The notes beneath the pieces were generated by a model, which saw nothing but the letters and a program-made list of their open reading frames with translations, searched no databases and was not told the DNA's origin. This document shows positions 1 to 64,000 of a DNA stretch of 64,000 bases, in pieces. Numbering within the stretch: position 1 is the first letter of the stretch; every line of letters starts with the position of its first letter. The position numbers and the translations under genes were made by a program. The stretch comes from Trichodelitschia bisporula (taxonomy: Eukaryota > Ascomycota > Dothideomycetes > Phaeotrichales > Phaeotrichaceae), in the NCBI GenBank assembly GCA_010356995.1, contig ML996706.1:259509-323508 (forward strand), read 5' to 3'.

Positions 1-65
1 TCCACCATCACCGCCTTACTCAAGACGGCATTGCCGCCTCCGTCAAAAGTTGTGCAGCCCTGCGG

Positions 66-3000
66 ATGGCGTCAAAGAGGCTCGGGCCGGACGATTTGAT
101 CCAGCCGTTGAAGAGGCTTCAGATCTCGTCATCGAGGAACAGAGCCTCGTCTTCCAGCGAGGATGTTGCGTTCGAGGATGTCGACTTACCGAGCGACAAA
201 CAGCAACTGGCCGAGAAAGTAGGTTCGGTCCGCGTAGCCCGCCCAAAAATGCGCAGATATCGGGTCCAAATCGACTGACACCATCGAGCTATCTGATAAT
301 GACACGGCCTCGGATTGGATGCTGCAAGAGAGCCTGACTCAGTCCAACACCAGATGCCAACTGAAGCGCGAGGAATACACAATAGGATGGATATGCGCCC
401 TCTCGATCGAACTCGCGGCAGCCAAACAGATGCTAGACGAAGTGCATCAGAGTCTCCCTTCAAATGAGGCCGATTCCAACACCTATGAGCTCGGCCGCAT
501 CGGTGGACACAATGTCGTGATTGCGTGCCTACCCGTAGGCCAAATGGGAACCAATGCGGCAGCCTCGGTTGCTACCCAGATGCAGTTGACATTCAACTCT
601 GTTCGGCTCGGCCTGATGGTGGGCATCGGGGGTGGTGTGCCGAGTACAGCCGATGTACGGCTTGGGCATGTCGTCGTCAGTCGACCGTTCAAGGATCACA
701 GCGGAGTAGTGCAGTACGACTTCAGCAAGATGACACCAGACAAGTTTGAACGGACTGGATATCTCAATTCCCCCCCGCAGGTTTTCCTGAAGGCAATAGC
801 AAGCCTAGAGGCCGATCACCTCCGAGAGAGAGTCGGCTTCTCACACTCTCTTTCGAAGCTCGCCCAGGACCCAAGATTTGCACGGGACAAAACTGGACCG
901 GATGATTGATACGACGCTACCTACAATCATGAGGGAGGACCTGACGACTCCCAGAAGTGCCGGAAAGAGTACGTGGTACGACGGCAGCTACGCAGCGAGG
1001 ATGTTGTCGTCCATTACGGCACCATAGCCTCCGGGAACCAAGTCATGCGGGATGCGACGATAAGAGACAGACTCAGCGTGGAGCTTGGAGGCGTGCTCTG
1101 CTTTGAGATGGAGGCGGGGGCTCATGAACAGGTTTCCGTGCCTTGTTGTGCGGGGAATATGCGACTATGCGGACTCGCATAAGAACAAGAGCTGGCAGCC
1201 ATACGCGGCAGGGACGGCAGCCGCGTTTGCAAAGGAGATACTCTCCGTTTTGCAGCCGGCCGAGGTGGCCGAAACGCTCACAGTGGTTGAAGCAATCAAA
1301 GCGGTAAATGGTTGGTACGCCTGTGTTTTGACTTACCAGTTTTCACCACATACAAGAATGCTAACCAGTAGAGAAGATCTCAACACTGTACTCAAGATCT
1401 TACCCACCGCTGAGGAGGCGCCATTCAATGCATATCGGTGCCAAGACGCGCCAACCTGTCTTCCTGGCACCCGCGTCAACCTTCTCCAGGAGATACACAG
1501 TTGGGCCAATGAAGAAAACTCACCAAGCATCTTCTGGCTGAGTGGGCTGGCTGGCACTGGCAAGTCCACGGTGGCGCGAACAGTGGCCACTAGGTGTTCC
1601 GTGGAAGAATCTCTTGGAGCCAGCTTTTTCTTCTCTTGAGGTGGCGGACATGTTAGCCATGCCGGCAAGTTTGTGACAAGCATCACAGTATAACTTGCAG
1701 ACAACGTGCAGGCTCTGAAGCCGACCATCTGCGATGCTATCACCAAGTGCAGCAACATCGCAAGCCTGTCTTTATTCGACCAGTTGCGCCATCTTGTCCT
1801 CGGTCCTTTGTCGAAGCTCAAGGGCAACCAATTCCCTTTTACATTTATGCTGGTGGTTGACGCGCTCGACAAGTGCGAGAATGAGGACAGCAAACGGATC
1901 ATTCTGCAACTGCTGGCGGAAGCTCGGTCGTTGGAGAGGCCACGACTCCGAGTGTTTTGACGAGCAGACCTGAAGTTCGTATCCGACATGGCTTTATCGA
2001 AATTCTGGAAATCGAACACCGGGACTTTGTACTCCACAATATATCACCATCCATTGTTGACCACGATATCCGCACTTTTCTACGGCATCAACTCGTATAC
2101 ATTGCCCGCGAATATTCTCTTCACGCTGGCTGGCCAGGCGAGCAGATCATAAGTCATCTTGTCCGGAATGCAGGTGGCCTGTTTATCTGGGCAGCAACCG
2201 CATGCCGCTTTATTCATGAAGGAAAACGATTTGCTACAAAGAGACTGGATACGATCCTGGACCAAAGTCGCACTGCTGTCAACGCCCCGGCGACGACACC
2301 AGGTGATAGCAAGGCTATGCTATGGGACTTCGGCCCGGAAGAGACCCAAAAATCCCTCTGGGGCCGTTCGGAAACGATTACTGCCGTAGCCTTCTCACCG
2401 GACGGCAAGCAGCTGGCATCGGGATCCCCCGATGGAACGATCAGGCTATGGGACATCAGCTTAGGAAAGGCGCTACAGACACTCCAGAGCCGTTCGCATT
2501 CAGTCATGGCCATCGCCTTCTCGCCGGACGGGAAGCAACTGGCGCAGGGATTGAGCGATGGTTCGGTCATGCTAGGGAACCCTGACTCGCAAAGGGCCCT
2601 ACAGATGCTCCGGGGCTCTCAGGGTGAAAATCATAGAGAAGATATTCTCACGGTAGCCTTCTCGCCGGACGGCAATTTACTGGCATCATCCCACAGCACT
2701 AGCTTGTTCTGGGACGCTAGCTCGGGAAAGGTGCTTCAAACGATAGAAGGCCACTCGGATCGGGTGATTGATGCCGTATCCTTCTCGCCGGGTGGCAAGC
2801 TACTAGTATCAGCATCCTTTTGCACGGTCACGCTATGTGACGCTAGCTCGAGAAAGGTCCTTCACACGCTCGATGACCTTTCTGAGTCCATATTTGTCGT
2901 GACCTTCTCGCCAGACAGTAAGCTGCTGGTATCAGTATCCTGGGAAGCGGTGATACTGCATGACTCCGACTCGGGACAGCTGCTACAGATACTCGACCCC

Positions 3001-4220
3001 CTTTCGACTCCGGTTGACGCCCTAGCCTTCTCGCCGGATGGCAAGCAGCTGGCGGCGGCATCTCTTGCTGGAATCACTAGGTTGTGGGACATCGACTCGG
3101 GAACGTTCAAAACTTTGGACGGCTTCTCCGATCAGGATTCGGTATGGGATGCGGATTTTGACTCCGATTTGGACGACGCCGTAGCCTTCTCAGGGCTGGC
3201 ACCGGTATCCCACAAAAGTAGGATCGGGCCTAACCACGAGCTCTCGGGCACTTCGCATGAGCCCACCACTGAAGTCCTCCCGCCGGACGGCAAGCAGCTG
3301 GCGTCGGCACCAGGCAATGAAACGGTTAGGTTTTTAGACCTCGGCCCAGAAAGGATACCCAAACCTCTCTGCGGCTCTCATCATGTTCAAGCTATTGCCT
3401 TCTCGCCGGACGGTACTCAGCTAGTATTGAGCCACAGTGCAACGACCTTTCTGTGGATATCAGCTCGGGAAAGGTGCTACATACTCTCTACTACACCCAC
3501 GATCCCGTTAGGGCCGTAGCCTTCTCCCCGGACGGCACCCAGTTTGCGTCTGTACACTCCTCAGGAAGGGTTAGGGTGTGTGATTTTAGCTCAGGAACTG
3601 GGCCCCGGACGCTTAACCCCGACCATGCCATTGCGGCCGTGGCCTTCTCGCTGGACGGCAAGCTGCTAGTGTGGGCCATGGATGATCATGGACCAACCAG
3701 TCTATGTGATCTCTACCCAGGAAAGCAGCTTCCTGGCTATGTTCTGGATAGAGTCATTGCCTTTGTCTTCTCGCCGGACAGTAAGTGGCTGGCGTCGACG
3801 ACCATCAGAGGAAAGGTCGTGTTGTCGAATGTCGACTCGGGAATGGTGCTATGGGAATACCGAGAGAGTTATACTAGGCACGTCGGCGTAGCTTTCTCGC
3901 CTGATGGCAAGCAGCTGGCGTCGACATCAAGCTCGAACAAGATTAGACTATGGGACTCTGGCTCGGGAAAGGTGCTGGAAGTGTTCGCGTGCGATCGGGG
4001 CACACATGGTAATATCATGGCTCTGGCCTTCTCGCCGGACGGCAAGCAGGTGGTGTGGGCATCCTCCTTCGGAAGGATTATGCGGTGGGACGTCGACTCA
4101 GAAAAGTATATTGCGGGAGAGACACAAAGGGCCTCAAAGGGCAAAGGGCGCGCCTCAGAGGAAGGTATGATTGAGGAGGAGCAGAGTGTCTCAGAGGGCA
4201 AACGGCAAGTCAAAGGGTGA
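66..4220 (+). pseudogene. Decayed NLR-type gene: PNP-like, NACHT and WD40 domains
   Basis: Remains of a fungal NOD-like receptor gene, a family linked to non-self recognition and regulated cell death. A possible leader starts at 66. A PNP_UDP-like domain runs from about 373 (EEYTIGWICAL, GLMVGIGGGVP, then YDATYNHEGG and [13 protein letters not shown]). A NACHT NTPase follows with Walker [10 protein letters not shown] at about 1540-1570 and a Walker-B-like LVVDALDKCE at about 1850. About 13 WD40-type units (AFSPDGKQLAS, RLWD) fill 2370-4130. The frame is broken: in-frame stops lie at 907-909, 1637-1639 and 1691-1693, and frame changes near 1117, 1955 and 3452. In each case the family motif resumes beyond the break, so introns do not explain them. 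At 3452 one G appears lost from a TGGGAT (Trp-Asp) motif. The 1691 TAA sits where a Gln codon is expected and the 1637 TGA where Arg is expected, which fits C-to-T change. I infer that the gene is non-functional. Whether the leader at 66-300 belongs to it is uncertain. Confidence 0.8.
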
Positions 4221-4868
4221 GATGACGGCGGTCGCATCGCGGAGATGAAGCCCAAAGGCACCGCTTGGCAGCACTGGTAATTGTCAAGAGCAAGCTCGAT
4301 CTGCGTCACTCATAGCTTGCGATCAGTCCTAAGATCGAGTCCACACCCTTTTCCCGCACGCTAGCAATAGATATCAGCTTGCTGTCATGCTACCCAGAGA
4401 GTTGCTGCCGCTAAGGGAGCGGATTTCTTGAAGAGAAGGGAGTAAGTAGTAGTAAGGCACGAGAGCTTCTCATCTCCAACTCCCATATCGTCAATCCATG
4501 TCGGTTCCCGTTTCTTGCAATATTTCGACTCGAGTGGCACCCCTGCCTATAACTAGTTTACGATCGTCTTGCCTTCACAACAACATGTCGGCCGTGACGT
4601 TGGCCGACACTTCTTAAATCCGCTTACCCCTACCGCCCAATCGGCAGCGACACCGAAAGCAGCACAAATGGCCTCAATCAACAACATCGTCTGCAAACAA
4701 CGCCCGTTATAGTGCCGTTCTGTCTCGTTTGAGATTGACACCCAACCCGATCGCGCACGGCAACGACGCAATATCGAGCAGAGCATCCGGGATCTCGGAA
4801 CCGGCGCATAAGAAGATGGCATCGCTCGAGGTTACCAGCCATGCCGAGCCGCTCTCTCCGCTATCACA
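4221..4868. other. Intergenic, 648 bp
   Basis: Lies between the NLR relic and carboxylesterase 1. I see no convincing coding region. It presumably holds the esterase promoter; no clear TATA motif was found. Confidence 0.5.
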
Positions 4869-6722
4869 ATGGCAAAGTACTTCGCCGTAGCCGCCCTGCT
4901 GGCCGCCCTTGTGGCTCCCGCAGCCTCCTTGCCCGCTGGCCTCGGCATCCATTACGACGGTGACGTCGACGCACCCCTGCTGAAGCTGGACTACGCGACG
5001 TACCGGGGCAAGTACGACAACGTCAGCGACGTGCGTTCCTCCTGCCCTAGAACCCCAAAAACCCTTCTAACCCCTCGCAGGTCTTCATCTTCAAAAACAT
5101 CCGCTTCGCCGCCCCGCCCGTTGGCAACCTGCGCTGGGCGAAACCCGCCTCTCCACGACCGATCGCCGAAATCCAAGACGGGTCCGACGGGCGGCAGTGC
5201 GTGCAGGCGGGCCAGGCGCGTGCTGCCGGTCCGCCCGCCGGTGAAGACTGCCTGTTCCTCGATGTCACGGTTCCGGGTCGCGTGTTACGGGAGAAGGGCC
5301 TGAAGCTGCCGGTTGTGAACTGGGTGTATGGCGGGGCGTACAGTGCGTTCTCCCCCTTGTCTAAATTAGGATTCCGCTCACACATGCAGTCGTGGGCTCG
5401 AAAGAAGGGTACGTCCTGCCCTCCCTGCCCGAGCGAAACTAACCACCCAGCGCCAACGCCGCGGCCATGATCCGCGCCTCGAAGGGTAACCTCATCTGGG
5501 TCGCCGGGAACTACCGGGTACGCCCGCCCCCCCACCCACCCTTCGCTCTAGTCTAACCCTCCAGCTCGGCGCCTACGGCTTCCTCACCGGCACAACCGTT
5601 GAGAAGACTGCCACTCCGAACGCGGGGTTTTGGGACCAACGTGCCGTCCTCCAATGGATCCAGCAATACATCGGCCTCCTCTCCGGCGACCCCGGTGCGG
5701 TAACCACAATCGGCATCTCCGCCGGCGCGGGCTCTATCCTGCACCACCTCGTCCTGGAGGGCGGCACGCTCGACCCGCTCTTTACCCGCGCCATCCTCCA
5801 GTCCCCGGGCTACAACAACTGGCTCGACCGCGCCGGTCAGTTGGAAGCCAATTACCAGCGCTTCGAATCCCTGGCCGGCTGCACCGGGCAGGGTCTCGCA
5901 TGCCTGCGCAACCTCTCGGAGCCCGCCCTACTCAACGCCAGCATCGCAGCCAATGCCGGCCAGCGCCCCGGCAGCTTCGCCTTCGGCCCGGCACCAGACG
6001 GGAAGTTCATCGTCTCGAGCCCGACGCTCGAAATCGCAGCGGGCCGGTACTGGAAGGGTCTGTCCGGACTCATCAGCAGCCACGTCGTCGACGAGGGTGG
6101 TAGCTTCTCCGATCCCGCTATCGCCACCGACGCAGCGTTTGATGCGCTGTTAAATTCTACGTATCCAGGCACTGGGCTGGCAGGTCTGCGCGCGGGCGTG
6201 CAGCGCCTGTACCCCGCAGTGGGGGCAGATGCGGCTCGGGCCGCGGCGCTAGGGTACAAGGATGCGCGGGGCCGGCTGGGGCGCGAGATCAGCGAGATGA
6301 GTTTCACGTGCCATAACCGGGTGGCGGCGGATGGGTATCCAGGCAAGACGTGGAGCGTGCAGTACAGTGTGCCGCCGGGGACGCATGGGGCGGATCAGAC
6401 GGGGACGTTTTTCGACGTCTTGGGCCCGCGGGGACAGGGGTTGAGTGAGGGGGAGAAGAGGGAACGGGTGGGGTTTCAGGGGTTGTTGGTTAGTTTTATG
6501 CGCGGGGGGGATCCGAATGCGTATAGGGATGGGGAGGTGAGTGTTGAGTGGCCGCGGACGACGGGGTTTAATGCCACTACGTTGGGGAATGTGCTTGAGG
6601 TGCATTCGTTAGAGGGGAAGAAGGGGATGCGGATTATTGAGGATGGGTGGGTGATTAAGGAACGCTGTGCGTTCTGGACGGATGCGCAGCGGGATGTTAT
6701 GGCGACGTTGAAGACTGGTTGA
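4869..6722 (+). CDS. Type-B carboxylesterase / lipase-like protein 1
   Basis: Alpha/beta-hydrolase of the type-B carboxylesterase family, predicted to hydrolyse carboxylic esters outside the cell. Proposed exons are 4869-5030, 5081-5342, 5390-5408, 5451-5517 and 5565-6722 (555 aa); the introns are 42-50 nt and all phases agree. The N-terminus is a hydrophobic signal peptide (AVAALLAALVAPAASLPAG). Family marks in order: IRFAAPPVGNLRW, EDCLFLDV, VVNWVYGGAY, GNYRLGAYGFL, NAGFWDQRAVLQWIQ, the nucleophile elbow GISAGAGS, the acid region VVDEGGSF and the catalytic His in THGADQTG. The elbow is normally GESAG, so Glu is replaced by Ile while the Ser is kept. Exon 3 has only 19 nt. A paralog of similar layout lies at 56685-58771 and shares two intron positions. 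The substrate is unknown. The start is the first ATG of the signal peptide. Confidence 0.88.
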
Positions 6723-7181
6723 GGCGGTTGTGTACCTCCAGAGGTTGGATGTATGACGCGCAGCGATTCGAGATCGCTATATCCTGGATCCTACTATTTG
6801 TGTTATGATCACTAACCCAATGACTTGTTCTAGCCAAAGCCAAATATCCGCTCCTTGGGTAGAGTAGACGCCTGAGGTGGATAGGGCATCAGGGCGTGTA
6901 TGGCACCAAGGCATCATTCTTACAGTTGGAAGGAGCATATCAGCGTTAGGAAGGGGCATGGCAATAGGATATGGTAATGGAAGGCGTACATGACGTAATT
7001 TGCACACGATGGAAGGCACATACGGAACAGAGGACACAGGGACCAACACATGAATATTTGTCTGGCTTCGCCTCTCTCTTCTCCTCGTCTTTCCACGATC
7101 TTTCGCTTTGCTCCGTAGCCTGCAGACCTGTCAAGCCTATGCTTCCATTAGCTCCTCATACCCCATGCCAACCACGAGCAA
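6723..7181. other. Intergenic, 459 bp
   Basis: Region between the convergent esterase 1 and ABC-A genes. It should contain both 3' ends; no gene is seen. Confidence 0.5.
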
Positions 7182-10100
7182 CTATCGCCTCCTCAACCAC
7201 CACTTCCTCTTCCGCGGAGGAAGCTCCTCCTCACCAACCTGATGCCTCGCCACAACCTTCAAAAACACTTCATCAAACGTCGACGGGAGCACCGAGTAAA
7301 ACTCAATCCCCAACTCCCGCTTATGCCCTTCCATCAGCGCAAACAACGCACTAATATCCCTCTCCCTCTCGCTCTCTTTCTCCTGCCCCTCAACTTCGCT
7401 CCCCTCCACCTCTTCACCTTCCCCAATCCTCCCCCGCGCCGGCACATTAAACCGCATCTGCCCATGATACGGCCGGCCCTCGACCTCCGCCCCCGGCAGC
7501 ATGCGCAGCACCCAGTCCGCAACAGCGCGCATCTCGTCCTCGCTGCTACCCGGCGCGCTGGCCAGCACCATGTGGACATGGAACCCGTGGCCGTACTTCT
7601 TGCGGAGCTGCGAGGTAGAGCCTATATCAAGCAGATGCTTAGCAAGCACGCCTACGCGGTCCGCAAGCGCGTCAGCCTCTTCCATGGAGTGTGTCTAGGA
7701 TCTGTTAGCTAGCTTCGCGGGCCGTCGGTGGTGGATACCATACCGTGAGCAAAATCGAGCGTCCGGGGCGAAACTTCGCCAGCGTACGCCACATCTTGCG
7801 CTTAGCCAAGGGGTCCATGCAACTACTCGGCTCATCAAGAAGCACAACCTCCGGATCGCCCACCACCGCAATCGCAAGACTAAGCTTCCGCTTATTGCCC
7901 CCACTCAGCTTGCCCGCCATGCGCGTCTTGAAGGCCCCCAGCCCAACGGCTTGGATCATAGCCTCGACAACAGCGTCCACGTCGCGCACGCCGCGGATGC
8001 GCGCGTACAGACGCAGGTGCTCCTGCACGGTCATTTGGTCGACGGCGTCGAACTGTGGACACACACCCAGGTGCGCGCGGGCCTCGCGCCTGTTGGCCAG
8101 GACCGAGATCTCGCGGATGAAGAGCTGCGATTCCCCACCAGAGGGTTGGATTTCGCCGCGGAGAAGCGAGATGGTGGTTGATTTGCCGGCTTGGGTTGTT
8201 AGCAAAGTTGGGAAAGGGGAAGTGAGACGTACCGCCGTTCGGGCCGACGAGCGCGAAGACTTCGCCTTGCTTCACTCCGAAGGTGAGGTCGTCCACCGCT
8301 GTCATCCGCCCGTGTGCTAGCGTTCGAAACTCCTTTGTTATATGCAGCGCACGTAGCCCGTCTGATGAGGTCATCGCGCGGGTTACTTCGGCGGCGACTT
8401 CGGGCTCAACCGCGGTGGACGGCTGATCCTCGCCATCAGGGGGAGGCGTGCGCTTGCGACCGAAGTGGCCGAGGGTCAAGCGGTGGTCGCACCAGACAAG
8501 GAAGGCGAAGAGGAGGGCACTCTGCACGATTAGGTAGAGCACGGGACCGCCGTAGAGCGTCATGCCTCCCGGGTAGGTAGCTTTAGTGGGCGGGCTGCCG
8601 GAGCACAGGACGGAGAAGAGGTTTAGGCCCACGAGCACGGCGCGCACAAGTTGCGCGGCCGGCGAAATGATTCCGATGGTCCAGTGTGCGATAAGGATTT
8701 CGCTTTCGTAATTCTCGGGGTTGCCATTCGCGGTTATTGTCATATAGGCCGTGAGATACATTACGACCATGAAGCTATACTGTTAGAGAGGACGGGTGGG
8801 CTGGATGCGACTTACGCTTGACCACCCGCGGCAAAGGCGAAGGCAGAAAGCTGGGATTTTGCGATGAACGAGAGGAGGTAGGCAAGCAGGGTGGATGCAA
8901 TGCCGTAGAGTGAAAACACGACGAAAAGGTAACCTATACCAAACCATGCTGCCGAAGTTGACGCGGCCAAAATTATGACGGACAACGCGCTGATGAGCAC
9001 TACGAACATCCAGTCAAAACACAAATGGGCCATCCAGAGCGGAAATGGCCGCACGCCATTAGAGTATTGCAATGCTTTGACGTTTCCAAGCCGCTCGCGA
9101 GCCGGGTAGAGTGCAAAAAAGGCGGGAAAAGCGGCCATTACCAGACTAAAGTAGAAGGTGAACTGCAGTGTCTTATCGGTATCCGAAGGCCAGGGAAAGT
9201 CGAAAATTGAGTATTGGACTTGAATTGAAGTGTTGGTGAGAAGGACATTAAGAGCATTCTGAATCACGATGCTTGCATAGGTGCCTTTGCCTACATCAGA
9301 CAGGTATGCGAACGTTGGATCGGCTCCGTTGCCGCCTAGAAAAATGCCACCGGGTGTGACGTTGGCGTAGTTTTGGCTGACGAACTGATTGAACTCGGGG
9401 AGAGTGTTGACGGGGTGCACCGCCTGCAAAACGCCTGTGGTGTTGCCCGAGCCAAACGTTACGTTTGGTAAGGAATTCACAAATAATTGCAGGCTCTGGC
9501 CAGACAACGCGCTCACGGGACCGACCACGAGTAGCGGGTGTATGTCGTCTGAGAAATTGGCGGTCTTTGCGATGGAGACTTGGTCCGCCAGAGAGCAGCC
9601 CGGATTGGTGACATCCTTCAGGAGCATCGAGATTAAGGCTGTGGCAATGATAGGGAAGAGGAGTACGATGACGTAGGGCAGAGCATTCCGCCTCAAGATC
9701 GTGAGTCTTTTTCGGAACAATATCAGGGTCTGCTGATAGGAGCCTAGATGCTTAGTATCCGGTGCCCTGATCTCGCCGTTTGAGCCATCGCCGAGGGATG
9801 AATCTTTCTCCTTGATGTGCTCATGGGGGGCCTTTTGGGTTGAGCGGATGCTGTTGAGGGGAATGTGCGCGTCATCTTCCTCCAGTTCGGATTCCACATC
9901 AGCGTACTTTAGAAAGATCTCCTCGATCGTGGGCCCATTGACTTGAATGTCCTTGTGGCCTTCCGCTTGCAGCTTGCTGACCAACTCCAGGACCTCGGCT
10001 GAGGTATCGACTCGGTGAACTTCTTCGAACTTGCGATGGTCCTCAAGGTTATGGTTCGAAGTGGCGGTGGCAGTCGTGACGACGCGAAACCCGTCTCCAA

Positions 10101-12254
10101 GCTTGTTCTTTAGTTCAGAGATGGAGCCGGCCGTTCTGATTTGGCCCGCGGCCATAATGATCAAGTGGTCCGCGAGAAACTCCGCCTCGTCCAGGAAATG
10201 GGTAGTGAGAATGATGGTCCGGTCGCCTCGCTCCGCGAGCAGGATATCCCAAACGCGGCGTCGACTGAGCGGGTCAAGTCCACCGGACACTTCATCCACG
10301 CAGCAGACACGGCTGCCACCAGCTAGCATCACGAGGAGCTGAAGCTTGCGTTTCTGCCCACCGGAAAGGGAGCTCGATATGGATTTGGCCTTATCCATCA
10401 GGTCGCATTTCTCAATTAGTTCTATGGCGTGAGTTTTGACGTTGGCGCGCTCCCGTGATTTCAGGGCGGCAAAGATATTCGCATGTTGCTGTACAGTCAA
10501 GCTATCCCAAAGGACATTCTGAGGCCGGTTAGATGGATTAATCACAGCTTCACGGAGGAATACCTTTTGGGGACAAAGTCCAATCCCGCCTGTGCCATCG
10601 ATGGCGATGGATCCACCAGTGATATTCGAGAGGCCAGCAATCGCGTTCTTCATGATTAGTATTGTGCGTAGCGACATATCATAAAACTCACTAGGGTTGT
10701 GCTCTTTCCGCAACCATTGGCGCCAATAAGCACCATAACCTGCCCGTGGCCAGCCGCAAGACTGAGATCCTTCACCGCATGCACCGTCTCGCTCTTCTGA
10801 CCAAAAAGAGGCAGAATGTACCGCGCAAACCAGTTTGGATAGTAAGTTTTGGTGAAATGATCGACCCGAACCGGGTGCGCAAGGCTCGACTCGGTGTAGA
10901 TCGTGTTCCGCCCTGGTCGTGTACCGGCCGTGCCGTGGAGGGTGCGCTCGACGATTGCTGCCAAAATAGGGTACACGATGATCTGGATGATGAATGCAAC
11001 CCACAGCACAATAAGAGGAAGGCCCCAGGGGTTCGTGACGATAGGTTTGACCAGGCTGGCCGGCACCTGCTTGTACTCACTCCTTGAGATGCCGATCATG
11101 AAGTTCACGAACGTCATCGGGGTGAAGAGGACGCTAAGCACAGCGATGGCGCCGGAACTCATCCATTTTGACGTGATTTGGGCAACGATGCCGAGGATGA
11201 GAGTGATGAGGACAGAGATGATGCCGCTAAGCTGTGCTCTCCTGTAAAAGGCCGCGTGGAGAAGGCTGAAGGAGACGAGAGCAGCACCAGTGAGGATGAA
11301 GCCAATCAAAACGATGCCGGCAGACGTCTTTTTGAACAAGCCACCCTTTGCGATGAGAGCCATCATGATCCATGACGGTCCGTAGGTGATGCTGAAGGCA
11401 ATATGATGTGACACAAGGCGGATAACCTGCGGTTCCCACCGACGCAGATTAGGCATCATCGACTCGAGGAGGTCCGCCATTTCGATTTCTCGTTCCAGTG
11501 CCATGCGCCCAACAAGCTGATACGTGACGCCGATGAAGCCGAGGTACCAAATGATGGCGGCAAAGTTGTAGTTCGCCTTGACGATATTTAGCGTCAATGA
11601 GTCACGGTAGCCTTGCTTCGTCTTCGACGTGTACGGGTACTGCTTCACGGTTGGCAGCCTTGTCGACGTCCCCATGACATTGAGGTCGGCAATTGCGGCG
11701 TCAACAGCACGCTGCAGGGGAAGATGGTAGACCTGGACATCGTTGTCGGCCTTCTCAACATTGACCTGGACTCCAAGCGCGACGTCTGCGCGGAGCGTGT
11801 AGCTCCACCGCCCGCCCTCCAGTGGTGAGGAGTGGAAGACAACGGCTCCGTAGCACTTGGTTACGCCTTGCAGCTGGGATCGACATATGGCACGGAGGTC
11901 GTCCTCGGTTGCCACAACGGTGACATTGTGGCCTGCTGTACGCGGCGGTGCGGCAACGGCATTGATAACCCGCTCAATGTCACCGCCGACATGGTTGTTG
12001 TGGACCAGAACCAGGGTGCTGCGGCCGCTGGACGCGAGACGCATGCCATCGACTAAGGACCGGACATCATGAGGCGCGCCAATGCCGTACGTCGCAGTGG
12101 GGAAGTAGACGCGGAGAATGACCGAGATGTAGATGGCAATGATAATGGGCGCGACAAAGGCTCGCCAAATGGTGGCATTGACGGCCCTGACATTGAGAAT
12201 GATGAGAAGGTCCTTACGCACGAGAGTTCGGATTTGACGCCATGCTAACTCCAT
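7182..12254 (-). CDS. ABC-A subfamily transporter (full length)
   Basis: Full ABC transporter with layout TMD1-NBD1-TMD2-NBD2, typical of the ABC-A subfamily, whose characterised members move lipids. Exons in transcript order: 12254-10692, 10647-10564, 10518-8816, 8774-8233, 8189-7744 and 7694-7182 (1616 aa); the introns are 41-49 nt and all phases close. NBD1 has Walker A GANGCGKSTT (split by intron 1 after TTL), signature LSGGQKRKL, Walker B CCVDEVSGGLDP and H-loop TTHFLDEAE. NBD2 has GPNGAGKSTT (restored only by splicing), LSGGNKRKL, VVLLDEPSSCMDP and TTHSMEEAD. Large extracytoplasmic loops follow the first helix of each TMD, as expected for ABC-A. I chose the ATG at 12254; the frame is open further upstream but only to a GTG. 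The substrate and membrane are not deducible. Confidence 0.92.
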
Positions 12255-14027
12255 GATGCTTAAGACGAAGGGGCAGGCCAGCAGGTCATTGGTGAATTGG
12301 GACTGGAAGAATATGTTATTAGAAGGCACATTAAACTACGACGTTAAGATGGATGCCATTGGCATGTAACAACAGGAAAGAAGACAACACGCGTTAAACA
12401 CGGAGTTAGAGAGCGACAAGGTCGAAGGCAATCATGGTTTTATGTAATCATGCCACTTTGGCTTGAGCCGTGTTCGAGAAGGGTGGATGAAAGGAGCTCA
12501 GCCACCTCGGAGAGTGGAATACGGCCAAGGGAGGCCGGGTTAGCCGTCCACTCGTCTCGCTTGGCCTTCGGATTGGCCAAGGATGTTGATGTCTGCTGTG
12601 TGCGTCGCGGTGGGCGTTTTCAGGAGCGAGGAATGCGGTATTTCCGCGCGTACTGATAGCTGACGCCTAGTTTTAAGTGCTGGTATTCGCATATGCGAGT
12701 CGATGATGGTTCCGATAGCAAGAGACATCGTCGAGGGTTGGTGTACGGTATCGGAGAAATATCGATGTCAGATCGATGCAGGTAGCCGGCCAAGATTTCA
12801 TATCGTACTTGGCCCGGGGGAGTGGGGCACAAAGTGTGGAGATCCGCGCCGCGTCATCCAAGATGGTTTTAGTTCCGCAGCGTGTTGACGACGTTCGTGA
12901 TGTATGGAACCATCGCATTATCTTCTCCACCATTCCCACCAGCAGCCCACTCACGGTCTTCCCATCACTGTACATCCGTATCCACACAATACTGCAGCCT
13001 GTTTCAAGATTGCGGAAAACAGGCCACGGACGAAGCGCGAGCAGGCAGCACAATTCTCAGAGGGGTGAATGGGCGAACTTAGAAGCAACAGGGGGAGGTT
13101 TCGTTTAGGGTCTGAAAGACCGAGGGGAATATGAGTTGGATTCCATGCACTCGGCTCTAACAGAGGAATTGAGTCGCCAATCGTATCTGCCTCTGTCCGC
13201 GAGGCACACATCGCATAGTTGCTATCCAAGGCAGACACCAGCACCCGAATTCAAGAAAGCAATCCGTATACCAAGCAGAGCAATGCCAAACGGGCAACCG
13301 ATCAACCCTTGTAGGAATGTTATTCTAATCTTAGTCTAATCATCACCATTGAATGTGATGTCCTCTCGCCAGCCCGTACTCGTACGCACCATACGGACTT
13401 ACAACCATTTACAGCTACTCGTAAGACTCCCACTCCCACACCTACTCCACCGCCCCCACACAATGGAGGTCTTCCTGCATGTGACAACCCTTCAATCATT
13501 GCAAATCTCACGCCCAGTATCGGGGAAACAAGACGACACAGTCCGTATCAGCATGGCTAGGAGCTCAAGTCACCAAATCATAGCATCAGAAGAAGTAGAG
13601 CGCAAAACAGTAAGACTGGATTTTCTCAACACCGTAAATGCCATATCATCCTACGCTTCACACGACATCGAACGGGGGTATCTTGAGAACGCCGCAACGC
13701 CCAGCAGCCTCGCTGAAAAAGTGTACGATGGAAACAAACTCAAGAAATGACGCAGGCTTCAAGGGGTGATTAGCAAACCCATACCAGATGCCCACTCTAC
13801 ACTTACATGTATTTAGCGGGCGAAGTCCTTAGAAGAACCAACCCCAAAAGTCCATCGAATGGTACTCTATGGAGAAAGCGCGCCGCTTGAAAAAGACATT
13901 AGCATCAAGACAACGAACCAGTAGTAGTAGGGGGTGAATATCTTGATAATATGTAAAGGTGATGAGCAGCTCGGCGATATGTGCGTATTCGTGATTGTGA
14001 AGCTAGTACTGAAACTGTGGCTCAGAC
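12255..14027. other. Intergenic, 1.8 kb
   Basis: Upstream region of the ABC-A gene and downstream region of the DUF2293 gene, which lie in tandem on the minus strand. Short open frames occur on both strands, but none shows a domain, codon bias or splice pattern I can defend. Confidence 0.45.
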
Positions 14028-15363
14028 CTAGGATGGGGGAATGTAGAGCAGGGGGCGAGAATATCCACGAGGAATCATGCCAAAGGCATTCCGCTGGTCT
14101 ACACCAGGCGGGAATACTGGGGGGCGGACGGGGGTCATTTCATAAACCAAGGGGCAGCGGGCAGGAGGTACAGCGCGGTGCACTTTGGGATACCTTCTGC
14201 GACGCTGCTGGGGACTATCCGGGTCCCTCTCTACGAGAACGCCGTTGGAATCCTCGACAAAACCGGAAGGGATGCGCCACCCGGTGACAGGCGCCACCGA
14301 GTATGTGTCCATATTGCTACGCGGCACCTCTATGGAGGGAACCACGTCGGGGACGGAATGACGCATGGGGAGTCTCCCGTACAAGTACGAAGTATTTCGG
14401 CCTTGATGTTGTATGCTATCTCCGGCGGCCACGACCTGGTAGTCATGGGGTGTACCCCGGAGCTCGAAGTAGATTTCCTGGTGGTGCTCTCGGTCCTCGG
14501 CTTTGAGTTTCCTGTCTTGGAGTTCATCGTCTTCATCGTCGTCAGAGACGAGGTCGATCCATTCCTCGAAGCCTTGGGTGATTTCCGTCTCTCCATTCTC
14601 ACCGCGCCATTCCTTCAAGATCTTGATGCAAGACGGACTGATAATTCCCCTTGCTTCTGGCTTCGGCATGATTTTCAGAAGCTGCTCGTAATTGGTGTAT
14701 ACATGGCGGATGTGAGCAGAAACTGCAAGCTGCAACCGCTCCAGAAGAGGCTTGTCTTTGGCATCACCAACACGACCCTAGGCGGTTAGCTGGATAAGTT
14801 TGAAAGGAGGAATACTCACCACCCGGAAGGCACGATCGATGATGGACTGTGCGATCCCCTCCGGCATGTGAGGGAAAAGCTCGCGCATCAGTACCGGCAG
14901 CTCCGGCTCCTCATCCTTATGGCGGGCCATTGACCGAGGCTTTGCAATCCCTTCCAAAGAGATAGTATGGGCAAGAACACGGCATGCGGCCTCAACAACC
15001 ATAACCGGGAAATAGTAGCCAGCGCGAGTGACATGGAAGAAAACTCGATCTGGCCTCACAGGCGGCCCCTTGCCCTTCGAGTCGGCAACTTTCAAGTAAA
15101 TCTTGGCATTGCGCTTCCGACATTGCTCTTTGCAATACGAAGTGAAGGCTTCAGCGCCAGGCGCAACGAACCTGTAACCTCTAGGCGGTTTACCGGTTTC
15201 CTAACGGAAGATTAACGAACCTGAAGGGAATGGCATGTGGTACACTCACAACTTGGAGCGCCTTCTTGACGACCCGGACTTCGCGAAGCTCAACTTTGTA
15301 CTTGTTATTGTGGCCGCCGTGCCTGATTAGGGACCGGGCCCTGATGTCCCGTTGATTGCGCAT
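14028..15363 (-). CDS. DUF2293-domain protein
   Basis: Conserved fungal protein of unknown function carrying a DUF2293-like domain. Exons: 15363-15250, 15200-14820 and 14777-14028 (414 aa), introns 49 and 42 nt, both phase 0. After a basic start (MRNQRDIRARS), the second exon reads PPRGYRFVAPGAEAFTSYC, then FFHVTRAGYYFPVMVVEAAC, and ends in a short helical block with FPHMPEGIAQSIIDRA. The third exon has VSAHIRHVYTNYEQLL, the pattern I recognise for DUF2293. The C-terminal half is acidic (DLVSDDDEDDE) and then Pro/Arg-rich and looks disordered. The second-exon frame has no ATG of its own; the start at 15363 was chosen because the donor GTGAGT and the acceptor TTAG join it in frame. It is divergent from the DUF1763-like gene. 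Confidence 0.75.
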
Positions 15364-15961
15364 ACCGATCAGTTCTTCACCACCTACACCTACCTTGCCC
15401 TACGGAACAAAGCTATGCAGATATGATCAGTCAACTTTATGCAGTGGGTTAGAGGGTGGTGAGGATGGCGGATAAAGCAGAACGGATAGCGAAAAAGCAG
15501 AACACGGTGCTCGCACTCTTAGAGAGAGGAAGCACCTTTCTACAGCGCGCAGCAACAAGGTAAAATGACCTTTGCAAGCACACTTATGTGCAAAAAGAAT
15601 CTCTCAGGGAGTGCGGCGGCGCGTAGTAAAGGTGTCGAGGGGTGGTATTGTCGGTGACAAGTGGAGTACTGGTGACGCGGCAAGCGGTTTTGGCGAGGCC
15701 CTGCCGCCCGGGCCACTGTTGTATTCACTCGATCGGCCCATATTTTTTCCATACGGATTACGTGTGCTCATTTTTGACTCCTGCTCTACTGATGGCCATG
15801 GACTGTAGTGCAGAAAGTTATTGCAGGTCGCAGGGCTCATTTTGCTAGCCGATGAAGAAGCGACTTTTACGGCGACCCCTCCGCGTCCTCGAACCAACCT
15901 TCAAAATCAGGACAGCCAAACTACCCCTTCTGTATCCAGACCACAGCTTGTATCCCTCAGC
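15364..15961. other. Divergent promoter region, 598 bp
   Basis: Lies between the start codons of the DUF2293 gene (minus) and the DUF1763-like gene (plus). No coding region is seen; it probably carries both promoters. Confidence 0.5.
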
Positions 15962-16401
15962 ATGGTAGCGACTAAAGCCGAAATTGTCCGCGGCTACCGA
16001 CACCTCCTCCGTGGCGGTTACCATGCCGTCCAATACTCGACACCAGCACGCTACGTACTCCGCGACCGGCTGCGGCTCAACTTCCGCCAGGGCAAGCCCG
16101 AGGACTTCGAGCGGTGGCGCGTGGACAACACCCTCGAGCTGCTTGCCAACGCGGCGAAGCACCACGGCCTAGAGCACAAGTTGGTACGCAGCCTGCTGAT
16201 GACATGGTACTGGGAGCCAGTGCATTGGGAGGATCGCGGCGTCACGGGCTTGAGCAACAAGTGGGATACCCGCCCTATGGCTAGGAGCTTTACTAACGGC
16301 ACAGAAACGGTTGGTCGTATCCGTTCCGGGCCCGAGCCTACGATAACTTCTACCACACTCTGCACATGCTGAACGAATCAATGGGTCTGTGTCTGCGGTG
16401 A
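15962..16401 (+). CDS. DUF1763 / LYR-like small protein
   Basis: Small protein (131 aa) of two exons, 15962-16260 and 16305-16401. The N-terminus IVRGYRHLLRGGYHAVQY followed by STPARYVLRDRLRLNF resembles the LYR-like helical start of fungal DUF1763 proteins; LYR proteins are usually mitochondrial, but no function is established here. Splicing at 16261-16304 (donor GTGGGA, branch TACTAAC, acceptor CACAG) restores NGWSYPFRARAYDNFYHTL and a C-terminus GLCLR; read through without splicing, the frame would end earlier in an unrelated tail. The gene is convergent with the CCDC25-like gene, only 26 bp separating the two stop codons. The family call is from memory of the sequence pattern and is moderate. 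Confidence 0.72.
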
Positions 16402-16427
16402 TATCTGGTATTCGCCCCAACGGCGCT

Positions 16428-17327
16428 CTACATAAAATCCTCCTCATAGTCCGTCCCCCGGTCCTGATTGCTAGACGCTGCCACAGCGTCCTCGGAGAAT
16501 AAATCGTCGTAGGCATGGTCACGCTGCCAGGCCTTCTGCTTGCGCTCCTTAGCCACGCGTGCCTCCTCCTTCTGCCGCGTCTGCTGGGCCGCGCGGTCGC
16601 GCAGCCGCAGCTCCTTCTGGCGGTCTTCGCGCTCCTGCCGCAGGTCTGGGAACTTCTCTACCCGTGTCTTGTTGAGCCGGTTGACGATAGGGTTTTCTCG
16701 CTGGACGACGTGGATGCGCTTGACCTGGGGAGTGTTAGAGGGGATTGCGGGGTAGGAAGGAATGGTGATGGTGATGGAAGGGTAGAAGTGCCTTTTTCTG
16801 GTCCTTGAAGCCAACCTGCCCGACAGCCATGCTGCCGTCCTTTTTCAGGTTCGACCACGGCGTGTAAATGACCACAACATTGTCCTTCTTGTTGCCTATG
16901 CCTGTGAGAACCCTCCATAAAGCCCGTGACGCACGCACCCTCAATAGAATTCGCCTTCGTCAGCTGCGCGCAGTCCGTGAGTAGCTCCTCAGGGATGTTA
17001 TCCCACGTCTGGTCCTCCTGTAGTCGCAGGTAGATATGCGCACTCGAGAGATTGTCGGCGTGGAACTAAAGCATCGGCACATGTATACTCGAGGGAGAAA
17101 GTGAACACCATACCCTTCACGCGTCATTAGCCCGCTACGAATGTTCACGCACTGCGTACCATACATCCTCCTCCCAGCCGTACTTGATTAGCTCCTCGTC
17201 TGTGGTACGTTAGCGGGGCTGGATTGTGGCGCGGGCATAGAGCGGGGCACACACTTTCCACTTTGTCTTTGCCGACGTAGATGAAGGCCGAGGGCGTGAC
17301 GGTGTTGCTGGTGAAGTAGTACACCAT
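16428..17327 (-). CDS. CCDC25-like NFACT-R (DUF814) protein
   Basis: Ortholog of CCDC25, a small protein built around the NFACT-R domain; its role in fungi is not known to me. Exons in order: 17327-17255, 17199-17160, a single base at 17114, 17065-16939, 16895-16792 and 16724-16428 (213 aa; human CCDC25 is about 208). Conserved stretches: [83 protein letters not shown] and [15 protein letters not shown], then a charged coiled-coil tail ending DYEEDFM. The Trp codon of VWFH is rebuilt only if a 1-nt exon is included between two introns of 45 and 48 nt. The intron 16725-16791 appears to be GC-AG. The last intron before NKKDN uses the TAG at 16896. The gene identity is firm; the 1-nt exon is an inference. 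Confidence 0.88.
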
Positions 17328-17919
17328 GGCTAGGTTATGTTTTTGGAAAGCTTGTGGGGATATTGTTGGTTACAAAGTGGAGTTGTTGCAGCGAGATGTT
17401 CGATGCGAGAGTTGGGCTTCACGTGAGAAGGCCTGCAAAATCGTGAGGCGGCGGCCAACCGGGATTTCAATGGGGCGGAGGTCGGCGCATTGCTTCTACA
17501 AAGTTGGAGCTTTGAGCAATAAATACAGCGACATACGGTGGAATATCATTTCAAGACGAATGACTGACACATCACAAAAATCCTCATAAAGTTGCTCCAT
17601 AGCTATTTGTGCTCCACATCAAGTCTGGTCAACATCAAAGCTAGGAACAGCGTTCCTCGCTTCGGACTATCAATCAAAAGCGTATGTCCTTCTGACTGTT
17701 CATAGATACCTCCCCACACGTCGAGCAGACCCGTTCAGCGGTTCGGCTCGTGGACCGCCTATGACGCGGGTGTAGAATCTCCACCGGTTGAATATGGTCT
17801 AACATCGAGCGCAATGAAGTCCCGCATCCGATGTCCATGGATACAAGATAGAGAGCTCATGTGGTATCATCTCTCGTAGCATCGTCCTCTCGTAACATCA
17901 GCCCTCCATCCCCAATCCA
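17328..17919. other. Intergenic, 592 bp
   Basis: Lies between the CCDC25-like and MOZART1 genes, both on the minus strand. It would carry the CCDC25-like promoter. No gene is seen. Confidence 0.5.
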
Positions 17920-18278
17920 TCACGTCTCCTCCTCGCCCTCCTCTTCGGCATCAGGCTCGGGGTACTGCGCACGCAACTCCTTGATAACATTCTGCTTCAT
18001 TAGCCGTCGCCCAACCTAACGCCCAAAAGGAGGCCGACCGCAAAACTCACCGCCAACGCCTCGGGATTAACCCCGTTCTCAATCAGCGACACGCAGTACG
18101 ACAGCTGCTGGCGGTTGAGTTGGGTATTCTGGGTCCCATTAGTAACTATAGTTTAGGGCATTGGAGGAACATGGGGGAGAGGTAGAGCTACCAACAACGT
18201 CGCAATCTCATGCAAGATATCAATAACCTCACGCGCCGCCTGGCGCTTGTCCGCATCCTGGGGCTGGCTGGGCGCCAT
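17920..18278 (-). CDS. mzt1: MOZART1 (mitotic-spindle organizing protein 1)
   Basis: Small gamma-tubulin-complex subunit that helps recruit and activate gamma-tubulin complexes at spindle poles. Exons 18278-18192, 18128-18051 and 17991-17920 give 78 aa; the introns are 63 and 59 nt and both are phase 0. The family core is complete: AAREVIDILHEIATLLNTQL, then QQLSYCVSLIENGVNPEALA, then NVIKELRAQYPEPDAE and an acidic tail. At the second acceptor a tandem GAAG/CAG choice would add one Gln; I used the CAG. The length matches the family (about 70-85 aa). No other gene overlaps it. Confidence 0.92.
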
Positions 18279-18856
18279 TTTCCTCAAGCCCACACGTCCA
18301 ACCCGAACGAAGCGAAAAGGTGAAACCGCCGGATTCTCGAAAAGTGAACTCCGAGATGACACTGCTGTTCTGTCCTTGTACGCAGGTGACCACGCGCGCG
18401 TGGAAGCAGAACGCGCCCCAAGGAAACCAGTGCCCAGCGGCCACCCAAAAAAGTCGTAGCTGTCATGTCAGCAAAGCGCACAGGCGAGGCAGCCACGACT
18501 TTCTCGAATGGCCTGGCCCATGTTCTTCCGCACCCGAGACGCGCGACGTCAACACCCCGCCGCACCACCCCAGCCCTATGGTTCAGGGCGGTTACGATTG
18601 ACATTCGACGTCTCTGCATTGCTAGATGCATCCGCGTACTGACGTCAGGTCGTGATGTCAACATCTCGTGTCTGGCAACATTAGAGGAGGTGGAGAGGGT
18701 ATTAAAGGCGCCGGCTGCTCACAGGGAAACATGAACATAAACCACATCACAGTCCAAACCACCATTACAATCCCAAGCACCTCCACACGCCTCCAACCGA
18801 ACATCAGTCAATACATCAACTCATAGCAACCTCAGACCCCAAAACCCACCGCCTCA
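18279..18856. other. Divergent promoter region, 578 bp
   Basis: Region between MOZART1 (minus) and the small disordered-protein gene (plus). The last 120 bp before the plus-strand ATG are very rich in A and C, as in leaders of well-expressed fungal genes, and TATTAAAG at about 18699 could serve as a TATA-like element. Confidence 0.45.
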
Positions 18857-19195
18857 ATGCCGCTCAAGACAACCCCCGACCCCCTTGCGCCCACCCTCCC
18901 CCTGGCAGCAGATAACGCAACCGACATCCCTCGCTCCACCGCCGACACAGCCATGACCGGTGAAGTAATCACCGGAACCGGCGACGCCATGTCCGCCGAG
19001 ATCGAGACAAAGCGCCTGCACATCGGGCCCGACAACCCGTCGAGCAAGGGACACGACCGCGCCTACAAGCATGGGCACAAGAAGCAAGGCCTGATTGACG
19101 CGCAGTCGGGGCATGAAGGAGCCGAGGTTGATCCCATCCCAGGCGAGGATGAGGATCAGGATGTACTGAGGGGGCGGAGAGATGGGGTACAGTGA
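18857..19195 (+). CDS. Small hydrophilic disordered protein, function unknown
   Basis: Single-exon frame of 112 aa. The product is rich in Asp, Thr, Gly and charged residues with few large hydrophobics (IETKRLHIGPDNPSSKGHD, then KHGHKKQG and an acidic GEDEDQD end), so it is probably unstructured. No domain is recognised. Support for it being real comes from the A/C-rich leader just upstream, good GC3 in its codons and its place in a gap between two annotated genes. It is convergent with the apyrase gene. It could also be a chance frame. Confidence 0.5.
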   Translation: MPLKTTPDPLAPTLPLAADNATDIPRSTADTAMTGEVITGTGDAMSAEIETKRLHIGPDNPSSKGHDRAYKHGHKKQGLIDAQSGHEGAEVDPIPGEDEDQDVLRGRRDGVQ

Positions 19196-19376
19196 TTTCG
19201 TGTGGTGATGACGGCTAGTTGTGGTTTAAAGGATTGTAGATACTAGCACGGTCGACGAGCCAAAGGGACTCGCATCGAGTCGCATTACAACTATATGATA
19301 TCGCTTCTTTACCTTTTCCCAAGAATGTACAACTAAGAATATCCTCCCATCACCAACGCCGATCCCCCAAAGGCTT

Positions 19377-21655
19377 TTAATCCACAGCCTCCTTCCCACT
19401 CCTAGACCTAACCGGACTAACGCCCCGTCCAACCAACCCCGCCCTCTCCACTCCAAACGCACCCAACCCAGCTAAACCCAGCCCACTCCCCGCACGACTC
19501 ATGCCCTCCCTGCGCGCCGGGCTCCCAGCCCCAACAACCACACCCCCATCATCTACAAACTCAACATTGAGTACCGGGGTCGCCCATCCCGGCGCCTTCC
19601 CGGCCCGACTCGAACTCGTTCCCTCGCTCGCATCACTGTGATCATCCTCTTCGTACGGCGGAAGATCGAAGTCGCCCGCACCGACGCCTTCTTCCAACAC
19701 ACGTTCATAGGCCGGAGTGCGAGTCAGGCCCAGCTTGCTCGATAGTCGGGCTGCGAAGTTGGGCCGTGGGGAGCCGCGCCTGCTCGGCGGATGCCCGAAT
19801 AGTTTGGCCCAAAGGGAGGAGCGGCGCTCGCGGCCGCAGAGGAGGAAAGCGGCGAGGAGGACGATGAGGAGGAAGAGGATGAGGCCGGGGACGCGGCGCG
19901 AGCCCGATGTCCCGAGCACGTCGTGCCACTCCTGTGTCTCGGGAGCTACGGTGGTAGTATTTCCTGCGACTGTGTCCGCGGCCTCGTCTGCCAGGTCGTC
20001 GGGAAGGTCGAATGCCTTGCCTCCTGCAAATTGAAAGTCTGGCGGCAGCGAGCTGGCACCGGGGATGTTGGACCCGAAGCCGACGGGCTGGAAGTCGTCC
20101 CCGGGAACCTGGCTCGAGGCGTAAAGCACCATCTTGCCGAGCGTCCAGCTTACCTCCGTACCCTGGATCTTGTTGACGGCCTGGAAGGGGTCGAGGAAGC
20201 CCTTGCCCTTGGAAGTGGGTAGCACCGTAGAATTGGGCAGTGTGTTCGAGGCGCGCGGTATGCCGATGCCGTCATGTAGCATGTTGATCAGCCACGAGGC
20301 CTTAAAGCAGACCTCCTGCACCGTGCGCTCGTCCACCTTGCCCCACTTGCGCGCCTTGATGCCAGCAGCGATGTCGTCCCACGGCTGAGTGCAGAAGGCA
20401 TTGACGCGCTCTTGGTATGTGTTGAAGTCGTAGGCCTTACCCTCGTCCGATGCAGCGAAGATCTCATGCGTCGTGTGCCAGTACTCTGACACGCCCACGA
20501 AGTGGTTAACATCGAAGTCGATAGCTGGGACGTGCATGCCACCCAGCAGACACGGGTTGTCCAAGCAAGGCTTGTCCTTGTCCAGCAGTGGGTACGTCTG
20601 TCGGACACACTCGGCGAACTTGCCAGTCCCGACTAGATGCGGCCCCGTGACGACGTCCTCATCCGAGGACGGCTCAACCGGGTTGCCCTCCATTGTTGTG
20701 ACAAGACCAGCAGGCAGACATGGATCCGGGAGCTCACTTTCATGTGTGTCTACAGACTCCTCCAGTGCCTTGATATATCGCCGCCGCGCCTCATTTGCGC
20801 CGAACCCCAGCCAAGTGGTCACGAACACGCGGTACTCCTGCGGCTGGCCATTCAACGTGCGCATACGGAGCAGCTTCAGGTCATCGGCGTGTCTGTCGGC
20901 CTCGGTGGCATTCGGCGCAAAGGCGATCTGTGCCGACGCGCCGCCCATATCCAGGAATCCATATGTGTGATGGTCTTTGCCGTGATTATGCTCCTCGGGG
21001 TGGTCAAAGCCGCCGAGCAGGTAATTCGCCGCCACCCATCCGTAGAGACCTTCCGTCTCTCCCGGAATGACTTGAATGTGAAGGTCGCAGTCTGGGACCT
21101 GGAACTTTGTGTTTGAGCGAACATAGGAGCAAATCTCCTTCAAGACGTCTTTGCGCTGATTGTCTGGCAGTAACCTCATGCCTGCCGTAGCGAGGAGGAA
21201 AAATGGTGTATGCTCCACTTGATCATGGGGTACATGTGATAAGGCATGTTCAAGCAACGGCGCGAGGTGATCTGGTCCGACTTTCGTCGGCTTCTCGCCG
21301 AACGTGGATACACCTGCGACAGTCAACACACGTTCCAGGCTTGGGCGCAGAGCATACACACCAGGCTTAGTCTTCTTTGTCCAGTTCTTTTTCGTCACAA
21401 GCTCGGGAAGCGTCTTGAGCTCCTGCGGGCTCGCTTGGCTGCGCGCGCGTTCGCTGTTGAGCCATCTGTACACGTAGACGCGTGTGCCCTGATAGTGTCA
21501 GTCCAACCGTCGCGCGGCGCGCTGGACAGAACGATATACCGATGACCCAGCATCAAGAATCACACCGTAGCGCCCTAAACGGTATCGCATCAGTACCAGG
21601 ACGATAAGGAGAGCATCAGCGCGCCTGTGGCAAGATAGCACTCACACTTTCCCAT
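19377..21655 (-). CDS. ynd1: Golgi-type apyrase (GDA1/CD39 NTPDase, Ynd1-like)
   Basis: Nucleoside di/triphosphatase of the GDA1_CD39 family. Yeast Ynd1 acts in the Golgi lumen, where it clears nucleoside diphosphates released by glycosylation. Exons are 21655-21646 (10 nt), 21574-21540 (35 nt) and 21488-19377, giving 718 aa. Splicing builds the N-terminus MGKWRYGVILDAGSSGTRVY, which contains apyrase conserved region 1. Region 2 is ATAGMRLLP, region 3 YGWVAANYLLGG and region 4 GFLDMGGASAQIAFAP. A single membrane helix (GLILFLLIVLLAAFLLC) lies about two thirds along, followed by a basic then Ser/Gly-rich tail. This fits a Ynd1-like C-terminal anchor rather than the N-terminal anchor of Gda1. 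The first exon holds only three full codons and one base, so simple gene finders may miss the start. Confidence 0.92.
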
Positions 21656-22497
21656 CGCTGAGTATAACGAAAGGCGGACGAAAGGATATTAAGAAGGATC
21701 TACTGGCAATGGGACATAGCAAGAAGTAGGCTGGATGTCAACGAGCGACGAAATGGACACGAAACGGTGGTTGCGGGCTTTTCTCCCAACTTTCCCAAGA
21801 GACTCTGGACTTTGGGGAAGGTGGAGTCTCTGGGACAACGAGACAATTGGGCGAGAACGGCAAAGAGAGTCCAGGGTGTCATTCCAGCACTGGAGCAAGG
21901 GTTAGGGGGTAACGGGGGGCAGAGACGCCAAAATTAGCGGGGGGGGGTAGGGCCTGGCCAGTGCCACTGCAGAGGGGAGGGGGGCTCTGCAAGCTACTGA
22001 CGCCACTGGACAAGATTCTTATCGTCCGCTGCTGGAATGCTTTCTCAGGAGCTGAAAGGGAATAATATGGCATATGGGGACCTACAATAGCGCATATTGA
22101 CTGAACGATAGAGGAATAATGTCGGTCTGATTGATTGAATTGATGAAGCTATGACAGTGAATCGTGATAGTGAAGTTGTACCGTAAAAGGAAGAGAGCGA
22201 GAGTGGCCAAGACGGAAGACAGAGAACCCCCAAGGAAGACGCGCGGCTTCTTCTTCCGGACCAGGATTGCCACTTCCCGTCCGTGCGATCCCGCTTAGCG
22301 GGTAAGGCGACAATAGCCTCCTCACCCCCCCGAAGATCAGGCACAAATTGTGCCATCCCTATCGATATCGCTTCTCCATATACCGAGTACTACGACAAAG
22401 TGAGCGAAAGTGCATCATGTTTGATCTTTTGATATCATGCTTCACTTCCCGTCTCTCTCCGCCCTTCCCTGACCTTCGCTCAACCCCGCATCAAACA
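21656..22497. other. Intergenic, 842 bp
   Basis: Promoter side of the apyrase gene and 3' side of the amidotransferase-like gene. Purine-rich runs occur; no gene is seen. Confidence 0.5.
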
Positions 22498-23364
22498 TCA
22501 GTTCAGCAGGAAGCGCAAAAACGCCTTTCCCACCTCTACTCCTTGATCGTGGTCCGGTAGCCGCTTGATGGCATCCTCATAAATGCCGTCCGGGAAAATG
22601 CCGGCTGCGTGTCGCGCATGCAGAATCTCTTCTTCAATCTCCTTGGTGAACTCCGGGTGTCCTTGCACCGTGATCAGCCGGTCCTTTTGGTACATGCCCT
22701 GGTTGCTACAGCCATCCGTCGAGCCCAGCTGCTCTACTCCGCTGGGACATCCGTACACAATGTCGCGGTGCATTTGGTACAAACTCTGCTAAGGCGTTAG
22801 CTGCAGGAAACTATTGAGCGTGAGATCGAGGGACTGTGTCGTACCAGTTCGGGTCGTTGAAATAGCGCTTTTCCCGCTTCGCTCAGCTCGATAGGTGTCA
22901 CCGAGACCTCCCATCCAGCATCTCCAAGGTACACACGCTGGCCTAAAGCCCGCCCGACAATTTGATGTCCAAAACACACGCCAATAATCCGCACGCGCTC
23001 TTGATGCAAGGTGGTCTTGACAAACTCCACGAGGTCGAGGATCCACGGGTCGTCAAGGTACGCACTGTGCTCTGTCCCCTAGTCAGTTCTGCACTTCATA
23101 CTAGGCGCACTTCACATGTTGCATACTGGACCCGGTAATGAGGATGGCGTCGATGTCGTCCAATGCTGGGTAACTCTTTGACTGCACAACGTCGTAGAAG
23201 CTGAGCTCTAAGCCCTCAGTGGCACTCAACCCTGGTTGCTTAAGTGTTTCGGCCGCGCGCTCAAGCAGCTGCTTGAAGACACCTCCATACCCTCCGAATT
23301 TGGCCTTGGTGTTGGTCAACGGCGTGTCGCATTCGAGAATGGCAATGCGGAGCGGTAGCTTCAT
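22498..23364 (-). CDS. Class I glutamine amidotransferase-like protein
   Basis: Stand-alone class I glutamine-amidotransferase-like fold, a family that releases ammonia from glutamine or acts as a related hydrolase. Exons: 23364-23127, 23071-22845 and 22788-22498 (251 aa), introns 55 and 56 nt. The catalytic triad is visible: Cys in IGVCFGHQIVGRALG and His-x-Glu in VQGHPEF. Splicing 1 restores GSKHSAYLDDPW, a stretch typical of this group; splicing 2 restores QSLYQMHRDIV. The start is the ATG at 23364 (MKLPLRIAILECDTP); the frame is open further upstream but begins with a TTG. No synthase partner is adjacent, so the physiological substrate is unknown. The gene is divergent from the MFS transporter gene. 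Confidence 0.88.
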
Positions 23365-24144
23365 GGCTTTGGTGAGGTCCCACGTATCGCCACAGTAGTA
23401 GCAGGTGTTCAAATTGCCACCCTCTTGAGAAGCCAATTGCTATCCTACTGTAGTGCAGACTGCAGCTCCGAGACCGGTGGTTTATCTCTTATCGATGGAC
23501 TGGTAGATGACGCAAGACGGACACGACAAGGTTTGGAAGTTGCAACAGGGCTAACAGCAGGACGGAAATGGATTGATGACCTGTAGTGCCCTCCCAATGA
23601 ATGAGGAGTGAACAATGCCGAAAGGCACATGGCGACTAATTTCCTAGCGCGCTTATTCCAGCGAGCTTGAACAAGCCTTGAAAAGAACAGTCCTGCCGTG
23701 GGATGGTCCCTTACAGATGTCAAGCGTAGAAGCGCTCGACATCACCGGTCAATGAGGTCTGCCGTTTATCGAATCACATCTTTGGATGCCCTCGCCGGAG
23801 CCGATCCCCCCCCACCTCCCTCCACTAGAACTAGTCCGGGAGCGGCATGACATTCGTCAACTCTTACCGCTTAGGCCCCGACGACAGCGGGGACCGCGCC
23901 CTTTTGTAACAACAAAGCTGAGAAATACAAACACGCCCTTCGGACGATTGTCCGCCTCTACGTTTTGCGCCTCGTGCTTGCTATATACATCTACTAGACA
24001 TTCTTTGAGATCTTGGGTTGGAAAGTTCACTGCAAATACTACGTATAGACACTTGGTTCAACCAGCACCCCAGGCTTTTCTTTGCTTCGAAATCACTTCA
24101 GCAGTACGGAAGCAGCGGCGGAGTCTCCTGTACCACCAAGCAAA
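23365..24144. other. Divergent promoter region, 780 bp
   Basis: Lies between the amidotransferase-like gene (minus) and the MFS gene (plus). CTATATAC at 23981-23988 is a possible TATA element for the plus-strand gene. No coding region is supported. Confidence 0.4.
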
Positions 24145-26046
24145 ATGGCCAAATCCGGTTCAGATTCGCGTGTACCAGCCCATGGCTCCGATGAACGAAC
24201 ACCCCTTCTTCACGCGCATTCGCATCCCGAAAGTCATCACCATGGTTCTATCGAGCGACGGCTTTCTGTATCTACCCCCAGCCATTGGCTTGTCCCAGAT
24301 GCTCCAGAGGAACCCAGCATCTCACCAGGCGAACATGAGGACGACTCCGAGAATCCCTCCCACTTTCTGGGCGACTACACGAAAAGACAATTCTGGATGA
24401 TATACGCGCCAATGCTGTTGCAGTACTTTGTGACCACCTTTGACAGCACGCTCATGGCATCCGCCCACCCTGTGATAACGTCCTATTTTCATTCTTCGAA
24501 TTCGGCGTCATGGTTATCAACCGCCTTCATGTTGACCTCGACGGCGTTTCAGCCGCTCTTTGCGCGCGTCTCGGACATGGTTGGACGGCGTCCGCTGTAC
24601 ATCTTTGCACTTACCATGTTCATAGCTACGACGGCCTGGTGTGCCTTAGCTCAGAGCATGGGGAGCTTCATCGCAGCCCGAGCATTCTGCGGACTCGGTG
24701 CCGGCGGCGTGATGACCATGGTAGGCATCTCAACAACGCAAGACCCCTCAATTAATACTAGTAGGCTAGTATCATAACCAACGACCTCGTGCGAATCGAA
24801 GTCCGCGGCACTTACCAATCCTACATCAACATCTTCTTCGGCTTAGGCTCCTCATGTGGCGCCGCTTTTGGCGGCTACCTCTGCGATACCATCGGCTGGC
24901 GCTGGACCTTCGGCATCCAGATCCCGCCCATCGTGCTCATTCTCATCGCCGCCTTCATCACGACGCCCCACGACCTGGGCCCGAACCTGGCGAAGCACTC
25001 GAACCAGAGTTTTGGGCAGGTGCTCAAGGGGTTCGATATCACTGGTTCCCTCCTGCTAACCACCAGTGCGGCAGCGTTGATTCTCGGCCTCAACCTGGGC
25101 GGAAACATCTTTCCCTGGCAACATCCCATCATCATCATTTCGCTCATCGTCTCCGTTCTCGCGGGCCTCCTCCTCATCCGCGTCGAGTCCCGTGCTCCCC
25201 GCCCCGTCATGCCCCTCGCCATGCTCTCGCAATCCCCACGAGCCAACCTCGTCTTCTCCAATTTCTTCGCCATGATAGGAATCAACACCGTCATCTTCAA
25301 CGCGCCGCTCTACTTCCAGGCCGTGAAACTGGACTCCGCGTCTATGTCCGGGTTCCGTCTCGCACTGCCCAGCGCGTCGCTCACCGTGTGCGCCGTCGGT
25401 GTCGGGTTCTTCATGACGCGCACGGGCCGCATGTATGGCCCCATTGTCGCGGGCTCGCTGAGCATGATTATCGGTGCGTCCTGTCTGGCCGCCATGTGGG
25501 ACGGTATCCCGATGTGGCTTGCGACTGCGTTCGTGATCCCGCCGAGCCTCGGGCAGGGACTCATGTTCCCTGTCTGCTCGGTTGCGGTGCTGGCGGTTAG
25601 CAGTCAGGCGGACCAGGCGGTGATGACGAGCACGCTGTCGCTGTGGCGGAATCTGGGAACGGTGATGGGGGTTGCGGTTAGCAGTCTTATTGTGCAGAAT
25701 TCGCTTGTCGTGTATCTGAACAAGTATATCACAGGGGCGGACAAGGCTGAGGTAGGTCCTGCTTCGATTTTTGAACTCAGGCTTACGACTAGACAATCAA
25801 CCGTATCCGCAAAGCCGTCCGGGCGATCCAGGATCTGGATCCCCTGCATCAGCACGAAGGTATGGGCGAGATCCATTACATTAACACGCATCTGACTTCC
25901 CAGCTATGACCGCCTACTCCGCCGCGCTGCGCATAACCTTCCTCTCCGCGATTATCTTCTTCGCCATCACCACCGCCCTCGCACTCCCCATCAAGCTCCC
26001 CCTCCTCGGCAGATCGCAGCCTGCGGACGAAGAAAACAGCGCCTAG
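24145..26046 (+). CDS. MFS transporter, vacuolar basic amino-acid (VBA)-like
   Basis: Major facilitator protein with about 14 membrane segments (drug:H+ antiporter-2 type). It resembles yeast vacuolar basic amino-acid transporters. Exons 24145-24720, 24765-25751, 25793-25859 and 25904-26046 give 590 aa; introns are 41-44 nt and phases agree. The N-terminal 80 residues are hydrophilic and contain SDERTPLL, a dileucine-like vacuolar sorting motif. Further marks: FDSTLMASAHPVI, STAFMLTSTAFQPLF, RVSDMVGRRPLY (the MFS loop 2-3 motif), GLGAGGVMTM and IEVRGTYQSYIN. The first intron uses the acceptor GTAG at 24764; using the earlier TAG would leave an in-frame stop. The stop codon at 26044-26046 overlaps the stop of the convergent HD-domain gene. 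The amino-acid substrate is inferred from resemblance only. Confidence 0.9.
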
Positions 26047-26814
26047 TCATACGGCTGCATGAGCTTGTTCCCCGCGACATCCTCCGCGAAGTTCTCGATA
26101 TGCGTGCTATGGCACCAGGGCTTGCTGCCAATCTCCTGCTTAATCGTCTCCGAGAAGCATCCCGACCACCCCTTGCGCGGATGCGCACTCGTCACGCTCT
26201 CGATCGTCTCCTTCGCGAAGAGCTCCGCAAAATGGCCCACATTGTCTGGTCCCAGTTAGTACCAAAATCCCTCAAAAAAATTTGAAGTAAATTCAGCATC
26301 ACCCACCAAAAATCGTAACAACCTGCAACACCGCCCCCAGCGCCGTAATATTCCCCGTCTCACCCAAATCCTGATGCCGCACAATGGCTTCAAACACGCC
26401 CTCGGCCTGATCCTTCTCCGCGCCCACGTCGCGTAGCTCGCGCAGGCCCTCCAACGCACCCCACCACTCGAAGCTCATCTTCGTGGCGCGCAGGTTCTTC
26501 GGCGTGCACCCCAGGTCATGGAGCAAGCAGGTTAGGTAGAGGGTTTCGGCGAAAGTGGGCGTCAGCAGGTGCGACAGGTGCTGCGTTACTAGTGCGATGC
26601 CATAGGTGTATACGCGCAGGCTGTGGTTGAAGACTTGTTCCGGCAGCTCCTTTTGGGCGAAAGACCGAATGGTGGTGCTGAGCTCGCTGGTGGGTTCCGG
26701 GGCGGAGGAGGCGGCGAAGGGCGCGGTGGACTTCGCGGATGTGGTGGACAGGAAGGCCTTGAGAGAGACCGGGACGGCGGACCAGCCGTAGGGGAGTTGA
26801 TCGGCGTTGGACAT
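26043..26814 (-). CDS. HD-domain protein, cyanamide hydratase-like
   Basis: HD-superfamily metal-dependent hydrolase close to fungal cyanamide hydratases, which convert cyanamide to urea. Exons 26814-26307 and 26245-26043 give 236 aa; the intron is 61 nt with branch TACTAAC. Metal-ligand positions are visible: His in FNHSLRVYTYG, the His-Asp pair in LTCLLHDLGCTP, and His in FEAIVRHQDLGETG. The C-terminus runs DNVGHFAELFAKETI and PRKGWSGCFSETIKQEIG. Start ATG at 26814 (MSNADQLPYGWSAVP). Its stop codon lies in a CTAG shared with the stop of the MFS gene on the other strand, so the transcripts must overlap. Fungal genes of this family also include members of unknown substrate; the enzyme name is by resemblance. 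Confidence 0.87.
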
Positions 26815-27622
26815 TGCGAGGGGAGTCGAGTGAAAAGCGGATGTTATCGTATTGACGGAATCGAAAATAAAATTATCGAATTGGTGCCGTTTTGGAAGGC
26901 TGAAGCCTCGTCTATATATCTCGGCCAACTTCCACTCAGACGCCCTAAAATTTCCGCGGAAATGCCCCGCAAGGCTTACTTACGCTCCATCTGTTGATAG
27001 AGTCTAGAACCCCCACGATGATGTCGTGGAGCTATGTTGATCTGTGCTCCGGTGCGGGGAGGGGTCTGCTTACTGATGTTGCGGTACTGCAGTGCGGCAT
27101 TGCGGCAGCGGCGGCAGCTCCGGGATGGTCGCGGCAGGGCTACTTGAAATGTGTGGGCGAGGGTAATGGCGGGCGTGTCATGGATTAGCGGGGAAAGATG
27201 ACGTAGTGCTCAAATAGCAATGGAATTCGTCGGCTCACATTGCTTCTGCACAGATGATGTCGTAGGGCGTAGAGATCGAAAGAGCTCGTAGGCCATGGTG
27301 TTCTCTGGCCTGGCTGCTTCCGGGACTTGTTCCGGCTGGAAGTGAAGTTCCGGGCCAGACACAGGTCATACAACTTGGAGATTTCATCGGATGAAAGGGC
27401 ATAAAAATATCTTACTTGAGATCTACGCTGGAGGAAAACCTACTACGTTGCATCTCTAACAACCCTTAGCACTGACTCCCCCGTCTCTATCCAAGGCTCG
27501 ATCGTCCCTTCCTTTACTCAACCCACCTCCGCTAGCCCGCATCACCCCCACCTCGACCCACCAAAAAAATCTCCACCATGGCAACGTTCCTTCCCATGCC
27601 CCCAAAGAGAGCAAAAAGAAAC
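26815..27622. other. Intergenic, 808 bp
   Basis: Lies between the HD-domain gene and the tRNA gene. It should contain the HD-gene promoter. Short frames occur, but none is supported. Confidence 0.5.
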
Positions 27623-27715
27623 CTCCCCCGCCTGGGCTTGAACCAGGAACCTCCTGATCGCATTTCTCGAGAAGAGATAACAGTCAGACGCGCTAGCCAA
27701 TTGCGCCACGGAGGA
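27623..27715 (-). tRNA. tRNA-Asn (GTT) with 19-nt intron
   Basis: Cloverleaf found by eye on the minus strand. The acceptor strands TCCTCCG and CGGGGGA pair over 7 bp (one wobble), with discriminator G at 27623. The D-arm has GCGC pairs around AATTGGCTA. The anticodon stem is TCTGA/TCAGG. The loop CTGTTA carries anticodon GTT at 27681-27679. The T-arm is CCTGG-TTCAAGC-CCAGG. A 19-nt intron (27677-27659) sits one base 3' of the anticodon, the standard eukaryotic position. Confidence 0.92.
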
Positions 27716-28412
27716 AGAGGAATTTATGGATGAAATTTCATGGCTGGGACACACGTCCGGCTTGAGACGGGATGGGAACTTCGATGTCATTGCACACATT
27801 ATGCCGATGCTCTTCTTCAGATCATATATTCGTAAACGGGTATCAAAGTTCCGAGATGCTACTCCAATACAAAGGATCACTGGTCCAGCTCCTTCTACCG
27901 CCAGTCCAGCTTCTGGAACTGATTCCTCAAGCCAAAAGTAGCAACTCCATACAGTTGTACAAGATACATCATGAACACCAGTTCTACGTCCCAGTCCCTC
28001 GTTCGAATACAAACACCAGAGCATGGTAGGACCGGAAAGGGCAACAATCCCAGGGAATACCCGGTGCCGTTTCGTTGCTCGTCGGCCAGATAGAGAGTCG
28101 TCGTGTAGTTGCGGGACCATGTTCTCGGGTGATTGGGAAAGTCGCGGTTGGCAATCGGTTCGTCAAATAGAGAAGGGGCGCCTGGAAACTTTTGGGTGAT
28201 GTCGCGCCGGTATCCCTCTGGAACTCGTCCCGCCTCTTAAGCCGAATGCAGAGGTTGTTGAGCGGCGCATCGCATGCACTACCAACTTGCCAAAGTCAGA
28301 AGAATCCCGACGACCACGCGCGCCAGTCCTCATCGCATAAAGTAGAGTCGTCCACACGCAGACAACCTCCAAGAGAACCCCAAACACCCATATCCATCAC
28401 AATGGCACCCCC
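27716..28412. other. Intergenic, 697 bp
   Basis: Lies between the tRNA gene and the secreted-protein gene. I see no supported gene in it. Confidence 0.45.
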
Positions 28413-28877
28413 TCAACACTCCAATTCCGCCGCCCTGGCCTCCGTCCACCCTTCTCCCTCCGGCAGATCCTCAAGATCCGCCTCCGCCAACTGGGTCCCA
28501 TAAAGCTCGCACGCCACACTCGCCCACCCCCCGGGACTCCCAAACCGCGGCGGTGCAGGCACATCGCCCGCCTGGAAGACGCTGGCGCAGTCGCCGGGCA
28601 GGCCGTACCCCGCACATGTCTGGAGACAGGCATCGAAGAGGGAGTCGCTCGTTCCGTTTACGACGCGCGGGTCCGATGGCGGGAGGTAGTATGCGTAGAG
28701 GAGGGTGCTGAGGGTCACTGCTGTGGGCCGGAAGGGCGCGGGGAGAAGGAGGGCGGCTGTGGTGCAGTTTGTTATGGGTTTTGGGAGGGGCGCGCCAGCG
28801 CGGGTCGTGTGGGTGAGGGGGAGGGCGGGGGCGAGGGTGAGGAGGGTGGCGAGGAGGATGCTGTGCTGGAAGTACAT
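28413..28877 (-). CDS. Small secreted cysteine-containing protein
   Basis: Single-exon frame of 154 aa beginning with a signal peptide (SILLATLLTLAPALPLTHT). The mature part holds six cysteines (about residues 38, 84, 88, 97, 123 and 154), an even number that fits three disulphides, and N-glycosylation sites NCT and NGT. The pattern DACLQTCAGYGLPGDC, then PPRFGSPGGWASVAC, resembles PAN/apple-like secreted proteins I have seen in Aspergillus-type fungi. Function unknown; it might act on the cell surface or be effector-like, but nothing here shows this. Antisense frames are long here only because the DNA is GC-rich. Confidence 0.7.
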   Translation of the reverse strand: MYFQHSILLATLLTLAPALPLTHTTRAGAPLPKPITNCTTAALLLPAPFRPTAVTLSTLLYAYYLPPSDPRVVNGTSDSLFDACLQTCAGYGLPGDCASVFQAGDVPAPPRFGSPGGWASVACELYGTQLAEADLEDLPEGEGWTEARAAELEC

Positions 28878-31800
28878 TTTGAAGCAATGTGTAGAGGAAC
28901 AGGAGTATCGAAGTCGAGAAACAGCAGTATCGAGGTCAATTGCCCCCCATCCGCCGCGCGTAACTGCCCATATAACCCCTAGTGGCTGGGTTGTGGGGCT
29001 GGGACGTCATGACAAGGGATGACGTTGTGCGACAAAGTGGCAGGGAAATATGTGTTGTTCTCTAAGCGCGCACAACAACGCAACCTATTGTTGTGAAGAA
29101 TCCAACTCCAGAAGAGCGGTTGGTGAAGCTATGAAGAGTTGTTGTCCAACGAAGCCACTTCCAGGTCGCAACGCGACGTGCGCCCCCGAGGCTGAGGTTG
29201 GTTGTGGCGGGCGGGTGGCGTGGCGCCAGCCTCCTTCGGGGATCGACAGGGGTAAGAAATAAGTTATTGCCGCCCCGCACCCAAAGTAGCGGCTGAGGAT
29301 GGCAGCGACTTCTTCCGGCGCGCTACTTGGGTGCGAATTCAGGCTCTGCTGGTTCTGACTCTTCGTCTCTCTGGCGGCAAACTGATATCGCGACGTCGCA
29401 ACCGAAGCACGTAGCTACAGTCTCCAGCGGCGTTCACTTCTGCTGACTCTCCGACTCAGCCTTACGGTGGAGCAAGGGCGTTCGAGATAAAGTCCGCACA
29501 GTGCAACATCACCCTCAGCCTTGCAAGGCAACCTCGGCCAGGCTGAAGGCAACCCGGCGCCAACGCGCGAATGCGCCACAAATATCTACTCACATACGGT
29601 ACCTTCGGCGTAAATCCAACCATCCAGACCTGACTATGTGCATACCGTGACCGGCAGACGCTGCGGGGGAACCAGACTATGCCACTTTAGTTTACGGATG
29701 TACGGGTGTATGCCGCCCCCAATGGGCGCACGCAAGGCTGCGGCCCTATGTGTGCCCTGCTCCAAGTTACCTAGTTATATGCGGAGGGCGCCTTTTTGTG
29801 CAAAGCACCAGCGGCCTCATATGCGCATACGGCAGGATGTCCCACCCACCAATCTCCTCGTCATCAATCCCATAACGCCTCACGCTGCGCAGGACAGCAG
29901 GCGTTTCCCGATCAGATGGCAGCAGCGCCACGTCTACACTCGGGCCGGGGCGTCTGGTGTTCGATAGTACAGTTGGCATTACGAAGGAGAGATAGGCCAC
30001 CGGAACATGTCCGCCTCGCCCTACAAGCCGCGCGGCATCAGAACTTTAAGGTGGTATCCAACAAGCGATGTATAACTGCACCGCCCCGCACGCAAGGGTC
30101 CACTGAAACGATCGTCAACGGTCTGGACGTGGGGTGCGGATCTGCCGCGTCCAAGCGTGGCGCAGGCTGATGTACGGGGGCGAGCCAAGCGGCTGGTGCC
30201 CGAGTGCGCCAATAGTCGTCGCCAGAGGCTCTGATGGTTTCTGCGACGAGAGACGTCAACCCTGTGGCAGATTCCAGATTTGTTGGTTCGTGGCGCGGGT
30301 GAAGTAGTGCCGACACGATCAGGTTGAGACCGGAGAGCCGGGAAGCGAGCACACCTGCCGCTAGGAGCGATGCGGCTGCCGTACCGGCCGCTTTGGGACG
30401 CCGGAGATTTTGCGCGGGGTTGATCGCTGAACTTGGGATGTGCCGCGGGAAAGGGCGGCTAGATACCGAACCCCACACTTGCCCGGGGATGTTACGACCG
30501 AGAGAGTACAGCGTATGGGACGCGGAATGAGGATTTTCGCGAGAGGAGGCTGTGTAGCATCCTGGTCATGTTTGTTGCCCCAGGCTGCACTTTCGGCGAG
30601 CTTGGCCGAGGAGCTTCGACTGCCGGAAAGGGCATTGCCGGACGGATGCCCAGTGAATGTATATTGCGCCGAGATATTCGCCGGAAAGTGATGGTTATAT
30701 TCCGCGGGCGCCGAAAGCTTGAAGAAGAAGGATGTCGTGGGTGTGCGCGGTACGCATGTAGTGCTCGGTCATGTAGAAAAGCGCTCCCAATGGGACGAAG
30801 GGCTTCAGAAGCGCGCGCAGCCCATTGGCTCCTGGTTACGGAGACTGGCATTGAGTGGACGCATGATCAGAAATTCCTGAGACGTCGTTGGCGATAACTT
30901 ACCCCTCCATTGCAGTTTGGCGACGATGCCGAGCCGTAGCTGGCTGGTATATATCTGATGCGGCCTGGCGCTTAGTGCAGGGTCCTTACGGTACAGTATC
31001 CCATGATGCAGCGAGCCACGCAGGTCGATAATTTAGCGAGGTTGCGGGATTTTGTCGTAGCGTAGTAGAAAGGTCCGGCATAAAGTTGATTTCCTGCAGG
31101 CGTCGTAGCCCACGAACTCGTGGCAGCTGGAAGGCTGAGCTGTCAGAATCATGACGTAGGACGCCCAGACGCTGGTGAGGTGTTGTTTCTTGACTTTAAG
31201 GTCCTAGCGTGCGAGGGAGGACGTCGCCGCCAAGGGACACCAAATTTCGTCGTTGCCAGTTGCCACCAAGGGAAGGCGACTAACCTTGGAGTATGAAGTT
31301 GTGGGGATAGAGCCCGCAAAATATGAGGCTGTGCATGGTCGAGGATCCGGACGAGATCCCATCAAGTGGTAGCATTCCTGACTGTACTCTCATTTCCTGT
31401 TGTTCAGCAAGGTAATCAGTTACGCATCGAGGAGCAGATGACACCTCTCGGCGCGCGCAGCGCTATTTCACGCCTGACTCTGGTGCACTTTTGGTGCACA
31501 GCGACCTCTCGAGGAGCACAGCAAAGCTGCCAAGTTGGCGAATACCTTCGGCTCATTTTCTGAGAATTTGGGCGAAACTATTCTGGAATTTTTGACGTCG
31601 GTCGTCACTAGCTGCCGTCGCCCCGAGATTTCGAGACTGAAGGCCGGTTGTCTCAAGTGCACAGCCGGGAAGTGGTCAGACAATATACTAATACTCCGCA
31701 TTGTTGCGGGGCCGAACTCAACGACTTCTCATCGGCGGGGTTGGATGGCCTGTGGCTGCCGGGTTCAGTATGTCGCGCCCAATAGGCGCGGAACGGGGTG

Positions 31801-33773
31801 TCGTGCTGCAAGTTGCAAGTGCGATACAATACGTAGGTGGAACGTGAAGGGGCTTCCTCTTTGTCAAATGTCGGGCTCGAAGCTCTGGGCTGAGGCAACC
31901 GAACGTCTCGTGTGACACCCTAGGGACCCGATGGTGAGGAAAGAGGGGACACGAATGATCGAGTTCTCTCCCATACGAAATCCCATTCTCCCGACGGGCT
32001 GGCGTGGCTGGGACAAGGAAGAAGTCGAGAAGGCGAGCGCAAATTGCCGCCAAGTGTGACAGTGTCGGACCCGCACAAGTGATGCGATTCGAATGCGAAG
32101 CGCCTGCGGCAGCGCAGAAATGCTTGGTACCGCACACAGTACGGTAGAGGATGGGGGGTCGGAGGCGAGGTTTGCCTGACAAAAATGCTTGGGATGTGCG
32201 GTCATGATGCGTCTAAAGTGTTGTCTGGAAAGTGCAAACCACACTCTTGGGGGATACTTACGCTACGCTTCTGATCCCAATTTTTTTGATTTTGATGAGC
32301 GCGATACAGCTTAGGTGCTTTATTGACGAGATAAGACGATGCCTAGAAGACAAGGCTATGAATGACTAGGCAGATCTGCGAGCTTCGGCTGGTAGTCCAG
32401 CCTTCCTACTGACGATGCATATAACCTTATATGTTTACCAAAGTAAGAGTTGGTACGCCTGAAATGTAAGTGGTGTCGGGGACATTGGCCGTTGCAGACA
32501 TGCAGCACGCGGACAATCTTTCTCGGGTTGTGGACTGAGTGCCGCTAACTACGCAATGGCACACCATTTGGGGTCTGGTGGTTGGATCAAAGAAATCGAA
32601 GGCGGTAAAGATCGGGAAGAGACAAAAGAGGAGGGTGGGGTAAAAGGGTACGGGTATATAGCCCGATGAGTGACTGAGAAGGCGTTCTTTTGAAAGGAGC
32701 AGGTTAAATTTGATCATAGCGATGCGCTGGTGGTACGAATTGGAGCATGGAGTCGAGTAGACTAGTTCTAGCAGCTGTGACGCTGCTGGTGCGTACATTC
32801 GTAGTAGTATGACAGTTTCTGAAAGGACGACGATGCTAGCTGCGACGATGCTAGCTGCCAGCTGCCATTGCGCTGCTCTCTCTCGGCGCTGAACTGCGCC
32901 TTCGCACTCTGATTCCTCGCCTCTTCTCGCCTATCCGAGCTTGGGATATTTCCTTGGTATGAAAAATGGGGAAGTTGGACTTTTTAAGGAGAAACTCTCA
33001 CGACACTGCTGCTCCTCTACAACGGAGTGGGTAGGTACATAGGAGGGTGGCTATGCTAGCCTTGGCGCACCACTCAGGCTTTCCTCGTTGGGCCGAAGGG
33101 ACAGGGGCGCTTTGCGATGGCAAGGGTGATGGATCCTCCCCCCATGCCCCCCCCCATTACTCGATTCTTGAACCTCTTGCTTTGTAAATCTTCTAATCTC
33201 AACCGGGTTCTCCATTCCATCGTCTCCCAGAGAACTTCCCACCTGACCTTGTGCTTTTGCTCGCTTCTTTGCTTGCTCTCTGTATTCTTTTAGTCCTTCT
33301 CCTCGTCAACAATGCCTTCCGTCTAGCTTCCGTCATGGCGCTTGCTCCTTTTGGTCTCTCCGAACACTGCCACACAGACGACAGCTTGGTAGACTTACGG
33401 AGCCGCGCTCCATTGTCCACCTCCATTGTCCACTGTTACTGTTCGATTGAAAGGGTCCTGTCTCGACACTCGGTCTTCTCCGTCACCAGCCTCATCCATT
33501 CAGCTTTGTAGTTGCCGTCGCCACAGCTGTTAACATACGCGTCGAAAGTCTGCGCCTCATCAGTGTGACGCGACTATCACAAGACTTCGCCTCCAAACCC
33601 ACCCAGACTCAAGAAGTACTTCAGGTTTCTGCACCCGGAAAGTCACCATTCTCCGTTGCCGATACCGCACCATTTGACCCTAGACCGTTTGCCTGATCGC
33701 AAACGACTTTCCGCTGGATCGCCTGTACCGTCAATCTAGAGGAAGTATAGCTCCGTGGCATTAGTCCAGCTAT
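28878..33773. other. Gene-free stretch, 4.9 kb
   Basis: Longest gap in the window. Frames on both strands are short, lack domains and show no consistent splice structure. No terminal repeats, tandem repeats or transposase motifs were noticed. CpG is common, so the stretch does not look RIP-mutated. The right part (about 33190-33770) is pyrimidine-rich and is probably the leader and promoter of the Ca2+-ATPase gene. Confidence 0.5.
33312..33511 (+). promoter_or_regulatory. Two possible upstream ORFs in the Ca2+-ATPase leader
   Basis: If the transcript starts upstream of the CT-rich stretch near 33250-33310, it carries a 4-codon uORF (ATG at 33312, stop at 33324-33326) and a second of 58 codons (ATG at 33335, stop at 33509-33511) before the main ATG at 33774. 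uORFs of this kind can lower or condition translation. The transcript start is unknown, so this is a candidate only. Confidence 0.3.
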
Positions 33774-36700
33774 ATGGTCGACCAGAGTCCCGCGGCGCCC
33801 CTAAGACGGCCCCGCGCGCCGACAATCACTGTTGATACATCGGCGGTTAGTGAGCAACATGGTAAGTGGTTCTCCTCTCCCATGTTGGAAGAGATATGGC
33901 GCATTACCAAGATGGGCGCATGTTTGCTCGCAGCACTTGCGCTGAAAGCCTGGGGCAAACTGAAGAAGCTCGTTCGAGGGCCGCGGACGCGTATTTTCAC
34001 GCGTCGGGCTACCAGTTCTCCAAGGCCCCAGCAACCGCACTCATCCTGCTCGCATTTTTCTGCCACTTCTGCTTCCAACTCGCCCCAACTCAATCGCTGA
34101 CATCTAGTCACTGCAGCTCCTGAGGTTTCCTCACCATCCACATTCAATTCGGGAGATCCGAATTCGTTGGTTGTTCCCATAAGACAGAGCCGTGCGCGAG
34201 GCGATTCCGTCGACTCACAATTGACCCATTCATCACATTCCAGTCGGACATTCGTCGAAAACCCATCCTCCCCGATACACGGAAGTTCCAACGTCAGTAC
34301 AACTTCCGGGATGGGTGAAGACGACGTCGACCTCTCCACCGAGGAGATTCCCGACAATCCATTCGCATTCACTCCGTCGCAGCTCCAGAAGCTGCTCGAT
34401 CCGAAGAATCTTGGTGTTTTCCAAGCTTTGGGCGGCCCCGTCGGCTTGCAAACTGGACTCCGAACCGATCTTGTCGCCGGATTGAGCATTGATGAGCAGA
34501 CGCTCGATGGAAAAATCAGCTTCGAGCAGGCGAAGTCCGCCGCAGATGACACAGAAACGCCACGCCCCGAGCCTGGAGTCGGACGCACAGATACCGCTCA
34601 AACACAACGGACCACACGGGATCGCAAGTCATACGTCGACCGGGAACGCATCTTTGGGGAGAACCGTCTCCCAGAACGCAAGTCCAAAAGCATCTGGGCG
34701 CTCGCCTGGATAGCTCTACAGGACAAGGTGCTGATTCTCTTGAGCATTGCGGCTGTCGTTTCGCTGGCCCTCGGCCTTTATCAAACCTTCGGCACCACGC
34801 ATGAGCAGGGAGCAAAGGTCGAATGGGTAGAGGGCGTGGCCATCATCGTGGCCATTACCATTGTGGTATTCGTTGGCGCTGTCAATGACTGGCAGAAAGA
34901 AAGACAGTTCGTTAAGCTCAATCGGAAAAAGGAGGATCGCATGGTTAAGGCTGTTCGTTCAGGGAAGAGCCAGAAGATTTCCATCTATGACGTCCAAGTC
35001 GGGGACGTGCTTCTTCTGGAACAGGGCGACATCATCCCGGTAGATGGCATCTTCATTGGTGGTCACAATGTGTCTTGTGACGAGTCTTCCGCTACAGGCG
35101 AATCCGATCTGATGAAGAAGACGGCCGCAAGCGACGTTTTCGAAGCCATCAAGAAAGGCCAATCGACTCGGAAAATGGACCCGTTCATTCTGTCCGGTGC
35201 GAAGGTTGCGGATGGGTTTGGCACGTTCGTTGTCACGGCTGTTGGCCAAACCTCCACCTATGGACGTACAATGATGGCGCTTCGGGATGATAATGAAGTC
35301 ACACCGCTGCAGTTCAAATTAAACGTCTTGGCCGGTACGTACCTCGACAAGCCATCGGGAAAAGCTAACAACTGCAGGTTACATCGCGAAGCTCGGTAGC
35401 GCTGCCGGTCTTCTTCTGTTCGGCGTCCTTCTCATCGAGTTCTTGGCCCGTCTGCCTCACAATCATGGCACGGCGCAGCAAAAAGCGCAGCAGTTCCTGC
35501 GCATTCTCATCACGGCCATCACTATCATCGTTGTAGCGGTCCCGGAAGGTCTCCCGCTCGCTGTCACTCTAGCCCTTGCGTTCGCGACAAAGCGGATGAC
35601 AAAGGATAACAATCTGGTTCGGCACCTTCAGTCTTGCGAAACCATGGGTAACGCGACTGTCATCTGCTCCGACAAGACGGGCACCCTCACGCAAAACGTG
35701 ATGACGGTGGTGGCGGGTACGATTGGAGCTGGCAATCTGTACTTTGGCGAGGCCGACAAGTTGCCCAAGCGCGCCGCAGGCAAGACATCGGAATCCGTCG
35801 AGGTTACGAGTCCCGTCGAGAGTGTAGACTCTCCAAATTCGGCTTCATCGCCTGCACATGGAGCTGGAATTGAGGTGTCCCTGGCCGGCCTCCCGGATCG
35901 CCTCAACGCTGAGCTCCGTGAGATTCTGAAGCAGTCCATTGCTGTCAACACTACCGCCTTTGAAGGGGTTGAGAACGGCAAGGCCGCCTTCATTGGAACC
36001 AAGACCGAAACCGCTCTCTTGGAATGGGCTCAGAAGTACCTTGGCCTCGGCGAGCTCAGCACAGAGCGCAGCAACGCTCCGTTGAAGCAACTCTTCCCGT
36101 TCGATTCTGGCAAGAAATGCATGGGCGCCGTGGTCTCGATCGGTGCCGGTAGGTACCGTATGTACATCAAGGGAGCGCCGGAAATCTTGCTCGACCACTG
36201 CTCAACCATTGTCGACGACCCAGTCGAGAAAATTTCGGTCAAGGCCCTTCAGGATAACCACAAAAAGGACCTCAAGGGGACCATTATGCAGTACGCTAAG
36301 CTTTCTCTGCGCACCATGGCCATCGCCTATCGCGACTTTGACGACTGGCCGCCAGCGGGTGCCGCGCAAGAGAATAGCGATGCCGACTTCAATCGCGTTT
36401 TCAACAGTCTGACCTGGCTTGGCGTGGTTGGCATCCAGGATCCTGTCCGTGAAGGCGTGGCCAAGGCCGTCGGCGACTGCCAGCGTGCCGGTGTAAACGT
36501 CAAAATGGTGACAGGAGACAACATTGAGACTGCGCGTGCCATTGCGAAGGAATGCGGCATTCTCACCGAGAACGGCCTTGTCATGCAAGGCCCGGATTTC
36601 CGTCGCCTAGGTCGGCCTGAGATGGAAGATGCGGTCAAGAAGCTCTGTGTGCTCGCGCGCTCCAGCCCCGAGGACAAACGGATCTTGGTCAAGACGCTGA

Positions 36701-37893
36701 TTAGCCTCGGCGAGGTTGTGGCGGTCACGGGTGACGGTACAAATGACGCACCCGCTCTCAAAGCTGCCGACGTTGGCTTCTCTATGGGAATCACTGGGAC
36801 GGAAGTCGCTAAGGAGGCCTCCGACATCATCCTTATGGATGATAACTTCGCATCCATCGTTAAGGCACTTGCTTGGGGGCGCACTGTCAACGACGCCGTT
36901 AAGAAGTTCCTCCAGTTCCAGATCACTGTCAACATCACGGCTGTCGTTCTTACGTTCGTTTCGGCGGTCTCCTCCGAGTCGGAGTCATCTGTCTTGAACG
37001 CCGTTCAGCTTCTGTGGGTGAATCTGATCATGGATACTTTCGCTGCGCTTGCTCTTGCAACCGATCCGCCCTCGGGAAGTCTTCTGGACCGCAAGCCGGA
37101 ACCGAAGCACTCTCCGCTGATCAATCTCACCATGTGGAAGATGATAGTCGGGCAGTCGATTTTCCAGCTTATTGTGACGTTTGTCCTCTATTTTGCTGGT
37201 CCGCACTTCCTGCACTACCCCGAGAGGCAGCAGAACACTCTAGTGTTCAACGTCTTCGTCTGGATGCAGATATTCAACGCAATCAATAGCCGTCGGATCG
37301 ACAACAGCTGGAACGTTTTCGAAGGCCTGCACCGCAATTTCCTCTTTATGGCAATCATGCTGATTATGATCGGCGGCCAAGTGCTCATCGTCTTTGTCGG
37401 TGGAGCCGCCTTCGTTGTTGAGAAACTCACTGGTGCGCAATGGGGCATCTCGTTGGTTATTGGAGTTCTCTCCTTACCCATTGGCGCCTTGATTCGCCTG
37501 ATTCCGGACAGTTGGATCCGGATGTGCATTGACAAGTTTGTCCCAGCGTTCATGAAAAAGCGCCGCCCCGAGGTCCATGATCCCGAGGGCCAGTACGACC
37601 TCGGCCGCGCGCTCCTCGAAATTAAGGACGATCTCGCTTACCTCCGTCGCATCCGCGGCGGCCGCATCAACCAAATCAAACAGGCAGTGCGTAACCCGCG
37701 CGAGTTCATTCAGCGCTCTCGGAGCGGATCCCGCATATCCAACTCGCCGATGCACTCCGCGCTCGGCATACCGGGGCTGCTTGCCGGCACGATTGGCGGC
37801 CTGTCACCCATTGAGCGGCCTGAGAGTTTCCGGGACCAGCAGCACCTGTCGCCGCCACCGTCGTCGGCAGGACGCGGCCCTGGCCATGCCTAA
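33774..37893 (+). CDS. pmc1: P-type Ca2+-ATPase (PMCA/Pmc1 type)
   Basis: P2B calcium pump. The yeast counterpart Pmc1 moves cytosolic Ca2+ into the vacuole. Exons 33774-33861, 34108-35334 and 35378-37893 give 1276 aa; introns are 246 and 43 nt. Motifs in order: cytosolic N-terminus with Ser-rich stretches, TGES-type loop (CDESSATGESDLM), PEGLPLAVTLALAFATKRM, phosphorylation site CSDKTGTLTQN (Asp about residue 535), nucleotide-binding KGAPEILL, hinge TGDGTNDAPAL, then the C-terminal helices including LLWVNLIMDTFAALALATD. The C-terminal tail is Arg/Ser-rich. The first exon (29 codons plus one base) is joined by GTAAGT and a TAG at 34107; the resulting frame VTAAPEVSS is open. The 246-nt first intron is much longer than others here. 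The main identity is certain; the vacuolar location is by homology. Confidence 0.93.
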
Positions 37894-38675
37894 TCATTGC
37901 ATACGTGGCGTTTGGTGTCCGGCATTCTATCCTTGGGGTGGCATGCGCAGCCATTTTCTTTTTACCAACATTTCGATACCCATTCCTCCGGTCCCGAGCA
38001 ATAGACAGCATTTCAGCGACCCGGGCCTCTGGCACTGAAGCCGTTTGTACCCACACCTTTCTTCACTGTATATTTTTTACCACTTTCGCTCACCTGGCTT
38101 CAGTGTCTAGCCGGCGGTCGCGCTCTTTCCTTGGTCATGGTTCATTACGGGGGCGGTGGATGGGGCGCATACGGTAGCAGTATGCTGCAAGAAGGGAGAA
38201 TCACTCACGCGGAGGGCTGGGATGTGCATACGTAAGGGAGAGTTCCGGCTAATCATAGAACCTAAGTGCTCCATAGACAAGTGCGTGGTGCGTGTTCGGG
38301 GGCGATGTCAGTAACTGCATGGCTCGTTCTTGGCCGTAAACGAGAAACGCGTAGTGGCCTATGAGGCGAAAAACTCTCCCTTCACTTTCTGTGTGTCTAA
38401 GACTTTGCTTTCTTGACGTGCTTGCTGCGCAGGTGCTCGTTCGGTATTGGCAAAAGGCGTGAGGTGCTGGTGTGGGTTGTCATGGGGGGGAGATAGAGGT
38501 CATTCAAGCATATTACAAACGCTACCTTTCGATGCCCTATTTGACGTGAAGCGAATTTGCCACAAAACGCCAGCCATGGCGGACCACAAGCGTGCTTTTC
38601 AACATCGCATACAGCGCTATGTAGGCCCCATCGCTGCCATTCCACCCCACAGCGATCATATACCCCCCTCCGATC
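37894..38675. other. Intergenic, 782 bp
   Basis: Convergent 3' region between the Ca2+-ATPase and the sphingoid-phosphate phosphatase genes. No gene is supported. Confidence 0.5.
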
Positions 38676-40313
38676 CTACAGATGCAAACTCCCTAACCCC
38701 AGCCCACTCAACTCAAATACAACCGGGCTAACCTCAACCGCAAGCCATCCAATCCCAGCATAAACAATCAGCTTCGTCACAACCTCGACATCATACCTAA
38801 CGCGCGGCTTCTCGACACCGCGGAATATCTCACGCCGCTCCGCCCGCTCCCTCTCCTCCTCGTTCTCGCCCAGCCCCTCAGTCGGGCCCCTCGGACTCTC
38901 CGGCTCAGCAGACAAGCTCTTGCGCCGCTGTTCCTGGCGGTACGCTAGCGCCTCATACGCATCCGCCACGCTCTGCGGGCCAACACTAACGGCGCGACCA
39001 CGCCGTCTGCGCACATCACCGACTAGCTGTGCCACCTCCGCAGCGGATGGGAGGACGTTATCATCGTGGCGCAGCTTGGGCACGCTATCGTACTGCGAGG
39101 CCTTGAGGAAGAACCGGCGGGGCAGATCGGCGCCGCCGAGCTCGATCACGCGGAACAGGGGCGGGAGGGTGCGGAGGAGGAGTGACTTGGCTGTGGCGCG
39201 CCAGGCGAAGATGAGGAGCACGCCCAGGGCGACGCGGGCGAGAGTCGTGGGCCAGCCGAGAGAGGCGAAGCTGTAGGGCGTGGTGCCCGGGTAGGGGTGC
39301 GGGAGGGAGTATGGGCCGTTGGCGTAGTGGCGGAAGGCGAGGGAGACGCCGATTAGGACACCGGCGAAGCACACGCTGTCGTCGAAACAGGGGCAGTCGT
39401 CGGCGGGTTCGGGATGCGTGCGCACGACGGCCAGGATTACGGTGAGGAGTAGGAGGATGTTAAGAATTGGGCCGTCGTGGATCCAAGTGTCGAAGGCGTC
39501 GCCGGCAAGGATTTGTACGACGGCGATGAGAGCGCCTAGCGCGGAGCCAACTACGACGTCGAGGAAGCCGTGCATGCCGCAATATAGGCGCCCAAAGACA
39601 ATAGACGTCCCGTAGGTCCAGCACAAGGCTTGGAGGCCAGTGCTCACTCCCCACGACAGCTCGTTCGTGGTTCGGAGCTCATACAAGGCGTAGACAACTA
39701 CCGAAATGGCATTTGTGGAGTGTGTCGACGGGAATCCGTACTCCAAGGCTGCGGAGCCTGACATTGTTATGCGCTGTAGAGGCGGGGACAGGGGCCTAGG
39801 AAGGCAGAGAAGATCCTTGATAATGCCGCTGATGATGACGCCCAGGGCGAGGAGATGCACCATTCTGTAGGTTCAGGGTCAGCCTCGCGCCCAAGTACCA
39901 CTGTGTAGAGGGGGGACATACGCCCGGCCCAGCCTGGTATAGCCACACCAGAACAGCACTGGCAGCATAACCATGAAGAACGTGTGTGTGCCCAAGTTCG
40001 CCGTGAACGCGAAGTAGGAATCGAGCGTCGGCGTGCGGAATCGGGCCTGCAAGCGGGCGAGATAAGGCGTCTCGTAGCGAACGACGGGGATCAGCGCCTG
40101 GCGGAAGGCATATCTCCAGCGGGATAACCTCGCGACATCTGCGCACAGGGTTAGAATGCCTTTGCCGGTCTATGGAACAGACAACGTACAATGGTCGACA
40201 GGCCGCATGCCCGCATCGAGGATCTTCTTCTCCGCCGCATTCTCGAGGTCAATGGGCGTCTGGAGGGCAGGAGTCGATCCCGCCGGCGGCGCGGCGGGAG
40301 CATCATGCATCAT
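38676..40313 (-). CDS. lcb3: Sphingoid-base-1-phosphate phosphatase (PAP2 family)
   Basis: ER membrane PAP2-family phosphatase of the Lcb3/Ysr3 type, which dephosphorylates long-chain-base phosphates in sphingolipid turnover. Exons 40313-40190, 40138-39922 and 39864-38676 give 509 aa; introns are 51 and 57 nt. All three phosphatase motifs are seen: KDLLCLPRP, YGFPSTHSTNA and FGRLYCGMHGFLDVVVG with the catalytic His. Membrane segments precede and follow (HTFFMVMLPVLFWCG, LLALGVIISGII, ILLLLTVILAVV and others). A charged, probably cytosolic segment near the C-terminus is rich in Arg and Glu, then a last helix. The start is the first of two adjacent ATGs. The gene is divergent from Rho4. Confidence 0.92.
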
Positions 40314-41306
40314 ATGAGCATCTGCGAGGGGCGATTTTGGTTCCCGGTAGGAGAAGATGAGACGTTAGAGTTCGTGAGGGGATCAGTGACTTTGGCTAGG
40401 CACTCTAGGGAAGCAGTGAGCAGGAGCCAGTGGCCGGTTTAGCGCCGAGATCGAAGACGATCACGTGTAAAACGGGCGCATTTTGGCGCAACTCAAGACC
40501 CACAAGGCTGTTAAGCTTCTTTTCTTCTGATTTTGAGACATATTTGTTGCTTATACGTGGATGTTTGAAGATATGAGCGAGACGCTTTAAGAATGAGACG
40601 AACTGTCAACCGGAATGATGTTGCCACGTGAGAAGCCGGCGTCATGCATCACAGGCATGTACCGTAAGCGGGCAACCTCAAGCAGAGATTATTGAATTGA
40701 ATATGCTCTGGTGGTCTCCGGAATGAAGCCAACTCCCACACCTACCAGGTGCAAACGGAGTACGCGATGGCATTGAAAAGTTGGAAATACAGAGTTCGTC
40801 AATGGCTCATAAATTGATGCGATGGGCCAAGGTGCAGGGCGCCAGGCTACATACGCGGGGCGCCGTAGTGGGGCCGTAGATAGGGAATGGGTATCGCCCA
40901 GCATATATAACTGGGACTGAGTAGTGAGAATGGAGGGGAGATGGCGGTACAAACATGCAGTGAAAGAGTGCGGAATATGTCTGATCTCCCTCATGGAGCA
41001 TGGAGGATCGGGATGGCGGAGAATTGTTCCTGCACCCCGGTCGCGCCCTGAAACGTCATTGCCCGCGTGCGTCGCCCTAGCAACGGCCCAGCTTCTAAAC
41101 ACGCCCAGATAGCCCTGCATCACCAATCGCCCGCCTGACTCCCGCAACCACGAACCTCAACCCCCCCAACTTCTCCTTTCCGCTGTACATAACGAGCCCT
41201 TCGTTTAAGAACTGCTCACTGCGCACATCTTCAAGTGCTAGCGTACTGCTTGCTTTCGTCTCCATCACCCACTGTCTCCACCCCACGAGCTAGACAAACA
41301 GCTATC
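40314..41306. other. Divergent promoter region, 993 bp
   Basis: Upstream of both the lcb3-like gene (minus) and rho4 (plus). The 100 bp before the rho4 ATG are pyrimidine-rich. No gene is seen. Confidence 0.5.
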
Positions 41307-42277
41307 ATGTCTACCATCAAGCCCGTCGCAGCGGCGCAGACGTCCAACTACGACTATCTCCGTCGTAAGAACTCAGAGCGCGCTCCCGTCTCCCGCGAGT
41401 CTTCACTCCGCAAGCCCATTCGCGATCCAAGCGAGCGTGTGAGCAATGGCACCGTCAGCTCCGCCATGACCACGTCTACTGGCTACGAGTCCGCCATGAC
41501 GAACATCACCGAGCCTCCAGCATTCTCCAAGAAAATCGTTGTTGTGGGCGATGGTGGCTGTGGAAAGACCTGCCTCCTTATCAGCTATGCTGAGGGTCAC
41601 TTCCCTGAGGTACTTTTCCCGCTCTCTATCCGCTGCGTGTTCTGACATGCGTAGAAATACGTCCCCACCGTCTTCGAGAACTACATCACCATGACTACTC
41701 ACCCACCCACGGGGAAGAGCGTTGAGCTCGCTCTCTGGGATACTGCTGGCCAGGAGGAGTACGATCGTCTCCGTCCGCTGTCGTATCCTGAGACGGACCT
41801 CATCTTCGTGTGCTTCGCAATTGACTGCCCGAACTCGCTCGAGAATGTTATGGACAAGGTATTTGCACCCCTTATCCTTCCTCAATATGAATCTAACTTC
41901 GCAAGTGGTACCCCGAAGTTCTCCACTTTTGTCCCACAACCCCCATAATCCTCTGCGGTCTGAAGTCCGACCTACGTAACAAGAAGTCGTGCATCGATCT
42001 TCTCCGCGCCCAGGGTCTCCAGCCTATCTCCACAGAGCAAGGTCGTAATGTTGCTCGGAAGATGGGCGCCCATTACATGGAGTGTTCCTCCAAGGAACGC
42101 ATCGGCATCGAGGAGATCTTCGATACCGCCATTACCATGGCCGTAGGTGATGAGGGCCAGGAGCGGGAGGTTCCTAGCACGAGCGGGTCGGGCAGCGCCG
42201 GTGCTGGTGGTCGGAGTAGCGGGCTGGGCGTCTCGGGGAAGCGCAAGAAGAAGCGGGGTGGGTGCAGGATTCTCTAA
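41307..42277 (+). CDS. rho4: Rho-family GTPase Rho4
   Basis: Small GTPase of the Rho4 group, which in fungi acts in septation and cell-wall organisation. Exons 41307-41609, 41655-41858 and 41906-42277 give 292 aa. A 70-residue Ser/Thr-rich N-terminal extension precedes the GTPase core, as in Rho4 and unlike Rho1 or Cdc42. P-loop GDGGCGKT is at residues 81-88; effector loop [11 protein letters not shown]; switch [34 protein letters not shown]. The end is polybasic (GKRKKKRGG) followed by the CaaX box CRIL, which predicts geranylgeranylation. Two introns (45 and 47 nt) fall at phase 0. Rho3 is excluded by the effector-region sequence and the extension. Confidence 0.9.
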
Positions 42278-42706
42278 AGGGGACGGGGGAATGGACTACG
42301 ACTGCATGACCGACACGCGATGCGCTGCTGCTGTTTGACTTTTTCTTTGTGGGTCGGGATTGAATGCATCTCTAGCGGCGTTATGGTGTGGCTCATCTAG
42401 CGGCGTCTGTTTTTCTGCGGACGTGATGTCAAGGCTTTACAGTCAGCACGTGGTCGGAGGCTCATGGCAGACGGGAGCGGTGCTCGACATAGACGGTAAC
42501 ACGAGGTTGCTCAGTTGTAACAGAAAGCGATGTGACCATAATTCGTCAGGTTTTCGTCTCAAATCATGGAGCTACTCCATTGCCTTGCTGTGTGAATCGT
42601 GACCTGCCTCCCCATGCCCAATGTGCTGAGCCATTGCAGCATTCGAGCTCATTTGAGAGTGTGTTGGTACGACATATATCACCCATACCAGCATCTCAAT
42701 GCTACT
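42278..42706. other. Intergenic, 429 bp
   Basis: Convergent 3' region between rho4 and dad1. Nothing else is seen. Confidence 0.5.
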
Positions 42707-43039
42707 TCATCCCCTCAAAATTTCTGTCGTCTCGCCCTCTTCTGTGCCCTCTCCCGCCGGCTGCTCTTCCTGCGTACCCATGACGGACTCGAACTGACTC
42801 CACAAGGCCTCGACGCTGCTGAACTCGTTCCCGACGGCGATGACAGCTTCCACGCTGCGGTTCAGGCGGTTGAGGTTCGTAAGGACGGAGTCCATAGACT
42901 ACGCGTTGTTAGAACCGCCAGCTTGGGATCACGGGGCGGGGCATTGTACGGCGGCTATCCCGCTCACGAGCAAGGCGCGCTGCTGGTGGAAGAAAGTTTG
43001 TTGTGAGAGGTCGGCGGGGTTGGGGCGTGTTGTGGACAT
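42707..43039 (-). CDS. dad1: DASH complex subunit Dad1
   Basis: Small subunit of the fungal DASH/Dam1 ring, which couples kinetochores to microtubule plus ends. Exons 43039-42950 and 42898-42707 give 93 aa; the intron is 51 nt with branch TTCTAAC. The first exon contains FFHQQRALL; the second has [20 protein letters not shown] then [20 protein letters not shown], the Dad1 core. The tail is acidic and Gly/Thr-rich. The start is the only ATG that keeps the first exon in frame. Length fits the family (about 90-100 aa). Confidence 0.9.
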
Positions 43040-44020
43040 TCTCAGAGACGTGAGATCGATGTATTAGGTTTGTGGCGTAGAGAGGCGGTAAATTGCGTCG
43101 CGGAAATGATGGCGTATGGGATTTCTGAGCCCCGATCGCGGATCGTGCATCGTGGTGTTGATGTTAGGCGCGTGGCGGGGTGTCAGCTGCTTTTCTTGGC
43201 ATTGTGGGGTACCGTATCGTCGAGATTTCGGACAGCCTTAAGCTCAACGACATCCACTCTCGCTATGCGCTCGTGCTTTCTGGTCGGCCTCTGCATGAAG
43301 TCAATACTCCTGTCAGATCCCGTATGGGGATCTCTTGCTGGCCAATGCACATTCAATGTCTCGTGGTTCTGTCCATCCATCGGCAAGCCGTTGCACCCTT
43401 CTCAACCAGCTTCCGTACCTCGCATTTCAAGAATGCCATGTCCTCACTTACTGCACGGGCAGCATGGGCTGGGCTTTGTAGCTGGTCATTTGTATCCAAT
43501 CATTTTCATCTTCAAACGGATATATTCCGCTTAGCAAACAAATTATGGTCCCTCGCTGTTCCGGTCTTCGCAATTCGGGTCTTCAGAGACTTCGATCCGG
43601 ATTCATATCCGGCCACCTACTACGTATCCTAACAGAGCCATGGCATATCTTGGCCATTCAAAGACTCTTGAGTCGGGCAATACTGTTTCAAACTCTACGG
43701 AGTAGACAGTGCTTTACTCACAAGCTTGTCCCGAGCTAGCACATCCTCAGGTTAGAGCTCGCCCTCCTAAACCCACTTCTTTTCGCCTTCGGTGTTATGC
43801 TTGCTGCTACCTCAGCCCCGTGAACAGAACGGTCGTCCAATCCTTCAAGTGCGGATGTGTATGTTCACCCGCGCCTGGGATTCTGATGTACACTTGGCGG
43901 ATATGGATAGCCGACGGACAAGCAACTCCACGAGGCTGAAATGCGGGGTGGAACCAACGCATATAAGTCCTCTGTAGATGCTCTAAATCAGGACCAACAG
44001 CCTAACATCTCCAACTCACA
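43040..44020. other. Divergent promoter region, 981 bp
   Basis: Between dad1 (minus) and the SDR gene (plus). It contains the TATA-like motif noted separately. No gene is supported. Confidence 0.5.
43961..43967 (+). promoter_or_regulatory. TATA-like element upstream of the SDR gene
   Basis: ATATAAG lies about 55 bp before the start codon of the short-chain dehydrogenase gene, followed by an A/C-rich leader. Position and sequence fit a TATA box for a short-leader transcript. Confidence 0.4.
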
Positions 44021-44849
44021 ATGTCCGACCTTACTGGAAAAGTTATCGCCATTACCGGTGCCGCCTCCGGCATCGGCCTCGCAACCGCCTTCCTTCTCGC
44101 CTCGCGCGGAGCTTCCCTCTCGCTTGCCGATATCCAAGGCCCCGCTTTGGACTCCACCGCCGCCGATATCAAGGCTAAACACGATGTTCCGATCCATACG
44201 TCCGTCGTCGATGTCCGCAACGTCGCCCAAGTCGATGGCTGGATCGAATCGACGGTTAAAGTCCTCGGCCGCCTTGACGGCGCCGTCAACCTCGCCGGTG
44301 TGATCGGCAAGTCCATTGGCCATGCGGGCGTGAAAGATTTCGACGAGGAGGAGTGGCAATTTATCATCGATGTCAACTTGACCGGCCTCATGCATTGCAT
44401 GCGTGCGCAGCTTAAGGTCATTGCCGAGGGCGGGAGCGTCGTCAATGCTTCTTCCGTTGGCGGCATCATGGGCCGGGCGTTCAACTCGGCGTATGTGGCA
44501 AGCAAGTGGGCTGTTATTGGACTGTCTGCGTCGGCCGCTAAGGAAGTTGGTGAACGGGGAGTGCGAGTGAACGCTGTCTGCCCGTAGGTCTAGCGTCTGT
44601 CTTCTCGTTGCCCTTTGCTTATTGTCCAGTGGCTTCATTCAGACTCCTATGCAGGCCAAGTCGAACGAGATTCAGTTCCAGAAGGGCGAAGAGTGGAAGC
44701 AGATGAAGGGCACAGAAATGTACGGTGTACCTCTGAGGAGACCAGGGCAGCCGGATGAGGTTGCGCGACTTATTGCGTTTTTGCTGGGAGATGATTCCAA
44801 GTTTATCACGGGGGTTGCGTACCGTGTTGACGGAGGTTTGGTGTGCTAG
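44021..44849 (+). CDS. Short-chain dehydrogenase/reductase (classical SDR)
   Basis: NAD(P)-dependent oxidoreductase with the Rossmann fold of classical SDRs. Exons 44021-44583 and 44630-44849 give 260 aa; the 46-nt intron splits a Pro codon in the CPGFIQTP stretch. Cofactor motif TGAASGIG is at residues 12-19, NLAG at 90-93 (instead of the usual NNAG), the catalytic Ser within NASSVGG, and YVASK with Tyr158 and Lys162. The end GVAYRVDGGL is typical. An acidic Asp after the second strand (LADIQ) suggests NAD preference. The substrate is not deducible. Confidence 0.92.
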
Positions 44850-46164
44850 ACAAGGTAGGATCTGTCGGGGTGCGGGTTCAGTAGGTATCTTTGCTAATAT
44901 TGCATCGCAGGGACCTTGGCGATGCGGTTTCAATCCACGATGGTGCGCTTTGCCTCTTTATTCCAAATGTATGGCGTAGTGTGGACTGGCAAAATGGAAC
45001 CCATGACCTAGATCAACATGTCAAAAAGCAAAAGCATGAATCGCCTTCACTGGCGCCTTGTTCCTGACTTAGCTCAGACAGAGCAAGCCGTTACCGTTGC
45101 GTTGCTCCGAAGTGCCGACACTAGTAATGCTTGATGCCTTAACCTCACCAAGAACACAAGACAACCAACCATGACAGTTGATGAAAACGACCCACCGAAA
45201 CCCGAAGGTTTTTACTTACCCGCAGCGATTTGAACTCGCAACCGTTTAGTCCACTCGCCGAGACTGACGTTAACGACGAGCAACCGAACAGCTGGGCCGT
45301 TTACCCACAGGTAATTATGCGAATAAATGCTGCTTGTTGAACATAATGCAGTGCTCCTGAAGGCCATCCCATTCTTCTTCTGAGGCTGATACCTTGCATA
45401 CTATCACCACCTGGTGATGTGCTGAACTTCTTCGCTTAGGCAACACAACAGCAACTCTGCAGACTGCCAGCAAGCCTTCTAGGGCTCTCCAGCCCATACT
45501 ATATGCTGTTCTCCCCCTCTGTCCGCAGGAGGCCTTTGGGCGACTTTTGTAGCTCATAACACCTTGTACACACTTCAACCGTAGATAATCAGCTACTGCT
45601 AATCCCTGGTTTGCTACTATATTTCTCCGCTTTTCTCGCAGTGCATGGTGGCCCAAAGCTTGTTCAGATGCGTAGCCAACTGAACTTCACCTTCCACTTT
45701 CGGCCAAGCTGACATCACGTGCTTCAACGAGCAATCTTCGTCAACCGCAGCCGACCCGGAAAATTGATTTTCCGCTCCCGTGGCCCGTGCCACCGTGCTC
45801 CCAGGTATAAAACTCGAACCTCCCCCCTTCCAAACCTCTTCTTCTTTTCTTCAGCTCTCTTTGCCTTTGGCTTAGATCAAGTGTAGTATCTGTTCTTTTC
45901 AGTTTAATCTCTGAAACGACTCTACGGAGTCACTTCAAGATTAATCTTATTTTTGTCACCCGCTGGCCGGCCTCTGTGCTTGCGCATGTCGACCGGCACT
46001 GTGTCGCTCCTATTGCACTATCTGGAGCTGACGCGAACAACCTTTTTCATCATGGTCTTCGGCTTGTCCGGGGCTTTGGAGAAGAAGATCTTTTGCCTTC
46101 GTTAAACTGCTACCGTTTGAGAAAGCAAACGTCATGGCTTCATCACAGCCTAATAGGCGCTAGG
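44850..46164. other. Intergenic, 1.3 kb
   Basis: Convergent region between the SDR gene and the cystathionine gamma-synthase gene. It contains a degenerate tRNA-like fold at 45218-45312; otherwise no gene is supported. Confidence 0.5.
45218..45312 (-). other. Degenerate tRNA-like sequence
   Basis: On the minus strand ACCTGTG and TGCGGGT can pair over 7 bp (three wobbles), CTCGTC and GGCGAG form an anticodon-like stem, TGGGTAAACGG resembles an A box and GTTCAAATC matches a B box. The T-stem pairs poorly and no proper 7-nt anticodon loop appears. I read it as a decayed tRNA or tRNA-derived element, not a working gene. Confidence 0.25.
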
Positions 46165-47855
46165 TTACACCTTTTCCTTCACCAAATCCCTCGCCGCCTC
46201 CGCCTCATCCGCCTTCGTAAGCGCAAACATGAAAGTGATAAGCAATTCAGCAACTTCCTCCAACCCGACCGAGATGCGAATCTGCTCCTCCTTCATGCCC
46301 CACTCCCTCACCTCCTCCAACTCCTTGTCATACAGCGCCTTCGGATGCGGCAGAGCCAGCGTCAAATGCGCCCCCAAATGCGGCCCATTATGCACATACA
46401 AATGATCATAAAACGCTTTCGCCGCCCCTACACTCGTAAACTCCACGCTAAGCAAGCACCCATACCCCGGTGTAAACTCAGCCGTTGGGGGCCTCATCAG
46501 CGCTTCATAATGCTCCTTCGTCTCGGCGACCTGGGGGTAGTACACGCGCGTGACGCTGCTGCCTTCCAAGGTCGCCCTGTGCGAGAGGTACTTCGCTAGC
46601 TCCTGGGCATTGCGATTCAGCACCGCCGTGCGGGCAAGGTAATCCGCACTGTTGTGCAGCAGCGTCTCCGCGTCGGCAACGAACATTTCCTCCATCGCAC
46701 CGTTGAAGTGCGTCGCTAAATATGTGTAGTATTTGGAGGAAGGGTTTAGAACCACGTTCCCGCCCATCACGTCCGCGTACCCGCTGAAGCTTTTCGTCAG
46801 CGAAGTGACCAGCACATCAGCCTCCGGGAGAACGTCGACGTTCGCAAAGCTGCCGATCGTGTCGTCCACGACCAGCACGGCCTCAAACCGCATCGCGAGG
46901 GCCTTGAGCGCCGCCAGATCCGCAGTCACAAGCAGCGGGTTTGACGGGATTTCGGTCCAGATCGCCTGCACTGGCGACCCCGCGGCGGCCTCGCTTTCGA
47001 GGTACGTTTCCAGGGCGGCCAGCTCGGTGCCCAAGGGAAAGAATTGCACTCCTGGACCGAAGTACTCGAACACGTGCACTGTGCTGTGGAACGGGAGGTT
47101 GAACATCACGGTCTTGGTTCCGCGGAAGTGCAGCAGTGCGGTGTGGGCGGCGCAGATTGCCGTCATGCCCGTTTGGTACAGGTGCACGTCGCCCGCTGCT
47201 ACATACGGTGATCCCTGGCGCTGAGCGCGGTTCAGCAGCTGCGCAATTCGGGCGCGCAGTGCGTCGTGCGCTGGCGAGGTAAACGGCGTTTCGGGGCCTG
47301 GGAGCGGAGACTCGGCTAACGGGGTGTTGGCGATTGAGGACAGGGCTGCTTCCGCCGCCCGGCTGGAGAGGCCGCGGCCGGTGATGGTCCACCAGGGGAC
47401 GACATCCATCATTCGGGCTGCGGGGAAGAAGAGCGCGGTTACCGGGGGGGTGGTGTTGAGTGATGTGATGGAGAGGGTGGATGGGTCGAGCGGGTCTTTG
47501 CCGTCGGTGCGTGGGGTCGCGGATATGAAGTCTGCGCAGGCATGGGCGGCGACGGGGCTGGGGAAGGGGAGAGCGAAGAGGCCTTCGTCCGGTGAGCGGG
47601 TGGATAGGAGGACGCCGATTAACTAGCTGGCGTTAAGGGAGAGAGGTCATGGAGACTGATCCTCACCTGTTTCACGTCTCGGTGTAGCACGAAACGCGGG
47701 TACATGTCGACGAACTTGGCGAAGAAAGCCGGATCGCCCTTGAGGAACTCGAGCATGTTCGCCCAGGTCGGCATGTGCGTTGTTATGGCGTGGCGGGGGG
47801 CGGGAGGGATGGCATGGAAGTGCGGTGTTGGGAGGGGGTTTCCAGTGAAAGGCAT
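46165..47855 (-). CDS. str2: Cystathionine gamma-synthase (PLP enzyme)
   Basis: Pyridoxal-phosphate enzyme of the Cys/Met metabolism family, acting in transsulfuration from cysteine to cystathionine. Exons 47855-47667 and 47622-46165 give 548 aa; the 44-nt intron falls at phase 0. PLP-domain marks: YQTGMTAICAAHTALL, VFEYFGPGVQFFPLG, WTEIPSNPLL, VLVVDDTIGSFANVDVL and the Schiff-base Lys in VLVTSLTKSFSG. The long N-terminal region before the PLP domain is typical of the fungal enzyme and distinguishes it from bacterial MetB. The start MPFTGNPLPTPHFHAIPP is the first ATG. The ending includes HLGAHLTLALPHPKALYDKE. A TATA-like motif lies 83-89 bp upstream. Confidence 0.9.
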
Positions 47856-48855
47856 CGTGGCTGTTGGGGTTGAATTGCTGTTACGAATAATGAGGTGGCT
47901 CAAGGAAACTGAGGATGTGTTTCTAGCGATCATCACCTATATATGTGGCTGGCGTTTGTGGGGGCCACATCAGAGTTGCAATAGATATTGCAACCCTGTG
48001 ATTCTTGTGCTCGTGTTCGGCATTCTCACCGAGATAAGCAGCGTAAGACGCGCCGTTGAATTTGAGCTCAGCCTCGTTGGCCAAGCCTTTCTTACCCTGT
48101 CGCCCATCTACGATGGGCTCGTGAGGGCGATGTGCCTCAGGCAGCACGATAGCGTCACGCCTATGACTCGATGCCAAGACATAGGGCTTGGCAACGTATA
48201 TAGATCTGAGAGCTCTCTCTCTCTCTCTCTCATCATCAATGCATCTATTGTCTCCATGCTTCGTATACTCCACCTGCATCAGTGATACAGTTGACATACC
48301 CAATAGTGGTACTGGCGAATAGCTGCCAGAACTTTCCTAGGCGGCGGCCATGACCCTTTTCCCGTAGCCCTCGAGCCGTACAAGGTACATTGATAACTGA
48401 GCCCAGCATAATCGTGCATGCTTAGTGGCGTCTGGCCAATGATGATGAGAATGGTCACATATACTCCAGATCACGACTATTATGCTTTTAAGGTTGACAT
48501 TCTGGAGTGTAATCCCATAGAAGAAGTATGTGTGTAATCTGAGCGGGTGCACAGTTTTCCTATGTAAACCAATCAACTTCCCAACGACCCGGTTTCGCTC
48601 CCATCGACCTCCGCCCCTGCGACAATGAGCCCTACTCGGACCGGTAGACTGGTGTCAATGCTACCTTTGCGTCGAGTAACCCTCATGTTCCACCGGGGCT
48701 CAGAACCACCATTTCTTCGGGCGGTCAATTCCAGAGACCGTCTTAAGACGCCCGAAGCCGGACCGGGACCGATCGGCGGACGGTCCTCATCGTCTGACTA
48801 TCTAAGGGTACCCGGACGGAAAATCAGACGGATCAGGGCCTATATTCAGGTCCGC
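47856..48855. other. Intergenic, 1.0 kb
   Basis: Upstream of the cystathionine gamma-synthase gene and downstream of the heptad-repeat gene. It contains a short CT microsatellite near 48213-48232 and no supported gene. Confidence 0.5.
47938..47944 (-). promoter_or_regulatory. TATA-like element of the cystathionine gamma-synthase gene
   Basis: ATATATA on the minus strand, about 85 bp upstream of the ATG at 47855. Position fits a TATA box; no other element was recognised. Confidence 0.4.
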
Positions 48856-49442
48856 TCAGAGCCGTCCCACGTTACGTTTCCTCCACTCGCCCGGTTCATC
48901 GCTACAGTCCGGAGTCTCCTCGCTTGAAGTTGGACTAGGACTCCGCTCAGCCTCTGTACGGGCCGGAATATCATCGGGCTGCTTTTCTTCTTCAGGCGAC
49001 TTATCGCTTGCAATGGCGATCGGATCAGGGCGCCGCTCAGCTTCTGAGCTGGCAGCCTTAAGCCTCTGCGCGTCACTGCGGGTGACACGCTTTTCGCCAC
49101 GGGTGACATGCCTAGCGCTAATGCGGCGCTTTTTGCCACTGTCACTACGGGTGACACGCTTCTCGCTGCGGGTGCCAGGCTTCTCGCTGCGGGTGACACG
49201 CTTCTCGCTGTGGGTGTCAGGCTTCTCGCTGCGGGTGTCAGGCTTCTCGCTGCGGGTGTCAAGCTTCTCGCTGCGGGTGACACGCTTCTCGCTGCGGGTG
49301 ACATGCCTTTCGCTAATGATGCGGCGCTTTTCGCCATTGTCACTACGGGCGACACGCTTGTTGCTACCAAGGAGGTGTTAATGGTGGCCGAAATATGTCG
49401 GTGGTGTCGATAGAGCGACTAGACGAGATACGGCAATGCCAT
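48856..49442 (-). CDS. Heptapeptide-repeat charged protein, function unknown
   Basis: Proposed two-exon gene, 49442-49432 (11 nt) and 49363-48856, giving 172 aa. The second exon has no start codon in its frame. An upstream ATG GCA TTG CC, donor GTATCT, a TTAAC branch, a pyrimidine run and acceptor GGTAG join it exactly in phase. The protein begins MALPNKRVARSDNGEKRR, carries seven 7-residue units of the type SEKxDTR or SEKRVTR, then SDSGKKRRISARHVTR, and ends in an acidic Ser/Pro-rich tail (SPEEEKQPDD) and EWRKRNVGRL. Basic clusters suggest nuclear location. This frame ends most codons in G or C (GAG, AAG, GTC, ACC, CGC, AGC), unlike the competing open frame on the same strand. It lies 225 bp downstream of esa1 on the same strand. 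No homology is known to me, so both gene and frame are inferences. Confidence 0.55.
49159..49305. repeat. 21-nt minisatellite, 7 copies
   Basis: CTTCTCGCTG recurs at 49159, 49180, 49201, 49222, 49243, 49264 and 49285, an exact 21-nt period with few base changes between units. Flanking blocks of about 60 bp at 49105-49158 and 49300-49360 are imperfect copies of each other, so there is a higher-order duplication. Because 21 is divisible by three, all units stay in frame. Confidence 0.95.
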
Positions 49443-49667
49443 TGTGGGCTGCGGGAGCGACGAAAAGAGCGTGAGACTCGCATCCAACCGCGGAATGGTT
49501 GGACAAAACTCAATTTGAAGGCGGGCGGACCATGCTTCACCAACACAAAAACTAGCCATCCATATGGCATGGGGGTATCTTTACAACGGAATCAATCAGC
49601 CGCCAAGTGCAATCGACCAAAAGTGGACATGCATCGTCCAAACGAAATCTCTTCGAGCTTATACGGC

Positions 49668-51323
<1,656 letters not shown>

Positions 51324-51654
51324 GGTGCACACAGAAGCAGACAAGAAAGCTTGAATAGAGGTGGAGATTTGATGAAGCTTCTCAGTGGGGGGATTTTCGC
51401 GATAAAAATTGATGGTGAAGAGAGCAGTTGTTGCAATGTAAAAGTGTAAAGTGGTGGCAAAGTGAGGACGCGGGAGCTGTTGTTTGGCGGGTGCCTTCAG
51501 GTCTCTGATTGCCAAGAGTTCATGGCCGTTTATTCGCCAAGGCCCCGCAATGTGAAAAGCGTCCAAGGTCCAAGGGGTCAAACCACCGAAAACTTCCCTT
51601 TACAAAGCAAACCAACATGCATAGCTGCCGCTGTCCGCCCATCTCACAATAAAC
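51324..51654. promoter_or_regulatory. Shared divergent promoter of esa1 and rex4
   Basis: Only 331 bp separate the two start codons, so the interval must contain both promoters. It is AT-rich in the middle with no clear TATA box. No reading frame across it is supported. Confidence 0.5.
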
Positions 51655-52536
51655 ATGGAGCTAGCTACCCTCTCTAGCAATTGGAAGCAGCTTAAGAAAA
51701 CTCTGAAAGTCGCTTCCCCAAAACCCGACTCTCTCAAGCGCAAGCGTTCCGATGCACCTTCAGCTCCGAGCAAGCGAACCAAGCCGGGCAAGAAGATGGA
51801 CAGCACCGTACCAGGCACAGCAAAAAAAGTTACCAGACAACGCGCGAAGAGCACCAACGGCCCATTAAATGTTGTAGACTCTGAAGAACCCGAACGTCCC
51901 GCCACCAGTCACGGCACCTATCCCGCTACGCCCGACGCGGTCGAGAATGAAGGTGTCTCTCCCACCGCACTTGCCGGCCGGTATATAGCACTGGACTGCG
52001 AGATGGTTGGCGTCGGACCGTCCCCAGACAAGACAAGCCAGGTTGCCCGCGTGTCTCTGGTCAATTTCCACGGCCACCAGCTGTACGACTCGTACGTTCA
52101 ACCACAGGAACCTGTCACGGACTACCGAACACACATCACGGGAATCACGGCGCAGAAGCTGAAGCAAGCGCTGCCGTTTGATGAGGTGCAAAGCGATGTG
52201 CGCACTCTGCTGGAGAACCGCATCCTCATTGGCCATGCGCTCAAAAACGACTTCGAGGTGCTACGCCTTACCCATCCGCGCGACGATATCAGGGATACGG
52301 CACGCTACCCTAAGTTCCGGGCGATGAGCGCCGGACGTACACCCAGTCTGAAAAAGCTGGCCAAGGAAGTTCTGGGCCTGGAGATCCAGACGAGCGTACA
52401 TTCCAGTGTGGAGGACGCGAGGGCTTGCATGTTGCTATTCCGACAAGAGAAGGCCGGCTTCGAGGGACAGCACAACCATCGACCAAAGGCAGGCAAAGGG
52501 AAGAGCGCTGGGAAGAAAAAGAAGGGAAAGAAGTGA
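51655..52536 (+). CDS. rex4: RNA exonuclease Rex4 (DEDDh)
   Basis: 3'-5' exonuclease of the REXO4/Rex4 group, linked to pre-rRNA processing in the nucleolus. Single exon, 293 aa. A basic N-terminal region (SLKRKRS, SKRTKPGKK) precedes the fold. ExoI is ALDCEMVGVG (Asp114, Glu116), ExoII LIGHALKNDFEVL, ExoIII HSSVEDARACMLLF. The Lys-rich C-terminus (KGKSAGKKKKGKK) is typical for nucleolar proteins. The start is the first ATG after the promoter shared with esa1. No intron is needed. Confidence 0.93.
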   Translation: MELATLSSNWKQLKKTLKVASPKPDSLKRKRSDAPSAPSKRTKPGKKMDSTVPGTAKKVTRQRAKSTNGPLNVVDSEEPERPATSHGTYPATPDAVENEGVSPTALAGRYIALDCEMVGVGPSPDKTSQVARVSLVNFHGHQLYDSYVQPQEPVTDYRTHITGITAQKLKQALPFDEVQSDVRTLLENRILIGHALKNDFEVLRLTHPRDDIRDTARYPKFRAMSAGRTPSLKKLAKEVLGLEIQTSVHSSVEDARACMLLFRQEKAGFEGQHNHRPKAGKGKSAGKKKKGKK

Positions 52537-53601
52537 AACGTGCATTGCATATTTTCAGGCATTTGGGTACGGCGTCTGGCTTTTGGCGAAAGTGGATATA
52601 CCCCTCGCGAAGGTTTTTAAGTCAGCATCACGGCAGTTCAAGCCCCAGCTCGGTGTGCAGCGTGACCTTTCCGTGAAGCCCACTTGACATATTTCCGGAG
52701 CAGCTCCATTTTCGAAGATACCTTGACTGGCCACTTCCCGGGTAGCCTACATGCACACAGCGGTTGTCGGCAACGTGATATCAGCCAGTGATATATGGCC
52801 TACACGCAAGCATGGATGGATGTTGTACATTCAGAAAGATATTTCGCAGTAGGCTGGCTGCGTTCCAACTCTTCGCCCTTCTCGTCCTTCTCGTCCTTCC
52901 AACGCCGTGGAAGATGACATCCACATTCAATCCCAAATGTCTCTGTCCGCATCTCATCCCTTGAGCCTCTGGTTGCCCTACTGGCCCCCGGTCCATAAAA
53001 CAGTGTAGTCGCTTGAATAGACTGGTGCCCAGTCGGCCGTTAGGCTTGTCACGTTGAAGCTACGGAGGGGAAAGAAACCGTAGCAGCATCCGACGTGGCT
53101 GGAACTGATGACGTAGCCGCTTCGGTGGAGGGCGTAGATCATCGAGTGGCCACGCCACAGGAAGAGGAGTAGGACAGCTCGGGTCCACTTCATCTCCTCT
53201 GCCGCCAAAAATGACCAAAGCAGCAACCTATTCGATAACTCAGATCAGAAAGCGCTCTCGGCGAAGTCAACCGGTATGTACTCACGGTACGAAATTTCCA
53301 AATCCTGTCGGTAAGGTCTCATGGAAGCCGGTATTTCCACTGGGTAATGAAATGGGCGCATAAACCGTGAGCCAGAGAGGACTAACACGCCCAGGTAGAC
53401 CAGGATGATGAAGGCAGTATCGCGGAAGGTTGGTCCCATCTGTACACAAACTCGTGTACGCATGTACTCGTAAATGTCTGGACCGGCAATGGCTCCGGCT
53501 TCTGAGATCTTGCAGGATCTGCTGCGGCCAATTTCGGGTTCGATGAGACTCTCGCGGCACCACGCACTGATACAAGACTGATTTGACCAAACATGCTATC
53601 G
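52537..53601. other. Intergenic, 1.07 kb, with unassigned hydrophobic frames
   Basis: Minus-strand frames at about 52978-53226 and 53245-53463 contain hydrophobic stretches (FRDTAFIILVYLGVLVLSG and a Trp-rich one) with a possible 5' splice site GTGAGT near 53284 and acceptor near 53229. The phases do not join cleanly, so I do not call a gene. They may be exons of a small membrane protein or lie downstream of the neighbouring gene. Confidence 0.3.
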
Positions 53602-55785
53602 TTAAGGCTCGGGTTCCCGAGATGAGGTCCCTGTTGCTGTTGAGGTTGAGGATTCCGGTGGTTCCACCGCTTGTAGGGCTGGTCGCTCTGAAGCCGGTTG
53701 CGCTTGTATGTACTGATCCAAAGCAGCCTGCAGTTCATCCAGATAAAAACCGCCCATAGGCAAAGGTATTGCATATTTATCCGATCTCATCAGCAACATA
53801 CGCTGCACCGCGGCCTGTGCAGCCATCAGGACGAGACGGTGCTGAACTATAAGCTTTGGAGACCGCTGTAGCTGTGAACTAGACGGCTGCTCGGGTGCTG
53901 AAACTTGTTCTTCTTCGCCCTGAGATTGTTGGGCCTCGGGTTGCCGACCCTGATGTTCTACAGCCTGATATTGCTGATTTAGCATTTCGCCTATGCACCC
54001 CGACAAATGCATGAGACGGTGATAGTTTGCTCCAAAGCTGGCGTCTTTGAAAAGCAGTCCCGGACCTTGAATTTGCCAGTCCAGAAGGTTCGTCAGAACC
54101 AGCAGCTGCTGGCCAAGCTGGCTCTGTGGGGTTCGCGGCTTCTGAAGTTCTCGTTGCTGATAAAGCGGAAAGCTGGTCATCATACGCTGAAGTGGAGGCG
54201 GCTGAAATTGCTGTTCATGGCGCTGGACAGTCGAGGGAAGTTGAGACTGTTGATCTTGGTCTTGCCAGGATTGCTGGCGTTGTTGAGCATGCCGAAGCAC
54301 CTTCATCAATTTGTCTCCTTCCGGTAGTCCCTTCTTGCTGAAATAGGCAAGCATATTGTGAGTTTGCTGAGCCAGCTGAAGGTATAGCGCATGTTCGAGC
54401 AGCCTTTGAAGATCTTGCAGCTGACGATAATCGGTATGGATGTCATGCAATATATCCAGACTTCGCATTCGCCATTCCAGAGACATTATGGCGTCACGCA
54501 TTTGGTGTCCAATTTGATCCGCAGGAGCTTGCGTCTCGGCTTGCCCTTGCTCGTGGTACTCGTATTGCGGGTGTTCTCCCAGTGGTATAGACAGAAGACT
54601 GAGGGGCGAGTGCAACGAGCGGTCTTGTGCACCACTGCTACTTGAATCCAAAAATGCCACCAGGGCAATCAGCAAGGCAAATGCTGTGACGACGTAGGAA
54701 GCAACCGTGAATCCTGTCTGTACGCTGGTCTGTACATCAGCCCCATACCGCCGTACCGACACCGCCGACCACACCACGGAGCATATGAAACTGAGGATCA
54801 TAGGCAGAGCGATCATGATTCCGACGAGGTTGGTGTCCCAGCGCTGCGCAAAATTGAGTGCATGAGTGTGTGCACTAGGACGTGCAAGAACCCCCATAGC
54901 TCTGAGCTGCATAATGAGATCGATTTTGCTGTCACCGAGACAAGACGGGTTGTAGAAGAAAAATATGGGGCGTGAATTCGAGGTGTATCGGCTGAGATCA
55001 AGTATGAAAACTTGCTTGCCAATCGCCGCATGGCCGTGGAGCTAGCGTATGGGTTCGCATCAGCATTCATTGCATATCAAGAAGTTGAAAGTTGAAAGTT
55101 GATAAGGTACATCGGATTCGACAAGAATGCAAAGCCAGAACAAGAGTTTTGCCGGCATCCAAGGCGAGTTTCTAATGCGGCAGGTAGGGATGATTCAACG
55201 ATGCCATTTTAGGGAGAAGGAGAAATGTACCTCTGTAACCTCAATATATGCTAGGCTTCTCATGCCGAGAGCTTCGAGAAGGCCACGCTTCGCCTTTCCG
55301 AGGTAATAAAAGGATGATATATGGCGCAGGAGAGCGTCATCGGCCATGTTGATGCTGCAAGGAACTTCTATGCCGTCCATGCTATCACGGAATAGCAGCA
55401 GAGAGCACGGCTCAGACACTGGGGTTATCGCCGCGAACTTGTCTTCCCAAGCTTTAGTGTAATCCTGGTAAAACGCCTCGTCGTCAACCAGAAAAAGGTA
55501 AGTCCAGGAAACATAGCTCACGACCAGGTCGAGCCGGAAGACCTCAACTGCCTGAAAGTACAAAGCTATCAACGCTATTACCCATGAAGGGGCAAGGTGA
55601 AACAAGAACTCGGCAATGTGTACGAAGAATTTGGTAATGTATACGAAGAAAATGAATGGGAGTTTGAAGGGCAAGAAAATAAGATTCAGTTGCCCGTAGA
55701 GTCGACCCAGTGCGAGGAGTCGCCAGAAGAAGCGGGACGCTCCGATGACCGCAGGCATACGGTGTACGGGGTAAGTTGCGAACAT
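53602..55785 (-). CDS. Multi-pass membrane protein of unknown function
   Basis: A first exon (55785-55231) encodes 185 residues with at least two hydrophobic helices (PFIFFVYITKFFVHIAEFLF, SWVIALIALYFQAVEVF) and ends SLAYIEVTE at a GTACAT donor in phase 0. A long second block ends at 53602. It begins somewhere after about 55040 and reads FILDLSRYTSNSRPIFFFYN, then LNFAQRWDTN. Two helices follow (MIALPMILSFICSVVWSAVS and FTVASYVVTAFALLIALVAF). The C-terminal half is Gln-rich and partly low complexity. I could not resolve the junction between 55230 and about 55040; one or two small introns there are likely. The pattern resembles a fungal family of uncharacterised membrane proteins, but I cannot name it. 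It may represent two genes. Confidence 0.5.
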
Positions 55786-56684
55786 TGGTATCTTGACGTC
55801 ACCAGTTCATCGTACTCCGTGACTTATGGTTGATGAAGTTGGAAATGAGGCAGAGGAGGGGATCGCAAGACTCCTGTCCTGGTTGCTGATTCAGCTCTCA
55901 GCTGGATACGGCTGAGTGGCAGGCCCATCCAATGAGATGGCTGGATGCTGAATTTTAAGGTAGCCAACGCTCACAGGAGCTGTCAGGGGGAACAAGAGGC
56001 AAAGGATCACATTTTGGTACGTTGATAAAAGATTTTGGTCATACACAAGGGTATGGCCTTTGCCTCCAGCTCTTCACGCCAGAAAAAAGCTGCCGTTGCT
56101 GAAGCATCAAAGTAAGGTTAGACATGCCTGGGATATCAGTCGCGGGAATCTTACAGCAACTTCAACACCAACTCCTCGAACCGAACAGCTGAGCGAGTTC
56201 GCTTCGCGCCATCATCATCGTTGCTCAGCATGAGTACAGACGTCCTTTTCACATGGCCTCCGGTCATATACCCCGGATTCGGGATTCAGACCAACCAAGC
56301 CTAAACCGGCAAAGAGCCGAGCGACCCCAGCCTTACGGGCACGAATATACACACCCGAGCAACTCGGATTCGCCTAAGTCGAGCAGGTATACATACACCC
56401 TAACCGAAAGATCAAGTTAGTATGCCGCCAGAAAAGTGTATATTAACACCCTACCATCCGGTCTTCCGCAGGCGAGCTCGCCCAGATTGCGCATCGCCAT
56501 GCCATCAACCTGAAGGCCACTAATTCCCCGGACCGACAAAGTGCGGCTTCCCGCACCCTACATGTGATCCCCGCGATGCATGTATATTTAATTTTCGTCC
56601 CGACGTGCCTTTGTTATCGTGGCACCCTTCGTTCTTTTCCATTCCAGACCGCTCGTTTCCGGGGTCGTATCCCGTACAGGCACC
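55786..56684. other. Intergenic, 899 bp
   Basis: Upstream of the membrane-protein gene (minus) and of carboxylesterase 2 (plus). TATATTTAA at about 56584-56592, some 95 bp before the esterase ATG, is a possible TATA element. No gene is supported. Confidence 0.45.
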
Positions 56685-58771
56685 ATGCCGTCCCTCCGCT
56701 CGTTCCTGTGTCTTGCATTTGCCGCGCTGGTCCGTGCCGGCCCCCTTCCCGATGGCTACAATACCCGCGACTCGCTCGGGATCGATGCCGAGGCTGGTCC
56801 GGCCGTAGATGCGGCGAATGCCGCGACTATGCCAGTGGTCACGCTGCCATACGGCCAGCACCGTGCGAGCAAGTACGACGCGGCAACCGACGTGCGTGGG
56901 CTCCTTCCCTTCTGAGCACAACCCCACGTTTTTACCCCACTCTATGAAACACGTTCCTTTCTCCGATGCCGGCTAGCCCTAACCCACGCAGATCTACACC
57001 TTCAATAACATCCGCTTCGCCGCTGCTCCTGTGGGCGACCTGCGCTGGAAGAAGCCGCAGCCTCCACTCCCAGTAGCCGGCGTGCAGGATGGATCGAAGG
57101 GCGCCGCGTGCATTTCTATCGTGCCGAAGGTCGGGCTCAACTTCCTCGGCGACGCGAACTACAACGCTTCGGCTGCGGCGCAGAATGCCATCATCGGTGG
57201 GTTGGGAGCGGCCGCGGCGCCGCTGATTTTTGGCGGCGCTGAGGACTGTCTGTTCCTCGATGTGTATGTTCCTGGCAAGGCGGTACGCGAGCCGGAGAAG
57301 CATAAGTTGCCGGTGGTGAATTGGATATATGGTGGTGCTGTGAGTACTCCCAGTTAACGATGAGACGACAGCTAACGTACCAGTTCCGTATGTCACTCCC
57401 CCCCTCAACCTCAGCCACTCTAACCCCACAGTCCTCGGCTCCAAAGACATGCTAGGCGTCTACTCCGGCAACCACCTAATCGAGCTCTCCAACAACAGTA
57501 TGATCTTCGTCTCAGCAAACTACCGCCTCGGCACATTCGGCTGGCTCGCCGGCCGCACAATGGAAAAGGAATCGACCCCAAACCTCGGCCTCTGGGACCA
57601 ACGCGCCGCCCTGCAATGGATCCAATCCCACATCCACCTCTTCGGTGGCGACCGCACCACCGTCTCCGCCTGGGGCGAATCCGCCGGCGCCTCTAGTATC
57701 CTCCACCACCTCATCGCCTTCGGCGGCAAGCAGGACCCGCTCTTCCGTCGCGCTGTCCTGCAGTCTCCCGCCTTCGAACCTATGGGCGACCGCCTACCCA
57801 ACGGGACACTCGAAGCTGTCTTCCAGAACTTCACTAGCCTGGCCGGATGCGCAGGTAAAGGGCTGGCGTGTCTGCGCAAAGCCCCACTGTCGGCACTCAA
57901 CCGTGCCAACCAGGCAATCCAAGACGCAGCCCCGCGCGGGGCCTTCGGCGTCGGTCCCGCAGCCGACGGGTCCTGGGTGCGCCAGTTTCCGGCCATAGAA
58001 ATGAAGCGCGGGGCCGTGTGGCCGGGTCTCGAGAGCGCCATCATCAGCCACACCGCCGACGAGGGGACCATTTTCGTCGACGGGCACATCCAGTCCGACG
58101 CCGCGTTCGACGGCTTCGTGACGCAGGTCTTTGGTCAATTGGCGACGAATACCGGGTTCCTGACCGCGCTGCAAACCCGGTATCCCGCGGCGAGCGCAGC
58201 GGGGACTAAGTACGCGAATGTCACGGCGCGGGTTAAGGATTTCATCCGGGATAGCAGCTTTACGTGCAATGTGCGGTACTTGACGCAGGCCCTCGGGCCT
58301 AAGACTTGGAATATGCAGTACAGCGTGAGCCCGGGCTGGCACGGGCTGGACATCCTCGCGACGTTCACACGCGGCGGGTTGAAAATCGGCGGGACGACGT
58401 ACCCAGCCACCGGGGAATTCGGGCGTTTCGCTCGCACATACCAGTCTTACCTCGTCAGCCACGCCGTGACGGGCGATCCGAACACGCTGTCTATCAAGAC
58501 CGCTGATACGAGCACCGTGGCTGCGGTGCCCTGGCCCAAGACGCCGCGGTTCGTGGGGGAGAATATTGAGAACGTTCTTGATGCGGGGAATGGGACGTTC
58601 GCTGTTGTCGTTGATAAGCAGGTGCCCAAGACGAGTTGTGAGTGGTTGCAGGAGTTTGAGGAGAAGATTACGAACCAGCTGGGGTTGGCGCCAGGGCAGG
58701 CGCTGTATGGCAATTCGCGGATGGCGGAGGTGCGCCGTGCGTTGTCGAACCTGGTGAAGGGGGTGTGGTAA
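56685..58771 (+). CDS. Type-B carboxylesterase / lipase-like protein 2
   Basis: Second secreted type-B carboxylesterase. Exons 56685-56891, 56992-57339, a 4-nt exon 57384-57387, and 57432-58771 (632 aa). Signal peptide SFLCLAFAALVRAGPLP. Motifs: IRFAAAPVGDLRWKKPQ, EDCLFLDVYVPG, VVNWIYGGAF, NYRLGTFGWL, the intact nucleophile elbow GESAGASS, the acid region DEGTIFVDG and the catalytic His in GWHGLDILATF. The 4-nt exon restores the codons between YGGAF and LLGSKDML; its right-hand intron sits at the same codon and phase as intron 2 of esterase 1, and intron 1 is also shared. Unlike esterase 1 it lacks the intron after NYR. The paralogs are about 50 kb apart and in the same orientation. The substrate is unknown. 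Confidence 0.88.
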
Positions 58772-59126
58772 TAGCTAACATCAAATGTAAATGCGAGGTA
58801 CTAGAGTTGATGTATATCAGCGTAGTCACCTCAGCAAGTTCTGATGAACAATCAGCGACGATGCCGATTATTTTCATTGCCATTAGCCAAGGAAAAACAC
58901 CCCTTGACAAAATCTAGCGAAGGTATCCGACAGCCTGCACGCAACGAAGGTGAGCCCTCTACTCCAAGGTATGTGCGGTCTAGAATTAGACGGAGGAAAG
59001 GGGGAGGATTATGTAACTGGCTCGCTCCCCGACACCGAGCCAACGCACAAATATCAACGCCGAACCTCCACCACACTTATGCAAATGTGCGGTGGACGAC
59101 CATCCAACACGCCGCAACCACGCTCC
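58772..59126. other. Intergenic, 355 bp
   Basis: Convergent 3' region between carboxylesterase 2 and svf1. No gene is seen. Confidence 0.5.
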
Positions 59127-60470
59127 TTACTCCAGCGATGTGATGAACGTCGCCTCAGTGAAGAGTGTGCCTTCCTCCTCGATGACTTCATCTCCGATCT
59201 TGAGCTTGATAGTAAGCTTGGGGGCGAACTGTTCAGGTTAGGAAGGAACGTCTACAAGGATAATGGGTGCTACCTGGTAGATGTAGGGCTTCGTGCCCGC
59301 CGCAGCCGCAACAATTTGCTTGACAAATTTGGGCACTTCGGCCATGATATCAATGCGATCACGTCTGGGTCCAAGGGACCCGGACAGCTCGGCTTCCACA
59401 ACGGCACCGTCCTTGTTCTTGCCCTTCCACGTGTACTTCCCACCGGAAGGCTCCGGCCAGCCCGAGTCCTCGTCACCCTTGATTTCAGTGTGATCGGCTG
59501 TGCAACCTGCACCGGCCATGAGGATTTCGTTATTGCGAACGATACCGCCAATTTTCACAGGAGTACGGCCATACGACGGAGGCGTCGTGAAGTCCATGAT
59601 GACGGCCGTGATGTTGGGCGAGTGGAAGTTGACAAAGTTCCACGTTGCGGCTGAATGCGTGTCTCAGTAAGGTAGATCCAGCCCATGGCAAGTTCCGACG
59701 TACCTGCGTGATGTGGCTTCATGCCCTGCAGCGCATGCACGTACATGCCCGTCCCCTTGAGGTCCGTCTCGCCAGACTTCGTGATGAAGGTCCCTTCAAC
59801 CTTGCAGCGAGGCCAAAAGGCGTGGCGCATGGAGCCCCAGGGCTTTGCGGGGTCAGTGCCGAAGTACGAGGTGCCATCCTTGCCGACTACGAAACCCGGA
59901 GCGTCACGCGTGAACTTGATGTTCACGACGCACTGCTTGCCCGTTGTAGACTGGATTGTATACGAGTTGCCATCCTCAGACAGCTCCATCGAGCAGTTGT
60001 TCGCGTAGAAGCTGCACTTATCCTTGCTGAAGCGGTAGTTCTCCAGCGCGTCGGTGGACCAGATGACGGGTTCGTCGTGGTTGGGGAAGATTAGCTTGGA
60101 GCTAAACTGTACCGTTGTTTTGATTCCACTAGAATATTCAGCGCTCAGTGCACCGTGCAAAATGGGTATACTGGCTACTCACGCGACGTTGCTGTAGATA
60201 ACCTGGGCGAATGCGACATGGCCGTCGTCAGAGGTTATATAAAATGTTTGCGTCTCGACGCTGGTAACGTCTATGGTGCGCCATTGCAAGTCCTCCTTCT
60301 TAAGTTCGGTATAGGGGACGGTTTCGCATTGCTTCGTGACGGGCTGGATTGCTCCGGGACCGTATTCTGGCTCCTGGGTGCCTGCGACGTTTGCTAGTCT
60401 AGGGGGCAACGGTTAGTTGAAGAAACGCGGGAGCGGACATATCATACTGTTGTTTTGCCCAGTTGAACAT
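59127..60470 (-). CDS. svf1: Svf1-like survival factor (lipocalin-like)
   Basis: Ortholog of yeast Svf1, needed for survival under oxidative and other stress and reported to bind sphingolipid intermediates. Exons 60470-60448, 60398-60183, 60128-59704, 59650-59274 and 59228-59127 give 380 aa; introns are 45-54 nt and all phases close. The start [20 protein letters not shown] is built by splicing a 23-nt first exon. Conserved blocks include [60 protein letters not shown] and [12 protein letters not shown], typical of the family. The C-terminus reads [20 protein letters not shown]. It is divergent from the kinase gene; the intervening 2 kb is long for this genome. Confidence 0.93.
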
Positions 60471-62441
60471 GATTGCGAAGTGTGTTTGTGTTTGCGGGGA
60501 AAAGAGAAGGGGTGGCGGAGGTTAGAGCGGAGAGAAAGCGTTGCAATGCAGGTGAAGGTTAGGTTGGTGGTTGGGTGAAGTGAAGTCATGTTCAGCCACT
60601 CACGCCAGCGGATGCGGGGTGGGCGGCGGAGTGGCGGTGCGGGGCGACTCGGGGCGAATTTGTGGCGTTTCTTGACACCATGGCGGGGAGGGATAAGAGG
60701 GGGTGGAGGAGGACGAAGGCGGGACTGGTTGGAGGGGGGCGGAGATACTTGGCAACTGGGCGTTCTTATGTCATGCTGAGTCTCTCTTCTCACAAGATTG
60801 CCGAAGCTCGGCATTGGCACGACAAGACAAGACAAGAACAAGCCGAGAATCGGACTTGTGGGACCTTGGTTGAGAATAGAATCGCCACGGGTCGGGACCG
60901 CCGTGTCCTCCACACGAACCCTTGAAGAGTGGGGCATCTCGAGCCTTGTTATGGCTCTGGACGCGGGGGCAGAGATGCTTGGGACACACACATCGGCACG
61001 CGGCAGCCATGGTGACAACGTGAAGCGGTTACCGGCACACCGTAGAGGGCGTTGGTGGTACCGTTGTGGCCGTGTTCCGAGATAGCGTCTCGTCACTGGT
61101 ACAACAGTCATCGTACCTTATCTAGGCTATGGCATTCCGGCTGAAGGGAGCTATGATCAAGCTCGGCAATCTCATCAATGATCGTCGTCAAGCTTTCAAA
61201 GACTTCGAGGCTGATGCAATGAGGTATTTGAGAGAGTACATTAGAGTAAAGAAGCAACGCCACCGATCTATTCATACAGTAAAGTAGTGTCGGCGGACGC
61301 ATAGGAATGCTCAGAAGAGCTAGCGGGGCAAAGAGATTTTATTCCAGCTTCCCCCAACGCCCAACGCCCAACACGATGCCGTGCGCTTAACTATGGGCCA
61401 GTAGTCCAGACACTTGAACCAGTGGCGGCGAAGACGGGGACAGGGTTACTATGGTAGATACCGATAATGGGATTCCTTGCTCATACCGACTCTCTCTGAC
61501 TCTCCTCACTCGTCTCTCTCTCTCTCTGCCCCCCCCGCTCTCTCTCTCTCTCTAGTTCTAGCAGCTCGTTACCGTACTGCCTCGCTCAGTGTACTGCTGA
61601 AAGCAGAATAGCTGCCTCTACGGCATTCCCGTCCTGCCCCACCTTGTCTCTCTCAAACCCGTGCCTTCCGCTCACTCGCGTCATTGGGCGTCCAGCTAGG
61701 ATTGTTTTGCATTATTACTTATCACTGCTTCTTCCAATCCAACCCCTCCTTCACCCCCCCTCTTTTCTATCTGTACATCACCAAGAAACCTTCCCTGTGC
61801 TCTCTTATTCCAAGCAGGTTCCGCTGAGAGGCCGTAAGAGGCAGAGAAAGGCAATTTTGTCCCTGACCACCTCTCAACCCCACCTTCTCTCTTCTCTCGC
61901 ACAACCTCACTCCCCCAAACCGCATAGTCTGCTACCTCACATCAAACCCGCTTCTAATCTTGTGTCTTTTCCTGCCCCGCTTCTAACATCTCATATTTGC
62001 GCTGTCATTGTCGCTCCTTCGCTACGCCGAACGCTTCCGAGTAGCAGGCCAATATCAGTAGCACCAAGCTTACACATATTGAACCCCGCACCACGCGCAC
62101 AACGCACAACTCTGGGTCACCAAACACAACTGCGGTTGCCCCCCCACTTCCCGCTGCGGAAAAGCATTCTTTCGCCTTCACACCACATTTACGCCGCACA
62201 ATTCGCAACCGCACTCCGCAAAGTTCGTTCAACCTTCACAGTTGCGGATACTGGCGGTTGTTTCAAGCTGCAGACGGTCTTGAGGAGCCTCCCTACACAC
62301 AGCTAGTCTTGCTTTCCAAAGGGTGTGGTAAGCGTTCTTTGTTCGCACGTCTTCCGTCAGCTCTTCGCGGCGCAAACGTCACCATACATTCGACGAGCCA
62401 CCACTAATGCCGAACGCGCAGACACTCTCCCGTAGCCCGCC
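60471..62441. other. Divergent promoter region, 2.0 kb, with CT tract
   Basis: Upstream of svf1 (minus) and the Hal4-like kinase (plus). Dense CT repeats at about 61490-61560 and a long pyrimidine-rich stretch to about 62000 look like the promoter and leader of the kinase gene. A long open frame near 61644-62306 is low in complexity and lacks any domain, so it is not called. Confidence 0.5.
61494..61558. repeat. CT-rich microsatellite
   Basis: Runs of CT dinucleotides interrupted by a C tract. Pyrimidine tracts of this kind are common just upstream of transcription starts in filamentous fungi. Confidence 0.85.
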
Positions 62442-64000
62442 ATGGTCAATCGGTCGGACCAAACCCAGCCCGCTGTCCGCTTCAGCTCAGTACAGCAAGA
62501 GATCCCACCAGACGAAAGCATGCAGCATGCCGCCCCGAGCAGGTCTGAGGAACGCGAAGAGGACTTTCCTCTTGAAGCCAAGCAGGAGATCCGCAGCCTT
62601 GCTATGTCGCTGCAGAACGGTCGTTTACAAAATAAGAGGATGGAAGACTTCACCTTCGAGCCGGTGTCGCTTCCGGTATCGCGAGTACGTCCCTCGCCAT
62701 TTCGTACGTTCGATGCTCATATATTACAGGTGCCTTCTGGCTCCAGCTCTAACATCAACCTTTCGGGCGCTCCCTCGCCCCAAGTAGGCGCCGTGCATTC
62801 ACCGCCCCTGACCCCGGCAGCATCTGGTGGTCGTGACGGAAAGCCAGTCCTCGGGCATGTGAAGCATAACTCAGAGTCTCAGTCCGTTCCTGTCACTCCG
62901 CAAACCTCACCTCCCCACGAGCAGCCTCCAACGTCTATTCCGAGTGGATCTCAAGAGTTTAAGCCATCTTCTGCTGCCCAGGCGCGCCTTCCGAAGTCTC
63001 CAGGCTTGCGGCCCTCGTCCATGTACGAAGGCGTTGAGGCCGTTCCGAGCCATCCGAAACATCCTCCAGCTGGTAGCTTTGGCCCGACCGGAGATTCACT
63101 TCCACCCTCTCACGACGGTAGTCCTGCTGGTACTCCTCGGCCCGGGACTCCGAACATTCCGGCAGGTGCTCAGTCGCCTTATCCTAGGCCGTTTTCACCC
63201 CACGATGACCACAATAACCCATACGCGCGTGCAAAGCGTCCGCCTCAGCCTCAAAATTTGAATACAATAGATCCGCGGTTCGTTTTCGCGCGGGAGCGTC
63301 CCAAGAGCCCGTTCTTCATGCTCAAAGACGAGCGGAGTCGCGACTCGAAGGGATCCGAGAAGCGTTCCATTTTCGGAAGTGGCAGCAAGCACGATGAAAG
63401 TGACTCGGGGAAGCGCCCAACAGATAAGCATCATCATCACGGGTCCATGACTGATTTGAAGCGGTTCTTCAAAATTGGTGGGAAGAAGGACAAAGACAAG
63501 GAGAAGCGCGAGTCGTCGCCGGTGGGGGTCAGTGCAGCTGGAACGCGCACACCCCCTTCCATTCAGCGCAACGGTTCTGCCTTGCCATTTGCGGATGATC
63601 ACGGGATCGAGTCCAAGTACGGCAAATTCGGAAAGATCCTCGGCTCGGGGGCTGGCGGATCGGTCCGCCTGATGAAGCGGAGTTCGGACGGCGTCACGTT
63701 TGCCGTCAAGCAGTTCCGTGACCGTCACAGCTATGAGTCAGAGAAGGAGTACAATAAGAAGGTGACTGCGGAGTTCTGCATAGGCTCGACTCTCCATCAT
63801 GGCAACATCATCGAGACGATGGATATCGTGTACGAGAAGGGCAAGTGGTTCGAGGTCATGGAGTATGCACCGTTCGACCTCTTTGCCATCGTCATGACAG
63901 GCAAGATGTCACGCGAGGAGATCGGGTGCTCGACTCTTCAAATCCTGAACGGTGTTTGCTATTTGCATAGTATGGGACTGGCGCACCGCGATCTTAAGCT
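62442..64000 (+). CDS. hal4: Ser/Thr kinase, Hal4/Sat4 type (runs off window)
   Basis: Fungus-type protein kinase related to yeast Hal4/Sat4 and Hal5, which regulate potassium uptake and nutrient transporters. Exons 62442-62684 and 62730 onward (intron 45 nt, phase 0). About 320 residues of Ser/Pro-rich, probably disordered sequence precede the kinase domain, which begins SKYGKFGKILGSGAGGSVRL (Gly-rich loop) and continues with the ATP-binding Lys in TFAVKQFRDRH and YAPFDLFAIVM. The catalytic loop opens with HRDLKL at the very end of the window. The stop codon and the rest of the catalytic lobe lie outside. The ATG at 62442 is the first in frame. Confidence 0.88.
   Translation, partial: MVNRSDQTQPAVRFSSVQQEIPPDESMQHAAPSRSEEREEDFPLEAKQEIRSLAMSLQNGRLQNKRMEDFTFEPVSLPVSRVRPSPFRTFDAHILQVPSGSSSNINLSGAPSPQVGAVHSPPLTPAASGGRDGKPVLGHVKHNSESQSVPVTPQTSPPHEQPPTSIPSGSQEFKPSSAAQARLPKSPGLRPSSMYEGVEAVPSHPKHPPAGSFGPTGDSLPPSHDGSPAGTPRPGTPNIPAGAQSPYPRPFSPHDDHNNPYARAKRPPQPQNLNTIDPRFVFARERPKSPFFMLKDERSRDSKGSEKRSIFGSGSKHDESDSGKRPTDKHHHHGSMTDLKRFFKIGGKKDKDKEKRESSPVGVSAAGTRTPPSIQRNGSALPFADDHGIESKYGKFGKILGSGAGGSVRLMKRSSDGVTFAVKQFRDRHSYESEKEYNKKVTAEFCIGSTLHHGNIIETMDIVYEKGKWFEVMEYAPFDLFAIVMTGKMSREEIGCSTLQILNGVCYLHSMGLAHRDLK

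Follow-up and report, generated by a model that had tools for sequence, protein, structure and literature searches.

How is the conserved motif EEDVWFHADN, interrupted on the reverse strand by 94 bp (17066–17159), put together in the mature message? The original prediction was that two introns lie here, separated by an exon of a single nucleotide. The window, i.e., the whole 64-kb stretch of Trichodelitschia bisporula DNA that we analysed (C20:259509–323508), belongs to a genome of 25.65 Mb in 30 contigs. We consider it highly probable (about 0.85) that a constitutive one-nucleotide exon, the G at 17114, lies between two U2-type introns of the ordinary kind, 45 and 48 nt long.

Gene Identity and Genomic Context

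The interrupted motif belongs to an intact CCDC25/Jlp2-like gene, the spliced ORF of which comprises 213 aa and, in the favoured model, six exons (Table 1). Its product carries an N-terminal NFACT-R domain (PF05670), matched over profile positions 1–112 of 112 at 116.2 bits in Pfam. In comparison with PDB chains, the CCDC25 structures (7eof, 7eoe, and 8woh, which we take to be human) are matched at E values of 3.8e-61 to 8.4e-61, with 56% identity to the solved piece of CCDC25, while RqcH is reached only at about 0.02. Judged by best match, the predicted protein belongs with CCDC25/Jlp2 and not with NEMF/RqcH; a second NFACT-R gene of this genome, NEMF/Rqc2-like, is located on contig C5. The scan of bacterial and archaeal genome contigs and of viral contigs revealed no relative of the gene, as is expected for a eukaryotic one.

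The next gene upstream on the same strand is a predicted MOZART1 gene (17920–18278, reverse strand; Pfam, 83.2 bits). The product of a neighbouring gene carries both domains of Svf1, a family that is presumably fungal. The window also contains a gene for the U2 spliceosomal RNA (45851–46042, forward strand; 145.9 bits).

Table 1. Coordinates of the CCDC25/Jlp2-like gene and its parts in the favoured model (positions in the window).
Feature	Position	Strand	Evidence
CCDC25/Jlp2-like gene (NFACT-R)	16428..17327	-	spliced translation, Pfam, PDB
Exon 1, 73 nt	17255..17327	-	spliced translation, gene finder
Intron 1, 55 nt, GTGTGT...GCTAAC...CAG	17200..17254	-	splice scoring
Exon 2, 40 nt, last bases TG of Trp codon	17160..17199	-	translation, gene finder
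Intron 2, 45 nt, donor GTACGC, acceptor AAG	17115..17159	-	splice scoring
Exon 3, one nucleotide (G), completes TGG = Trp38 (favoured reading)	17114..17114	-	translation, gene finder, model scoring
Intron 3, 48 nt, donor GTATGG, acceptor TAG	17066..17113	-	splice scoring
Exon 4, 127 nt	16939..17065	-	translation, gene finder
Intron 4, 43 nt, GTGCGT...TAG	16896..16938	-	translation, splice scoring
Exon 5, 104 nt	16792..16895	-	translation, gene finder
Intron 5, 67 nt, GC-AG, donor GCACTT, branch site TCTAAC	16725..16791	-	splice scoring
Exon 6, including stop codon	16428..16724	-	translation

Reading Frame at the Interruption

The coordinates proposed for introns 2 and 3 were verified, together with their GT-AG ends and normal length, and the lone G does complete the Trp codon, restoring EED-V-W-FHADN within the complete frame. 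Among the possible uses of these two introns, a full-length protein is obtained only when both are removed and the G is kept. If all 94 nt are taken out as one intron, which equals the removal of both introns with the G skipped, the frame is shifted and a stop is met after 72 residues. Retention of intron 2 results in a premature stop after 45 residues, and retention of intron 3 in a stop after 53 residues, at this intron’s own acceptor TAG. The single nucleotide is a base on which both the frame and the conserved protein depend, and it is bounded by putative acceptor AG and donor GT signals that are present in the sequence and could be scored.

The accompanying claim that no single canonical intron fits here holds for the removal of the whole 94 nt but not beyond it. 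It was stated that the frame shifts whichever GT donor is paired with the TAG at 17066; we found two donors that keep it and introduce no stop. The donor GTGCGT at 17152 forms an intron of 87 nt and gives VW-YA-FH, while GTATGG at 17164 forms one of 99 nt and gives EED-FH, with Val-Trp lost. The exclusion argument of the original prediction therefore fails, and the alternatives needed to be scored. All models that keep FHADN in frame share the acceptor at 17066, because the TAG preceding TTC, if retained, would be read in frame as a stop.

Splice Signals

For this scoring we used a gene finder which combines a coding Markov model with terms for donor, branch site, acceptor, and intron length. 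It was seeded with a generic fungal consensus, used no homology, and was trained on 264 kb, made up of the window and 200 kb of four further contigs. Its uncurated output over these 264 kb comprises 73 genes and 161 introns, which are short and have GCTAAC-like branch sites. The five introns that it places in the CCDC25-like gene are exactly those of Table 1, i.e., the structure with the one-nucleotide exon. The finder has no term for exon length, so that an exon of 1 nt goes uncharged. It also ignores stop codons split by an intron, which is why at least two predicted genes in the window, 38676–40313 and 48856–51323 among them, contain an internal stop. For scoring, the splice tables were rebuilt without the five introns of the CCDC25-like gene, leaving 156 reference introns; the coding table, built from about 124 kb, still includes this gene, which makes up little of it.

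Against this reference intron 2 is average. Its donor GTACGC occurs in 9 of the 156 introns and its acceptor AAG in 13, the branch site GCTAAT lies 12 nt before the acceptor, and the summed score ranks at the 49th percentile. In intron 3 the donor, GTATGG, is found in 5/156. The branch site of this intron, GCCGAT, is located 8 nt ahead of the acceptor and is weak, scoring –1.89 bits against –1.88 for the lowest of the 156. Its acceptor, TTTAG, ranks at the 3rd percentile and its summed score at the 1st. The poor signals of intron 3 are the weakest part of the case for the one-nucleotide exon.

Intron 5 is a second splice oddity of the same gene. Its GC donor is weak (2nd percentile), its branch site is good, and there is no GT within the intron. 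The GC-AG ends can be avoided only by using a GTTGGC donor at 16815, which costs eight residues and lowers the path score from 104.4 to 101.0 bits and the Pfam score from 116.2 to 111.8 bits.

Comparison of Competing Splice Models

With the other introns fixed, we listed all models having one or two introns of 30–200 nt at the interruption, with GT or GC donors and AG acceptors. The 229 single donor–acceptor pairs gave rise to 608 in-frame, stop-free models encoding 598 distinct proteins. In similarity to human CCDC25 the one-nucleotide exon ranks first of the 608 and is the sole model with the top score (207.9 bits); the next best, at 202.1 bits, uses a GC donor and has a poor splice score, and the single introns of 87 and 99 nt reach 201.0 and 194.3 bits. 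The whole-path score is 104.4 bits for the one-nucleotide exon, 96.0 for the 87-nt intron, 97.0 for the 99-nt intron, and 84.8 for a GC-donor model adding one Tyr; the NFACT-R scores, in the same order, are 116.2, 108.5, 105.9, and 113.3 bits. The predicted exon is thus best on all three measures. The match to human CCDC25 is gapless across the junction, including W38-F39-H40, and its single one-residue gap is located upstream. The D-x-W-x-H spacing is kept without a gap in 5h3w, a presumably bacterial fibronectin/fibrinogen-binding protein (ELWFHAKD), and the NEMF/Rqc2-like paralog of the same genome has DAYVHADL, with no extra residue and with Tyr in place of Trp. Judged by these relatives, a two-residue insertion or a loss of Val-Trp at this point would be unusual, three relatives being a small sample.

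The single intron of 87 nt (17152 to 17066) requires no unusual exon and has canonical ends, and its donor hexamer GTGCGT (13/156) is, together with two others of equal frequency, the most common. It falls behind by 8.4 bits in path score, 7.7 in Pfam, and 6.9 in similarity to human CCDC25, its protein EEDVW-YA-FHADN carries two additional residues where 5h3w, human CCDC25, and the paralog share their spacing, and it would be mere coincidence that a GTACGC donor, a branch site, and an AAG-G-GTATGG core occur here. We regard it as improbable. The 99-nt intron likewise has canonical ends, lies in phase 0, and shows a slightly higher coding score (101.8 vs. 99.3), but it is worse by 10.3 bits in Pfam, 13.6 against human CCDC25, and 7.4 in path score, and it removes the Trp common to human CCDC25 and 5h3w, for which the paralog has Tyr; this makes it very improbable. 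When the exon of 1 nt is charged with an estimated 8–9 bits and the Pfam difference is added, the odds in its favour are roughly 200:1 over the 87-nt intron and 500:1 over the 99-nt intron.

Chance Occurrence and Other Readings

Another way to explain the frame is that one base was lost, either by an assembly error or really in this strain, from a gene having a single intron of the 94-nt class, the AG-G-GT core then being accidental. Exactly one base is missing, it adjoins a run of G, and the odd intron 5 shows that the gene deviates elsewhere too. This reading demands that a good donor–branch–acceptor set appear by chance together with the core. To estimate how often this happens, we fixed 6 bases at the beginning and 30 at the end of the 94 nt and replaced the interior in 100,000 trials for each filler. 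An equal or better AG-G-GT partition arose once with genomic filler, 12 times with shuffled interiors, and never with intron filler; with any exon base permitted, the counts were 6, 18 (shuffles), and 230 (intron filler). The last figure probably reflects overlapping windows from a small intron pool, in which a handful of spots recur. When no more than six and four bases were fixed at the ends, the frequencies were 1/20,000 for G and 6/20,000 for any letter. Fifteen of the reference introns are 77 nt or longer; a one-nucleotide partition is absent from 14 of them and poor in the remaining one (7.2 bits vs. 23.3 observed here). Moreover, the frame stays open and conserved through the rest of the gene down to its stop, and taking the 94 nt as a single intron would not remove the weakness of its acceptor and branch site. 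We find this reading quite improbable.

Non-canonical or nested removal of 93 contiguous nt, as in a stwintron, would give an identical mRNA. Since removal of 94 nt shifts the frame, such an element would have to occupy one of the two in-frame 93-nt registers, TACG...TTAG or GTAC...TTTA; whatever they might enclose, neither combines a GT at its start with an AG at its end. For this reason the stwintron was rejected, and we find any removal of this kind extremely improbable. An introner, i.e., a repeated mobile intron, was also considered and rejected. A 106-base query for near-identical copies across the genome (best candidates scored, very common words skipped) returned the self match only, and this lack of a second copy gives no sign of a repeated intron.

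Taken together, the scores support the originally predicted one-nucleotide exon and do not prove it, and the reason first given for excluding a single intron was wrong. Standard annotation would probably get this gene wrong.

Other Very Short Predicted Exons

The gene finder predicts 101 internal exons across the 264 kb, of which four do not exceed 11 nt (1, 4, 6, and 11 nt). The 4-nt exon TTCC (57384–57387, forward strand) lies between two 44-nt introns of a predicted carboxylesterase gene (Pfam COesterase). Its model is the best of 293 on both paralog similarity and splice score; the runner-up, a single 88-nt intron, is 1.0 bit behind in similarity, with splice scores of 36.6 vs. 11.1 bits. 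A carboxylesterase paralog in the same window (4869–6722) has the second of these introns at the same position and lacks the first. The 11-nt exon belongs to a predicted FKBP12-like gene on contig C3 (L013, 9763–9773) with seven exons for 125 residues; it is gapless against PDB 5b8i, and the model has a six-residue insertion elsewhere. The 6-nt exon (L018 on contig C5, 3357–3362) is located in a predicted coatomer zeta-like gene, the alignment of which to PDB 3tjz is gapless across the exon. This genome thus seems to tolerate very short exons, all four being predicted ones, and this apparent tolerance raises the prior for an exon of one base.

Proposed Order of Splicing

In the proposed arrangement a single base would separate the acceptor AG that closes intron 2 from the donor GT that opens intron 3. 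At this spacing two spliceosomes could not bind together, so that the introns would have to leave in turn. Most likely, intron 2 would leave first because its signals are better and fuller. After its removal the donor context of intron 3 scores 5.1 bits, vs. 6.1 before, and is still usable. Short fungal introns are usually recognised by intron definition, under which the length of the exon would be irrelevant. Failures of such splicing would not be silent, since skipping of the G or retention of either intron would lead to a premature stop.

Comparison with Known One-Nucleotide Exons

The closest known case is that of the Fusarium CYP621A genes. Nelson and Syed (2026, PMC12940212) describe a candidate exon within AGGGT in all 24 genes, count 20 orthologs (24 genes are given in their discussion), and report 18 RNA reads in two species. 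There, as here, the host is a filamentous fungus, a phase misfit falls inside a conserved motif, and two introns, predicted ones in our case, replace one long one; the core in the CCDC25-like gene, gtgaAG-G-GTatgg, also reads AGGGT with the putative exon G. The difference is that the Fusarium exon lies in a P450 and is backed by orthologs and RNA reads, whereas ours is predicted in one unrelated gene. The explanation put forward in that study is the loss of a base from the edge of an exon and its rescue by a cryptic intronic AGGGT. By analogy, the exon in the CCDC25-like gene would fit such a scenario.

For plants, Guo and Liu (2015, PMC4674806) proved with reporter constructs that APC11 of Arabidopsis has a one-nucleotide exon, and such exons of plant APC11 and VPS55 are documented by RNA-seq and RT-PCR (PMC8831610). 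In soybean APC11, the number of junction reads that could be mapped was small before the aligner had been given the 1-nt exon (PMC8831610). The plant exons resemble the one predicted here in being a single base between two introns that is required for the frame, and differ in kingdom and gene, the exon of Arabidopsis APC11 being an A. The fungal stwintrons (PMC9024468, PMC12403724) are described as two adjacent introns excised by consecutive reactions. Consecutive removal of adjacent introns would be shared by the CCDC25-like gene, but no exon base is kept between the parts of a stwintron, while one would be kept here.

Fungal microexons are considered relatively little characterised (PMC11121469). 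In the count of PMC12940212, Arabidopsis APC11 was the only earlier example and the Fusarium P450s are the first fungal one; VPS55 of plants (PMC8831610) comes in addition. A one-nucleotide exon in CCDC25 or Jlp2 was not found in the titles and abstracts among the matches listed. One-nucleotide exons are already known, in very few genes, and the one predicted in the CCDC25-like gene would be a new, as yet unproven case.

If the predicted exon is real, it would extend this class to a gene shared with humans, and the same AG-G-GT core would mean that such exons recur in fungi. It would also place a constraint on models for the use of adjacent splice sites in turn, and could explain some of the “frame-shifted” gene models which are now discarded or attributed to sequencing errors. 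Perhaps, in this intron-dense fungus, purely intron-defined, sequential splicing sets no minimum on exon length, and one-base exons with the AG-G-GT core may arise independently in unrelated fungal genes such as CCDC25 and Fusarium CYP621A, rescuing the frame in invariant motifs, many of them hidden behind broken models. This generalisation is a tentative one, and we think it rather doubtful at present; if it holds, the exon in the CCDC25-like gene would be one instance of a recurrent type of frame rescue in fungi.
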